Source of the DNA: a candidate division TA06 bacterium
GTDB lineage: Bacteria > Hydrothermota > DG-26 > E44-bin18
Length of the DNA stretch: 57,664 bases
Assembly (NCBI GenBank): GCA_004376575.1
Contig: SOJN01000123.1
Coordinates: 1 to 57,664, forward strand
Reading direction: 5' to 3'
Position numbers and translations under genes: made by a program. Within the stretch, counting starts at the first letter, position 1. The number at the start of each line of letters is the position of its first letter. The notes beneath the pieces are model-generated. The model was not told the origin of the DNA. It made no database searches and saw only the letters and a program-made list of their open reading frames with translations. This document shows positions 1 through 57,664 of the stretch, piece by piece.

Positions 1-21
1 CACTGCACTAGTTGTGCACGT

Positions 22-831
22 TCAGAAACTCAGGTAGGCGAAAAAGCCGTTCCCAAGAGGAAGGACCCCGACACGGGGTGGCTTTTCCCTGTACTCGCTC
101 TCCAGAGCGCCTATTATGGCGTCCACAGAGCTCAGCAAGCAGATGCCAACCGAGGTAGCGATGAATCCATTTCTGACCATGAACCATGTGTTGTAGCTGC
201 TGTAGAGAGGTTCCATCCTTGATGGATCGTCATTTCCGGCGTATGTTCTTCGCGCCTCGTCAAACTTCACCTGAGAGACCAGCAGGCCTGCAAGTGAGAC
301 AACCTCAGAGGAAATAAAGAAATAGGCCTTCTTCTGATGGCCGTTCTGAAACTGACCAAGTCCCGGTACAATGAGTGATTTCATCGCCGGACCCAGCCAC
401 ACGTTGCGCCCTGACTCTTGGGGGGCGAGCTTGGTGCTCAAGGTCTCAGGCTGGCTGATCGCTTGCTCGGTCTCGAACTCCTGCCTTGCCTCCTCAAACA
501 CCGAAAGAATCTTGGGAGAGGTGAACACAGGGTCGAGCTCACAATCAGCTTTTAGTTCAAGCATCTTCTTGAACCGCTTCTTGGCCGATTCTGTATTTCC
601 TACCGCAACATATGATGAGCCCAGGATCCTCAGAAGTAAGGTTCTGTCCCCCGTGTCCAAGCCAAGAGTGTCGGAAAGGATCGTTTCAACGTAGTCGATA
701 ACGAGTAGATACTCACCCTCGGCATAAAAATCTTCGGCGCGCGAGACGAAGTCATCTTTCGCCCCCACTCCTGTTACAGAAAAGCAGACCACAAGGGCCG
801 CTACTAAAAGACAGAACCTACTCGGCGCCAT
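22..831 (-). CDS. DUF5683-like membrane protein with N-terminal helical repeats
   Basis: 269 aa. The first ~24 residues form a signal peptide (hydrophobic run ending GVGA). Residues ~30-125 look like TPR-type helices (EGEYLLVIDYVE, then AKKRFKKMLELK). The C-terminal third has the 'PGLGQFQNGHQKKA' start typical of DUF5683 (P5-like membrane proteins of the FCB group), followed by two hydrophobic segments. Function unknown; likely an envelope protein. The start is the ATG directly before the signal peptide. It sits 17 bp downstream of the secreted protein ending at 849 on the same strand, so co-transcription is likely. Family assignment is by motif only. Confidence 0.7.
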   Translation of the reverse strand: MAPSRFCLLVAALVVCFSVTGVGAKDDFVSRAEDFYAEGEYLLVIDYVETILSDTLGLDTGDRTLLLRILGSSYVAVGNTESAKKRFKKMLELKADCELDPVFTSPKILSVFEEARQEFETEQAISQPETLSTKLAPQESGRNVWLGPAMKSLIVPGLGQFQNGHQKKAYFFISSEVVSLAGLLVSQVKFDEARRTYAGNDDPSRMEPLYSSYNTWFMVRNGFIATSVGICLLSSVDAIIGALESEYREKPPRVGVLPLGNGFFAYLSF

Positions 832-848
832 TAACTGTTTTGAGGGAA

Positions 849-2699
849 CTACTTTATGACGAGCAGTTTCACAGCCTTGAAACTGGCCCCAATATTCAGC
901 CTACATATATACACACCAGATGAGACACTCTCACCCGTGCCATTTGTTCCGTCCCAGATCAAAGAATGAGCTCCGGCCTTCTGATTCCCCTCACAAAGCG
1001 TGGCGATTCTCCTTCCAGCAAGGTCATACACGTATAAGCCGACCCTTTCCGGACGTGACACCTTGAAGACAACGGTGGCCCAACCGCGACACGGGTTGGG
1101 GCTGACAACCAGCATGGGCTCATTCAAATTGGCTTCCTTGAGATTCCTTGTCTCTTGAACTCCAACGCCGGGGGTGCTTGTAACAACATCAATGTTGTCC
1201 ACATACCATCCGGAAAACTCTGTTGAAGCGTCCGAGCCGAAGTCCAATCTCATCTCTACGATATTGCCGATGTTTTCTGAAATCTCAAAGATCGAGTGTA
1301 CCCATCTGCCAGAATGGCCACCAAAGCCTGGCTCTTCGTCAAGACCAGATATCGACTCGATCGGATATTCCTCTTCAGGCTCAACTAGGTTCCAGGAGGA
1401 TCCTCCATCAGTCGATATTCTCACGTTGCCGCCATCGAACCAGGGCTCAGCCTCGTACCAATGGTAGACGCAGAAGACGACTCTTGTAAGCGCAAGGTTC
1501 TCAATCGAGATCGGAGGACTCGTCAGTTGCCACCGGATATTCTTGCCATAGTACCCATCGAGGTTGGTGGCCGAGCATTTTTCTCCAGAATAGGCTCGGT
1601 TGGGCCCCACACTTCGGGGCTCGCCCCACTCCCAGGTGCTCTCTTCTCCTGGAAACCAACCGCCATTATCGTCCTCAAAATCGCTGGAGTAGTAAAGATA
1701 TCCAGGCACAACACATTGAGCCTCGGTGAGCGGGCTCTCATTGTGTACAGTGTCGACTGCCGAAAGCCTATATGAATAGCTCTTCGTGAGCAGCACCTCT
1801 TTGTCTCTACACAAGTTGTGCGCACCAACTGAATCTGCAGGAATGGAACGGAACTTGATCCCTTCTTTGTATATGAAAACTGAATCGAGTCCATCGAGTG
1901 GGTTCCCGACCGCATCAAACATCGGGTTGTCCCACTCAATGACAACAGTATCCGGGCGGTCTACACGCACGGTCACATTGGTGGGAGGACCAGGTGGCGG
2001 GGATTCGCCTGGGCCTGCGAGGTACATATCCCCATAGTGTTCTGGGAACAAATGAATCCCCTCATGCGGCCAGATACCATTGTGACCACCAGCGTCTCCG
2101 TCCTGAACTCCGATCCAGGCACCGAAAGCCCGGTCTGTCTGAGAGTCTATATAGTAGAAGATCGCACCAAGTGCAATTTCAGCCTCAAAAGAAACATACC
2201 CATCAACATCGCTGATACCGATCTGAAATTCCGTCTCAAGAATTGATGAAAACCAGGGCGAGAAGAACAACGAATCTCCCTGTGGGTAATGCATCAGAGA
2301 GTACTTGCCTTCGACAATGATGTCAAGCGTGTCGTTGTTGTTATCGTCTGCCCACAGGGTGACAATATCTTCACCTGATAGAACTGAGTCGCCCAGATTC
2401 GTTACCGCAATTCTCAAATAGGAATAATTGTGGGAAGCATACAAGAAGACAGAACCCGAATCGGTCGGGGTATCTGCGCCCCTCACGTCAGAAATGTCAT
2501 AGCGGCCCGCATCAACCCATTCCCCTAGCGTATCCACATGCCCGTCGAACTCTATCTGAGGCGATTCGACATAAGGGATCCAGATTTGATATGGATTGCT
2601 CGCCCCAGAGACCTCAGGAGCAGACAAAAAGAACAGAAGGGTAAGAGCCGCTACCAACAATGAGTTCTTGAACAATATCAGACTCCCTGCCTTTCCCAT
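849..2699 (-). CDS. Secreted multidomain protein with FlgD-like C-terminal sorting domain
   Basis: I place the start at the ATG at 2699, which begins a clear signal peptide (MGKAGSLILFK..., cleavage near SGA-SN) and has GGGTGA upstream; the open frame extends to 2777 without signal-peptide character. The mature N-terminus ('FDGHVDTLGEWVDAGRYD') resembles a CBM9/DOMON-like beta-sandwich. A fibronectin-III-like segment follows ('PPGPPTNVTVRVDRPDTVVIEW'-type), then a MAM-like region. The last ~90 residues are a FlgD-Ig-like sorting domain ('VSPNPCRGWATV', 'VYDLAGRRIATL'). An exported, probably surface-attached protein; substrate unknown. Confidence 0.75.
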   Translation of the reverse strand: MGKAGSLILFKNSLLVAALTLLFFLSAPEVSGASNPYQIWIPYVESPQIEFDGHVDTLGEWVDAGRYDISDVRGADTPTDSGSVFLYASHNYSYLRIAVTNLGDSVLSGEDIVTLWADDNNNDTLDIIVEGKYSLMHYPQGDSLFFSPWFSSILETEFQIGISDVDGYVSFEAEIALGAIFYYIDSQTDRAFGAWIGVQDGDAGGHNGIWPHEGIHLFPEHYGDMYLAGPGESPPPGPPTNVTVRVDRPDTVVIEWDNPMFDAVGNPLDGLDSVFIYKEGIKFRSIPADSVGAHNLCRDKEVLLTKSYSYRLSAVDTVHNESPLTEAQCVVPGYLYYSSDFEDDNGGWFPGEESTWEWGEPRSVGPNRAYSGEKCSATNLDGYYGKNIRWQLTSPPISIENLALTRVVFCVYHWYEAEPWFDGGNVRISTDGGSSWNLVEPEEEYPIESISGLDEEPGFGGHSGRWVHSIFEISENIGNIVEMRLDFGSDASTEFSGWYVDNIDVVTSTPGVGVQETRNLKEANLNEPMLVVSPNPCRGWATVVFKVSRPERVGLYVYDLAGRRIATLCEGNQKAGAHSLIWDGTNGTGESVSSGVYICRLNIGASFKAVKLLVIK

Positions 2700-2846
2700 A
2701 TATTCACCCGTTGTTCTATATATCGCAAGATGCATGCCAATCACTCCTCTATCTGGCAACATACTAAGTACAAACATGCTATAAACTTACCAGTCGTTGT
2801 TCCCCACCGGCCATCCGGGACCGCCGGTGCTCCTGCAAACCATGCA

Positions 2847-4601
2847 CTAATCTGGGGAAAAGAGTATCTTGTGCATCACAGTCTCGCCCCGCTCAAGAGC
2901 CACTCCCTTTTCCCAGGTTGCAGATGAGGGTCCTATCAGCTTGATGAGGTGCTTCCCTGGGAGCAAAGGTATCGGTTTCGTAAGAGGCGTCGTATCCTTG
3001 TACTCCCCATCTATGTACACGTCAGCCCACGGGTGAACCTTCAACATCAAATATCCGAATTCATCTCTAAGACTGATGGAAATCCTCGTCGTTTCACCGC
3101 CAGTCACATTGATGTGTGTGACATAGTCTGGAAACTGAGCGTTAGCCAGGATCAGCTTGTGCCTGCCATGATCCAATCTCAGGAGCCTGTTAAATGGTGT
3201 CGTATCAATCGAGTCGCCGTCGATATGGACAACTGCCCAGGGTGTTACATTTATCTTGACGAAACCAAACCTCTCTTTCGGATGGAGAGTAAACGCAACA
3301 CGAGACGTGTCTGCCTGTTCTATGGACACTTTTTGACCCGTTTCTCCATATCCCTCCCGCAGGAGTACAACCTCATGCTCTCCTGGGGTGAGACCCGCTA
3401 TCAGGGCAGGAGTCCTGGAGTTTTGCGGAGTGCCGTCAACAAAAATGTCTGCCCCGCCAGGCACAGAGGTAACCAGAATGGCTCCCGTCTCCACCTGCAC
3501 AGAAGGTAGTACCATCTCAACACCCTTAGCCGACGTCTCCTCTGTTTCTTCATGCACGGAAGGAGCTTCTATTCCGACCTGAGGCTGAAGCGGATTCAAA
3601 GTATCCACAGGACTTTCGGGTTTGAGTCTGCCCCCAATTATGCCGCCAGCGATCAGAACTGCCGCCAAAGCTGTTAGATAGAGGTATAGCCCTCTACGTT
3701 TTCGGCCTTTGGCAGGGGCGATTGTCAGCACACTTTCTTTCTTGCCACCGAGATAGTCGACCAGAATTCTCTCATCCAGGGTGAAGGCTGACTCGTTGGA
3801 AAACACCTCGAGCTCCTGGCTCAAATCTTCCATGGACTGGTATCTTCTGGCAGGATTCCTATCAACCATTTTGGAAACGATACCAGCAAGTCTTTGAGGA
3901 CAGTCCGGAACAATCTTCTTTATTGGCTCTACATCCTCAGTCAACTTCTTGGTGATAATCGCTGAATAGTTGCTGCCCTCAAAAGGCCTTACTCCCGAGA
4001 GCATCTGGTAAAAGGTGAGGCCAAGTGAATATATGTCCGCCCTGGCGTCAACTTCTTCTCCCTTTATCTGCTCCACGGACATGTAGCTCGGGGTTCCGAA
4101 AAGCTCACCATCAATTGTTATTGAAGGCAGAGCTTCCGAGTACGCAAGTCCAAAATCGGCCACCTTCACAGCACCATCATAGCCCAGAATGATATTCCCA
4201 GGCTTGATGTCTCTATGGACAATCCCCTGGGAGTGGACGAACCCTAGACCCCTGGAGGCCTGAGAGACCACATAGGTTGCCACATCAACAGGCATTCTCT
4301 TCTCTTTGGCCAGGACCTCAGCAAGGCTCAATCCTTCCACAAATTCCATTGCGATATAGTAGAGGCCGTTCGTCTTACCGTAGTCGTAAATATGGGCTAT
4401 TCCGGCGTGTCTTATCTTTGCAACCGCCTTCGCCTCACGGGAGAATCGCTCCACACTCTTGTCATCTTTGGTCAAGGAAGGATGGAGAACCTTGAGCAGA
4501 ACATCTCTGTCAAGTTGGGGCTGACGAGCTCTATAGGTTGTGGCGGCACCACCTTTTGAGAGAACCTCCTTTATCCTGTATTTTCCTATCATCTCGCTCA
4601 T
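2847..4601 (-). CDS. Transmembrane Ser/Thr protein kinase with PEGA repeats
   Basis: 584 aa Hanks-type kinase. Numbered from the chosen start it shows the ATP lysine K37, the HRDIKPGN catalytic loop (D131) and DFG (D149). A single membrane segment (~LYLYLTALAAVLIAGGIIGG) separates the cytoplasmic kinase from three extracytoplasmic PEGA-like repeats (GADIFVDG, WAVVHIDGD, WADVYIDGE). I chose the ATG at 4601 because it overlaps the stop of the upstream sigma-54 activator gene as ATGA, a translational-coupling arrangement; the frame is open to 4622. The kinase may phosphorylate or be functionally paired with that activator, but this is inference from context. Confidence 0.9.
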   Translation of the reverse strand: MSEMIGKYRIKEVLSKGGAATTYRARQPQLDRDVLLKVLHPSLTKDDKSVERFSREAKAVAKIRHAGIAHIYDYGKTNGLYYIAMEFVEGLSLAEVLAKEKRMPVDVATYVVSQASRGLGFVHSQGIVHRDIKPGNIILGYDGAVKVADFGLAYSEALPSITIDGELFGTPSYMSVEQIKGEEVDARADIYSLGLTFYQMLSGVRPFEGSNYSAIITKKLTEDVEPIKKIVPDCPQRLAGIVSKMVDRNPARRYQSMEDLSQELEVFSNESAFTLDERILVDYLGGKKESVLTIAPAKGRKRRGLYLYLTALAAVLIAGGIIGGRLKPESPVDTLNPLQPQVGIEAPSVHEETEETSAKGVEMVLPSVQVETGAILVTSVPGGADIFVDGTPQNSRTPALIAGLTPGEHEVVLLREGYGETGQKVSIEQADTSRVAFTLHPKERFGFVKINVTPWAVVHIDGDSIDTTPFNRLLRLDHGRHKLILANAQFPDYVTHINVTGGETTRISISLRDEFGYLMLKVHPWADVYIDGEYKDTTPLTKPIPLLPGKHLIKLIGPSSATWEKGVALERGETVMHKILFSPD

Positions 4602-6085
4602 CGTCTCTTTATTACACCCCATTCCTTAAGCCTGTACTGGAGAGATCTCAATGAGATACCCAGAGCATCTGCGGTCTCCCTCCTGTTACCACCCATCTTC
4701 TCAAGGATATCCAGTATGAAAGCTTTCTCACGCTCAGCCAGAGAGGAGGAAATAGTCTCTTCCCTTACGTCCCTCATCTCAAAGGTGATCTCCTTGCCAG
4801 TGATCTGGTCTGAGGTTGAAAGCAGAATTGCGCGCTCTATCGTATTTTCCAGCTCCCTAACGTTGCCTGGGTAGCTGTATCCGGTCAATCTCGACACTGC
4901 CTCATCAGTTAAACGCTCAATCCTTTTGCCGGCTTTGTCAGCATATCTCTTCAAGAAGTAATCGGCCAGAAGTGGAATGTCCTTCTTTCTCTCTCTGAGA
5001 GGCGGTATGGTTATGCTGATCACATTCAACCTGTAGAACAGGTCCTCCCTGAACCTCCCCTCCCTCACTTCCTTCTTTATGTCCTTATTGGTCGCTGATA
5101 TGACTCTCACGTCAGCCCTTCTTATTTTTGTCTCGCCTACTCTCCTGAACTCTCCTTCCTGCAGTGATCTCAACAGCTTCGCCTGTATTGGGTGGCTTAC
5201 GTCACAGACCTCATCAAAGAAGATGGTTCCACCATCTGCGACCTCAAAAAGGCCCTGTCTATCCTGAACTGCACCAGTGTAAGCGCCCTTCTTCGAACCA
5301 AAGAGCTCGCTTTCAAGAAGGGTCTCTGGAAGCGAGCCGCAATATAGAGGCACGAAGTTTTTCTCCCTTCTTGGCCCGTTATAATGGATTGTTCGGGCTG
5401 CCAGTTCTTTGCCGGTTCCGGTTTCTCCGAGCAGCATGACGCTCACATCCGAATCTATGATTCGATCCAGAAGCTCAAAGAAGCGGAGCATCTTCGGACT
5501 CCTGCCGAGCAAGCTCTCGTAGCCGTATATTTTTCTCACCTCTTGCCTGAGCCTAACGTTTTCATCAAGCAAAGATTCATGCAGCCTTGCATTCTCAATC
5601 ACAGTTCCTGCCTGATTCGCAAATATGGTTAGAAATTCCAGATCCTCATCGGAGAAGACACCCTTCTTGCGGGTGTTATCCACGTATATCGCACCAAACA
5701 GCCTATTCTTAAGCAGAAGTGGAACACACATTATGGAGATTATGTTGTGTAGTCTCACAGATTCAGATCCCCTAAAACGCGTGTCCACCTTTGCATCGTG
5801 AGTGAGCAAGGGCTTCCGGTCATGAAGAACTGAGCGAACGACGCTGCGAGAAATCACGCTCAAGTCCTTCACATCTTGTTTTTCCATGTTTCTGGCTGCG
5901 GCAATCTTCAACTCATCACTCGACTCGTTTTTAAGTATGATGAACCCTCTCTCAGCATGGAGAGTTTCAATTGCCAGGTCCATCACTTTGTTGAGAAGCC
6001 GTTCCAAAGATAGAATACTGTTGAGAGTCTGGCTTATCTCAAACAGAGTCTTGAACATCTTTTCTTTAGAGTAACTGTTTTCCAT
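4598..6085 (-). CDS. GAF-domain sigma-54-dependent transcriptional activator
   Basis: 495 aa bacterial enhancer-binding protein. GAF sensor at ~15-165, AAA+ domain at ~190-425 with Walker A GETGTGKE (220-227), sigma-54 contact loop GAYTGA (267-272) and Walker B around 286-293, then a Fis-type helix-turn-helix at the C-terminus (GNRRETADALGISLRSLQYRL). No receiver domain, so control is probably through ligand binding to GAF or through the adjacent kinase. The contact loop has Y instead of the usual F of GAFTGA. It activates RpoN-dependent promoters; its targets are not evident here. Confidence 0.93.
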   Translation of the reverse strand: MENSYSKEKMFKTLFEISQTLNSILSLERLLNKVMDLAIETLHAERGFIILKNESSDELKIAAARNMEKQDVKDLSVISRSVVRSVLHDRKPLLTHDAKVDTRFRGSESVRLHNIISIMCVPLLLKNRLFGAIYVDNTRKKGVFSDEDLEFLTIFANQAGTVIENARLHESLLDENVRLRQEVRKIYGYESLLGRSPKMLRFFELLDRIIDSDVSVMLLGETGTGKELAARTIHYNGPRREKNFVPLYCGSLPETLLESELFGSKKGAYTGAVQDRQGLFEVADGGTIFFDEVCDVSHPIQAKLLRSLQEGEFRRVGETKIRRADVRVISATNKDIKKEVREGRFREDLFYRLNVISITIPPLRERKKDIPLLADYFLKRYADKAGKRIERLTDEAVSRLTGYSYPGNVRELENTIERAILLSTSDQITGKEITFEMRDVREETISSSLAEREKAFILDILEKMGGNRRETADALGISLRSLQYRLKEWGVIKRR

Positions 6086-6106
6086 CAGGCTTCCAGATAA
6101 AGACTT

Positions 6107-7060
6107 CTAATCCACTGTGAATAACTCGAAGCGAGACCGGGAGCTGTTGTCAAATGAATCCAACGCCTTCATACACCATAGGAATGTTCCTCCAAGTGTC
6201 AGAGTATCCTTCAAAGGGTAGTTTGTCGAATTGGATGAGATCCCCTCCACAACCCATATTTTGTTTTCGGGTGGATTAATCTGCTCTACGGTCAGCGTGT
6301 AGGTGAACTCGAACTCGACATCTATACCTGACCACTTGAAAGTGACAGGATTCTGAGGTGCATAGATTATGGGAGAGAGGGCTACTGGAATATCGTATAT
6401 TATCCTGGTTATTCCAAACGAGTCGGAAATAGAACGCCTCCCTGCGTTGTCCGTGGCAAGCAAAACGAGATCTCTGCCGATCAGATATTCGAGGTTGTTG
6501 CCTGGTAGGCTGTCGTCAGGAAGAGTCAGACCGAAGCTGTCACTGCCAAGATCCCTCATGGGCCAAACCATAGAAGTATCCAGACTGAGAAAGACGCTGT
6601 CACTCAGCACCCATCCATCTGGATCCAGGACCTTAGCGGAAAAGATCGCATAAAGGTCGTTGCCGGTGCTGATACTGTCGTCATGGGTGGTAGCGCGTAT
6701 CTGAGAGAACACTGGCAACCGATCCAGTTTGAAATCGACTATTGTTGGGGACCCAGGAACAACTTCGACCTGGATTGTCTCGGCAGAACAAAACTCCTTT
6801 GAGGCAACAGCAGTATAGGAACCGCGTGGGACTTTCTTTATCTCATATTCTCCTGTACCGTCTGTGACTCCAGACATGAGACCGGGCTTCAGTTCTATTC
6901 GCACGCCTTCAATATATCCACTGTTCCAGTCTCTCACGGTGCCGGCCACTACCCACTCGTCCTTGAACCGCGGAGATTCTGGATCGAGAGGATTGAACCT
7001 TTCCGCTCTGCAAGAACAGATGAAAAACAGAAGAAGAACAGCCAGCCCTGTCCTACGCAA
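6107..7060 (-). CDS. Lipoprotein with carboxypeptidase-regulatory-like domain
   Basis: 317 aa from a TTG start at 7060 with AAGGGG seven bases upstream. The frame stays open to 7204, but the extra residues are encoded by a dispersed repeat and lack signal-peptide character. From the TTG there is a lipoprotein signal peptide ending ICSC, followed by 'NPLDPESP', a common mature end in this type of genome. Residues ~30-100 form a carboxypeptidase-regulatory-like fold (VAGTVRDWNSGYIEGVRIEL, GEYEIKKVPRGSY). The rest is probable beta-sandwich. Likely an outer-surface lipoprotein of unknown role; it lies upstream of the activator/kinase pair on the same strand. Confidence 0.75.
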   Translation of the reverse strand: MRRTGLAVLLLFFICSCRAERFNPLDPESPRFKDEWVVAGTVRDWNSGYIEGVRIELKPGLMSGVTDGTGEYEIKKVPRGSYTAVASKEFCSAETIQVEVVPGSPTIVDFKLDRLPVFSQIRATTHDDSISTGNDLYAIFSAKVLDPDGWVLSDSVFLSLDTSMVWPMRDLGSDSFGLTLPDDSLPGNNLEYLIGRDLVLLATDNAGRRSISDSFGITRIIYDIPVALSPIIYAPQNPVTFKWSGIDVEFEFTYTLTVEQINPPENKIWVVEGISSNSTNYPLKDTLTLGGTFLWCMKALDSFDNSSRSRFELFTVD

Positions 7061-7091
7061 TTTGACCCCTTGTGGACAACTTTCCAATATA

Positions 7092-7120
7092 AAACTACAC
7101 CTAAACTGCTCTACTGTCAA
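7092..7120 (-). promoter_or_regulatory. Possible sigma-70 promoter for the 6107-7060 lipoprotein
   Basis: On the minus strand, TTGACA (7115-7120) is followed 17 nt later by TAGTTT (7092-7097), about 35 nt upstream of the TTG start. The -35 is perfect but the -10 is weak; a TATATT lies 23 nt from the -35 and is an alternative. Confidence 0.35.
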
Positions 7121-7168
7121 ACAATATTCAGATTTTTGCTGCAGATATTGCACTCTAGTGGTACCAGT

Positions 7169-7286
7169 CCTTCGATCCATAAATCCGATGACGAATTTAT
7201 TCACTCAGGACTAGTGCTGAGTGAGCAATTTGAATCAACATCCCTTGAATCAAACGTCACCGTAATTGCGAATCGAAGTACTAGCT
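7169..7286 (+). repeat. MITE-like dispersed repeat, copy 1
   Basis: A 118-bp element with short terminal inverted repeats (CTTCGATYC at the left, GAATCGAAG at the right) and an internal perfect hairpin TCACTCAG-GACTAGTG-CTGAGTGA. A second copy lies inverted at 55537-55654 with roughly 80% identity by eye; divergence is concentrated in a ~15-bp block after the hairpin. It encodes no protein. Short inverted ends plus dispersal suggest a non-autonomous mobile element. Confidence 0.75.
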
Positions 7287-7292
7287 AGAGGG

Positions 7293-7321
7293 TTGACGTG
7301 CTCCGGGCCGGCTGGTATAAT
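7293..7321 (+). promoter_or_regulatory. Strong sigma-70 promoter for tRNA-Leu
   Basis: TTGACG (7293-7298), 17-nt spacer, TATAAT (7316-7321). Near-consensus. Transcription would start near 7328, about 70 nt before tRNA-Leu, and may continue into the rubrerythrin gene. The promoter begins 7 bp past the end of the MITE-like repeat. Confidence 0.8.
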
Positions 7322-7395
7322 GGGTGGGAAGCTTTCCCAAAGGAGGTTGAACTGGGCAAGAGGATAACTCGTTTCCCAGCCTCTAATCATGTCAG

Positions 7396-7484
7396 GCCGG
7401 AGTGGCGGAATAGGAAGACGCGGCGGACTCAAAATCCGTTCCCCGGAGACGGGGGTGGGGGTTCGATTCCCTCCTTCGGCACCA
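7396..7484 (+). tRNA. tRNA-Leu(CAA)
   Basis: 89 nt including encoded CCA. Acceptor GCCGGAG pairs with CTTCGGC, discriminator A. The anticodon loop is CTCAAAA, giving anticodon CAA (reads UUG). A long variable arm as in class II tRNAs and a T-loop TTCGATT are present. Confidence 0.95.
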
Positions 7485-7614
7485 CACTCCAATCAGCAGA
7501 AAACGGTGGAACGGAAACGGAGGGGAGAGAATACTCTCAGAGCGGATCAACGAAATCGGGGAGATCAAAAAGTCACCTGGTAACACTTCACAAATCATAA
7601 GACGGAGGTTCAGA

Positions 7615-8136
7615 ATGGGTGAGGCCAGTCCGCAAGTCGCAGAAGCGATAAGAACGGCAATACAAATGGAGAAGGAAGGACATGCATTCTTCCACCAGGC
7701 TGCGGAGAAGACCAATAACAAGCTGGGAAAAGAGATGTTCGAAAGGCTTGCAGCTGAGGAGATCGCGCACATGGAAACGTTCCGGAAGATGTTCGACTCA
7801 ATGTCGGACACTGAAGACTGGCGCGCTGTCGCCTCCGAGCTGAAAAGTGTGACCACACCCCCTCTCTTTAGTGAGGCGAAGAACAAAATGAAGGCAGGAA
7901 GAGAACCGGGTGAGGTCGAGGCGCTCAGACAGGCGATGGAGATAGAAAGAAAGGCGATAAAATTCTTCAACGAAGCCAAATCAAAAGCAAATGATGAAAC
8001 GGCCAAAGAGATATTCGAAAAAGTACGCCAGGAGGAGGAATATCATCACGCACTACTTCAGGCGCAGTATGACAGCGTAACAAATTCCGGCTACTGGCTA
8101 GACGTAGCAGAATTCCGTATGGATGGGATGTACTAA
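7615..8136 (+). CDS. Rubrerythrin/ferritin-like diiron protein
   Basis: 173 aa, ATG preceded by GGAGG (ACGGAGGTTCAG-ATG). Two helical halves each carry diiron-type motifs: E-K-E-G-H near residue 20, EEIAHME near 57, MEIERKA near 110, and EEEYHH near 144. The pattern is that of erythrin-vacuolar-type ferritin-like domains, without a C-terminal rubredoxin. Probably reduces peroxide or stores iron in an anaerobe under oxidative stress. Lies directly downstream of tRNA-Leu on the same strand. Its 3' end is part of a 75-bp direct repeat. Confidence 0.88.
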   Translation: MGEASPQVAEAIRTAIQMEKEGHAFFHQAAEKTNNKLGKEMFERLAAEEIAHMETFRKMFDSMSDTEDWRAVASELKSVTTPPLFSEAKNKMKAGREPGEVEALRQAMEIERKAIKFFNEAKSKANDETAKEIFEKVRQEEEYHHALLQAQYDSVTNSGYWLDVAEFRMDGMY

Positions 8137-8180
8137 ACCATCTTAGATCTCAGATCTAAGAACGCAGATCTCGCACTCAG
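8106..8180 (+). repeat. 75-bp direct repeat, copy 1
   Basis: Covers the last ten codons of the rubrerythrin gene and 44 bp downstream, including a perfect palindrome CTTAGATCT-C-AGATCTAAG (8142-8160). It is identical, apart from one C/T change, to 9787-9861. The two copies bracket 1606 bp that contain the tail-tube-like gene. Confidence 0.9.
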
Positions 8181-8310
8181 ATCCGTTCTAGGGGCGAGGC
8201 CCGACGCTCGCTTCAATCATTTTCCAGCATCAACTCTCCTGATTCAAATCGGTTTTTCCGCGCCGTTTGGGCGTCTGCTCCAGCGACGGGTCAGGCGGAA
8301 AAAAGCCTTA

Positions 8311-9207
8311 TCAGTTGATCTTGAAACGTAAACTGTTTGCGTAGAGTTCGACTCCGATGAAAGCCACCGCATCTTGATTAGATTCCGTGCCGAACATATC
8401 AATTGCAACCGGCCCACACCCAAGAAGGTCAATTCGGGCCAGGGACACACTGTTATCGGCTGAAAGCCACTCTACGAACCCATCAACTTCGTAATCCTGT
8501 TCATCACCTGATTGAACCTTATAGAACCAGTCCAACCAATCTTGGGCGTCGGTAACAGGCAGAACAAGCTTTATGTTGCTCACATCGGTCCATTCGATTG
8601 GATCTGCCTCCGGAAACCGATCCGATGCAGCGTCATCTTCGGTCAAGGCTAGAGACCACTTAATTTCTTCCACTTGCCTGATCCTCTGTGATTGAAAATT
8701 GCCCATCTCGACACGAAAGGAAGATCGATTGATCCTCCTTTCCTGCGCAGGGCTCTTCGCGGAAATCTCTTCACCTGTTCCCTTTTGAAGGCGAACGCCG
8801 CTCGGATGAATCGATATTGATAAGAATGCAGCTTCAGTAGAGGATGCATCCAAGCGAGGAAATGTAATCTCACGGATATGAGCATCAAAAAACTGATTGA
8901 CGCCTAGGCTTTTGCCTTCTATGTCACAACTATGGACTTCACCACTACGGGTAACCAAACCGTTTTTGAGTGTCGCGGAAACCCATTGGAACAAGCTCAA
9001 TGGTGCGCCCATGCCTGCTTCCACATAGAAGTTCTCATATGATCGAGACACAGGTCGCTTCCTGAGGGAGTATGTGCGTAGACCACTTCGAACCGCTGTT
9101 TTTGTTCGTGGGGAGCCCCCACTAACCGATTTGACGAAGCCGTATGATCGCTCGTTATCAAGATGAAAAGCATATGGCCCTTCACGTCCAGCATCCCTTG
9201 GAGACAT
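8311..9207 (-). CDS. Phage tail tube-like protein (T4 gp19 family), orphan
   Basis: 298 aa, ATG preceded by a strong GGGAGG. The central region reads like the gp19-type 'phage tail protein' family found in contractile injection systems and related clusters: 'ENFYVEAGMGAPLSLFQWV', 'REITFPRLDASSTEAAFLSI'. The N-terminal part is atypical, and a second domain (~190-298, 'DWLDWFYKVQSGDEQDYEVD') resembles the same fold repeated. No sheath, baseplate or spike gene is nearby, so it is an orphan. It lies between 75-bp direct repeats and opposite in strand to the flanking rubrerythrin. Family call is by motif memory and moderately sure. Confidence 0.55.
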   Translation of the reverse strand: MSPRDAGREGPYAFHLDNERSYGFVKSVSGGSPRTKTAVRSGLRTYSLRKRPVSRSYENFYVEAGMGAPLSLFQWVSATLKNGLVTRSGEVHSCDIEGKSLGVNQFFDAHIREITFPRLDASSTEAAFLSISIHPSGVRLQKGTGEEISAKSPAQERRINRSSFRVEMGNFQSQRIRQVEEIKWSLALTEDDAASDRFPEADPIEWTDVSNIKLVLPVTDAQDWLDWFYKVQSGDEQDYEVDGFVEWLSADNSVSLARIDLLGCGPVAIDMFGTESNQDAVAFIGVELYANSLRFKIN

Positions 9208-9766
9208 TTTCCCTCCCCTTATATATGATCTTGAATAGCGTCTGAATGTGTCGGTGTAGAACTACCCGCACCATAAGATAAACAAGCTTTTCGGAAGAAG
9301 CCTAGAATTTTCCGCCTAACGCTGTTTATGCCGATCCGCATAACACCCCAAACACTGTGTCGATTGCCGTATAAGACCCCTCCGAAAGACGCATCGCTTC
9401 GGGCATAAGCAATGGAATTGCAGGCCGTTGCATCGAGGCGTTGTTCCTATTGGGATGTCTTACACGAATCAGCATAAACCCTCCATGATGAACTCAGAGC
9501 CCGTCAACGGGGCTGCGAACGCACGTGACGCGACTTGTGTCTACCCTAGTATACCTCATCCACTATATTTATATAGCATATATCCATGACCCTACGCAAC
9601 CCCCAAAAAAACCCCAAAGGAGTGCGATCCATGCATGTGGTGTCTAACTGGGGCTGGGGACGGTGTCACTTTAAGGCCATTTGCTCGGTGTCCTCCGAAT
9701 ACTCGAAGGATTTTCAACTTAACAGTTTGACATTTTGGGCCATAAGTTTATACCTGACCCCATGGT

Positions 9767-9817
9767 TCTGGCTACTGGTTGAATGCAGCAGAATTCCGTA
9801 TGGATGGGATGTACTAA
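9767..9817 (+). pseudogene. Relic of a rubrerythrin gene 3' end
   Basis: Translates as SGYWLNAAEFRMDGMY-stop, against SGYWLDVAEFRMDGMY-stop in the intact gene at 7615-8136. Sequence upstream of the first codon is unrelated. It is therefore a 3' fragment of a rubrerythrin copy, either a lost paralogue or a duplication made when the intervening segment was inserted. The differing codons (TTGAATGCA versus CTAGACGTA) favour a slightly diverged paralogue. Confidence 0.75.
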
Positions 9818-9861
9818 ACCATCTTAGATCTCAGATCTAAGAACGCAGATCTCGCATTCAG
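9787..9861 (+). repeat. 75-bp direct repeat, copy 2
   Basis: Second copy of 8106-8180 with one substitution; includes the palindrome at 9823-9841. Confidence 0.9.
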
Positions 9862-9931
9862 TGCCCTTGCATCCAGGGTAGAGGTGGGGTGGGATGCTTT
9901 TACAATTTGCCTTGATTCACCCTGAAGGGTG

Positions 9932-9976
9932 AACCATCTAAGATCTCAGATCTAGGATCGGAGATCTCGTATTCAG
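9932..9976 (+). repeat. Diverged third copy of the AGATCT palindromic element
   Basis: Matches the downstream half of the 75-bp repeat (AACCATCT..AGATCTCAGATCTA..GAGATCTCG..TTCAG) with several changes. It is preceded by a perfect hairpin TTCACCC-TGAA-GGGTGAA at 9916-9933. Confidence 0.65.
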
Positions 9977-10088
9977 TGGTTTTGTAGCGGCGAAGTGGGG
10001 AACCTACCTCAGCTTGCCTGACGAAGCTAGGGACAGCGGAGTCTGGAAGCCACGGAGGGCGAAGGAGGGTCCCCGCGCCCATCCCCCT

Positions 10089-10160
10089 GGGCAGGGAAAC
10101 CCTGCCCCTACACGAAAACAGAATTGTCATTGCGAGACTCGCGGAGCGAGTCGTGGCAAT
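10089..10160 (+). repeat. Two small hairpin repeats downstream of etfA
   Basis: A perfect hairpin GGGCAGGG-AAA-CCCTGCCC (10089-10107) and a second at 10129-10160 pairing ATTGC with GCAAT and GACTCGC with GCGAGTC. Both are intergenic palindrome types often seen dispersed in environmental genomes. They follow the etfA stop on its strand; neither has a T-tract expected of a terminator. Confidence 0.55.
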
Positions 10161-10195
10161 CTGGCACAAGCAGATCCTTCGGCTAACGCCTCAGG

Positions 10196-10241
10196 ACGAA
10201 ATATGCGTCACGCCCTCTCCGATAGCGTGGCTCTATTTCGT
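10196..10241 (+). repeat. ACGAAATA palindromic repeat, copy A
   Basis: 46 bp bounded by ACGAAATATGCG and CTCTATTTCGT, with an inner stem (TCACGC/GCGTGG). Related copies at 26599-26645 and, inverted, at 57239-57285. Upstream CGGCTAACGCC is shared with copy B. Confidence 0.65.
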
Positions 10242-10427
10242 TTCGTAATTTCGAAGGGGACGGGAAGTCGGAGAGCAGAGCCCGTCGAAGCTAACAAAAG
10301 CGAAGACGGGGAATTTCGCAGTTTCGGGTGTATAGGGGCCGGCGTAGTCGGGCAAAGCCCGTCGCGAAGTCCCACGTAGCTCTGCAGAGCGAAGTGGGGA
10401 AGCTCAACGAGGTTGAGCGTAGACGGG

Positions 10428-11408
10428 TCACCGGCATTGCTTTTCGAGCTCTTCCTTCAGCAGCGGCACCACTTCAAACAGATCTCCCACAATACCATAG
10501 TCCGCAACCTTGAATATTGGCGCTTCGGCATCTTTGTTTATTGCCACTATACATTTTGACGTACGCATACCCACCAGATGCTGGATAGCACCTGATATTC
10601 CGCACGCAACGTACAGATTCGGGTTCACAACCTTGCCGGTCTGACCCACCTGATCTGCGTGGTCTCTCCACTCTGCGTCGACTGCTGCCCTTGACGCACC
10701 GACAGAACCTCCCAGCAGCTTGGCCAATTCCTCCAGAATCTCAAACTTGGAGCCGTCCTTCAGACCTCTTCCACCAGAAACGATTATGTCTGCTTCCGCC
10801 ACATCTGGAAACTCTGTTTCAGGTTTGAGGAATTCCTTCACCCTTGCCCTGATAGTCGAAGCATCCACGGCCGCATGCACATTGGTCACTTCGGCGGTAG
10901 CGCTCTCGTCCTTCTCTGGGACGGGGAATATCTTTGGCCTTATGGTCGCAACGTAGGGCTTCTTGCCTGAAATCTTCACCTTCGACACTATCTTTCCCGC
11001 GTAGATGGGCCTGGTACCGACCAGACCATCATCATATGAGACATCTGTGCAGTCAGAGGCGATTGCCACTCCAAGCCTTGCTGCCACTCTTGGAGACAGA
11101 TCTTTGCCCCTGGAAGAGGCAGCAAAAAGAACCATCTCAGGCTTGGCTTCTTCTATCACCTTGCACACGGCTGCGCAGTGCCCTTCGGTAGAATAGACCC
11201 CAAGATGTGAGTTTTCGACCAGGTACACCTTGTGCGCGCCGTATGAGGCAAGGAGTTTGTCCAACCCTTGAAGTTTGTCGCCCACCAACACGGCACTCAC
11301 AGAACCAGAGGTCTTCTCAGCAAGTCTTTCGGCTACGCCCAGGACTTCGTAACTGGCGCTTCTCACCTTTCCATTAGAATGTTCAGCAACTACAAGCACA
11401 TCTCCCAT
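10428..11408 (-). CDS. etfA: Electron transfer flavoprotein subunit alpha
   Basis: 326 aa. Start taken at the ATG at 11408, nine bases after AAAGGAG; the frame is open to 11417. The N-terminal domain I has an ETF fold (MGDVLVVAEHSNGK) and the C-terminal FAD domain shows GQTGKVVNPNLYVACGISG and KDAEAPIFKVADYGIVGD. Forms a heterodimer with EtfB immediately upstream (18-bp gap) and shuttles electrons between flavin dehydrogenases. With NfnAB in the same co-oriented gene run and lactate-type oxidases elsewhere in the window, a bifurcating partner is possible but not shown. Confidence 0.95.
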   Translation of the reverse strand: MGDVLVVAEHSNGKVRSASYEVLGVAERLAEKTSGSVSAVLVGDKLQGLDKLLASYGAHKVYLVENSHLGVYSTEGHCAAVCKVIEEAKPEMVLFAASSRGKDLSPRVAARLGVAIASDCTDVSYDDGLVGTRPIYAGKIVSKVKISGKKPYVATIRPKIFPVPEKDESATAEVTNVHAAVDASTIRARVKEFLKPETEFPDVAEADIIVSGGRGLKDGSKFEILEELAKLLGGSVGASRAAVDAEWRDHADQVGQTGKVVNPNLYVACGISGAIQHLVGMRTSKCIVAINKDAEAPIFKVADYGIVGDLFEVVPLLKEELEKQCR

Positions 11409-11426
11409 GGTTTTCAACTCCTTTGT

Positions 11427-12218
11427 TCACAGCACCTTTGCTTCTTCCCTCAAGCACCGAACAAGCTCTTTCACTGCTTCGGCAAGTTCGCCATCGAGGA
11501 TTCTGCCAGCAGAACGCTTCGGTGGATAGGTAAGCTCAATCAGATGGGTCTTTGATCCGGCTTTCCCAACCTCATCCGAAGAAATGCCGAGGTCGGCGAT
11601 AGTCTTTGTCTCAACAGGCATCTTCTTTGCCTTCATCATTCCCCTCAGCGAAGCGTATCTGGGCTCGTTCAGCCCCTTTTGCGCTGTCACCACTGCCGGC
11701 AAGGAGGTCTCCACGACCTCTATGCCGCCTTCCACTTCTCTGTGCGCAACCGCCTTCTTGCAGTCACTGTCAATCTCCAGCTTCGTGACAACCGTCACCT
11801 GGGGTAGATCGAGATGCTCTGCCAGAGCTGGCCCAACCTGACCCGAGTCATCCTCAATTGCCTGCTTGCCACACAATATGAGATCGTAGTCGACCCCTCC
11901 AATAACCTTGGAAAGCACATATGCAATTACCATCGGATCCGAGCCTTCAAGCGCTTCATCCTTGACATGGATTGCCCTGTCAGCCCCCATGGCAAGACCA
12001 CCACGCAGAGCCTCCTCATATCTGCCAGGACCCACTGCAACCAGAGTGACCTCACCACCAGATTTCTCCTTGATTCTGAGCGCCTCTTCAATCGCGTACT
12101 CATCGTATGGATTGATCACATAGCTGATATCACCTCTGTCTATATCCTGCCCACCCTGTGCTATGCCCAGAGAAAGTTCAGTGTCAGGAACCTGTTTCAA
12201 ACACACTACTACGTTCAC
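11427..12218 (-). CDS. etfB: Electron transfer flavoprotein subunit beta
   Basis: 263 aa, GTG start with AAAGGAG nine bases upstream. N-terminus MNVVVCLKQVPDTE and the NPYDEYAIEEALR motif are characteristic of EtfB; DLILCGKQAIEDDSGQVGP marks the nucleotide-binding part. Pairs with EtfA. Its start overlaps the end of the DUF6504 gene by 35 bp. Confidence 0.95.
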   Translation of the reverse strand: MNVVVCLKQVPDTELSLGIAQGGQDIDRGDISYVINPYDEYAIEEALRIKEKSGGEVTLVAVGPGRYEEALRGGLAMGADRAIHVKDEALEGSDPMVIAYVLSKVIGGVDYDLILCGKQAIEDDSGQVGPALAEHLDLPQVTVVTKLEIDSDCKKAVAHREVEGGIEVVETSLPAVVTAQKGLNEPRYASLRGMMKAKKMPVETKTIADLGISSDEVGKAGSKTHLIELTYPPKRSAGRILDGELAEAVKELVRCLREEAKVL

Positions 12219-12510
12219 CGTTCTCTCCTTTCTGGAAAATCTTCAGGAGTACCCACCCGCCCTTCTTCCCTCTATCCCTGCAAATCTCGAAACTCTCACT
12301 CTCTGAGGAGACAACATAGAAGTTCCGGTGTCTCCGTGCCCTCCAAGCCTGTCTCCTGGGCGCCCGGCCGAGCGGAAACCCCCAATCCTGCCATACTCGT
12401 TCGACTTTATCCACACGGTAGGTCTTGCCACGCCAGATGAAAGAGGCAGGCATCCCGTCTTCCTCAGACGTCTTTACCACAATCTTCGTGCCCACAAATC
12501 TATCCGCCAC
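12184..12510 (-). CDS. DUF6504-like small protein
   Basis: 108 aa. The middle shows the DUF6504-like pattern FIWRGKTYRVDKVERVWQDW and RRHRNFYVV...SFEICRD. Function unknown. Overlaps etfB by 35 bp at its 3' end and lies 20 bp downstream of rnc, so it sits inside the run from the fatty-acid genes to etfBA. GTG start. Confidence 0.65.
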   Translation of the reverse strand: MADRFVGTKIVVKTSEEDGMPASFIWRGKTYRVDKVERVWQDWGFPLGRAPRRQAWRARRHRNFYVVSSESESFEICRDRGKKGGWVLLKIFQKGENGERSSVFETGS

Positions 12511-12529
12511 ACGATCTCCTTAGGATTTA

Positions 12530-13312
12530 TCAGTCTCCTTCTCTCTCTTTGGGCGTCTTCGCTGAACTCCGCTTGCCGGGCTCGTCTCCGCCAGAGGGCA
12601 CCATTTCGTTTCCCATTTTCAGCTTTCCAATAGCATTTCTGGCAGCACGTTGCTCTGCAATCTTCTTGCTCTTTCCGTGCCCGGTACCGGCAACCTCACC
12701 GTCAACCAGGGCCTCGACGGTGAAAGTCTTTCGGTGATCAGGCCCTTCTTCGTACACTACCCTGTATGTTGGATTACGTCTTCCCTTGCGGGTGGTCGCT
12801 TCCTGAAGCAGCGACTTGTAGTTTTTTTTCTTCGGAATGGACTTCTCTCTGCCAATCAGCGTATCATATATGAACTCCCTGGCCTCTTCCAATCCTTCTT
12901 CTAGATATATGGCAGCAATCAATGCTTCGTAAGCATCGCCGAGAATGGATGCTTTCCCTGCGCCTCCCGACTTTAGTTCTCCTTCTCCGAGCTGAAGGTA
13001 ACTGCCCAGATCTATCCCTCTTGCCGCCTCTGCCAGAGCCACCTCCCTAACAAGGTCTGACCGCCAATCCGTCATCTCGCCCTCTGAGGCACGGGCTTTC
13101 CTTTTGTACACGTATTCTCCGACCACCATATCCACGATTGAGTCTCCCAGAAACTCAAGTCTCTCGTTGGAAAGGCTAGAGTGCGAGCTATGAGTGAGGG
13201 CCATGTCCAGAAGAGAAGGATCCACAAAATAGATCGCCATCCGCTCCTGAAACTCCCTCAGGGAGTCAAGCCTCTCAGGAGTGACAACTTTCCGTTTCGA
13301 CTCCGGCTTCAT
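12530..13312 (-). CDS. rnc: Ribonuclease III
   Basis: 260 aa from the ATG at 13312, two bases past the fabF stop. The frame is open to 13435 but that part reads through fabF sequence. RNase III signature ERLEFLGDSIVDMVVGEYVY (residues ~60-80) includes the catalytic E/D pair, a second acidic site appears at LGDAYEALIAAIYLE, and a dsRNA-binding domain occupies ~180-250 (NYKSLLQEATTRK...KSKKIAEQRAARNAI). Cleaves double-stranded RNA in rRNA and mRNA processing. Placement after fabF-acpP is common in bacteria. Confidence 0.96.
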   Translation of the reverse strand: MKPESKRKVVTPERLDSLREFQERMAIYFVDPSLLDMALTHSSHSSLSNERLEFLGDSIVDMVVGEYVYKRKARASEGEMTDWRSDLVREVALAEAARGIDLGSYLQLGEGELKSGGAGKASILGDAYEALIAAIYLEEGLEEAREFIYDTLIGREKSIPKKKNYKSLLQEATTRKGRRNPTYRVVYEEGPDHRKTFTVEALVDGEVAGTGHGKSKKIAEQRAARNAIGKLKMGNEMVPSGGDEPGKRSSAKTPKEREGD

Positions 13313-13314
13313 AC

Positions 13315-14553
13315 TCAGTCTTCTATGGCTCTGAGGACTATGGAAACGTTGTGACCGCCGAACCCAAAGGAATTCGACATAGCGATACTGACCTTTGAGT
13401 TTCTCGCTTCCCTGGGCACATAATCCAGATCGCATTCAGGATCAGGGTTTTCATAGTTGATGGTGGGCGGTACAACTCCGGTTTCGATGGTCAATGCTGT
13501 GGCTATAAGCTCCACTGCACCCGCAGCGCCAAGAAGGTGACCAGTCATCGATTTGTTCGAACTGATCTGCAATTTGCGGGCGCTTTGATTGAACACGGAC
13601 TTGATTGCCGTAGTCTCAAACTTGTCGTTCAGCTGAGTCGATGTTCCATGGGCGTTTATGTAATCCACATCTTCAGGAGAGACTCCCGACTGTCGCACAG
13701 CCAGGGCCATGGCTCTTGCGGCACCTTCTCCTCCCGGAGCAGGGGCGGTTATGTGATATGCGTCACCACTCATGCCGAATCCAATAACTTCTGCATGTAT
13801 TTTGGCGTTCCTTCTTCTTGCCCTATCCAGCTCCTCTAGAACGAGAACACCTGCCCCTTCAGCCATGATGAACCCATCCCGCTCCTTATCAAAAGGTCTG
13901 GAGGCTTTTTCGGGTTCCTCATTTCTAGTGGAAAGCGCCTTCATCGCAGAGAAGCCGGCAAGAGACAGAGGTGTAACGGGCGCTTCTGATCCACCCGTTA
14001 TCATCGCATCAGCCATGTCAGAGGCGATGATTTCGCGGGCGAACCCTATTGCGTGAGCACCTGACGCACATGCCGAAACTGTAGAAAAGTTTGGCCCCTT
14101 GGCACCCAGCTTAATGGATATGAATCCGGAGGCCGTATCAATTATCATCATGGGAATGAAAAGAGGAGAAACCCGGCTGGGACCACCTTCGTACAACCTC
14201 TTATGCTGCTCCTCCCAGGTTCCCACCCCACCAATCCCACTCCCTATAAGCACTCCTATACGTTCAGAATTCGAGGACACGTCGATCCCGGAGTCCTCAA
14301 TAGCCTCCAGGGCGGCCTTGTATGCAAGCTGAGTAAACCTGTCGGTTCTGCGAACCTCTTTTCTATCCATGAAGGTTGCCGGTTCGAATTCTTTCACCTC
14401 TCCAGCTATGCGCACAGGGAAATCTGTCGGGTCAAATACAGCTATGCGATCAACACCGCTCTTCCCCTCCACAAGGGAATCCCAGAATTCTTTCACGTTG
14501 GAGCCGATAGGAGTCACTGCTCCAAATCCAGTTATTACAACTCTTCTTGCCAA
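13315..14553 (-). CDS. fabF: Beta-ketoacyl-ACP synthase II
   Basis: 412 aa, full length. Thiolase-fold condensing enzyme with active-site Cys in TVSACASGAHAIG (~162) and the two histidines in NAHGTSTQLND and SNKSMTGHLLGAAG. Elongates acyl chains by condensing malonyl-ACP with acyl-ACP. Follows acpP by 4 bp in the fab operon. Confidence 0.97.
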   Translation of the reverse strand: MARRVVITGFGAVTPIGSNVKEFWDSLVEGKSGVDRIAVFDPTDFPVRIAGEVKEFEPATFMDRKEVRRTDRFTQLAYKAALEAIEDSGIDVSSNSERIGVLIGSGIGGVGTWEEQHKRLYEGGPSRVSPLFIPMMIIDTASGFISIKLGAKGPNFSTVSACASGAHAIGFAREIIASDMADAMITGGSEAPVTPLSLAGFSAMKALSTRNEEPEKASRPFDKERDGFIMAEGAGVLVLEELDRARRRNAKIHAEVIGFGMSGDAYHITAPAPGGEGAARAMALAVRQSGVSPEDVDYINAHGTSTQLNDKFETTAIKSVFNQSARKLQISSNKSMTGHLLGAAGAVELIATALTIETGVVPPTINYENPDPECDLDYVPREARNSKVSIAMSNSFGFGGHNVSIVLRAIED

Positions 14554-14557
14554 GCCG

Positions 14558-14806
14558 CTACCCTTCTTTCTTCTCTCCCAATTTCTTCCCTATGTACTCG
14601 ACTGCCTTTCCAACTGTTACCAGTTTCTCCGCATCATCATCAGGAACTTCTACGCCGAACTTCTCCTCGAGAGCCATTATCAGCTCCACAGTATCGAGTG
14701 AATCAGCTCCAAGGTCATCAACGAAGCGTGCTTCTATGGTCACTTGAGCTGCATCGACTCCAAGCTGGTCAACAATTATCTTCCTGACCTCTTCTTCCAA
14801 CGACAT
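14558..14806 (-). CDS. acpP: Acyl carrier protein
   Basis: 82 aa from the ATG at 14806 (GAGGTGTGAGG upstream); the frame is open to 14929 but the longer N-terminus is not ACP-like. The phosphopantetheine attachment serine is in [10 protein letters not shown]. Carries acyl chains in type II fatty acid synthesis. A 100-bp space separates it from fabG. Confidence 0.96.
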
Positions 14807-14906
14807 CCTCACACCTCCACTTTTTACTGATTCATTCCCAGAGACTCCGGTGACGACACCCAAAACAAACCCACGACACAGTCGGTCGCCATCGCATCCA
14901 CTCCAC

Positions 14907-15647
14907 CTACATAGCCAGCCCCCCATCAACCCTTATTGTCTCGCCAGTAATGTAGGACGCTTGATCGGAAGCAAGGAAGAGGGCGGCCTCAGCCACATCC
15001 TTGCCGGTTCCCATCCTTCTTAGGGGTACCGACTGCAAGTACTTCTCTCTCACCTCGTCTCCAAGCAAACCGGTCATGCCCGTATCTATAAATCCCGGAG
15101 CGATTGCATTAACTGTTATGCCTCTGAAGGCAAGCTCCTTTGCAATCGACTTCGTGAAGGATATTATTCCGCCTTTGGAGGCTGCATAGTTTGACTGCCC
15201 GGCATTTCCAAAAATGCCAATCACAGAGGAGATGTTTATTATTCTACCACTTTTCTGTTTCAACATAACCCTGGAAATAGCCTTCGTGCAGTTGAATACA
15301 CCTTTCAAGTTCACGTCTATCACCGAGTCCCAATCCACCTCGCTCATCCGAATAATCAAATTATCCCTGGTTATGCCTGCGTTGTTAATTAGTATATCGA
15401 TACGCGAAAATCCGTCAAGAACATTCTCCACAGCAGTTTTCACTGTATCAAAGTCAGACACGTCGACCTGAAGGCCGAGAAATCTTCTGCCTTTTCCTTC
15501 TATCTCAGTCTTTAGAGATTCCATCTCGTCCGTCTCCACATCCCAAGCCGCCACGTCTGCTCCTTCCTGAGCAAACCTCAACGCTATCTCTCTGCCAATT
15601 CCCTTAGCAGCACCTGTCACTACAGAAACCTTCTCTTTTAGTCTCAC
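14907..15647 (-). CDS. fabG: 3-oxoacyl-ACP reductase
   Basis: 246 aa short-chain dehydrogenase. Cofactor motif [16 protein letters not shown], catalytic Ser/Tyr/Lys in INISSVIG...YAASKGG, and the C-terminal [16 protein letters not shown]-dependent reduction of 3-oxoacyl-ACP. GTG start overlapping the fabD stop by 4 bp. Confidence 0.96.
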
Positions 15648-16588
15648 CTGGGTATCTCCTGCTCCAGTGCCTTGACAGTCGATTCGAGACTCTTTGTATC
15701 AGCAACGCTATACATGGCAACTTTTGAGTCTGTCCTTTTCAGAAGGCCGAGCAAGACCTTTCCTGGCCCTACCTCCACAAAGCATTTGGCTCCAAATCCA
15801 AGCATCGTTTTGATTGAGTCAATCCACAGGACCGGACTGAGCATCTGCCTTCTGAGAGCATCGCCCACACCTTCTGAGTCCTTCACCATCTTGCCAGACC
15901 AGTTTGCAACCACAGGGGTTGTCGGGTCAGAGATCTTGGTCTTGAAAAGAACCTTGGACAATTTCAGTGCCGGATCTCGCATCAGCTCAGAGTGAAAAGC
16001 TCCGCTCACCTTAAGAGGCATGACCCTCTTGGCTCCCCGGGAATTGGCCAGCTCGGATGCAACCTTCACAGCCTCAGGTTCACCGGATATGACTACCTGA
16101 TGAGGAGAGTTGTAGTTGGCGACGGATACAATACCATGTGTGGATGCCTCCCTGCACAGTTGTTCCACCTGGTCGTAATCCATTCCTACGATTGCTGACA
16201 TGGTCCCTGGACTCTTCACACCCGACTGCCACATCAGCTCTCCTCTGAACCTGACCAAATGGAGGGCATCGTCCAGTTCAAGTGAGCCAGCAGAAACATT
16301 CGCCGAATACTCTCCCAGGCTGTGGCCAGCCACTATGTCCGGTCTGATTCCCATACTTTTCAGTAAAGCATCACCAACAACACTGTGCAGAAGTATGGCT
16401 ACCTGAGCGTTTTTTGTTTTGCGGAGCTCTTCTTCGGGACCCTCAAATGACAGCGAAGCTATGTCCATCCCCAGTATGTCGTTTGCCTTCTCGTAGGTTT
16501 CACGAACGGAGGGAAAGGATTCGTAGAAGGCCTTTGCCATCCCTGCTCCCTGTGACCCCTGTCCCGGAAAGATAAATGCAACTCTCAT
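15644..16588 (-). CDS. fabD: Malonyl-CoA:ACP transacylase
   Basis: 314 aa from the ATG at 16588, preceded by AGGTGG five bases upstream; an in-frame GTG at 16597 overlaps fabH. FIFPGQGSQ at the N-terminus, nucleophile GHSLGEYSA, and SGAFHSELM with the catalytic His. Loads malonate onto ACP. Confidence 0.96.
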   Translation of the reverse strand: MRVAFIFPGQGSQGAGMAKAFYESFPSVRETYEKANDILGMDIASLSFEGPEEELRKTKNAQVAILLHSVVGDALLKSMGIRPDIVAGHSLGEYSANVSAGSLELDDALHLVRFRGELMWQSGVKSPGTMSAIVGMDYDQVEQLCREASTHGIVSVANYNSPHQVVISGEPEAVKVASELANSRGAKRVMPLKVSGAFHSELMRDPALKLSKVLFKTKISDPTTPVVANWSGKMVKDSEGVGDALRRQMLSPVLWIDSIKTMLGFGAKCFVEVGPGKVLLGLLKRTDSKVAMYSVADTKSLESTVKALEQEIPR

Positions 16589-16590
16589 TT

Positions 16591-17574
16591 CTACCACCTG
16601 ATTACCGCGCTCGCCCAGGTAAGGCCCCCGCCAAAACAGTCCAGGAGCACGATGTCGCCCTCGTTCAGCCTTCCGTCCTTGTTTGCTTCATCAATGCATA
16701 TTGCAATGGAAGCGGCTGAGGTATTGCCAACTCTATGTATGTTCGTGTATACCTTCTCTTCAGGCACACGCAATCTTTTGGCCACCGCCTTTATTATCCT
16801 CATATTAGCCTGGTGCGGTATGAAAAGATCCACGTCTGCTGCAGTCAGCCCCGCTCGCTCTAGAGCAATCTGGCCTCCATTCACCATAGCCCTCACCGCA
16901 TGCTTGAAGACTTCATTTCCTTTCATCTTTATATAGTGCATCCGTTTTTCTACAGTCTCCACTGACGCAGGGTTTCTGCTCCCACCGGCAGGAAGGTACA
17001 GGAGTTTCCCGAGGGAACCGTTAGCGGCAGCAAATGTGCTCAGTATGCCCCTCTCTCCATTGAGTGATTTCATGACACAGGCACCCGCTCCATCTGCAAG
17101 CAATACACAGGTTGACCTATCCGTCCAGTCTACGATCTTGGAAAGCGTTTCGGCTCCGAGCAGTAGAAGTGTGTTGTACATTCCCGATTCCAGAAGGGCC
17201 CTCGCTATCTCCAGACCGTATAGAAATCCGGAGCAGGCCGCACTAACATCGAATGCAGGTATGTTCTCCAATCCCAGTTTGCTCTGCACGACACATCCAG
17301 TGGAAGGAAAGAGCATGTCCGGGGAAGCTGTTCCAACCAGAATGATCTCTATTTCCTTCAGATCTATCTTCGCATCTTCTATCGCTTTCTTGCTTGCGAG
17401 AAGGCCAAGATCGGAGGTAGCTGTCTTCTCGTCGGCGATTCTTCTCTCCTTAATTCCTGTCCGCTCCACAATCCATTCGTCTGACGTATCCACCATCTTC
17501 TCAAGATCGTAGTTAGTAAGAACCCTTTCTGGAAGTGCAGAGCCTGTTCCTATTATCCTCGCCTTCTTTGCCAC
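16591..17574 (-). CDS. fabH: Beta-ketoacyl-ACP synthase III
   Basis: 327 aa. Active-site Cys in DVSAACSGFLYGL (~112), His in LFIPHQANMRII, and Asn in NIHRVGNTSAAS. Starts fatty acid synthesis from acetyl-CoA and malonyl-ACP. Lies between plsX and fabD, the classical order. Confidence 0.97.
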   Translation of the reverse strand: MAKKARIIGTGSALPERVLTNYDLEKMVDTSDEWIVERTGIKERRIADEKTATSDLGLLASKKAIEDAKIDLKEIEIILVGTASPDMLFPSTGCVVQSKLGLENIPAFDVSAACSGFLYGLEIARALLESGMYNTLLLLGAETLSKIVDWTDRSTCVLLADGAGACVMKSLNGERGILSTFAAANGSLGKLLYLPAGGSRNPASVETVEKRMHYIKMKGNEVFKHAVRAMVNGGQIALERAGLTAADVDLFIPHQANMRIIKAVAKRLRVPEEKVYTNIHRVGNTSAASIAICIDEANKDGRLNEGDIVLLDCFGGGLTWASAVIRW

Positions 17575-17601
17575 GCTTCTGGTCCCCCTTTTCGCTACTC
17601 C

Positions 17602-18600
17602 TCAAGGTGTATGCCGCGCCAGTTCTTCTCTAATATGTTCGTTCACTCTCCCCTCCACGTAGTTGCAAGTGGAGATGAGGGCACTCCTTATTGCTCTGGG
17701 TGTAGACTTCCCGTGACAGGCAAAAACCACACCATCTATTCCCAGAAGAGGCGCGCCCCCGTATTCTTCGTAGTTCATTCTTTTTATCATTTTCTTGAAC
17801 GAGGACTTCAACATCAAGCCCCCCAGTTTCGCCTTAAGTCCACCTCTTACTGACTCCTTCGCAGATTGGGACACATAATCGATAATCGCCTCACCAAACT
17901 TCAGTATGGCATTCCCAACAAAACCATCGCAGACTACAACATCTGCAACACCATCGAGTATGCGGCTTGCCTCAATGTTCCCTACGAAGTTAATCAGGTC
18001 AGCAGATCTCAGTAATTCATGCGTAGCCAGAGTCAGGTCGTTTCCTTTGGAATCCTCCTCTCCCATACTAAGCAACGCCACTCTTGGGCTCTCTTTCTGA
18101 AAGGAGTAACTGAGATAGATCGACCCCATCATAGCGAACTGGAGCAGGTTGAGTGGTTTGCAGTCTGAGTTGGCGCCGACATCAAGAACCAGGCTGAACC
18201 CTACCTTCGTAGGGAAAAAGGCTGCTATGGCTGGACGGTTTACCCCCCCGAGCCTACCGAGAGTAAGCAGTGAGAAAGCCATGACCGCGCCTGTGCTTCC
18301 TGCACTGACGAACGCGTCGACTTTGCCTTCTTTCTGCATCCTCACTCCAACCCCAATGGATGAGCCGCGCCTCCTCCTCACTGCCATTGACGGGGACTCA
18401 TCAGGTCCAATCACTTCAGAAGCGTGAACAAGTTCGACAGACCTGCCCACCCCATACCTTTCCAGTGACTTGCCTATCCTCTTTTCGTCTCCAATAAGAA
18501 AAGCACTAAACTGCTTGTCTTTGATGGCTTCGGCCAGGCCCTGGACAATTGTGTCCGGCGCCCTGTCTCCACCCATGGCATCGAGAGCAATTCTTGTCAT
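17602..18600 (-). CDS. plsX: Phosphate acyltransferase PlsX
   Basis: 332 aa. MTRIALDAMGGDRAPD at the N-terminus, FVSAGSTGAVMA, DVGANSDCKP and VCDGFVGNA are PlsX hallmarks. Makes acyl-phosphate from acyl-ACP for phospholipid synthesis. The ATG lies directly after rpmF, giving the common rpmF-plsX-fabHDG order. Confidence 0.97.
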   Translation of the reverse strand: MTRIALDAMGGDRAPDTIVQGLAEAIKDKQFSAFLIGDEKRIGKSLERYGVGRSVELVHASEVIGPDESPSMAVRRRRGSSIGVGVRMQKEGKVDAFVSAGSTGAVMAFSLLTLGRLGGVNRPAIAAFFPTKVGFSLVLDVGANSDCKPLNLLQFAMMGSIYLSYSFQKESPRVALLSMGEEDSKGNDLTLATHELLRSADLINFVGNIEASRILDGVADVVVCDGFVGNAILKFGEAIIDYVSQSAKESVRGGLKAKLGGLMLKSSFKKMIKRMNYEEYGGAPLLGIDGVVFACHGKSTPRAIRSALISTCNYVEGRVNEHIREELARHTP

Positions 18601-18602
18601 AG

Positions 18603-18782
18603 TTACGTTTCTGTACTGATTACCTCTCTACCCTTGTAATAACCACAGTGCGGGCAAACCCTGTGTGGGGGCTTGGGCTTTTTGCACTCTGGGCAAATGG
18701 ATATCGCTGGTTCATCCACCTTGTAGTGGGTGCGCCTTTTCCTGCTTCTTGTCCTGGAATGTCTTCTCTTGGGAACCGGCAT
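18603..18782 (-). CDS. rpmF: 50S ribosomal protein L32
   Basis: 59 aa from the ATG at 18782 (GAGAGGAGAAG upstream); the frame is open to 18839 but L32 begins MPVPKRRHSRTRSRKRR. Zinc-ribbon cysteines CPECKKPK and CPHCGYYKG. Sits between yceD and plsX as in most bacteria. Confidence 0.97.
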   Translation of the reverse strand: MPVPKRRHSRTRSRKRRTHYKVDEPAISICPECKKPKPPHRVCPHCGYYKGREVISTET

Positions 18783-18798
18783 CTCTTCTCCTCTCTCG

Positions 18799-21579
<2,781 letters not shown>

Positions 21580-21592
21580 CGCACATGTCCTC

Positions 21593-22636
21593 TTAAGACG
21601 CGACAGATATGCTGCCAGGATGCTGACTCACCACTTCACCAATGATGACCGACACAGCAGTCTCCGGAACAGACTGGAGTGCCTTGAGAAAGAAGTCGGC
21701 TTTGGTCTCATCAACGGCTACCAGAAGTCCCCCGGAGGTCTGAGCATCACAAAGTAGAATCTTCTCTGTTTCACTGACAGAGGAATCAAAATCGACTTTA
21801 GGAGTGATGAAATCGAAGTTTGCTCTTGTTCCACCCGGTACAAAGCCCTTCCCAGCGTAACCTGGGGCCCATTCAAAGAACGGAACCTTTCCCGAAAAGA
21901 TGTTCAAGCCCACATTGCTCTGCTCTGCCATTACAAGAGCATGCCCCATGAGGCCAAAACCTGTCACGTCTGTGCAGGCATCAACCTCCGTCTTCATCAT
22001 CAGTTCTGATGCACGCCGGTTTAGCGTCCTCATGGACTCGTTTATCGCCAGTATAGCCTCTTTTGAGGCCTTCCCTCTTTTCAAAGCTGTTGATATGACA
22101 CCTGTGCCGATCCTTTTAGTCAGAACGAGTACATCCCCGGGCCTGGCACTGGAAGCAGTGACAAGCTTTTCTGTCTCAATAATACCGGACACAGAGAGAC
22201 CATATTTGATTTCTTCGTCCTTGATTGTATGGCCACCAATCATTACGGCACCGGCCTCTCTCACCTTGAAAGCCCCACCTTCCAATATCCTGGTTAGTAT
22301 ATCAATGTCCAGTTTGGTTGGAAAGCCAACTATGTTGAGAACCGTCAGAGGCTTCCCACCCATAGCATACACATCGCTCAAAGAGTTTGCGGCGGCAATC
22401 TCACCGAAGGTGTAAGGGTCATCTGCAATCGGAGTAAGGACATCAACTGTTTGTATGAGAGATCTCTCTTTGTCTATTGAATAGACACCAGCATCCCCCA
22501 CACTGTCTATGCCATAGACTATGTTAGGATGATCCCACACTGTGATCTTCTTGAGGACCTGGACCAGGTCCTTCTGGCAGACCTTGGCGGCTCACCCAGC
22601 AGCTTTGGTCATCGATGTAAGTTTTATCTCATCCAT
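21593..22636 (-). CDS. selD: Selenide, water dikinase, itself a selenoprotein
   Basis: 347 aa with selenocysteine at residue 15. Reading only to the UGA hides the N-terminus: the frame continues in phase from ATG 22636 through TGA at 22592-22594 into the conserved body (start of the body near 22540). The N-terminus is TKAAG-U-AAKV, where other SelDs have Cys or Sec in the glycine-rich loop. The body shows DSVGDAGVYSIDKERS, GGKPLTVLNIVGFP and TDVTGFGLMGHA. It makes selenophosphate from selenide and ATP. A hairpin with loop GGUCC begins 21 nt after the UGA. Gene order selC-DUF3343-yedF-selD supports the call. Confidence 0.95.
22555..22571 (-). promoter_or_regulatory. SECIS-like hairpin of selD
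   Basis: On the mRNA a perfect 6-bp stem GGACCU/AGGUCC closes a GGUCC loop at 27-31 nt after the UGA. The GGUC loop matches the SelB-recognised loop of E. coli fdhF. The same loop recurs at the other three in-frame UGAs in this window. Confidence 0.7.
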
Positions 22637-22637
22637 G

Positions 22638-22979
22638 TCAAACCGTAATCACCTTTGACGCGGCAGTGAATGTCTTGACGATTTCATTCTGATTCGAAAC
22701 TTTGCCGACGCCAAGCTTGTCTTTGATCCTGAAGTAGTCGAGACATGTTCCACACACAAGCAGACCTACGTTCTTCTTTTCCATCTCTTTGAGTATGTCC
22801 AGCACTTCGCTCCCACTTACCGTGAGTTTCACTCCGGAGTTCATGAAAGCGATGTGGGTGGGAAGCGGTTCGACGGCCAGTACATTTGTAAGGAAAGCTT
22901 TCATTAATATCTTGCCAAGCTCATCTTCACCGTGGCCTATCCTGTCCTTGTTGAGGAATACTACATTGCCCACGTTCAT
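22638..22979 (-). CDS. yedF: YedF/DsrE-family selenium metabolism protein
   Basis: 113 aa from the ATG at 22979; the frame is open to 23030 but overlaps the DUF3343 gene. DsrE-like fold: VVFLNKDRIGHGEDELG, THIAFMNSGVKL, and a Cys pair in LLVCGTCLDYF. YedF proteins with only the DsrE half occur beside selD and are thought to handle selenium delivery. Stop is immediately upstream of the selD start. Confidence 0.85.
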   Translation of the reverse strand: MNVGNVVFLNKDRIGHGEDELGKILMKAFLTNVLAVEPLPTHIAFMNSGVKLTVSGSEVLDILKEMEKKNVGLLVCGTCLDYFRIKDKLGVGKVSNQNEIVKTFTAASKVITV

Positions 22980-22983
22980 GCGT

Positions 22984-23208
22984 TCAGCTCTCCACTCTCC
23001 TGACCTTCTTGTGAACAATCCCAGAACCATCCAGAAGTTTGGTCACTTCTTCCAGTCTCTCACAGGGGAAAACCAGCGAAAAACCGCACTCCGGATCCAC
23101 TTCAGGTGGGCTGGAAACCACCCTCACCTCTATCCCATTCTCCCTGACCAGCCACCCCGCTTTTGACACCATCCTGACATCAACGGGAAGATAACATTCT
23201 GTTGCCAT
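22984..23208 (-). CDS. DUF3343 putative Se/S carrier-like protein
   Basis: 74 aa from the ATG at 23208; the longer frame runs through tRNA-Sec and is spurious. DUF3343 pattern: N-terminal hydrophobic strand, then conserved Cys in DPECGFSLVFPCERL, and a C-terminal LDGSGIVHKKV. Proteins of this family co-occur with selD and yedF and are proposed to carry selenium or sulfur on the cysteine. It begins only nine bases after the tRNA-Sec 3' end, so both are probably on one transcript. Confidence 0.85.
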   Translation of the reverse strand: MATECYLPVDVRMVSKAGWLVRENGIEVRVVSSPPEVDPECGFSLVFPCERLEEVTKLLDGSGIVHKKVRRVES

Positions 23209-23217
23209 AACTTTTTG

Positions 23218-23312
23218 TGGCGGAGGCGTGTAGGAATCGAACCTACCAGTCCACAGAGTGCAGACCGACTGGATTTGAAGTCCAGCAGGCACACCAGCAC
23301 CTATCCGCCTCC
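23218..23312 (-). tRNA. selC: tRNA-Sec(UCA)
   Basis: 95 nt including encoded CCA. The anticodon arm CTGGACTTCAAATCCAG is identical to that of E. coli selC, with anticodon UCA. A long variable arm (around TCTGCAC-TCT-GTGGA), T-stem GTAGG/CCTAC and GGAGGCG/CGCCTCC acceptor are present, with discriminator G. Confidence 0.97.
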
Positions 23313-23354
23313 ACTCTTGTAGATGAGTCAGACTCGGTCTCAAGAGAACAACCC

Positions 23355-23383
23355 AATATACATAAAAGCCCGATTTTTGTAAA
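23355..23383 (-). promoter_or_regulatory. Sigma-70 promoter of the selC-selD operon
   Basis: Minus strand TTTACA (23378-23383), 17-nt spacer, TATATT (23355-23360). Transcription would begin near 23348, about 36 nt before tRNA-Sec. No other clear promoter was noticed until far into the fab genes. Confidence 0.7.
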
Positions 23384-23543
23384 GGCCTTTTTGCCTATCC
23401 TGAGCCCTGGTAAGACGGGGCGAGGCCGTGGGATGGCGCGGGCACGCACCGCGCTGTTGTGTTCTGGAAAACCGCTCAATCAGACACGGGCCAACATTCC
23501 TGGGGAACTGAATGCCTCTCCCCTGCCGGGGGACAGAAAACGC

Positions 23544-23572
23544 TTGACTGTGGAGCTTGCCGAGTATATAAA
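23544..23572 (+). promoter_or_regulatory. Sigma-70 promoter of the secreted repeat protein
   Basis: TTGACT (23544-23549), 17-nt spacer, TATAAA (23567-23572), about 74 nt upstream of the ATG at 23646. Confidence 0.75.
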
Positions 23573-23645
23573 TTGCAATGAGGCAAGAGAAAATAGGCAA
23601 AGCATAAAGATTCTCAAAAAGCCCTTAAAGATGGAGGAAAGCGAT

Positions 23646-26483
23646 ATGAACATCCCGAGATTAGCCTCTCATGGAGGAGATTTCCCTGCCTGGATTATTG
23701 TCAGCACATTCTTCACAATCCTCACTTGCTCGTTCACGAGCGTCGATGCTCAGACTCTGCGAGAACCTGCACATCGGCCCATCAGAGATGGTGGAAGCCT
23801 GGGAGACTGGACAACACATCTTGATCTACCGGCACAGGATCCCGCATTACGCAGACCCGGTTTTCACAGTCTGCGCCAGGACATCCCCATATCAGCTTCC
23901 AACACCAAGTATGTGACCGGACGGGAGTTAGAACTGATAAGCGGCGTAATTAAGAACGACTTCCTGATCAATGACGACACCACGGGCGTATGCCCCAAGA
24001 AGTATCCCGCTGCTGCCATGGACACAGCTGGCAACTTTGTACTAGTCTGGGAAGATTGCCGCAATGGTTCGTTTGATATTTACGCGCAGCAGTATGACGC
24101 ATCCGGCGCGCCAGACGGTCCAAATTTCAGAGTAAACGATAACGCAAGCCCGCACCACCAGCTACGCCCCTCTGTCGCAATGGACCCGAATGGGAACTTT
24201 GTGGTCGTCTGGGAGGACTGGCGGAATGGTCACATCTCTGACGTGTACGCGCAACGCTATGATGCATCCGGAGTACCGCAGGACTCAAACTTTCAGGTAA
24301 ATGAGCTCTGGGCCGAGAATTGGCATGTTTCAGTTGCAATGGATGGCTCTGGCAGCTTCGCCATTGCCTGGGCAGATTTCAGGGCTTCCGACATCTACTG
24401 CCAGCGGTATGACTCATCAGGAGCACCGCTCGGGACAAACTTCAAGGTGGACGACAATCCTGATACAACATATCAAGTGGGCCTGTCAGTTTCCGTGAAT
24501 TGGTCTGGGAGTTTTGTTGTGGCGTGGGATGATGACCGCGGCGGTAACCATGACATTTACGCGCAACGCTATGATTCATCAGGAGGTCCGCAAGGACCCA
24601 ACTTCAGGGTGGACGATGACACACTCAGCGAATGGCAGCAAGATCCTTCAGTTGCGATGGATTCGTCTGGGGGGTTCATTATTGCCTGGGAGGACTACCG
24701 CAATGTAGGTTCAGATATCTACCTACAGCGCTATGACTCGTCTGGTGTACCCCTGGGCTCGAATCTTAAGGTGAACGATGATGTGGGATCAACCATACAA
24801 AAGTATCCATCCCTGGCAATGGACCTGTCAGGGAACTTCGCTGTAGTATGGGAAGACAACCGAGATGCTCAACCTGACATCTACGCACAGACCTACGACT
24901 CATTGGGAATACCGCAGAGTTCAAATTTCAAGGTCAATGATGACGCGGGTACAAGCGAACAAGGTGATCCATTTGTTGCAGTTGACGGCAATGGTGACTT
25001 CGCTGTAGTCTGGCATGACGAGCGCAGTGGACATCGTGACATGTACTCACAGCGGTATGACCAATTCGGTTCACCACAAGGTTCTAACTTCAGAGTGAAC
25101 GATGACGAGGGGTCGACTTTCCAGGAATTCTCCACCGCTGCAATGGACGCAAATGGGAATTCTGCTGTCGTCTGGGAAGACTGGCGCAACGTCGATTCTG
25201 ATATATACGCACAGCGCCTTGACCCATTTGGAACACCTCAAGGTCCGAATTTCATGGTCAACGATGATGCAGATTCGGGTTACCAGTGCATGCCTTCGGT
25301 TGCAATGGATCCTTGGGGAAATTTTGTCATCGCTTGGGTGGACCACCGTAATGGTTACGACGGAGACATCTACGCACAGCGCTACAACCCATTGGGAATA
25401 GCAGAGGGGCCCAACCTCAAGGTGAACGACGACTCAAACTCCACTCACCAATATTACCCATCGGTTGCAATCGATGGGACTGGAAATTTCGTTGTGGCTT
25501 GGATTGATGGCCGCGATGATGATTTGTATCTTGACATTTTTGCGCAGCGCTATGACTCATCAGGGACGCCCCAAGGTCAGAACTTCAAGGTTAACGATGA
25601 TTTGGGCTCGATGCCACAGGAGCTTCCTTCGGTCGCCATGGATTTATCCGGCAACTTTGCTATCGTCTGGCAAGATGAGCGTAATGGTGAGTCCAGCATT
25701 TATCTGCAGCGCTATGACTCATCAGGAATGCCGCAGGGTCCAAACCTGGAAGTGAATGACCATGAAGCTTCAGCCGAAGGGCCCACAGTTGCAATGGACG
25801 AGGCAGGAAACTTTGTCGTCGCATGGCAGGATAGGCGCAACGGGCGTCCTGACATTTATGCGCAGCAGTATGACTCGGTTGGAACACCACAAGGCTCTAA
25901 TTTCAGGGTGAACGATGACATTGGTTCGAACTATCAATACCGTTCCTCAGTCGCGATCGACCCGGAGGGTGGCAGGTTTGTGGTCGTATGGACAGATCTC
26001 AGGAATCCTGACGGTGATCGCGAACTGGTTGCGCAGAAATTTGAAAATGGGACACCAATTGGCCCCAACGTTCAGATAAATGAGCCAGACTCATTCCCAT
26101 ATAATCACCAACTTTCATGGCCGTTTTGTCTTGCCTCAAACCACAACGCGGTTCTTTTCACATGGGGAGACAACCGCCGGCACAAGAGTATGGATATTTA
26201 CGCAAAGCTCACAGATTGGAACATCTTGGGGATCCAAGAGCGTTACAGGGCACAAATCTCCACAACCAGGCTCAGAGTGTATCCGAATCCGTTTCGAAAT
26301 AGCGTCAATATATATGGGGTCAAGACCACGCTTCAGGTCTATGACCTCTGTGGGCGATTGGTGGCGAGAGCCGAAAAAGGCGTCTGGGATGGTAGAGACC
26401 TGATTGGTCGTGACGTCCACTCTGGCATCTACTTCCTTACAGCTCAGGGCTGCAAGCCAGTCAAGGTCGTGAAGCTCAGGTGA
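23646..26483 (+). CDS. Secreted protein of 14 tandem ~54-residue repeats with sorting domain
   Basis: 945 aa. Start chosen at the ATG at 23646 because GGAGG lies eight bases upstream and a signal peptide (AWIIVSTFFTILTCSFTSVDAQ-type) follows; the frame is open back to 23217 only because it runs through the opposite-strand tRNA-Sec. From about residue 95 there are ~14 repeats of the form NFxVNDD...PSVAMDxxGNFVVVWxDxRNGxxDIYAQRYDSSGxPQG. The Asp-rich VNDD turns may bind calcium, and the layout suggests a beta-propeller or solenoid. The last ~75 residues form a FlgD-like sorting domain (YPNPFRNSVN, VYDLCGRLVAR). Cell-surface or released; ligand unknown. Confidence 0.85.
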   Translation: MNIPRLASHGGDFPAWIIVSTFFTILTCSFTSVDAQTLREPAHRPIRDGGSLGDWTTHLDLPAQDPALRRPGFHSLRQDIPISASNTKYVTGRELELISGVIKNDFLINDDTTGVCPKKYPAAAMDTAGNFVLVWEDCRNGSFDIYAQQYDASGAPDGPNFRVNDNASPHHQLRPSVAMDPNGNFVVVWEDWRNGHISDVYAQRYDASGVPQDSNFQVNELWAENWHVSVAMDGSGSFAIAWADFRASDIYCQRYDSSGAPLGTNFKVDDNPDTTYQVGLSVSVNWSGSFVVAWDDDRGGNHDIYAQRYDSSGGPQGPNFRVDDDTLSEWQQDPSVAMDSSGGFIIAWEDYRNVGSDIYLQRYDSSGVPLGSNLKVNDDVGSTIQKYPSLAMDLSGNFAVVWEDNRDAQPDIYAQTYDSLGIPQSSNFKVNDDAGTSEQGDPFVAVDGNGDFAVVWHDERSGHRDMYSQRYDQFGSPQGSNFRVNDDEGSTFQEFSTAAMDANGNSAVVWEDWRNVDSDIYAQRLDPFGTPQGPNFMVNDDADSGYQCMPSVAMDPWGNFVIAWVDHRNGYDGDIYAQRYNPLGIAEGPNLKVNDDSNSTHQYYPSVAIDGTGNFVVAWIDGRDDDLYLDIFAQRYDSSGTPQGQNFKVNDDLGSMPQELPSVAMDLSGNFAIVWQDERNGESSIYLQRYDSSGMPQGPNLEVNDHEASAEGPTVAMDEAGNFVVAWQDRRNGRPDIYAQQYDSVGTPQGSNFRVNDDIGSNYQYRSSVAIDPEGGRFVVVWTDLRNPDGDRELVAQKFENGTPIGPNVQINEPDSFPYNHQLSWPFCLASNHNAVLFTWGDNRRHKSMDIYAKLTDWNILGIQERYRAQISTTRLRVYPNPFRNSVNIYGVKTTLQVYDLCGRLVARAEKGVWDGRDLIGRDVHSGIYFLTAQGCKPVKVVKLR

Positions 26484-26598
26484 CAGTCAAGAGAAGGACT
26501 ATATTGAGAATCTTGTAGAACGATGCCGCGACGTACCGGGCCGGCATGGACTTTTGGTTCTCTTTTCGTTTGCCTCCATCGGCTAACGCCGACGAAGG

Positions 26599-26645
26599 AC
26601 GAAATATGCCACGTGCCTTCTCACGAAGGCTCGAACCTATTTCGT
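26599..26645 (+). repeat. ACGAAATA palindromic repeat, copy B
   Basis: 47 bp bounded by ACGAAATATGCC and CCTATTTCGT, with CGGCTAACGCC just upstream as in copy A. Near 26711-26740 there is also a run of degenerate GTACTYT units, similar to one at 34722-34749. Confidence 0.6.
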
Positions 26646-26741
26646 TCGTCCTTCGTCCTTTTTCTCCAGTATTCAGCTATTCGCAGTTGGGAGTTTGCAG
26701 TTTCTTCTTTGTACTTTGTACTCTGTACTCTGTACTTTGCC

Positions 26742-28082
26742 TTAAGGGCGGGTGTCTATTCTTATCACGCCGAGATCCACGACAACGTGCTCTGGGTCTA
26801 TTGTTATCTTCCCAGGTGCATTGCTCAGGCTCACTCTCTCCCACGTCGGATAAATCAGCAGCGTATCAGCCATTATTGCAAGAAAGTAGTCATCATCCAC
26901 AAGGTTTTCAAACTTGAAATTGCCATCCTGGTCCGGCTCCGTCCCATCAATTACATATATATCAAGATGCTCCGGCAGAGCCTCCAGATATACTGGTTCG
27001 GTCCTGTACCTCCGTATTCGGCGGTAATCGCGAAGCAGCCCAATTCTTAGCTGCGAAGCAGGATTGCCTTCAACCACGATCGATCCTTGCAGAATCCCAT
27101 CAGTTACCTTTGAGACCGGGAATCTGTACCCAACAGGGTAGCCTTGCTTTTCTGCCCTATCGAACCAGATATCCGCTTTAGCTGAGTCACCCATGTGTGC
27201 GTATATGTTACCCAACCGATAGCAGGCACCGCCTGCGATGAAGTACCTCGCCTCATCAGTGAGCAAGACAAGCATCCTCTTCCTCTCAGGTGTCGGGAGG
27301 ACATGCAGCAAAGACCACAGGAGGTCCGAACACGCCCTGATGTCGTCCCCTTCTTCAAATCTTTGTTGATAGTATCTGAGGAGCGGCGCTATCTGGCAGT
27401 TTTTTTTGTAGTACTGCTCCAAGTACTCATTCATCTGGCCAGCCAGGAAGGTCCTGTAGCTTCTGCTTTCCAGAAGACGATAGGCAGCATCCACACCTGC
27501 CTTGTTCAAAGCCATTGGGTCGAATCTAGACCATCTTGTGTAGAGAAACTCTCTGGCACCTATTCTGTGTTCGTTGTCTCCGAACAAGACGACCGTCTTC
27601 GGGGGTTCCGTTGCCCTGTTCGGTAAATGCAAGATCTCTATCATCTCGTTTTTGTAATCATATCGTTCTAGCCAGAATGCATTGAAGAATGTTGTTGTGA
27701 TAAGGACCATTGCGACTCCTATGCAAAAAGCATAGGCTAGGGATCTGACGCTTCTCCGCCAACCCAGTATGGCAGCCATCCTGTAGAAGAACAGACCGAA
27801 TACGAAGGACGCGACGAGGGTCAGAACGAGGAACCAGATGAAGACCAAGATCATCCAGGGAATGTAGGGCTGATAGCGAAATACCGCAAATTGGTACCAA
27901 TAGGGTCTGTACGACAACAAAAAAAGAAAGAAAATCGCAGCAGTGACAGCTCCAGCTATCCCTCCGTCCCGCAGAAGAGACAGTCGCCCCTTAAAACCGC
28001 TTAAGGATACGGTATTAAGGTCTCCGGCCACACCCCTGTGGCTCCAGATGAACCATAGTCCGCTACCGAAAATCCCGAACAC
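26742..28082 (-). CDS. Membrane protein with TPR-like and beta-sandwich C-terminal domain
   Basis: 446 aa from a GTG at 28082 that lacks a ribosome binding site. Three to four membrane segments lie in the first ~150 residues (GSGLWFIWS; AAIFFLFLLSY; MILVFIWFLVLTLVASFVFG; FCIGVAMVLITTTFF). A soluble part follows with a TPR-like stretch (CYRLGNIYAHMGDSAKADIWFDRAEKQGY-like) and a carboxypeptidase-regulatory-like fold near the end (DQDGNFKFENLVDDDYFL). The frame is hydrophobic further upstream (LIFVIVFGIFGSG), suggesting it may once have been continuous with the preceding gene by a one-base shift near 28110. Function unknown. Confidence 0.6.
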   Translation of the reverse strand: MFGIFGSGLWFIWSHRGVAGDLNTVSLSGFKGRLSLLRDGGIAGAVTAAIFFLFLLSYRPYWYQFAVFRYQPYIPWMILVFIWFLVLTLVASFVFGLFFYRMAAILGWRRSVRSLAYAFCIGVAMVLITTTFFNAFWLERYDYKNEMIEILHLPNRATEPPKTVVLFGDNEHRIGAREFLYTRWSRFDPMALNKAGVDAAYRLLESRSYRTFLAGQMNEYLEQYYKKNCQIAPLLRYYQQRFEEGDDIRACSDLLWSLLHVLPTPERKRMLVLLTDEARYFIAGGACYRLGNIYAHMGDSAKADIWFDRAEKQGYPVGYRFPVSKVTDGILQGSIVVEGNPASQLRIGLLRDYRRIRRYRTEPVYLEALPEHLDIYVIDGTEPDQDGNFKFENLVDDDYFLAIMADTLLIYPTWERVSLSNAPGKITIDPEHVVVDLGVIRIDTRP

Positions 28083-28093
28083 AATGACGAAGA

Positions 28094-28585
28094 TTAACTG
28101 CCCGTGCCAGTATAATATAGTAAATCTTCAACATGCCTGAACCCGAAGAGCCTCATAGTACTGCCGAATAAGAATACAGATAGAATAAGCAAGCCTGCTG
28201 TCAACATTGAGCAGAAGAACACAGTCCACAATGACCTGCTGTGAATAAAAGGCTTGAATCTGAAGTTGGGATTCAGGGTCTTGGCGACTATTACCAACCC
28301 GATGACTGAAAGGACTACGACGGCTATGCCGTACATACCGTTTGGTATTATCCAGAGCCCCCAGGAGACCGGACCGGTCGGGCATGATACCGGCCCTCAG
28401 CCGACAGGAATGCTGAAGATCAATTTCCCAAAGTCGGTGAAAGAGAACAGACCAGCTAATGACTTCGGGATGATATATCCTTCCGAGCGAGGTAGGGTAC
28501 GAGCCATTAGATACGCAGTATGAAGTACCGCCCAGATCCCACCAAGAACTGCAAACACAATCCCCGATTTGATGGACTTTCCCAT
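28094..28585 (-). CDS. Small membrane protein with in-frame UGA, candidate selenoprotein
   Basis: Read through the TGA at 28397-28399, this is a 163-aa protein with about four membrane segments. ATG at 28585 has a strong AGGGGGG seven bases upstream, so translation is real. Residues 1-62 end SIPVG; after the UGA the frame continues GPVSCPTGPVSWGLW, then VVVLSVIGLVIVA and other hydrophobic runs to a TAA at 28094. The motif is U-G-P-V-S-C. A hairpin with stem GACC/GGUC and loop GGUCC sits 18-30 nt after the UGA, the same loop as in selD and hdrA. The alternative is a nonsense-mutated gene, given a possible frameshift near its 3' end. I recognise no family. Confidence 0.6.
28367..28379 (-). promoter_or_regulatory. 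SECIS-like hairpin of the membrane selenoprotein candidate
   Basis: mRNA GACC-GGUCC-GGUC, loop at 22-26 nt after the UGA; GCCC and GGGC can extend the stem across a bulge. Loop sequence equals those at selD and hdrA hairpin 1. Confidence 0.55.
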
Positions 28586-28804
28586 TAAGAACCCCCCTTA
28601 TGGAGTAAGCACACGCCTCCGGAACCCGCAAGAATATCATACTCTACAGACGAATCGCGTCAAACACATTTTGTCCTCTATTTCACTTTTTCGAAAAGGT
28701 GAAAAAGTGGGTGTGTTTGGGAATATTTTGCAGTCCTGCGGTGTAGCACTATATGGACGAGGAAGGACATCACACAGTTCAACTCCTCAAAAGGAGGTGA
28801 AAAG

Positions 28805-29398
28805 ATGAAACGGCAGAGTAGAGATCTCAAAGAAAAGTATGGCTATATCCTGAAGCTTTCGCTGCTTCTGGCGCTGTGCCTCCACCTGGCGGGCTTTGTG
28901 GCCAAGAAGGAGTTCGGGCTTCACCCCATCACACCGAGACCCATAGACAGGCCAGATACCTTAATTGCGGTGCCGATGCCGGAGCCGCCTGAAGAACCTC
29001 CCGAGATTCCAAAACCGCCGCCCTCGGTTGTACCGGCAAAGGACGACGACCCTGACGTCGTTGTAACAATTCCGAAGCTGGACAAATTGTGGCACCGTCC
29101 GCCGCCGCCAGACTCTTTCATAATACATGATGAGCCGCCAGAACCGATCAGGAGGACAAATCTACAATACCCGAAACTCGCAAGACTGGCCCAGCTTGAG
29201 GGGACCGTCTTTGTGTCGGCGTACATTGACACAACGGGCAAGGTCATCAGAGCACATGTCGCACAATCCGCACACGAAATCCTGGACACCGCAGCTCTTC
29301 AGGCCATTAAACAATGGCAGTTCAGTCCGGCAATGAACAGGGATAAACCCGTCGCAGTCTGGATCACCGTACCGGTCACTTATAGACTGAAGGAATGA
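28805..29398 (+). CDS. TonB-like energy transducer
   Basis: 197 aa, ATG preceded by AAAGGAGGTGAAAAG. One N-terminal membrane anchor (LLLALCLHLAGFV), a proline-rich periplasmic linker (~55-95, EPPEEPPEIPKPPPS), and a TonB C-terminal domain (YPKLARLAQLEGTVFVSAYID, LDTAALQAIKQWQFSPA). Transfers ion-motive force to outer membrane receptors, so the organism has an outer membrane. No ExbB/ExbD or receptor is adjacent. Confidence 0.9.
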   Translation: MKRQSRDLKEKYGYILKLSLLLALCLHLAGFVAKKEFGLHPITPRPIDRPDTLIAVPMPEPPEEPPEIPKPPPSVVPAKDDDPDVVVTIPKLDKLWHRPPPPDSFIIHDEPPEPIRRTNLQYPKLARLAQLEGTVFVSAYIDTTGKVIRAHVAQSAHEILDTAALQAIKQWQFSPAMNRDKPVAVWITVPVTYRLKE

Positions 29399-29646
29399 TC
29401 TAGTCATAAGATCTAAGTTCTAGGATATAAGACACCTATCAGCTGTCTGCCATCAGCTCTCAGCTACAACCTTGCGACCTACGGCCGCTGGGAAGGGCGT
29501 CGGGGGGGATTCTGATTTCTGCCCTCCGATGGAGTTTATGCTCGGCGAAGCCGAGTGCGAAGGATTTTCAACGATTTGCCCTCCGACTTCGCCAGACTGC
29601 GCCCTTCGTCGCTCCGTCTGGCTTCACTCAGGATCTTCGACAATTT
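29399..29646. other. Intergenic region between tonB-like gene and selB
   Basis: Convergent 3' ends with no ORF of note. Contains short GC-rich palindromes (CGAGCGTAGCGAGCG; CCAGACTGCG..CGTCTGG) and the phrase GCGAAGGATTTTCAAC, also seen near 9707. Confidence 0.5.
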
Positions 29647-31512
29647 TCATTTTGAATTCCCGAGCGTAGCGAGCGTGCGGAGGTCCCCTTCTCGCCTTGT
29701 GAATCCTATTCTATCAAGGTATTCGGCAACGGGGACTGCGAACTTTCGGGTGGTCTTGAGAATCTCTTTAATCTCTGTCAGTTTGAGCGGGCCCTTTTTC
29801 TCTACCGCCTTGGCTATCTCTTTCTTCCCCTTTTCCAGAATATCCTTGTGGATGAGAATATCCTGTCTGATTCTCACAAGACTCCCGGAATCAATCAGAG
29901 AATAGAAGAGCTGACTGGAGTACTTTGAGACTACATCATCCTTGGAGGGTGGACTGAAACCACTATCAAGGAAGAACTTCTCGATCTTGCTCCTCTCCTC
30001 GGCCTGTTCATCAGTCAACTCAAGGCTAATCCGAGCCAGCTTCACCCTGTCTCCCACCACCTGAAACTGAGAGCTATTGGTGAGAAACAGATCAAACGTC
30101 TGCGGAGCCATCTTCATTCTGACTCTCAACTCTTCTTTGGACATGCCCTTCTGGAGGGGGTTTTCCTTGTGGTACTTTTCCAGTATACCTGAGGTTCGCT
30201 CTCTTATCTTTTTCAAATATGATTTGTCGAAAAGTATGTCACCCAGCCTCTCCGCCTTCCCCTCCTCTGTAACAACTCCTACCGCCTTGTGAAGCTGCTG
30301 CTCATCTACGTCGATGCTCTTTCTGAGTTCGGCTATGTACACCAATCCTGTGTTGAGATGGGCTGAAAGGATGTTGGATAACTCACCTGATGCCCGGGCT
30401 TCTAGCACATCAAGAACGATCCGATCCGACCGCTTGTGTTTCCTGGGGTTCGAATCCAGTATGATTCCTCCTCCCAGCACCCTCATTGGGGAATAACTGC
30501 GGACCACAAATCTGTCGCCAAATTTGGCAGCGGCCTTCTTCTCGAGTCTCAGCTGCACGTAACCTCTTCCTCCCGGTTCGATCTCTTTCTTGCCAAGAAT
30601 GGCGGTTCTCGCAAGCACCTCTGCACTGCCAAGATACACCTTGACTCTCGTCCAGTCTTTGAGTTGAGGGACATTTTCAAGCAACTCGAGTCTGGTGTCA
30701 AACATCACCGAGGATTCTAAGTACCCAGGTTCAGTTACGATGTCCCCTCTCTGCATCTCATCTTTGCTCACACTGGTCAAATTTAGCGCGACTCTATTCC
30801 CGGCAAGGGCTTCATCTCTCTTTTCATTATGCACATGAATCTGCCTGACACGAGTCTTGATCCCTTTGGGGTAGACGACAAGCTCATCACCCTGAACAAC
30901 TCTCCCACTTGTGAGCGTTCCGGTAACCACAGTTCCCACCCCTTTCAGAACGAATACCCTGTCAATGGGAAGTCTTGCTGGTCTGTCATAGTCTTTCCCC
31001 GGAAAGGATCCCAGTGCAGAGTCAAGCTCTCCCACTAACTGGTCAAGACCAGTGCGGTTCTTGGACGAGATTTTAACAATACGACTGTTTTCAAAGTGGG
31101 TTTTTTCGAGGAGCGTTTCCACATCAAGACCCACCAGTTCTGCCATCTCATCTTCAACGAGGTCACATTTTGTGATTGCTACCACCAACTTCTTCACACC
31201 GAACAGCCTGATTATCTCAAAATGTTCCATTGTTTGGGGCATTACCCCCTCATCCGCCGCTACCACCATGAGAGCGACATCCACTCCGCCCATTCCAGCC
31301 AGCATATTTCGCAGGAAATCTTTGTGACCGGGAACATCAATGAGACCAGCTCTTCCGAACCGGGGAAGATCCAAAGGAGCAAACCCCAGATCAATGGTGA
31401 GGCCCCGCCTCTTCTCCTCTTCCCAGCGGTCCGTATCAACACCGGTGAGAGCCTTGACCAGCTCTGTTTTCCCATGGTCCACGTGACCTGCAGTACCTAC
31501 TATAGCTCCCAT
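29647..31512 (-). CDS. selB: Selenocysteine-specific elongation factor
   Basis: 621 aa, full length. EF-Tu-like GTPase with G1 [12 protein letters not shown]3 DVPGHKDF and G4 TKCD, then three winged-helix domains in the C-terminal third that bind SECIS hairpins ([21 protein letters not shown] region and the C-terminal [19 protein letters not shown]). Delivers Sec-tRNA to UGA codons. Lies six bases downstream of selA on the same strand. Confidence 0.97.
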
Positions 31513-31518
31513 TGGATT

Positions 31519-32904
31519 TTACGCCATAATCGACTTGAAAATGGCAATCAGAGGCTTTTCATCTTCAGGCAAGATCGTCCTCATGTCCAGATTAACCATG
31601 TCCTCGGATACGGTGGCGATGACCGGGGGATCCTGCTTCCTCAACAGTTTCGCGAGCTTCTGTGCAGAGTATTTCTTTGACTTTATCCCAATAGCCCAGG
31701 ATGGAATCTTCAAGCCTGGACAGCTGCCGCCGCCAACCGCCGCTGAAGATTCGACAATGCTGATTTCGCACCCCTCTATCCTCTCCAACTGTCTTTGTAC
31801 TTTTTGAGCTCTTCTCTTGATGGTTGGGGCAGCAAGCATGATCATAAGTAGATGTGGGATCTCTCCCATAGGTGCATCTGAATAAAGGTAGATGGCAAGA
31901 GTCGCAGTCAGGGCAGACAGGGTGAGTTTGTCCACCCTGAGGGCCCTCATCAATGGATTCGACCTTAGCTCCTCTATCAATTTTCTCTTGCCAAGTATGA
32001 TGCCGCACTGAGGTCCACCCAGAAGTTTGTCTCCACTGAATGTCACAAGGTCCATGCCTGCCTTGACAGCCTGTTGCACAGTAGGTTCATCAAGCCCAAA
32101 CATGGAAAGATCAACAAGGAGACCACTTCCAATATCTTCCATGCAGATTATCTTGTGCTTTCTTGCGAGCTTGACGAGCTCCCGGGGTTCTGGCTTGTGC
32201 ACAAAACCTATTACTCTATAGTTGGAAGTATGACTCTTGAGAAGAATGGCAGTCTTTTCCGTGATCGCCTTCTCGTAGTCAGCAATGTAGGTTCTATTTG
32301 TGGTGCCGATCTCAACAAGCCTCGCACCACTCTTCTTCAGAACATCAGGAAGTCTGAAACTTCCGCCTATCTCTATCAGTTCGCCTCTGGAAACTATCAC
32401 CTCCTTGCGCTTCGCAAACGTGTCAAGAACAAGAAGCACTGCAGCGGCGTTATTGTTAACAACCAGTGCAGATTTCGTACCCGTCAGCTTGCAGAGCGCA
32501 TCCTCGACGTGGACATCTCTGCGTCCTCGCTCCCCCTTTTCCAGATCAAACTCCAGATTCGAGTACCCCGGGGAGATTCTGTCCAGTTTCGCAAGCGCAA
32601 GGTCGCTCAACGGGGCTCGCCCCAGGTTTGTATTCAAGATTATGCCAGTACCGTTTATGACCCTGGTGAAACTGCCTTCTACCCTGGATCGTGCTAAAGT
32701 CAAAGCTTCCTCGATGAAGATGTCCTCAGTGAGATTTGCTTCATCAACCTTCTCGCGCTTGATATTCTGCCTCCAGGATCCAGCAGTCTCCCTCATACAC
32801 TCGACAACAAGCTTTCTCGGGTACTTCCTGAACGATTTACGGACAGATTCCTTCCCAAGAAGTCTGTCGATCGATGGGATCAGTCTGAACGGTTCTTTGG
32901 ACAT
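31519..32904 (-). CDS. selA: L-seryl-tRNA(Sec) selenium transferase
   Basis: 461 aa. PLP enzyme with the lysine in FSGDKLLGGPQCGI, N-terminal helical domain (LIPSIDRLLGKE), and NTNLGRAPLS. Converts Ser-tRNA(Sec) to Sec-tRNA(Sec) with selenophosphate. The start has no clear ribosome binding site and lies only ~3 nt after the predicted transcription start, so the mRNA may be nearly leaderless. Confidence 0.96.
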   Translation of the reverse strand: MSKEPFRLIPSIDRLLGKESVRKSFRKYPRKLVVECMRETAGSWRQNIKREKVDEANLTEDIFIEEALTLARSRVEGSFTRVINGTGIILNTNLGRAPLSDLALAKLDRISPGYSNLEFDLEKGERGRRDVHVEDALCKLTGTKSALVVNNNAAAVLLVLDTFAKRKEVIVSRGELIEIGGSFRLPDVLKKSGARLVEIGTTNRTYIADYEKAITEKTAILLKSHTSNYRVIGFVHKPEPRELVKLARKHKIICMEDIGSGLLVDLSMFGLDEPTVQQAVKAGMDLVTFSGDKLLGGPQCGIILGKRKLIEELRSNPLMRALRVDKLTLSALTATLAIYLYSDAPMGEIPHLLMIMLAAPTIKRRAQKVQRQLERIEGCEISIVESSAAVGGGSCPGLKIPSWAIGIKSKKYSAQKLAKLLRKQDPPVIATVSEDMVNLDMRTILPEDEKPLIAIFKSIMA

Positions 32905-32913
32905 CGCCCGGAC

Positions 32914-32942
32914 AACTTATCACCGCCAAACCCCACTGTCAA
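32914..32942 (-). promoter_or_regulatory. Probable promoter of selA-selB
   Basis: Minus strand TTGACA (32937-32942), 17-nt spacer, TAAGTT (32914-32919). The -35 is perfect, the -10 weak. REP copies of the RAYT element lie just upstream. Confidence 0.5.
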
Positions 32943-32958
32943 CGCAATTCTCCCCCGT

Positions 32959-32984
32959 GGGGACAGCCCCCCAATTTTACAATT
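32959..32984 (+). repeat. REP copy L1
   Basis: 26-bp repeat beginning GGGGACAGCCCCCC and ending TTTTACAATT; GGGG-ACAG-CCCC can fold. Identical to the other three copies. Confidence 0.9.
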
Positions 32985-33007
32985 TTGACCTATTCGCATC
33001 CTCCGCC

Positions 33008-33033
33008 GGGGACAGCCCCCCAATTTTACAATT
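33008..33033 (+). repeat. REP copy L2
   Basis: Second identical 26-bp copy, 23 bp after L1 and five bases before the transposase stop. Confidence 0.9.
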
Positions 33034-33038
33034 TCGAG

Positions 33039-33890
33039 CTAATGCTTTTTCAGGGCACTTGCCACCGCATTTGGAAAAACCCCAAATGCCCGGGCAACTT
33101 GAGATATAGAAAAGTGGTAATCGTCTACGAGAATCCTAAAGGCTTCGTGACGGAGTTTTCGTTGGACTCTCCCCCTGGGATTTAAAACAAGCTCAGACGT
33201 CACACCCAATTGACGGCTAACAGCCACTATCAAGTTCTTAACATCAAGATTCCGTTCTTTCGCACGGCACTTCGACACTTCAACAAACTCAACAAATTCG
33301 TCATCCCCTATTACTGATTCGCGTGTTTCAGTCCAATTGACTGGGCCATCATTTTCACTCTGGGCAAATTGTTTGTATCGCCGACGACCCACCTTGCCTC
33401 GGCCAAACTGATCAAGAATAACCCCGGGTTTGACGAATCCCTTGGGAACAAGCCTGAGGTAGTCACCATAGCTTGTCCATTTGTAGTCCTTGGGATCAGA
33501 CACCAGGCCAGCCTCCACCGCTTGCCGATGAATATAGCGCGACAACCACACACCATAGCTGTCCGATTGAACAATCTTGTTCTTGAAGCGTTCACCAAAT
33601 ACGTGTCCAACTCTACCGGTCACCCTATTGAAAAACTGAGCGTAATCACCGTGCAATCTGTCCATAAACTCCGACAACCGTGCGTGCCAATCAAGCAGAA
33701 ATAGATGAATATGCCAGTCCATCAGACCGTATGCGATTATATGGATTTCACAGAGGGAGCCGTAGAGTTCCAAATACTTAAGGTACTTTTCAAAATGGGC
33801 ATCCGCCTTGAAGACCGGGTGTCGATCGTTTCCCCAGGCATAGACGTGATGATATAGTCCCTCACCTATCAGTCGGGGTCTTCGTGCCAC
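33039..33890 (-). CDS. REP-associated tyrosine transposase (Y1/IS200-like)
   Basis: 283 aa from the GTG at 33890 (MARRPRLIGEGLYHHV, the usual family start); an upstream GTG at 33926 adds 12 residues. HUH motif HIH within the DWHIHLFLL sequence, GHVFGERFKN, and the catalytic Tyr in SRYIHRQAVEAGLV. A C-terminal helix-turn-helix (DYHFSISQVARAFGVF) resembles DnaA domain-like tails of RAYTs. Such proteins cleave single-stranded REP hairpins and disperse them. Frame appears intact. Confidence 0.88.
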   Translation of the reverse strand: MARRPRLIGEGLYHHVYAWGNDRHPVFKADAHFEKYLKYLELYGSLCEIHIIAYGLMDWHIHLFLLDWHARLSEFMDRLHGDYAQFFNRVTGRVGHVFGERFKNKIVQSDSYGVWLSRYIHRQAVEAGLVSDPKDYKWTSYGDYLRLVPKGFVKPGVILDQFGRGKVGRRRYKQFAQSENDGPVNWTETRESVIGDDEFVEFVEVSKCRAKERNLDVKNLIVAVSRQLGVTSELVLNPRGRVQRKLRHEAFRILVDDYHFSISQVARAFGVFPNAVASALKKH

Positions 33891-34088
33891 TATGCTTTTC
33901 TGAATTCGGTCTTGGTCACAGCTCACAACTTTCGGATGGCAAGTTACAGAAGCCGACGCCCACCCTACAATCTACGCAAACTTCGTGCCGGCCCATCTGT
34001 TCATATACAAGATTCTCTTTAACTCGAAGAGTTTCTTGAGCTTAGCATTGCAGCATCGAACTGGCTTTGATTCTGCCACGCCGAAAAA

Positions 34089-34107
34089 GTGTAAACGCTG
34101 TTTACAC
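34089..34107. repeat. Perfect 8-bp inverted repeat
   Basis: GTGTAAAC-GCT-GTTTACAC. It could be an operator or an additional structural part of the RAYT element; no T-tract follows it on either strand. Confidence 0.6.
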
Positions 34108-34129
34108 CCGACTATGTAATCTTCTACAT

Positions 34130-34155
34130 AATTGTAAAATTGGGGGGCTGTCCCC
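34130..34155 (-). repeat. REP copy R1
   Basis: Reverse-complement copy of L1, 26 bp, identical. Confidence 0.9.
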
Positions 34156-34178
34156 AAGCGGGTTTGATGTCTGTGCAT

Positions 34179-34204
34179 AATTGTAAAATTGGGGGGCTGT
34201 CCCC
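34179..34204 (-). repeat. REP copy R2
   Basis: Second reverse-complement copy, 23 bp after R1, mirroring the left pair. Confidence 0.9.
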
Positions 34205-34295
34205 GGAGAATGCCTCAAACCGACAAAAACGAAGTGCGCAGGAAATATCTCCCCACCCACTTCGTCTTTGTTCTTTCGTAATTTGCAATTCGAAA

Positions 34296-34541
34296 TTATT
34301 TCTTGGTACTTTGCACCTTGCCCTTCGTACTTTTCTTCTTAGATTTGGTTTTTTCGAGCAGAATGGCGAAATCCGGGCACATAATCTCGCAGAGTTCGCA
34401 CTGGGTGCAAGCATCAATATCTACTACAACAGGGTAGTCACCTTCCATCTTAAAGACATCTTTTGGGCAGAACTCAACACAGATGGCGCACCCCTTGCAC
34501 CACTCTTTCTTTATGACGATCCTGGGTTTCGCTTTTTCCAA
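34296..34541 (-). CDS. 2[4Fe-4S] ferredoxin-like protein
   Basis: 81 aa, TTG start right after the zinc-ribbon gene stop. Two clusters: CKGCAICVEFCP and CTQCELCEIMCP. Similar to the KorD-type subunit at 43489, with a lysine-rich tail. Likely electron carrier for the Hdr/Kor proteins upstream. Confidence 0.88.
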   Translation of the reverse strand: MEKAKPRIVIKKEWCKGCAICVEFCPKDVFKMEGDYPVVVDIDACTQCELCEIMCPDFAILLEKTKSKKKSTKGKVQSTKK

Positions 34542-34542
34542 G

Positions 34543-34689
34543 CTACTTCTTCTCTTCTTTCTTTTTTATGTGCCGGACACTATTGGAACCACACTTGGGG
34601 CAAGCGCGCTCTTCAGGAACATTAGGTGTGTATTTCATTTGAAAATCATGCCCGCACCTGAGGCACTTGAAGTCCACCATCTCTGCCAT
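34543..34689 (-). CDS. Small zinc-ribbon protein
   Basis: 48 aa, ATG with GAGGGGAAAG upstream. Two CxxC pairs (CLRCG and CPKCG) 18 residues apart and a lysine-rich tail. FmdB/rubredoxin-like size. Stop TAG is one base before the ferredoxin start, so the two are coupled. Role unknown; it sits at the end of the Hdr/Kor operon. Confidence 0.8.
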   Translation of the reverse strand: MAEMVDFKCLRCGHDFQMKYTPNVPEERACPKCGSNSVRHIKKKEEKK

Positions 34690-34862
34690 AACTTTCCCCT
34701 CTTACAAGATACGTTCTACGTACTCTGTCCTTTGTACTCTGTACTTTCCCATCCAGATTGCTTCGCCTGTCCTGCATGCCTCGTTCCACGAGGAGCTTGT
34801 CGAAGGGTCTCCCATGCTCCTCGCGATGACATAGGGGGGAGGTCTTCGTACTTCGTCAGAAG
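34690..34862. other. Gap inside the hdr operon
   Basis: 173 bases without a gene. Holds GTACTCTG-type degenerate repeats (34722-34749) and a palindromic stretch (CTCGTTCCACGAGGAG...CTCCTCGCGATGAC) resembling common dispersed hairpins. It may separate transcription of the last two small genes. Confidence 0.5.
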
Positions 34863-37325
34863 TTATGTTACTGCAGCCGCTGTCGTTTTCTTTGCCCTCT
34901 TTGCCTTTTTCTTCTGCCTTTTCTCCTCCTGTTCAGTCAGAACCTTTACCGTGTATTCGACCTCTTCTTTGGTGACTGTCTTGCGCAGTTCCTCCATTTC
35001 GCGCATAGTTCTCGCCCACTTCTGAGCCTCTGCTGCGCTTATCCACTCCAGTTGAAGCCTCTCTGGTCTGATCCCCCATTTCTCCAGCTTGTCCCAGAGC
35101 TTCTCCACTCTCTTCTGAGTCCACCTGTTCGCGTCGATGTAGTGGCAGTCAGCGAAATGACAGCCTGATACTAGCACAACCGGCGCTCCTTTCCTGAAGG
35201 CGCGCAAGATGAACTCATCAGACACTCTCCCAGAGCACATCGTCCTTATTACCCTCCCACTGGAAGGATACTGAAGCCTCGAGAGCCCAGCAAGGTCGGC
35301 GCCAGCATAAGAACACCAGTTGCAGGCAAAAACAATCACCTTATCCATGGGATCCTCTGCAAGATATGCGTCGACCATCCCGTCTATCTGATCATCAGAG
35401 AAATGACGCATGGTGATCGCCTCAAACGGGCACTCAGCAGCGCATGTACCGCACCCCTTGCACGCAGCCTCAACCACCTCCGCAGGCGTCTTAGCCTTTG
35501 TATCTGCACCTATGGCACCGTAAGGACAGACCTTCGAACAGATGACGCATGAACTGCACAGATCCTCGTCAACCCAGGCAGTGATGGCCTCTATCTTTAT
35601 CCTGCCCGCAGACAGAATCGTCTCAGCTCTTGCAGCAGCGCCGCTTGCCTGAGTTACGCTGTCTTTCACATCTTTGGGAGCCTCAGAACAACCGGCGAGA
35701 AAAACTCCTCCTGTAGGTGCGTCTATCGGCTTCAGTTTGGGGTGTTGCTCCATGTAAAACCCATCGCTCGTTCTGGAGAGGGTAAGCAGCCTCTGGACGT
35801 GATCTGAATCCAGCCTTGGAGTGACCCCCACAGAAAGGACCAGAACTCCCACTTCGTGTTCCTCCACCTCTCCTGTCGTTGTGTTCTCCACGGTCAGAAT
35901 AAGATTCCTCGTTTCGGGATCTTCCCTAATCTGCCCGGGTATCCCTCTGATGTATTGAACACCCGCTTCCATACTTCTCCTGTAGAGGTCCTCAAAACCC
36001 TTACCGAATGTCCGCATGTCCATGTAGAAGACCTTGGCCACCATGTCTGGGTAGTGTTCCCTCAGGAAAAGAGTATCCTTGACGGTATTCATACAACATA
36101 TGTTGCTGCAATATGGGTTGCCTCTCTTCAGGTCTCTGGAGCCAACGCACTGTATGAACCCAATTGACTTGGGAACTTCCATGTCGGAAGGTCTCACCAG
36201 ATGTCCCTCACTCACGTATCCAGGACCGGTAAGAATCTCAAACTCCATGCTTGTCAGAACATTCTGGTATCTCGTATATCCGAACTCATCGTATTTTCTC
36301 GGATCAAAAACATCCACGCCTGTGGCCACAATCACAGTTCCCACATCGAATTCAACAATCTTATCCTGCATGTCGTAGTCTATGCACTTCTTCTCACAGA
36401 CTTCGAGACACTTCCCGCAGGCTATGGGATTGTTCCCCAGGCAGTCCTCCATATTGAGAACATACGAGGACGGAACTGCTTGCGCAAACGGCATGTATAT
36501 GGCTTTTCTCACTGCAAGGCCGCATTGATGCTCATCCACGACTGTTACCGGGCATACCTTCTCGCACTCGGTACAGGCGTTGCAGTCTTCCTCGTAAACA
36601 TATCTGGCCTTTTTTCTGACCTTCACGTGGAAGTTGCCAATATATCCAGATATATCCTCGATTTCGCTGTAGGTCAGGAGCTTAATCTTGGGATGTCGAC
36701 CGACATCCATCATCCTCGGACCGAGGATTCATATTGCTCAGTCCATTGTCGGGTAGGTCTTGTTTAGCTGAGACATCAACCCACCAATGGATGGCTCCTT
36801 CTCTACCAGGTATACAGGATATCCCGAATCAGCCAGGTCGAGAGATGCCTGTATCCCTGCTATGCCTCCGCCGATAACCAGCGCAGCTCTCGTGACTGGA
36901 ACCTCAAGCTCATCCTGAGGTTCAAGCCTGGCTCCACGAGCCACCGCGGCCGCAATCAGGTCCTCAGCCTTTTTCGTCGCGTTTTTCTTGTCCGCGCTAT
37001 GAACCCACGAGCAATGCTCCCTGATATTCGCCATCTCCATCAGATAGGGATTCAGACCCGCATCGCTTACACAGGCTCTGAACGTCGGCTCGTGCATCCT
37101 GGGAGTGCAGGAAGCGACAACAACCCTGTTGAGCTTGTTGTCGACAACGTACTGCTTGATCTCCTGCTGCCCGGGCTCGGCACAGGTATACTTATTCTTC
37201 ACTGCGCAAACAACGCCTGGCAGGTTCTTGGCGTGCTCGACTAATTCATCGCAGTCGACTGACCCGGCGATGTTTTGCCCGCATTCGCAGACGAATACAC
37301 CAATACGAAGGTCATCCTTCTCCAA
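34863..37325 (-). CDS. hdrA: HdrA-MvhD fusion selenoprotein with two in-frame UGAs (UxxU)
   Basis: 820 aa when read through TGA at 36738-36740 (U196) and 36729-36731 (U199). The two halves are in one frame with no other stop. The junction reads KTYPTMD-U-AI-U-ILGPRM, matching the conserved D-C-x-x-C-I-L of HdrA, so both cysteines are replaced by UGA. N-terminal CECG, FAD motif VIGGGIAGIQAS, two 4Fe-4S sites (CNACTECEKVCP; CSSCVICSKVCP; CKGCGTCAAECP), and a C-terminal MvhD-like domain (FACNWCSYAGADLAG, GCHFADCHY). TTG start with GGAGG eight bases upstream; a GTG at 37334 is less well placed. Electron-bifurcating flavin core for the Hdr/Kor operon. Confidence 0.93.
36691..36708 (-). promoter_or_regulatory. 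SECIS-like hairpin 2 of hdrA
   Basis: mRNA GGAUGUC-GGUC-GACAUCC: a perfect 7-bp stem and GGUC loop at 28-31 nt after the second UGA. Confidence 0.7.
36714..36726 (-). promoter_or_regulatory. SECIS-like hairpin 1 of hdrA
   Basis: mRNA CCUC-GGUCC-GAGG with the loop 16-20 nt after the first UGA (7-11 nt after the second). It starts 11 nt after the first UGA, as in E. coli fdhF. Confidence 0.65.
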
Positions 37326-37346
37326 TCGACTCACCTCCCTCTCTAC

Positions 37347-38483
37347 TTATTCCAATGATTTCTCCATCAAGCTGGCCAGGTCCACCATTTCAATCTTCAC
37401 GTCTTTTCCCCTATCCTCCCCGTCCATCGCACACTTGAAGTGTATCTGGCATTTTGGACAGGTGGTGACAAGCGCATCTGCACCTGTGGACTTGGCCTCC
37501 CTCAATCTATCAAGTTGAACTTCTTTGTTTATGGTGCCGCAGTTTGTCCACGAAACTGTTCCGCAACACAAAGCCTGTCTGCCTGTTCGCTCCATCTCCT
37601 TAAACTGCAGACCTTCTATCGCATTCATGAGCGCTCTAGGTTCATCAAAAACGTCACAGAACCTACCCAACCTGCATGCATCGTGATAGGTGACAGCTCC
37701 GTCCTTCTTCTTGAATGAGAGCTTACCATCCGATAGCTTCTTGGCGAGGAGCTCGGAGAGATGGACAACCTCAAGCTTGAAATCCGATGAGAATTTGGGG
37801 TAGTCCTGTTTCAGAGTCTTGTAGCATTCGGCACACGCGGTAACAATTGTTTTTGCTCCTGTCTTCTTGATCAGTTTGACATTATGTGTGACCAGCCGTT
37901 CGAAATTCTCTACTTCCCCAGTCCACAACAGATCATGCCCGCAGCACCTCTCATCTCTCATGACGACCGGCTCTATCCCCAGCCTGTTCAGAACCTTTAT
38001 GGTACTTCTTCCAATATCTAATAAGTTCAAGTTGAAACTTTCAAAAAAGACATCAAAATAGGGGAGGCAACCCACAAAGTAGAGGACATCGCCCTTGTCT
38101 CTTATCCTTAAATCATCTGAGATCCAGTCCATCCGGTTCTGCTTCAAATCTGGGGCAGTCATAATCCTTTCCAGCGCGTTTATCGCGCCAGAGTGGGTGC
38201 ACTCACCTGTTACCCCAAATTCTCTTGCAAACCCCCTCAACTCTGCGGTCATTTCAGCGTATGATACATCTGATGGGCACACCTCATTGCATGCCTTGCA
38301 CGTGAGACACGACCAGAAAAACTCATATGCTGCCACATCCTCGTCCTCAGACTGCAATACCTTCTTCACTGCCAGCCTGGGAGATTGTCCCACAGTCGTA
38401 ACAGGACAGACAGAAGTGCACTTCCCGCAATCGAGGCAGTAGTAGGCATTGTTTCTTCTTATCGTATCTTTGGTGGACTCCAT
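37347..38483 (-). CDS. HdrC/HdrB-like fusion with two CCG domains
   Basis: 378 aa. N-terminal 4Fe-4S pair (CLDCGKCTSVCP and CLTCKACNEVCP) as in HdrC, then two cysteine-rich CCG domains (ERCCGHDLL..., ACAECYKTL; LCCGTVSW..., TCPKCQIHF) as in HdrB/HdrD. A single polypeptide thus supplies HdrC and HdrB functions to the HdrA core: reduction of a disulfide or another acceptor. Three bases downstream of the MvhD gene. Confidence 0.88.
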   Translation of the reverse strand: MESTKDTIRRNNAYYCLDCGKCTSVCPVTTVGQSPRLAVKKVLQSEDEDVAAYEFFWSCLTCKACNEVCPSDVSYAEMTAELRGFAREFGVTGECTHSGAINALERIMTAPDLKQNRMDWISDDLRIRDKGDVLYFVGCLPYFDVFFESFNLNLLDIGRSTIKVLNRLGIEPVVMRDERCCGHDLLWTGEVENFERLVTHNVKLIKKTGAKTIVTACAECYKTLKQDYPKFSSDFKLEVVHLSELLAKKLSDGKLSFKKKDGAVTYHDACRLGRFCDVFDEPRALMNAIEGLQFKEMERTGRQALCCGTVSWTNCGTINKEVQLDRLREAKSTGADALVTTCPKCQIHFKCAMDGEDRGKDVKIEMVDLASLMEKSLE

Positions 38484-38485
38484 TG

Positions 38486-38905
38486 TCAGCCTTGTCCCAA
38501 CGTGATCGTTGATCTACCCAACTTCTTCACCCCTTTCAAGAACTCTTTCACGTCTTGCTGAGTCTTCTCCATATCCCCGGGGTGAACGCTGCAATAGACT
38601 AACCTTTCATCGTCTATTCCCAGAAGACGTCCCATTCTTCTTGCCAGTTCAAACTCTTCTTTGCTTTTTGTGGCTCCGAATGAATAGTGACATTCTCCTT
38701 CGTCGCATCCGAACACCGCCACTCCGTCTGCACCGTGTTCAAAGGCTCGCAACAGAAGTCCCGCACTCACTCTCCCCCCACACATCAGCCTGATTAGATG
38801 GATGTCGGAAGACGATTCAACATCGACCTCCTTCAGCAGAGGATAGCCTCCCCAGTTGCAGGCAAAAGCAACTATATTTGAGATGAACTTCTTTCCAGCA
38901 GCCAT
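38486..38905 (-). CDS. Stand-alone MvhD-like [2Fe-2S] subunit
   Basis: 139 aa of the methyl-viologen-reducing hydrogenase delta family, which passes electrons to HdrA. Retains ACNW, MCGGRVSA and GCDEGECHY. The usual second Cys of CNWC is Gly (CNWGGY, codon GGA), unlike the fused MvhD domain of HdrA in this window, so its cluster may be altered. Between the GltD-like flavoprotein and HdrC/B genes. Confidence 0.85.
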   Translation of the reverse strand: MAAGKKFISNIVAFACNWGGYPLLKEVDVESSSDIHLIRLMCGGRVSAGLLLRAFEHGADGVAVFGCDEGECHYSFGATKSKEEFELARRMGRLLGIDDERLVYCSVHPGDMEKTQQDVKEFLKGVKKLGRSTITLGQG

Positions 38906-38920
38906 CTTGGTATCCTAATA

Positions 38921-40852
38921 TCAGGTACTCATCAACCCAGTCAGCCTGGCATCTGCGAAGTGTAACGGCTCTATGGCAGATGACGGGCAAACAGCAGTAC
39001 AGGTGCCGCATCCGTGACAAAGGAGGGGATCAATCTTTGCGGTAAGACCTCCATTTGACTCCTCGAGTTTGACCGCCTTGTACTCGCACACATCTTTGCA
39101 CTTACCGCATCCCCTGCATTTCCTACTGACGACTTCGCTTATTATCGGCTCGGCTAGAACCTCTTTCTTGCTCTTACTACCCAGGACGATGTTGGCCTTC
39201 CAGGGGCCAAGGCCGGGAGGGAATCTTTCAGGAGCCCAGGGAATCTGAATCAATACATCTTCGCCCCTGCCTGCCTCCTCAACAGCCATCAGTTTCTTCC
39301 AACATGAGGCAATGCACTCCTCACATTCAACGCACGGGCCGCATCTTAGGCACCTCTTGGCCTCATTGACAGCAGTCTCCTCGTCATATGCCGATTCTAC
39401 CTCATTGAAGTTGAGCCTCTTCGCCGCAGGAAGAGCAAGTACCTCTGCTCTCCTGATCTCCTGATGAGCGTGACCATCGACGATCAGCTCCAGTTCCTCG
39501 TCCTCGGGATAAGAACACGCTGGCTTCAGCTTCTCTCCCCTGAGATATCTGTCCATTGACGCTGCTGCCCTATGACCGGCTCCGATCGCATCAATGATGG
39601 TCTTTGGGCCTGTCACAGCATCGCCTCCAGCGAATATGCCTGGAACACTTGTCTGCAGAATTTCATCATCAACAGAGAATGTATTCCATTTTGTTATCTC
39701 GAAGTTGTGTTTCTTCGAAAGAAAACTGAGATCCGGTCTCTGGCTGATAGCAGGGACTATGAAGTCAGCATCTATGGTGAATTCCGAACCCTCTATGGGA
39801 ATGGGTCTCCGCCTACCACTCGCATCCGGCTCACCAAGTTTCATCTTTATGCACTCCATGCCCGTGGCTTTTCCGTTCTTACCGACTATTTTCACGGGAG
39901 CCGCGAGGTACGATATCTTCACGCCTTCCTTCTCGGCATCTTCTATCTCATGAGGATTGGCAGGCATCTCTTTTCGAGACCTTCTATATACGATATGAAC
40001 CTCATCACAACCCAGTCTCAATGCTGTCCTCGCGGAGTCGAGTGCAGAATTCCCACCTCCTATGATGATAGCCTTCTTGCCGGGCTTCTTCTTTTTCTTT
40101 CCAAGATTGAAGTCCATCAAAAACTTGATGCAGTCGACGATACCTTCGAGTTCATCCTCGCCTGGTACACCAAGCTTCAGGCCCTGATAAGCACCCACCG
40201 CCACAAAGACTGCTTTGTAACCTCTCTTAAGAAGACCTTCGACATCGTCAATTCTCGAGTTCGTCTTTATCTTAACCCCCAGAGCCGCAATCGAATCTAT
40301 CTCTGTCTGCACTACGTCTCGTGGAAGTCTGAAAGAAGGAATGCAGACCGAAAGCATCCCCCCGGTTACGGGAAGAGCCTCAAATATGGTAACTCCATAT
40401 CCCATCCTGGCCAAGTCATTTGCCGCGGTCAGACCGGCGGGACCTGAGCCAACTATGGCAATCTTTTCCTTTTTTGTCTGCTCTATTGGCTTGGGTCTTG
40501 TCCTGGACTTGTGTGACAGCTCGTAATCAGCGACGAACCTCTTCAACGCGCATATCGCCACCGGATCATCGACATCATTCCTCTTGCATTCATTCTCGCA
40601 GGGATGAGTGCAAACACGTCCACATATTCCAGGCAGAGGATTGGTGGCTCGAACCACCTCAAGAGCCTTGTCGAACTTCCGCTCTGCAATCAGCCCTACA
40701 TATGACTTTATGTTTACACCAGCAGGGCAGTTGACCCTGCATATTGGTATCTTTGTCTTTTCTATCCTATATTCTGCATCAATCTCGGGAAACGCGAGCG
40801 CGGCGTCTTCAGAAGACAGAAGTGACTTCAAAGGACTTGCTTTTCTGGTCAA
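38921..40852 (-). CDS. GltD-like FAD/NAD(P) oxidoreductase with ferredoxin domains
   Basis: 643 aa. N-terminal cysteines (CRVNCPAG, CGRVCTHPCENEC), FAD motif [21 protein letters not shown](P) motif AIIIGGGNSALDSAR, then a second cysteine-rich stretch (CLRCGPCVECEECIASC) and a C-terminal 2[4Fe-4S] ferredoxin (CRGCGKCKDVC; CHGCGTCTAVCP). A paralogue of NfnB fused to ferredoxins. In Hdr operons such proteins probably connect NAD(P)H to HdrA. Overlaps the end of korC by 4 bp. Confidence 0.87.
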   Translation of the reverse strand: MTRKASPLKSLLSSEDAALAFPEIDAEYRIEKTKIPICRVNCPAGVNIKSYVGLIAERKFDKALEVVRATNPLPGICGRVCTHPCENECKRNDVDDPVAICALKRFVADYELSHKSRTRPKPIEQTKKEKIAIVGSGPAGLTAANDLARMGYGVTIFEALPVTGGMLSVCIPSFRLPRDVVQTEIDSIAALGVKIKTNSRIDDVEGLLKRGYKAVFVAVGAYQGLKLGVPGEDELEGIVDCIKFLMDFNLGKKKKKPGKKAIIIGGGNSALDSARTALRLGCDEVHIVYRRSRKEMPANPHEIEDAEKEGVKISYLAAPVKIVGKNGKATGMECIKMKLGEPDASGRRRPIPIEGSEFTIDADFIVPAISQRPDLSFLSKKHNFEITKWNTFSVDDEILQTSVPGIFAGGDAVTGPKTIIDAIGAGHRAAASMDRYLRGEKLKPACSYPEDEELELIVDGHAHQEIRRAEVLALPAAKRLNFNEVESAYDEETAVNEAKRCLRCGPCVECEECIASCWKKLMAVEEAGRGEDVLIQIPWAPERFPPGLGPWKANIVLGSKSKKEVLAEPIISEVVSRKCRGCGKCKDVCEYKAVKLEESNGGLTAKIDPLLCHGCGTCTAVCPSSAIEPLHFADARLTGLMST

Positions 40853-41391
40853 CTCTTTTGCCCCTCTTTCCCGTAGTCGTAACCCTTGTCAAAGGCTTTC
40901 ATGTTAAGATCTATGAACCTTGAAGGGACAAAGCTCGGTATCGCCTTCTTCATTGCCTCCTTGGACACAACGTCGGTAACCGCAGTGAAAAAACCCAGCA
41001 TGACCACATTGGCAATGATACGGTTTCCCAGCTCCTCCGCAAATCTGGTTGCAGGAATAGAAAACTCCTTTTTTTTCACCTTCCTCTTCTTTGGATGAAC
41101 AAGGTCGGCATCATAGACAAGAAGACCGTTATCCTTCAACTCCTCTTCGTATTTTGCGTAGGCTTCCTGAGACATGGCCACCAGAATATCTGGTTTTGTA
41201 ATGTACGGATAGAGCACCCTTTCGTCAGAAACAACAACTTGGGCACTGCATGCTCCGCCTCTCGCCTCCGGTCCAAACGACTGGGTCAAGGTAGCAAACC
41301 TCTCGTCATGAAGGGAGGCGGCAGCACCTATTATGATCCCTGAGCGGATTATCCCCTGACCGCCAAATCCAGCAAATCTCACTTCTCTCAT
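40849..41391 (-). CDS. korC: 2-oxoacid:ferredoxin oxidoreductase gamma subunit
   Basis: 180 aa from the ATG at 41391, one base past the korB stop and with GAGGGA just upstream; an in-frame start at 41421 overlaps korB. Gamma family pattern VRFAGFGGQGIIRSGII, TLTQSFGPEARGGACSAQVV and GFFTAVTDVV. Fourth gene of the kor cluster. Confidence 0.93.
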   Translation of the reverse strand: MREVRFAGFGGQGIIRSGIIIGAAASLHDERFATLTQSFGPEARGGACSAQVVVSDERVLYPYITKPDILVAMSQEAYAKYEEELKDNGLLVYDADLVHPKKRKVKKKEFSIPATRFAEELGNRIIANVVMLGFFTAVTDVVSKEAMKKAIPSFVPSRFIDLNMKAFDKGYDYGKEGQKS

Positions 41392-41392
41392 T

Positions 41393-42271
41393 TCATCCCT
41401 CGTATCGCTTGAACTTATCACCCATCACTTCCTTCAATCTCTTGTTGTAAGAGTCAAGGAAGGTGGGCCTCTCTCTATCGATGAACTTCCCCACAATTAT
41501 CGGTTTCTGGAAATCTATAGCCACGTTCCTGGTATCCTCGCCGTTCTTGATAACAGAATTGTCGTGATAGAACTTCATCAGATCAAGCCCGGTTCCCAAC
41601 CTGTTAATCCTGGCGTAGTAGTTGGCGCAAGGTGAAATCACCTCGACGACCGAGAAACCCGGCTTCAGAAGAGCCTCAGTGATAGCATTCACTAACCTTC
41701 TCACATGAAGCACAGTCCACCTTGCCACATAGACTGCTCCGCAGGACTCTGCAAGATGGGGAATGTTGAACGGGTGCTCAAAGTTGCCGTAAGGCGAAGT
41801 GGTGGCGTATCCGGTTATGGGTGTGGTAGGCGCCACCTGACCTCCCGTCATCGCATAGATGAAATTGTTGACGCATATGACTGTGATATCCATGTTTTTC
41901 CGGGCGGCATGTATGAAGTGGTTTCCGCCAATGGCAATCAGATCTCCATCACCGCTTATTACAGAAACATTGATATTGGGATTGCCCAGCTTGACTCCTG
42001 TAGCAAAAGCAACTGGCCTTCCATGAGTGGTGTGCAGTGAATCCACCTTCAGATAGCCCGCCGCCCTACCCGTGCACCCTATCCCCGAGACCACTGCGGT
42101 CATTTTGGGATCTATGCCAGCCTTCTCCAGAGCCGATACCCACGCGGTGAGAACTGTCCCCAGACCACATGTAGGACACCATATATGCGGTATTCTGTCC
42201 ATCCGAAGGAGATTCTCCATTGGATGCCGTCTCTCTTCTTTCGCTTTTGCTGTCAATGTTTTTGGAGTCAT
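41393..42271 (-). CDS. korB: 2-oxoacid:ferredoxin oxidoreductase beta subunit
   Basis: 292 aa from the ATG at 42271 (AAAGGAATCATT upstream); the frame is open to 42436 but overlaps korA. Thiamine-diphosphate subunit: WCPTCGLGTVL near the N-terminus, SGDGDLIAIGGNHFIHAARKN and the Mg/TPP motif NNFIYAMTGGQ. Probably 2-oxoglutarate-type (Kor) by its size and order, but pyruvate or branched-chain substrates are not excluded. Confidence 0.94.
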   Translation of the reverse strand: MTPKTLTAKAKEERRHPMENLLRMDRIPHIWCPTCGLGTVLTAWVSALEKAGIDPKMTAVVSGIGCTGRAAGYLKVDSLHTTHGRPVAFATGVKLGNPNINVSVISGDGDLIAIGGNHFIHAARKNMDITVICVNNFIYAMTGGQVAPTTPITGYATTSPYGNFEHPFNIPHLAESCGAVYVARWTVLHVRRLVNAITEALLKPGFSVVEVISPCANYYARINRLGTGLDLMKFYHDNSVIKNGEDTRNVAIDFQKPIIVGKFIDRERPTFLDSYNKRLKEVMGDKFKRYEG

Positions 42272-42302
42272 AATGATTCCTTTGTTAAGTCGTGTGGTAG
42301 TC

Positions 42303-43505
42303 CTACTTCTTCCGTCTGTACTCCTTGTAACCTTCAATGGGAGAGTCGTCCTTAACCGCTTGTTCAATGGCATAGAGAATATCTTCCGGGTCGTGTACCC
42401 AACCGCCTCCATGAGGCGCAAGCACAGCCCTGGCACGACCTTGGCAGCACCGATCTACCTCAAGAACGATCTGTCCATAGTTTATCTCAGGTACAACAAA
42501 AGTCTTCACCTTCTTGGAGAGCTCACGCACCCTCTCTTCGGGAAAAGGCCACACAACTACCAGTCTCATGGCCCCCACCTTGATCCCCTTTTCTCTTGCT
42601 AGATCAATAGCCCTGATGGCGACTCTGGAGGTTATGCCATAACTGAGCACAACTACCTCAGCATCCTCTATCGAATCCTCCTCCCATTCGCATATCTTGT
42701 CGGTATTCAGCCTTATCTTGTCCACCAGCCGTCTCACATTTTGCTCCTGGCAGGCAGCATTCATCACCGGATATCCCTTGTAATCGTGGGTAAGGCCAGT
42801 CACGTGGAATCTTGTTCCATCTCCAATCTTGGTCATGAAAGGAACCATATCTTTATCGGGCTTGAAGGGAAGATACTCCTCCGGAGGACCTTTGTACCAT
42901 TTCCTTTCAACAAGCTCTATCTCATCAGCGGGAGGAATAACCACCTTCTCGGTCATGTGTCCTACGCACTCATCCATCATTACGAATACAGGAACCCGGT
43001 ACTGTTCTGAAAGATTGAATGCCTTAATGGTGAACTCGAAAGTCTCTTGAGGGGAGTTCGGAGATACAGCAATTATTTCGTAGTCACCATGTGACCCCCA
43101 CCTGGCCTGCATCATATCGGCCTGACCGGTAAGAGTGGGAAGACCCGTAGATGGACCTCCCCTCTGGACGTTCACCAAAACACATGGAGTCTCGAGCATT
43201 GCTGCAAGGCCGATGTGTTCCATCATCAGTGAGAAACCGGGGCCGGATGTGACCGTCATCGCTTTTTTCCCGGCCCAGACCGCACCTATAACTGAGGCGA
43301 GAGAGCCGAGCTCGTCTTCCATCTGGATGAAGATAGCGTCTACTTGTGGACATCTTCTGGCAAATCTCTCTGCCACCTCTGTAGAAGGGGTTATGGGATA
43401 ACCTCCGAAAAACCGGCAGCCGGCGGCAAGGGCCCCCTCGGCGGCAGCGTGGTCGCCGTCTATGAAATGGGAACCAGTGAGTACACTCTTAGGATCTGCT
43501 TTCAA
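42303..43505 (-). CDS. korA: 2-oxoacid:ferredoxin oxidoreductase alpha subunit
   Basis: 400 aa from a TTG at 43505 with GGAGG nine bases upstream, overlapping korD by 17 bp; the frame is open to 43556 through the lysine/arginine-rich antisense of korD. Alpha signature AAGCRFFGGYPITPSTE, MEDELGSLASVIGA, TSGPGFSLMMEHIG and QRGGPSTGLPT. Binds substrate and CoA with KorB. Confidence 0.93.
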   Translation of the reverse strand: MKADPKSVLTGSHFIDGDHAAAEGALAAGCRFFGGYPITPSTEVAERFARRCPQVDAIFIQMEDELGSLASVIGAVWAGKKAMTVTSGPGFSLMMEHIGLAAMLETPCVLVNVQRGGPSTGLPTLTGQADMMQARWGSHGDYEIIAVSPNSPQETFEFTIKAFNLSEQYRVPVFVMMDECVGHMTEKVVIPPADEIELVERKWYKGPPEEYLPFKPDKDMVPFMTKIGDGTRFHVTGLTHDYKGYPVMNAACQEQNVRRLVDKIRLNTDKICEWEEDSIEDAEVVVLSYGITSRVAIRAIDLAREKGIKVGAMRLVVVWPFPEERVRELSKKVKTFVVPEINYGQIVLEVDRCCQGRARAVLAPHGGGWVHDPEDILYAIEQAVKDDSPIEGYKEYRRKK

Positions 43506-43794
43506 CCTTCTTTTCCTCCTTCTTTTCTTTCTCCTCTTCTTCCTCTGAAATAACAAAGATGGCGAACTCAGGACAGAGCATCTCGCAGAGGTGGCAATTC
43601 ACGCAGTCATCAGGATTCTTGACATACGGCGGGTGATACCCCTTCGCATTGTACTCCTCTGACATTTCCAGCACGTCCTTGGGGCAGTACTCGACGCAGA
43701 AAGCGCACCCCTTGCACCTATCCTTTATTATGTGGATTATCCCCTTGTCCTGCTTGACCTTATCTGCATCCAAAGGTTTTCGCCAGTACTTCAT
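43489..43794 (-). CDS. korD: 2-oxoacid:ferredoxin oxidoreductase delta (ferredoxin) subunit
   Basis: 101 aa. Two [4Fe-4S] motifs (CKGCAFCVEYCP; CVNCHLCEMLCP) and a Glu/Lys-rich tail. First gene of the ten-gene kor-hdr operon. Confidence 0.93.
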   Translation of the reverse strand: MKYWRKPLDADKVKQDKGIIHIIKDRCKGCAFCVEYCPKDVLEMSEEYNAKGYHPPYVKNPDDCVNCHLCEMLCPEFAIFVISEEEEEKEKKEEKKVESRS

Positions 43795-43840
43795 GGCTCA
43801 TCCTTTCTGAGCTTTGCCATGTTGATGGACATAGAGGGAG

Positions 43841-43869
43841 ATATTAACTCGGCGACCGAATTGTGTCAA
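43841..43869 (-). promoter_or_regulatory. Promoter of the kor-hdr operon
   Basis: Minus strand TTGACA (43864-43869), 17-nt spacer, TAATAT (43841-43846), about 47 nt upstream of korD. It lies in the 175-bp gap after the fumarase beta gene, consistent with the start of a new transcript. Confidence 0.65.
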
Positions 43870-43969
43870 CGCCAAACACGCTTCTTTTCTTGAATATTCG
43901 GCTTTGCCAGAACGGAAAACTCCCGGGAAGAGAACAATCGATGCAACAAGATCTGGTCTCCATCGTCTT

Positions 43970-44524
43970 TCAAGTTTTCTCGTACTGTTTGACACCTTCT
44001 GCGAACTGATTTCCACCGTGACAGTCCTGAGCCACTATAAGAGGCATATCCTTCACTTCCATCTTCCTGATCGCTTCGGCACCAAGGTCCTCGTATGCTA
44101 TCACTTCACACTTCGTAACCGACTTGGCGATCAATGCCGCCGCCCCACCGGTTGCAGCCAGGTAGACTGCACAGTGCTTCTTCATCGCCTCCACAACATC
44201 TTCTCCCCTCGGACCTTTTCCTATCATCCCTTTCAGACCCTTTTCTATCAGGGCCGGAGCATAGGGATCCATCCTGTAGCTCGTTGTCGGCCCCGCAGAG
44301 CCTATTGCCTGGCCGGGCTTTGCAGGAGCGGGCCCAACATAGTAGATGACCTGACCCTTGAAGTCCACAGGAAGTGGTTCACCCTTCTTAATCAGCTCGA
44401 CCAGCCTCTTATGTGCGGCATCTCTTCCTGTGTAGATTGTGCCGTTCAAGAAGACTGTGTCTCCGGCCTTCAGCTTTTTCACATCCTCATCGGAAAGCGG
44501 CGTCGTAAGTTTGTGTTCAGCCAT
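43970..44524 (-). CDS. Class I fumarase/L(+)-tartrate dehydratase beta subunit
   Basis: 184 aa, the size of two-subunit class I fumarase beta. Motifs GTIYTGRDAAHKRL, GPTTSYRMDPYAP and GGAAALIA. Hydrates fumarate to malate together with the alpha subunit 48 bp upstream. Last gene of the lactate/TCA run. Confidence 0.93.
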   Translation of the reverse strand: MAEHKLTTPLSDEDVKKLKAGDTVFLNGTIYTGRDAAHKRLVELIKKGEPLPVDFKGQVIYYVGPAPAKPGQAIGSAGPTTSYRMDPYAPALIEKGLKGMIGKGPRGEDVVEAMKKHCAVYLAATGGAAALIAKSVTKCEVIAYEDLGAEAIRKMEVKDMPLIVAQDCHGGNQFAEGVKQYEKT

Positions 44525-44572
44525 TTTTCCTCCAGAGTTAACTGCTTCGGTTGGGAACCTCCGTGGTCGAGT

Positions 44573-45418
44573 CTATATCGTCCCTTCCTTGTGGCGAGAT
44601 GCGTGGCAGTTTATGTTGACTGCCGCAGGCATGCTTGCGATGTGGCAAGGGTGAACCTCGATATTGACAGCCAAGGCAGTGGTTCTGCCTCCTAGCCCCT
44701 GAGGACCTATTCCAAGCTTGTTGATTCTCTCCAGGAGTTCCTTCTCCACCTCCGCGTATTTCGGGTCCTTGTTGTGTTCCCCCAGAGGTCTCAACAGAGC
44801 CTTCTTGGCCAGGAAAGCACACTTCTCAAATGTACCACCCAATCCTACACCAACAACGATGGGGGGGCAGGGATTGCCGCCAGACCTTCTCACCTTGTCA
44901 ATCACAAACTCCTTCACGCCTTCTATACCGTCTGCTGGTTTCATCATCTTCACTTCGCTCATGTTCTCGCTTCCACCGCCCTTGGGGGCAACCGTTATCT
45001 TCAGCTTGTCGCCGGGGACTATCCTGAGATGGATTATGGCGGGGGTATTGTCCTTGGTGTTTTTCCTCTCGATTACTGGGTCGTCAACAATCGATTTTCT
45101 CAGGTAGCCTTCACCATACCCCTGCCTGACGCCCTCGTTTATGGCTTCATTGAAGTCGCCGCCCACTACGTGGACATCCTGACCCAATTCACAGAAAATG
45201 ACTGCGAAACCCGTGTCCTGGCACATCGGAACCTCGTTATCGCGAGCAATCTTCGCATTTTCCAATATCTGATCGAGTATCGCCTTTCCTGTGGGAGACT
45301 CTTCTGTCTTCCGGCCGGCCTCGAGTTTCTCCCACACGTCCTTTCCCAGATTGTAGTTGGCGTCGATGCACAGCTTCTTGACCAACTCAGTTATCTGGCT
45401 TGCCCGTATCTCCCTCAT
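44573..45418 (-). CDS. Class I fumarase alpha subunit
   Basis: 281 aa. [4Fe-4S] cysteines in MCQDTGFAVIF, GGNPCPPIVVGVGLGGTFE and a GIGPQGLGGRTTALAV motif with a conserved His in HPCHIASMPAAVN. Works with the beta subunit; oxygen-sensitive enzyme, fitting an anaerobe. Confidence 0.94.
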   Translation of the reverse strand: MREIRASQITELVKKLCIDANYNLGKDVWEKLEAGRKTEESPTGKAILDQILENAKIARDNEVPMCQDTGFAVIFCELGQDVHVVGGDFNEAINEGVRQGYGEGYLRKSIVDDPVIERKNTKDNTPAIIHLRIVPGDKLKITVAPKGGGSENMSEVKMMKPADGIEGVKEFVIDKVRRSGGNPCPPIVVGVGLGGTFEKCAFLAKKALLRPLGEHNKDPKYAEVEKELLERINKLGIGPQGLGGRTTALAVNIEVHPCHIASMPAAVNINCHASRHKEGTI

Positions 45419-45429
45419 AGCAATCTCCT

Positions 45430-46497
45430 TTACTTAACGGCATTCCACAGAAGATCAAACATTTCCTGGACTTTGATGCTTCCTTGTCCCTTCTCCGACA
45501 TCCTTGCTGAGGCTTTGCTCAAAACCTGCTCGCAGGTTGGACACGCAGTCACAAGCAAGTCAGCCCCTGTGTCAACAGCCTCTTTCACTCTCTTGTCAGC
45601 GATTCTGTCTGAGACCGGGACATCTGAAACGAGCATGCCGCCGCCGCCGCCACAGCAGTTTGACAGGTTCCTGTTGCCTTTCATCTCGACCAGTTCAACC
45701 CCGAGCTTGCTCAGCACCTCCCTGGGTTGGTTATACACACCAAGAGACCTTCCAAGGTCGCAAGGGTCATGATAGGTTACCTTCTTCCCCACGCTCTTTG
45801 GTTTCAGGCCGCCGAGCTTTTCCAGGACCACGTTGATGACATGCTTTGCGTCGATATCGTAGTCTTCTTTCAGAAATGCTGCACAGGTGGGGCAGAGCGT
45901 GATCGCCTCTTTGAAAGGAAACTTCTTCTTGAAATCCTTCTTTTGCTTCTCGAGTTTCTCCCTGTCCCCGAGAGCCTTCATCGGGAAGCCGCAGCAGGTT
46001 TCCTCTACTATCTTGGGCTTCACTCCCATCTTCTCGAGCAGCTTTATCCATCCTTTTGTCCTGTTAGGCCTCGCGAGATACTGGCAACCTATAAACAGAG
46101 GCGTCTCCCCATCCTGCACAGGAGCTCGGGCTTCCTTGTCACCGAAAATATTCCCTGTCGCAACTATGTTCTCCAGCATTTCCTTGTGCCCGGGAAGAAC
46201 GAATCCTTCTTTCGCCAGGTCAGCTCTGCACGCTTCAATTATTTCGGTGATGTCTACTTTGGCGGAACACTTCTCCTTGCATAACCTGCAAAGGGTGCAG
46301 TCAAAAACCCTTTTAGCTATGAACTCCGAGGGCTCTAGCTCGCCGTGCAAGAATCCATAGGCAAACAGAATCTTGCCTCTCGCAGAACTGGACTCCCAAC
46401 CAAGTTCTTTGAAGATGGGGCAGTCTTCAAAACAGTAGGAGCAGCGTATGCAGATGTCCAGTTCATTTTCCCAGTCTTTCAGGTGTTTGGTTTTCAT
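45430..46497 (-). CDS. glcF: GlcF/HdrD-like iron-sulfur subunit of a 2-hydroxyacid oxidase
   Basis: 355 aa. Two 4Fe-4S motifs (CIRCSYCFEDCP; CTLCRLCKEKC) then two CCG domains (ETCCGFPM, CPTCAAFL; NCCGGGGGML, ACPTCEQVL). Partner of the adjacent GlcD-like FAD protein (17-bp gap): passes electrons from glycolate or D-lactate oxidation, perhaps via EtfAB. Confidence 0.85.
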   Translation of the reverse strand: MKTKHLKDWENELDICIRCSYCFEDCPIFKELGWESSSARGKILFAYGFLHGELEPSEFIAKRVFDCTLCRLCKEKCSAKVDITEIIEACRADLAKEGFVLPGHKEMLENIVATGNIFGDKEARAPVQDGETPLFIGCQYLARPNRTKGWIKLLEKMGVKPKIVEETCCGFPMKALGDREKLEKQKKDFKKKFPFKEAITLCPTCAAFLKEDYDIDAKHVINVVLEKLGGLKPKSVGKKVTYHDPCDLGRSLGVYNQPREVLSKLGVELVEMKGNRNLSNCCGGGGGMLVSDVPVSDRIADKRVKEAVDTGADLLVTACPTCEQVLSKASARMSEKGQGSIKVQEMFDLLWNAVK

Positions 46498-46514
46498 CTC
46501 TTTTCACCTCTTTT

Positions 46515-47948
46515 TTATTGGACTTTTGTAGTGTATCTCAGGTCTGTGGCTTTTACCCAATCATCAGGTGCATCCATCATCTTGTGAGGATTCAGAATGT
46601 TGTTGGGATCAAGAGCCTTTTTTATGGCTCTCATCATTTCAAGAGAATCTTTCTTCTCCTTTTTCCATGATGGGGCCTTTGATAAGGCAATCCCGTGTTC
46701 ACCAGATGTGGTTCCACCAACCTTGCGTACAAAGTCATAAACTTCTGAAACCGCCTTTCTGGCATTATCCCACTGGCCTGGCTTCGTCGTGTCCATCAGT
46801 ATCTTCGTATGGACAACGCCAGAACCGCAGTGGCCGTAGGCGGTCATGACCACATTGTTCCTCTTCCCCACATCCACGATCTCCTGCACAGTGGCAGCCA
46901 TCTTTGAGTTGGGAACTGCCATATCATCTGCCAGAGACGTGCAGGAAAGGCCTTTCTGATACCTGGATAGGGCGGCGAACAGCTTCTTCCTTCCAGAGAA
47001 TATGCGGGTCATCTCCTTTGGATCATCACTCATCTCAATACCGAATGCACCATTGGCCTCACAGATCTCCTCTATATCGTTCATGTCGGCTTCAACTGCC
47101 GCTTTTATCCTGCCGTCCGCCTCGAACATGATTATGGCTTCCACATCTGGCAGGCCCATATTCAGGGCTGTATTCACCGCCTTAATTGCCACATTGTCCA
47201 TCAGCTCCAGGACCGAGGGAGTAATCCCGCTGGTCATGACTGCGGTTATTGTCTTGCCGGCATCCTCGAGCTTGTTGAACTTGGCCATGGCCATGGCCTT
47301 GAACTTCGGCACAGGAGTCAGGCGCAAAGTCGCCTCTACGATTATCCCAAGAGTCCCTTCAGACCCGACCATGAGCCTGGCCAGCTGATAGCCAGAGGCC
47401 TCGACTCTCGTATTCGAACCCAGAGTCACCAGGTCGCCATTTGCGAGTACCACTTTCATACCCAGAACAGAATCTCTTGTGGCACCGTATTTCACCGACC
47501 TGAGTCCAGAGGCGTTGTTTGCAATTTCGCCGCCAATGGTGGCAACTCTGCTCGAGGCTGGTGTTGGCGGATAAAAAACCCCCTTAGGCCTGAGCACTCT
47601 ATTCAAGTCATCGTCTATAACACCGGGCTGGACCACGCACAGTACATCCTCAATCCTAATATCAAGGATCTTGTTCATCCGCTTCATGTCCATGACTATG
47701 CCGCCGTCAATGGGCACAGCGTGTCCGGACATACCTGAACCAGAACCCCTGGCTATCACCGGGATCTTGTTCTTGTTAGCGTACCTCATTACCTCCTGAA
47801 CCTCTTCTGTTTTCCCCGGCCTTACGACCGCATCTGGCATCGCCTGATGGACCGATGCATCGGAACCATATATATACAGCTCAGCAACATCATCAGAAGC
47901 GTTTTCAGGCCCCACAATCTTCTTCAAATGCTGTATGTCAACCTTCAT
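46515..47948 (-). CDS. glcD: GlcD-like FAD-linked 2-hydroxyacid dehydrogenase
   Basis: 477 aa, full length. FAD-binding 4 motif ARGSGSGMSGHAVPIDGG, PTPASSRVATIGGEIANNASG, and the C-terminal catalytic region GHCGSGVVHTKILMD and GGTTSGEHGIALSK. Oxidises D-lactate or glycolate. The LarA-like gene upstream favours lactate; this is inference. Confidence 0.9.
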   Translation of the reverse strand: MKVDIQHLKKIVGPENASDDVAELYIYGSDASVHQAMPDAVVRPGKTEEVQEVMRYANKNKIPVIARGSGSGMSGHAVPIDGGIVMDMKRMNKILDIRIEDVLCVVQPGVIDDDLNRVLRPKGVFYPPTPASSRVATIGGEIANNASGLRSVKYGATRDSVLGMKVVLANGDLVTLGSNTRVEASGYQLARLMVGSEGTLGIIVEATLRLTPVPKFKAMAMAKFNKLEDAGKTITAVMTSGITPSVLELMDNVAIKAVNTALNMGLPDVEAIIMFEADGRIKAAVEADMNDIEEICEANGAFGIEMSDDPKEMTRIFSGRKKLFAALSRYQKGLSCTSLADDMAVPNSKMAATVQEIVDVGKRNNVVMTAYGHCGSGVVHTKILMDTTKPGQWDNARKAVSEVYDFVRKVGGTTSGEHGIALSKAPSWKKEKKDSLEMMRAIKKALDPNNILNPHKMMDAPDDWVKATDLRYTTKVQ

Positions 47949-48005
47949 CTCAACCTCCTGGTCAATTAAGTGTTAAAGTACACCCTGACAATTTACCCAA
48001 AATGG

Positions 48006-49361
48006 TCAGCTCTGCACGGCTTTTCTGTGGCTCCTCCTTCCCGCGCCAAGCACCTCGTTTGGATCAAGAGCCTTCTTGATGGCCAGGGAAACCCTGTCCA
48101 ATGAGGATTCTTTTGATGTCCGAATCTTGCTGTGGGAGAACCCAATCATTTCAGAGCAGTTCGTGGCTCCACCCAGAGAAGAGACGGTGTTGTGGACCTC
48201 TGCAAGTGTCTCTTCAGTGCTCTTCCGCTTTCCTGGCGCTGCAACCATCACCATGTGGAAATTACCTCCCAAGAAGAAGCCCCAGGTACCAGCAGTCAAG
48301 TTGTGCTTCTTGCCAATCCTGCCAATTTGATCCAGAGTTTCTGCGACCTGAGAGGATGGTACGACCATGCTCATTGCAAGAGTACCATCTTCACTGACAA
48401 AACCTTCAATCGACCTTCTCTTTCTCCTCCACTTCTCGATCTTTTTGGTGTCAGAAGTGCGACTGACAGATAGAGCACCTGCCCTCCTGCAAATCCTTGA
48501 AACGACATCTGTCCCCCTCTTCACTGCTGTGGCGTGGCCGTCTAACTCAACCAGAAGAAAAGCTATTCCACCAGACATTGTTTCCAGCACAGCGCACGTC
48601 CTCGCCCAGGCTCTGTCCATCATCTCCAGAGAAGCTGGAGTAACGCCAGACCCGAGCACGTCGCCCACTGCCTCAAGACCTTTTTTTCGAGAATCAAAGG
48701 AGGCAGTGCATAGTGAACGTTTCGCTGGCAGAGGCTTAACTGCAACGGTTATCTCAGTTGGAAACCCGAGCATCCCGCTGGTGCCGGCAAAGAACCTTTC
48801 AATCTGAAGGCCGGACGAGTTCTTCAAAGTCGTACTGCCCAGCGCCACAACTTCTCCAGTTGGCGTCACCACCTCAACCCCCAGTACATAGTCGCGGGTG
48901 GCCCCGTACTTGATCCCCGCGGGAAAAGGAGCATTGTCCATCACCACTCTACCCAGGCTTTGTCCTCCACTCCCCCCTGGATCTGGCGGAAAAAAGAAGC
49001 CGCACGGCTTGAGTGCGGAGCCCAAATCGTCCAGCGTAACGCCGGGTCCAGCGACGCACAAGAGGTCAAGGATTCTCGTCTCCTTTATTCTATTCATGCT
49101 CGCGAAGTTAAGGACGAATCCCCTTTTCACTCTATTCTCACCCTTTGTGAGGAGACCTGATGAGTCTGCAAAAACAAAGGGAACCCTGAACCTGTTGGCC
49201 AGCTTCACCACTTTCGAAGCCTGACGACTGTCCTTTACGTTTACCACCGCCTCCGGCACTCGCCCCATCTGCTTCTTATGGGGTTGAAGTCCTTCTATCT
49301 CGGTCTCCACCGAGTCTTTCCCCACCGCTCTTTCCAGCCTTTTCTTGAAATCCGGGTCCAT
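48006..49361 (-). CDS. Degenerate GlcD paralogue
   Basis: 451 aa, FAD_binding_4-like. It is collinear with the GlcD next to it but has lost key motifs: the glycine-rich FAD loop is FADSSGLLTKG, the His-rich GHxGDGNxH is WGFFLGGNFHM, and the EHGIG block is CSEMIGFSHS. It keeps PPDPGGSGG and GIKYGATRDYVLG. Probably a non-catalytic subunit or an enzyme with altered chemistry. 57 bp upstream of glcD. Confidence 0.82.
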   Translation of the reverse strand: MDPDFKKRLERAVGKDSVETEIEGLQPHKKQMGRVPEAVVNVKDSRQASKVVKLANRFRVPFVFADSSGLLTKGENRVKRGFVLNFASMNRIKETRILDLLCVAGPGVTLDDLGSALKPCGFFFPPDPGGSGGQSLGRVVMDNAPFPAGIKYGATRDYVLGVEVVTPTGEVVALGSTTLKNSSGLQIERFFAGTSGMLGFPTEITVAVKPLPAKRSLCTASFDSRKKGLEAVGDVLGSGVTPASLEMMDRAWARTCAVLETMSGGIAFLLVELDGHATAVKRGTDVVSRICRRAGALSVSRTSDTKKIEKWRRKRRSIEGFVSEDGTLAMSMVVPSSQVAETLDQIGRIGKKHNLTAGTWGFFLGGNFHMVMVAAPGKRKSTEETLAEVHNTVSSLGGATNCSEMIGFSHSKIRTSKESSLDRVSLAIKKALDPNEVLGAGRRSHRKAVQS

Positions 49362-49371
49362 CTCCTTTTAC

Positions 49372-50619
49372 TCATCCGCTGACCATGGGAACGGTTATCG
49401 AACCGTCCATGAGAATGGTCACTTTTGCATCCTTCCCCTTTTCAGCCAATGCGTCATCCACCGCCTTCTGCAAAGACTTGTAGGGCTTTATGAATATCTT
49501 CTCCAGATCTTCGTCCTTCAGGTCTGTTACTGCCCAGACCTGCGCCCTTGCCATAACCTCTGCCATCTTTCCGGCCTTATGCCACCCCAACTTGTAATCC
49601 TTGCTAATCTTATCCAGGACTTCTCCTGGAGTTTCGCAACTGGAAAGAAGATCATAAAACGCCTTTTCCCCTATGCCAGTCCGGCACTTGGAGACCATGA
49701 TCAGTATCCCCTCGTCTTTCAACGCCAGCTTTCCGTTGTCGATGGCCTTCTGGGATTGGTAGAGATCGACGTCCATAGGGTATGGTGCCACGGATATAAC
49801 AATGTCAGTTTTCTCTGGTACGGACACGCAGAAGACCTTCTTTGCGGACTCTATCGCAGCGTAGAAGGAGTCATGTATGTGTCCTGCGGTCGCATCGTAT
49901 ATGTCCCTGTCTCTGTCCAGAACAGTCTGTATGGAGAACACTTCCTTGTCCTCTATGGTCCTCAGAGCATCTATCATGTCCTCATGAACCGGATTCCCCT
50001 CAAGGGCAAGAGACCTGGATTCGGGTTTCAGTGCAAACTTGTGATTCTGTTCTATCGTCTTGAATGATGCGATGCCGGGAAGAAACGACTTCCTTCCGCC
50101 CGTGTATCCGCCGAAGTAATGAGGCTCCACCGAACCGATCAGGACTATCTTGTGAGCCTCCATCCCTAGCTTGTTCACATACATCTCGGTTCCATTTCTG
50201 GAGGTGCCGATGTGTACCATATCTTCATCTTTGCGCGCATCATGAACGTATATCTTGTCCTTGAAGGTTTCATACAGCGGGCCGAAAATGAACTGGAACT
50301 CTTCTTCTGTGGGAGCTCTATGAATGCCGGTTGCTATTATGAACCTGAAGGGAACTTTCTCAATTCTATCTCGGATTAGGTCGAGTACTTTTGCGGTTGG
50401 AGTGGGTCTTGTCCCGTCATTTACGATTAACAGGATATCCTTTGCGTCAGATAGGAAGTCATCGAACGATTTGGAGTTGACCGGGTTGTTCATTGCCTTG
50501 TTCAAAATCTTACCAGCGTCTCTCTTCTCCACCTCATTGGGATGGACCACCGAAGCGACCCTGTCATCGGCAATTTCCAGGGGAACCTTATCCTTGGAAT
50601 ATGCTACCTCAAGTCTCAT
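49372..50619 (-). CDS. larA: LarA-like nickel-dependent 2-hydroxyacid racemase
   Basis: 415 aa. LarA pattern: NDGTRPTPTAK, ATGIHRAPTEEE, the catalytic/Ni region SVEPHYFGGYTGGRKSFLPGIASFKTIE-like with NHKFALKP. Lactate racemase interconverts L- and D-lactate using the nickel-pincer cofactor. Neighbouring D-lactate-type oxidase makes lactate plausible; family members also racemise other 2-hydroxyacids. Cofactor genes larB, larC, larE are not in the window. Confidence 0.85.
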   Translation of the reverse strand: MRLEVAYSKDKVPLEIADDRVASVVHPNEVEKRDAGKILNKAMNNPVNSKSFDDFLSDAKDILLIVNDGTRPTPTAKVLDLIRDRIEKVPFRFIIATGIHRAPTEEEFQFIFGPLYETFKDKIYVHDARKDEDMVHIGTSRNGTEMYVNKLGMEAHKIVLIGSVEPHYFGGYTGGRKSFLPGIASFKTIEQNHKFALKPESRSLALEGNPVHEDMIDALRTIEDKEVFSIQTVLDRDRDIYDATAGHIHDSFYAAIESAKKVFCVSVPEKTDIVISVAPYPMDVDLYQSQKAIDNGKLALKDEGILIMVSKCRTGIGEKAFYDLLSSCETPGEVLDKISKDYKLGWHKAGKMAEVMARAQVWAVTDLKDEDLEKIFIKPYKSLQKAVDDALAEKGKDAKVTILMDGSITVPMVSG

Positions 50620-50628
50620 CTTTCCCCC

Positions 50629-51072
50629 CTACTTTGAAGGTCCTTTTGCGGCAAGAGATTCCCAGTTCTCTCTCCCACCGAAGAATATTGCACATTCCCT
50701 TTTGAAAGATTCTTCCGAGTCTGCACCATGGACGGCATTGGTCTGCTTGTTGGCTCCGTAGAGGGCCCTTAATGTCCCGCTGGCAGCTTTTGTCGAATCT
50801 GTTTCACCCATAAGCTTCCTCAGCGTCTGAACGGCATCGGCTCTTTCGAGAAGGCATACCACTATCGGCCCTGAGGTCATGAACTGAAGCAGGGGTTCGT
50901 AGAATGGTTTACCCTTGTGTGGGGCGTAGAGCCTTGCTGCAGTCTGATTGTCCATGACCAACATGCGCATCTTGATAATGATGAAACCGTTCTTCTCAAC
51001 TGCAGAAAGGATGTCACCTATGTGGTGGCCAGACACGGCGTCCGGCTTGATTATTAAGAGAGTGCACTCCAA
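50629..51072 (-). CDS. ndk: Nucleoside diphosphate kinase
   Basis: 147 aa from a TTG at 51072, one base past the sucD stop; the frame is open to 51147. TLLIIKPDAV at the N-terminus, catalytic His in NAVHGADSEES. Transfers gamma-phosphate between NTPs, so it can use GTP or ATP made by SucCD. Confidence 0.9.
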   Translation of the reverse strand: MECTLLIIKPDAVSGHHIGDILSAVEKNGFIIIKMRMLVMDNQTAARLYAPHKGKPFYEPLLQFMTSGPIVVCLLERADAVQTLRKLMGETDSTKAASGTLRALYGANKQTNAVHGADSEESFKRECAIFFGGRENWESLAAKGPSK

Positions 51073-51073
51073 A

Positions 51074-51943
51074 TCACTTAAGTCGGGCTTTGACAAGCTG
51101 GCCAATCTGCTCAGGTTCTGTTGCCACCTGGACGCCTGCTTTTTCAAAAGCCGCTATCTTCTCCTTTGCGGTCCCGCTACCACCTGATATGATGGCACCC
51201 GCATGTCCCATTCTCTTGCCTGGAGGAGCTGTGAGGCCGGCTATGAACGCGATGACCGGCTTCTTCACATGCGCCTTGATGTACTCAGAGGCGTCCTCCT
51301 CGTCCGTCCCACCTATTTCACCAACCAGAACCACGGCCTCGGTCTGTGGGTCTTCTTCAAAAAGCTTGAGACAGTCAATGAATCGGGTGCCTATTATGGC
51401 ATCTCCGCCTATGCCCAGGCAAGTCGACTGGCCGTAGCCTGCATTGGTTATGTGACTCACTACCTCATAGGTAAGGGTCCCGCTCCTTGAGACAACACCC
51501 ACAGGACCCTGCTTGAATACCTGAGTCGGCAGAATTCCCACCTTGCACTTTTCCGGACTCACCAGCCCGGGGCAGTTTGGACCGATCAGGCGAACGCCTT
51601 TCTCTGACAGAAAACTGAGAAGGCCAACCATCTCAAGCGCAGGTATACCTTCAGTTATGCACACTATCAATTTCACGCCAGAGTCACCCGCTTCATAAAT
51701 GGCCTCAACCGCAAACCTTGCAGGAACAAATGAGATTGCGGTGTTTGCGCCGGTCTTCTCCACTGCTTCTTTCACCGTGTCAAAGACCGGGATACCGTCA
51801 ACATCCTGCCCGCCCTTTCCAGGAGTGACTCCTGCAACCACACTCGTCCCATATGAAACCATCCCTTTTGTGTGAAAAGAGCCGTCCCTGCCGGTGATTC
51901 CCTGTACAACTACTTTCGTCTTTTCATCAATTATTATGCTCAA
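51074..51943 (-). CDS. sucD: Succinyl-CoA synthetase alpha subunit
   Basis: 289 aa. CoA-binding fold [20 protein letters not shown], phospho-His region [12 protein letters not shown]-like and [18 protein letters not shown]. Substrate-level phosphorylation from succinyl-CoA with SucC, 9 bp upstream. Confidence 0.96.
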
Positions 51944-51952
51944 CTTGTCCCC

Positions 51953-53095
51953 CTATCCAGCCTTTCCTGCCAGTTCTATCGCCTTCTTTGCCCCCTCTGC
52001 CATGCTGGCTGCCGGGATCAGGTCTGTCTTCTCAAGAATCTTCCTTCCTTCATTCTCATTTGTACCTGTCAATCTAATGATAATCGGAACATCTATGTCC
52101 ATCTTGTCAAGGGCAACCAGGATTCCATTTGCCACATCATCACACCTGGTGATCCCACCAAAGATGTTGAAGTAGACAGCCTTAACATTCTCATCAGTCA
52201 TCAGTATTCGGACCGCATTCTCCACCTTCTCAGGGCTTGAGCTTCCACCGATGTCCAAAAAGTTGGCCGGCTCGCCGCCGTACTTCTTCACCAGATCCAT
52301 TGTGGCCATGGCCAACCCGGCGCCGTTCACCACGCAGCCAATCGAGCCGTCCAGTTTGATGTAACTCAAATCTTTCTCTCTCGCCTCAGCTTCCCTTGGA
52401 TCCTCAGCCTTCAGGTCTCTCATCTCCTCAATTTCCTTATGCCGGTAAAGACCATTGTCGTCAACATTCATCTTTGCATCGATTGCCAGAACATCTCCAG
52501 ATGTGGTCACCACAAGGGGATTTATCTCTGCAAGCGAGGCGTCACTCGACATGAAAGCCCGATACAGTGACATGAGTATCCGGGAGGCCTTGAGAGCCTG
52601 CGACTTGCTCTTAAATATCTTCAGGCACAGCCATCTCGCCTGATGTGGCATTAGACCAATTTGCACATCTTCGATGGTCATCTTGAATATCTTTTCCGGG
52701 GTGTTCCGCGCTACCTCCTCTATATCCACCCCTCCTGCAGCACTGGCCATCACCACCGGCTTCTGGCTCCTCCTGTCCAGAATTATTCCCAGGTAGTACT
52801 CCTCCTTGATATCAACCGCCTGTGCCACCAGCACCTTCTCAACTCTCAAACCCTTTATGTCCATTCCCAGTATCTCTGAGGCGATTTCCTTCGCTTTTTC
52901 CGGGCTATCCGCCAGCTTCACGCCCCCCGCTTTGCCTCTTCCTCCAACAAGAACCTGCGCCTTGACCACCAGTTTATCGGCTATTCTCTTGGCTATACTG
53001 TATGCTTGCTCTGGCGTTTCTGCCACATCACCAGGAGGAACAGGCACCCCGAACTTCGAAAAAATCTCTTTTGCCTGATACTCGTGTATTTTCAT
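51953..53095 (-). CDS. sucC: Succinyl-CoA synthetase beta subunit
   Basis: 380 aa. ATP-grasp N-terminus MKIHEYQAKEIFSKFGVPVP, AQVLVGGRGKAGGVK, EINPLVVT and NIFGGITRCD. Forms the heterodimer/tetramer with SucD. Confidence 0.96.
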   Translation of the reverse strand: MKIHEYQAKEIFSKFGVPVPPGDVAETPEQAYSIAKRIADKLVVKAQVLVGGRGKAGGVKLADSPEKAKEIASEILGMDIKGLRVEKVLVAQAVDIKEEYYLGIILDRRSQKPVVMASAAGGVDIEEVARNTPEKIFKMTIEDVQIGLMPHQARWLCLKIFKSKSQALKASRILMSLYRAFMSSDASLAEINPLVVTTSGDVLAIDAKMNVDDNGLYRHKEIEEMRDLKAEDPREAEAREKDLSYIKLDGSIGCVVNGAGLAMATMDLVKKYGGEPANFLDIGGSSSPEKVENAVRILMTDENVKAVYFNIFGGITRCDDVANGILVALDKMDIDVPIIIRLTGTNENEGRKILEKTDLIPAASMAEGAKKAIELAGKAG

Positions 53096-53141
53096 CTTTC
53101 CTCCTCAGAATAAAGCCCTGCCTCGCAGAGCTCCTGGAATA

Positions 53142-54089
53142 CTACGGCACAATGCGTGTTCCGGCCTCACCGTCAAGCGATTTTCTGGCCAGTCGTATCG
53201 ATGTTATGATAACCTCTTTCCCCCCCGATTGAAGGAAGTCAATGGCAGCGTTGACCTTTGGCCCCATGCTTCCGGACGGGAAGTGACCTTCCTCCATGTA
53301 TTTCCTAGCCTCAGTGGTGCTCATGCAGTCTATCTCTTTCTGGTCTTTAGTCCTGTAGTTGAGAAAGACTCTGTCGACATCCGTGATAATGAGCAGAAGA
53401 CCTGCCCCTATATCTCTTGCGAGCACACCGGCAGCAAGGTCCTTGTCAATGACTCCATCTATACCGTCCAGACCGCCGTTCTTGTTGGGAATCACTGGGA
53501 CTCCACCGCCGCCGGCCGCAATGACGATGCTTCCTGCATCAATCAGGCTTCTTACGGCTTCCTTCTCCACAATCTCCAGGGGCCTGGGCGAAGGAACAAG
53601 CCTTCTGTACCCCTTTTCAGGTATCTCATCTATCGTCCAGCCCATCTCCCTGGCGACTTCTTTTGCTTCTTCTTCTGTGTAGTAAGGGCCGATCGGTTTG
53701 GTCGGACGGCTCAGAGAATCGTCCTTGCTGTCCACAAGAACCTGCGTCACTATAGTCACCACATCCTTGTGGATCCCCTTTCTCTGGAGGGCGTTTCTCA
53801 GGATCTGCTCTATCATGTATCCCATGCCACCCATCAGGTCTGCAACACAGATTTCCAGAGGCAGTGGAGGAACCATGTTTCTGGAGGCCTCAACCCTGAT
53901 CAGGGCATTGCCAATTTGAGGCCCGTTGCCGTGGGTTATTGCAAGCTCAAAGCCGTCTTCGATCAGCTCGACTATCGATGTCATCGTCTCCCGCGTCCTG
54001 GTAAACTGCTCTGGAATCCACCCAGTATCGCCCAGTGTGGTTATCGCATTACCGCCAAGCGCAACTACAGCCCTTTTTCCCCCCACCAT
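53142..54089 (-). CDS. arcC: Carbamate kinase
   Basis: 315 aa amino-acid-kinase family. VALGGNAITT, THGNGPQIGNAL, AAGGGGVPV and LLIITDVDRVFLNY. Makes ATP from carbamoyl phosphate. Arginine deiminase and ornithine carbamoyltransferase are not present; the adjacent cyclic-2,3-diphosphoglycerate-synthetase-like gene may indicate a different role. Confidence 0.93.
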   Translation of the reverse strand: MVGGKRAVVALGGNAITTLGDTGWIPEQFTRTRETMTSIVELIEDGFELAITHGNGPQIGNALIRVEASRNMVPPLPLEICVADLMGGMGYMIEQILRNALQRKGIHKDVVTIVTQVLVDSKDDSLSRPTKPIGPYYTEEEAKEVAREMGWTIDEIPEKGYRRLVPSPRPLEIVEKEAVRSLIDAGSIVIAAGGGGVPVIPNKNGGLDGIDGVIDKDLAAGVLARDIGAGLLLIITDVDRVFLNYRTKDQKEIDCMSTTEARKYMEEGHFPSGSMGPKVNAAIDFLQSGGKEVIITSIRLARKSLDGEAGTRIVP

Positions 54090-54119
54090 AACCTCCGAAA
54101 AAAGAGCTAGTCCAGGACA

Positions 54120-54140
54120 GAGGCCGCGGTGTTCGGCCTC
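54120..54140. repeat. Perfect hairpin between cdgs-like and arcC genes
   Basis: GAGGCCG-CGGTGTT-CGGCCTC, 7-bp stem. The nearest T-run on the minus strand is ~18 nt away, so it is not a standard intrinsic terminator. Confidence 0.5.
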
Positions 54141-54159
54141 AGGCCGAGAATCAACTGAT

Positions 54160-55476
54160 CTACTTCTTCTTCAGGAAATCATCTATCACGCCTCTCAGGT
54201 CGGGCTTGCCTATCTCGTCAATCTCGTAGGTCACCCTTACTGAAGGTTTCTTTATCTTTATAAGTTTCGAAAGATCAACTGGTGTGGCCACAATCACGCA
54301 GTCACAGTCAACCTTGTTGATGGTTTTCTCGAGGTCCTTGATCTGTTCACTTCCATATCCCATGGCCGGAAGAAGACTCCCGATTTCAGGATACTTCTCA
54401 AACGATTCCCTTGTGGAACCCACAGCATGGGGTTTGGGATCCACCAGTTCTCGGGCGCCATATTTCCTTGCGGCCACAATACCTGCGCCAAATGCCATCT
54501 CGCCGTGGGTGAGGGTAGGACCGTCCTCTATGACCAACACTCTTTTGTTCCGAATCTTCTCTGGATCATCACAGAAGACAGGAGAGGCGGCATCTACTAT
54601 GGTCGCTTTCGGATTGACCTCACGAATGTTGCTCCTCACTTCCTCCACATCCTCTGCTGCTGCGGAATCGATCTTGTTGATTATTGCCACGTCAGCCATT
54701 CTCAGATTCGCCTCACCCGGATGGTAGAAGAGCTCATCTCCTGGCCTGAGCGCATCAAGAAGGACTATGTGGAGGTCACTCCTGTAAAAGGGGAAGTCGT
54801 TGTTCCCTCCATCCCATACGATAATGTCAGCCTCTTTCTCAGCGCGTTTCAGAATCTCGAAGTAGTCAACACCAGCATAGACGGTGACACCCATTCTTAT
54901 CAGAGGTTCGAACTCTTCCCTTTCCTCGATGGTGCAGTCATGCTTTTTCAGATCTTTCAGATCCTCAAACCTCTGCCAGATTTGTTTCTTCAGGTCACCA
55001 TACGGCATCGGATGTCTGACCGCCACCACCTTCTTCTTTCTCTCCATTAGAAGGCGGCAGACTTTCCTTGTCGTCTGGCTCTTGCCACAACCTGTCCTTA
55101 CCGCACAGACAGCAACCACAGGCACTTTCGCCTTAAGCATACAGCACTCAGGACCCATGAACATGAAGTCTGCACCAGCAGCGATTACCTCTGAGGCCAC
55201 TGACATGACATGACGGTATGAAACATCACTGTAGCAAAACGCGACCACATGCACATCGTGCTTCTTTATCAAATCTTTCAGTTTGGGTTCTGGATGGATC
55301 GGTATGCCCCTGGGATATAGCTTACCTGCGAGGGCAGATGGATATTTCCTCTCGTCTATGTCAGGAATCTGGGTTGCTGTAAAGGCGACAACCTTGTAGG
55401 TGTTATTGTTTCTGAAAAATACGTTGAAGTTGTGGAAGTCTCTTCCAGCAGCACCCATGATTATGACTTTACGCAT
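54160..55476 (-). CDS. Cyclic 2,3-diphosphoglycerate synthetase-like GTPase-fold protein
   Basis: 438 aa. Rossmann N-terminus RKVIIMGAAGRDFHNFN, P-loop-like CAVRTGCGKSQTTRKV, IVWDGGNNDFPF and NKIDSA. Closest remembered family is the archaeal cyclic 2,3-diphosphoglycerate synthetase; bacterial members are usually annotated only as GTPases. Upstream of arcC, sucC, sucD, ndk in one direction. Whether it makes cDPG is not shown. Confidence 0.7.
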   Translation of the reverse strand: MRKVIIMGAAGRDFHNFNVFFRNNNTYKVVAFTATQIPDIDERKYPSALAGKLYPRGIPIHPEPKLKDLIKKHDVHVVAFCYSDVSYRHVMSVASEVIAAGADFMFMGPECCMLKAKVPVVAVCAVRTGCGKSQTTRKVCRLLMERKKKVVAVRHPMPYGDLKKQIWQRFEDLKDLKKHDCTIEEREEFEPLIRMGVTVYAGVDYFEILKRAEKEADIIVWDGGNNDFPFYRSDLHIVLLDALRPGDELFYHPGEANLRMADVAIINKIDSAAAEDVEEVRSNIREVNPKATIVDAASPVFCDDPEKIRNKRVLVIEDGPTLTHGEMAFGAGIVAARKYGARELVDPKPHAVGSTRESFEKYPEIGSLLPAMGYGSEQIKDLEKTINKVDCDCVIVATPVDLSKLIKIKKPSVRVTYEIDEIGKPDLRGVIDDFLKKK

Positions 55477-55536
55477 CTTCTCAGTGTGCTCCTTGTAAGG
55501 AAGTTCTTACTCTAATCCAGAGTGTTCCGACAGTGC

Positions 55537-55654
55537 AGCTAGTGCTTCGATTCGCAAATACAGTGACGTTCCATTCAAGGGACATTGCCCCACGTCGCTC
55601 ACTCAGCACTAGTCCTGGGTGAATGAATTCGTCATCGAATTTATGAATCGAAGG
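55537..55654 (-). repeat. MITE-like dispersed repeat, copy 2
   Basis: Inverted relative to copy 1 at 7169-7286. Here the terminal repeats are perfect (CTTCGATTC/GAATCGAAG); the internal hairpin has one mismatch. It ends one base before the aldehyde dehydrogenase stop codon. Confidence 0.75.
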
Positions 55655-55655
55655 G

Positions 55656-57137
55656 TTAGTCTATGCCCTGGGCCTTCTGAAGTGTCCCAGAGAAGTCAAC
55701 AAAGATTGTCTTCCACTCTGTGCACTCGTCCAGAGCCGTTGTTCCTGCCTCCCTGTGGCCGTTACCAGTCCCCTTCGTTCCGCCGAAGGGTGTGTGAACC
55801 TCGGCACCTATGGTCCCTGTATTGATGTAGCAGATCCCTGTGTATATGTCTCGCATGGCCACAAATGCCTTGTTCACATCCTGTGTGTAGATAGAACTGG
55901 ACAGGCCGAAATCCGTGTTGTTGTTGACTTCGATAGCCTCCTCAAGAGATTCCACTGTGATTATACTCAGGACCGGGCCGAATATCTCCTCCTGGGCAAT
56001 CCTCATGTTGGGTTTCACGTCTCCAAAGACTGTGGGTTTGAAGAAGAATCCCTTGGAAAGTTCACCAGTGGTTGCCGGTTCGCCGCCGCAGAGAAGCTTC
56101 GCACCCTCCTTCTTCCCTATGCCCACATATTCGTGTATCTTGTTCAACTGGTCTTCATTTATTACCGGACCGACCTCAGTCTCGGGCCTGAGCCCATCAC
56201 TCAATCTCAGAGTCTTCGCCCTGTTAACAACCATCTGGGTCAGTTTCTTCGCGACGGGCTTCTGAACAATCAACCGGCTGCAGGCAGTGCATCTCTGGCC
56301 TGTGGTGCCGAACGCGGACCATATGATCCCTTCCAATGCCAGGCCGAGATCTCCATCCTCAAGGACCGTAATGGCGTTCTTACCGCCCATCTCCAGTGAT
56401 ACTCGCTTGAACGTCTTCGGACATCTTGATGCAATGTCTGTTCCCACAGAGCATGAGCCGGTAAAGGATATGGCACGAATTCTTTTATCCTCTATCATCG
56501 TGTCGCCAACCTCACCCGCGTGTCCAAAAACGATGTTCAGTACACCGCTAGGAAGGCCTGCATCTTCGAGAGTCTTGACCAGGTTCCACGCAGATTTGGG
56601 AGTATATCTTGCCGGCTTGAAAACAATGGTATTCCCAGCTACGAGAGCAGGCATCAGTTTCCAGGACGGGATTGCCATGGGGAAGTTCCACGGGGTGATT
56701 GCGCCAATAATACCCACAGGCATCCTGACCGACATCGCCCACTTGTTGGGAAGCTCAGACGGAGTCGTCTCACCAAGCAACCTCCTGCCCTCGCCCGCAG
56801 AGTAGAAGGTGAAGTCAATCGCCTCCTGCACATCTCCGCGAGTCTCTGTCAAGACCTTGCCCATCTCCTGAGTCATCTCCCGTGCATATTCCTCTTTTCG
56901 TTCAATGAGAAGATCTCCTGCCTTGTAGAGAATCTCAGCCCTTTTGGGGGCAGGCATGAGCCTCCAGCTATTGAAGGCCTTCTCTGCTGCATCGATTGCC
57001 TTCTTCACATCCTCGGCGTTTGACCGCGGGAATACAGATAGAACATTCCCATTGGCCGGATTGACGTTCTCAGTAGTTCTTCCAGTATGAGATTTGACCC
57101 ACTTCCCACCTATATAGTTCAAGAATTCCTGGGCCAT
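55656..57137 (-). CDS. NAD(P)-dependent aldehyde dehydrogenase
   Basis: 493 aa ALDH superfamily. TPWNFPMAIPSWKLMPAL, SFTGSCSVG, ELGG-equivalent SLEMGGKNA, and catalytic Cys in FGTTGQRCTACSRL. The ATG at 57137 has GGGAGG upstream. Resembles ALDH7/aminoadipate- or succinate-semialdehyde-type enzymes; substrate not determinable from sequence alone. Confidence 0.92.
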   Translation of the reverse strand: MAQEFLNYIGGKWVKSHTGRTTENVNPANGNVLSVFPRSNAEDVKKAIDAAEKAFNSWRLMPAPKRAEILYKAGDLLIERKEEYAREMTQEMGKVLTETRGDVQEAIDFTFYSAGEGRRLLGETTPSELPNKWAMSVRMPVGIIGAITPWNFPMAIPSWKLMPALVAGNTIVFKPARYTPKSAWNLVKTLEDAGLPSGVLNIVFGHAGEVGDTMIEDKRIRAISFTGSCSVGTDIASRCPKTFKRVSLEMGGKNAITVLEDGDLGLALEGIIWSAFGTTGQRCTACSRLIVQKPVAKKLTQMVVNRAKTLRLSDGLRPETEVGPVINEDQLNKIHEYVGIGKKEGAKLLCGGEPATTGELSKGFFFKPTVFGDVKPNMRIAQEEIFGPVLSIITVESLEEAIEVNNNTDFGLSSSIYTQDVNKAFVAMRDIYTGICYINTGTIGAEVHTPFGGTKGTGNGHREAGTTALDECTEWKTIFVDFSGTLQKAQGID

Positions 57138-57172
57138 CCTTCAGACCTCCCTTGTTTTGGACTGTGAGACGA

Positions 57173-57194
57173 CTTTGTGAAAAACATCACAAAG
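57173..57194 (-). promoter_or_regulatory. CRP/FNR-family-like operator upstream of the ALDH gene
   Basis: Perfect inverted repeat CTTTGTGA-N6-TCACAAAG, containing the TGTGA-N6-TCACA core typical of CRP-type regulators. Centred about 47 bp before the ATG. A candidate promoter (TTGACA at 57227-57232, weak TAGCGT at 57204-57209) would start transcription near 57197, placing the operator at the transcription start, a repressor-like position. Confidence 0.5.
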
Positions 57195-57238
57195 GGAATT
57201 ATCACGCTAACATTCACAACCCCAGATGTCAAGCGAAA

Positions 57239-57285
57239 ACGAAATAGGTCTAGCCCGTCCTTGGACGGGATAAGGCATATTTCGT
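57239..57285 (-). repeat. ACGAAATA palindromic repeat, copy C
   Basis: Inverted relative to copies A and B; outer arms ACGAAATAGG and GGCATATTTCGT with an inner perfect stem GCCCGTCC/GGACGGG-type. Confidence 0.65.
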
Positions 57286-57404
57286 CCTGAGTGAAGTCGT
57301 GAGTTTGGCGAGCGACGTAGTCGAAGGATCTCCCAGAGGCAGATTGCTTTATCGCCGGATGGCATGAGTCATATTTCGTCGTGTTTACTCTTTCTTGACG
57401 AGAC

Positions 57405-57537
57405 CGAGTGTTAGTGAAGGTCGAGTTTTAGAAAGAGTTAATCCTGAGGAGGCGGAAGCCGACGAAGGGCTTACTCGGATCGAAGATCACTGCCGAGTGG
57501 TAACGAAGGCCAAATCTTAGAAAGAGTTAATCCTGAG
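57405..57537 (+). repeat. 44-bp direct repeat pair
   Basis: 57405-57448 and 57494-57537 share the final 21 bases exactly (TTAGAAAGAGTTAATCCTGA plus G) and most of the preceding 23, spaced 89 bp apart. ACTCTTTCT at 57387-57395 forms an inverted partner. Confidence 0.7.
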
Positions 57538-57664
57538 CCGCAGGCGAAGGGAGCGGAGTCCCTTCGATACTCTCCTCGTGAAACGAGGCAGGCAGGATAA
57601 ACTCCGGACCTGCTTGTGCCAGATTGATAATCATATAAAAGGCACCTCGGTATACCAGAAGGTT

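Follow-up and report, generated by a model that had tools for sequence, protein, structure and literature searches.

The window, a stretch of 57,664 nucleotides, carries on its minus strand a reading frame that begins with an ATG at 28585, preceded on sequence inspection by a strong Shine-Dalgarno-like sequence (AAGGGGGG, 28592–28599). The first 62 codons (28400–28585) encode a predicted transmembrane helix and lead to an in-frame TGA as codon 63 (28397–28399), beyond which a further 100 codons stay open in phase (28094–28396), encode two more predicted transmembrane helices and end at a TAA at 28094. The motif U-G-P-V-S-C is present at the UGA. A sequence-only reading had proposed this frame as a new selenoprotein, a small membrane protein, and its descriptions of the ribosome binding site, of the motif and of the 100 hydrophobic residues following the in-phase TGA (in fact two hydrophobic stretches) were borne out. 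Translation, alignment and profiles all showed that the UGA is flanked by coding sequence. An overlapping ORF of 170 aa (28128–28640) was rejected as a real gene, as it had no family match and its frame was outscored by the UGA frame in both halves by coding score. Codon usage stood at the 1st percentile (atypical) for the 62 codons leading up to the UGA and at the 10th percentile (low) for the 100 that follow. Single-sequence folds of the gene were of low confidence (pLDDT 55 and 42), that of the N-terminal part being modelled as three long helices, residue 63 falling in a loop of low confidence. Searches with the 163-aa reading found no match in Pfam, NCBIfam or PDB, and the short reading gave only chance matches among phylum genomes, viral contigs and GTDB contigs. 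In one scan of the genome_contigs collection with the N-terminal part, the sole match was a chance one to an asparagine synthase.

The remainder of the same gene was located by homologue and profile matches further along the minus strand, as an ORF of 446 aa from its first GTG (26742–28082, open from 28127) with further helices and a soluble C-terminal part. This ORF matched proteins in one genome of the same class (G002, E 2.1e-12) and one of the same phylum (G093, E 1.2e-10). Both homologues are single proteins (G002:C70, locus L008, 573 aa; G093:C170, locus L009, 568 aa) that reach about 120 residues beyond the 446-aa ORF N-terminally, and this extension aligns with the window upstream as well as downstream of the UGA; the shared residues include KSxxxxxxxAVxG in helix 1, ahead of the UGA, and, beyond it, xLNPxFxFxxF past helix 2. 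The window gene resembles the two homologues in being collinear over its full length, in carrying LNPxFxF after the second helix (within 28094–28396) and in the conserved C-terminal FxFEN...YFLAxM. It differs in sharing just 23–26 % identity, in an insert, some 18 residues long, that adjoins the UGA, and in a frameshift, whilst the G002 copy has a difference of its own, a TGA at codon 27.

For a non-circular test, profiles were built solely from the two homologues and searched against 41,030 six-frame segments covering 1.76 Mb of the genome; all genome-wide counts given here span the same 1.76 of 3.0 Mb, about 59 % of the genome. Both N-terminal profiles placed the segment after the UGA (28396–28097) at the top (E 0.22 and 0.65), and the segment before it (28597–28400) came fourth (E 3.1) when the profile spanned the first 62 columns. 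The best match of the full two-homologue profile was the segment in the −1 frame (28127–26745, E 8.6e-12). Each N-terminal match is weak by itself; jointly they are adjacent and in the correct order and spacing, with a chance on rank only of about 4 in 41,030. Adjacent and ordered matches of this kind indicate that the pieces belong to one gene and that the frame reading through the UGA is its true frame. Since the homologues are single proteins that match both pieces, the window holds one collinear gene of about 610 codons, cut by a UGA and by a −1 frameshift. By these alignments the proposed small protein is the first 150 or so residues encoded by a larger gene whose remainder lies in a different frame, and the earlier description of it as a small membrane protein is not supported.

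The coding frame moves by −1 in the zone 28094–28127. The N-terminal frame stops at the TAA at 28094, and the rest of the gene lies in the −1 frame, which is open only from 28127 and, by its sequence, offers no ATG, GTG or TTG before the GTG at 28082. That GTG has no Shine-Dalgarno sequence and cuts a fourth hydrophobic stretch (QLIFVIVFGIFGSGLWFIW), which begins upstream in the −1 frame. A programmed −1 slip was rejected, no X XXY YYZ heptamer being seen by eye in 28094–28127. A coding-model scan of the 1.76 Mb found 58 frame changes, nearly all of them neighbouring gene pairs with a start codon, and just one in which both parts exceeded 60 codons and the overlap held no start codon. Such start-less frame changes are rare in this genome, and a frameshift arising by accident in a working gene is therefore unlikely. 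The scan is of limited sensitivity, as it also missed the frameshift of the window gene, the N-terminal part of which has a weak score. Relative to the intact gene of G093, the window gene shows both a UGA and a frameshift, and it lacks the otherwise intact frame expected of a selenoprotein gene. Elsewhere in the genome, the scan contained one clear case of a probable true frameshift, in a gene for a small exported protein (L044, about 8182 of the reverse complement, minus strand).

The membrane family itself is uncharacterized, with some six or more hydrophobic helices ahead of a soluble C-terminal part, and was assigned to no named family; TPR and transthyretin-like matches in the 446-aa part were weak and below the cut-off. 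A role in the cell envelope is a guess. The family was found in three of 147 phylum genomes and was absent from the other 144, and a search of viral contigs and plasmids found none. A tRNA-Sec is present in all three genomes that carry the family.

The organism is equipped for selenocysteine, as indicated by a tRNA-Sec in the window (23222–23312, minus strand), selD with its own Sec UGA (22592–22594, minus strand), ORFs read from their translations as selB (29647–31512, minus strand) and selA (31519–32904, minus strand), and the UGAs of hdrA. The last gene, also on the minus strand, has two in-frame UGAs (36738–36740 and 36729–36731) in the sequence PTMD-U-AI-U-ILGP, its UxxU taking the place of the CxxC of HdrA. 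Two or more TGAs are present in the HdrA homologue of at least seven other phylum genomes. On contig C40 of the same genome (L053), an mvhD-like gene and a second hdrA lie adjacent, with UGAs at 858–860 and 1914–1916 in the sequences FLCTW-U-GYRAADLAG and NDCAM-U-IMSP, respectively. All four authentic sites of the genome (selD, hdrA, the mvhD-like gene and the second hdrA) are followed by a hairpin with a GGU apex.

Past the UGA of the window gene lies a SECIS-like hairpin, GACCG-GUC-CGGUC (28367–28379, minus strand), 13 bases long and 18–30 nt downstream. Both this hairpin and the likeness of its loop to those of selD and hdrA had been noted from the sequence, and both observations stand, the GGUCC apex being present in each of the two genes of the window. 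As in the authentic genes, the GGU apex falls 16–27 nt past the UGA; unlike the window gene, selD, hdrA and the mvhD-like gene belong to known Sec families, with the UGA at an established Sec position, and their stems are longer or extended. The hairpin has an energy of −4.9 kcal/mol alone and −9.3 kcal/mol with the flanking CCC/GGG and dangling bases. A more stable rival hairpin, GGGCCGGU...ACCGGUCC (28371–28396, minus strand), begins at the first nucleotide past the UGA, and in naked RNA its pairing probability is about 0.83, against 0.14 for the SECIS-like hairpin, which is not part of the minimum-energy fold. The rival makes use of nt 1–8 past the UGA, which a decoding ribosome would be expected to cover, melting the GGGCCGGU/ACCGGUCC pairing.

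The bSECIS model calls for a stem of 4–16 bp, a loop of 3–9 nt with a G early in it (PMC13188914, Fig. 2A), a distance of 16–37 nt from the UGA and an energy of at most −7.5 (PMC13188914). With its flanks (−9.3), the window hairpin satisfies this model. The gene resembles bacterial selenoprotein genes with a bSECIS in its in-frame UGA, 5-bp stem, 3-nt loop with G first, spacing of about 22 nt between UGA and hairpin, extended energy of −9.3 kcal/mol and Sec-decoding genome, but differs in having no Cys/Sec pair, no second organism with a UGA at the site and a frameshift downstream. About 9.5 % of 4,000 random TGAs in the genome also satisfy the model, and 5 % score as well as the window site. 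The apex is more discriminating: a GGU-apex hairpin follows 296 of 67,337 TGAs (0.44 %) and a GGTCC apex 15 (0.022 %) in the 1.76 Mb. Synonymous recoding of the same residues gave an equally good GGU-apex hairpin in 0.9 % of cases (p 0.009; authentic sites 0.4–2 %) and a hairpin of equal strength with any loop in 41 %. Other SelD genes of the phylum carry, after their UGA, SECIS-like stems that are just 4 bp long, with energies near −4.9 kcal/mol, so a weak stem alone cannot dismiss the window hairpin. We judge the hairpin to be evidence for selenocysteine by a factor of between 10 and 100. A repeat or REP-type element was rejected as its source, the region being unique in the 1.76 Mb; a RAYT-like (REP-associated) transposase, recognized by eye, lies nearby and adjoins selA (33039–33926, minus strand).

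The homologues offer no parallel for the UGA. Opposite residue 63 the alignment places Thr (G002) and Val (G093). The insert of about 18 residues (within GPVSCPTGPVSWGLWIIPN) follows directly in the window gene, and this region, which bears the U and the C, is missing from both homologues. Neither a Cys-bearing homologue, for which the sequence-only reading had advised a search, nor a conserved UGA was found elsewhere; the family numbers only these two homologues, with none further in the 147 phylum genomes. The same reading had held that random residues at the UGA with no constraint downstream would count against it, and here the evidence divides: the residues at the site are unrelated, but the downstream sequence is common to the homologues. 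Codons near the UGA form a loose repeat in the sequence (PVG-TGA, PVS-TGC, PVS-TGG), from which the UGA could derive from Cys or Trp by one change. The G002 copy (minus-strand gene starting at 3216) has its in-frame TGA at codon 27 in an otherwise intact gene, where the G093 copy has Trp, and no hairpin follows that TGA (−2.4 kcal/mol), although G002 has a tRNA-Sec. This TGA suggests a family prone to loss; with it, two of three known family members have early UGAs at different sites. Reading of UGA as Trp, considered solely through the Trp-to-TGA change in G002, gained no further support.

On balance we favour, with moderate confidence, a recently disrupted gene of an uncharacterized multi-pass membrane family of about 610 residues; the weight given to this and to the competing explanations is a matter of judgement and not a computed posterior. 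Under this explanation the UGA at 28397–28399 would stop translation after 62 residues, the −1 frameshift between 28127 and 28094 would part the third helix from the fourth, both changes would be real mutations inactivating the gene, and the SECIS-like hairpin would be a coincidence of the GPVSCPTGPVSW codons. Any decay would be recent, since the 446-codon part has typical synonymous codon usage (50th percentile) and no other stop. Against disruption stand the low background of GGU-apex hairpins, their rarity on recoding and the fact that the organism makes selenoproteins.

These same points, together with the fit of the hairpin to the bSECIS model, the GGUCC apex it shares with selD and hdrA, phylum SelD stems that are equally weak and a tRNA-Sec in every genome with the family, are what sustain the strongest competitor, a true selenoprotein in which SelB with Sec-tRNA decodes the UGA via the hairpin at 28367–28379. 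We regard this as unlikely, if still the most serious of the alternatives. U63 and C68, both in the loop that joins helices 1 and 2, would then act as a redox pair, and the frameshift would reflect misassembly, a mutation acquired later or the splitting of the gene to give two proteins. The fuller proposal of a new kind of selenoprotein, a multi-pass membrane protein with U-x4-C between helices 1 and 2 and a frame change due to assembly error or a recent split, is a shade less probable again. The earlier claim of a new selenoprotein survives in part. The frame does run through the UGA, in a Sec-decoding organism and with the SECIS apex of the lineage at a permitted distance. The claim is opposed by the second lesion, the share of TGAs (about 9.5 %) that satisfy the bSECIS model, Thr and Val at the site with no Cys homologue in the genomes searched, the absence of the insert bearing the U and C from both homologues, the frequency of any-loop hairpins on recoding, the absence of the gene from most of the phylum, and the related copy with an unrelated, hairpin-less UGA.

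An assembly or consensus error, whereby one or both disruptions are absent from the living genome, seems improbable. The genome is assembled in 150 contigs, a single-base change would account for each lesion, and the G002 copy, too, is intact but for a single TGA. However, no other gene in the window looks frameshifted from its ORFs, start-less frameshifts are rare genome-wide, and the other in-frame TGAs recognized in window genes belong to authentic Sec genes. Gene fission into two working proteins, the first terminating after residue 62 or at the TAA at 28094 and the second starting from the GTG at 28082 or a later one, is very improbable: both pieces are long and open and a GGAG lies some 10 nt ahead of a later in-frame GTG, but there is no ATG start and the GTG at 28082 lacks a Shine-Dalgarno sequence and would truncate a hydrophobic stretch.

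As a broken gene the locus is ordinary, yet it is a useful caution for selenoprotein calling. Since about one TGA in ten in this genome passes the published SECIS model, an in-frame UGA with flanking coding sequence and a model-conforming hairpin is insufficient for a selenoprotein call even in a Sec-decoding genome. If the Sec reading were true, an integral membrane family would be added to the bacterial selenoproteome.

Two further observations concern selenium genes in the phylum. The SelD genes of other phylum families (L183, L185, L186 and L188) have a SECIS-like hairpin whose 4-bp GCGC stem is topped by AGUUG or AGUUA, and these divergent apices suggest that SelB specificity differs within the phylum. 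Between the tRNA-Sec and selD of the window lies a gene for a DsrE-like protein (22638–23030, minus strand) that may handle selenium; its Pfam DsrE match (E 2.2e-4) falls just short of the cut-off.
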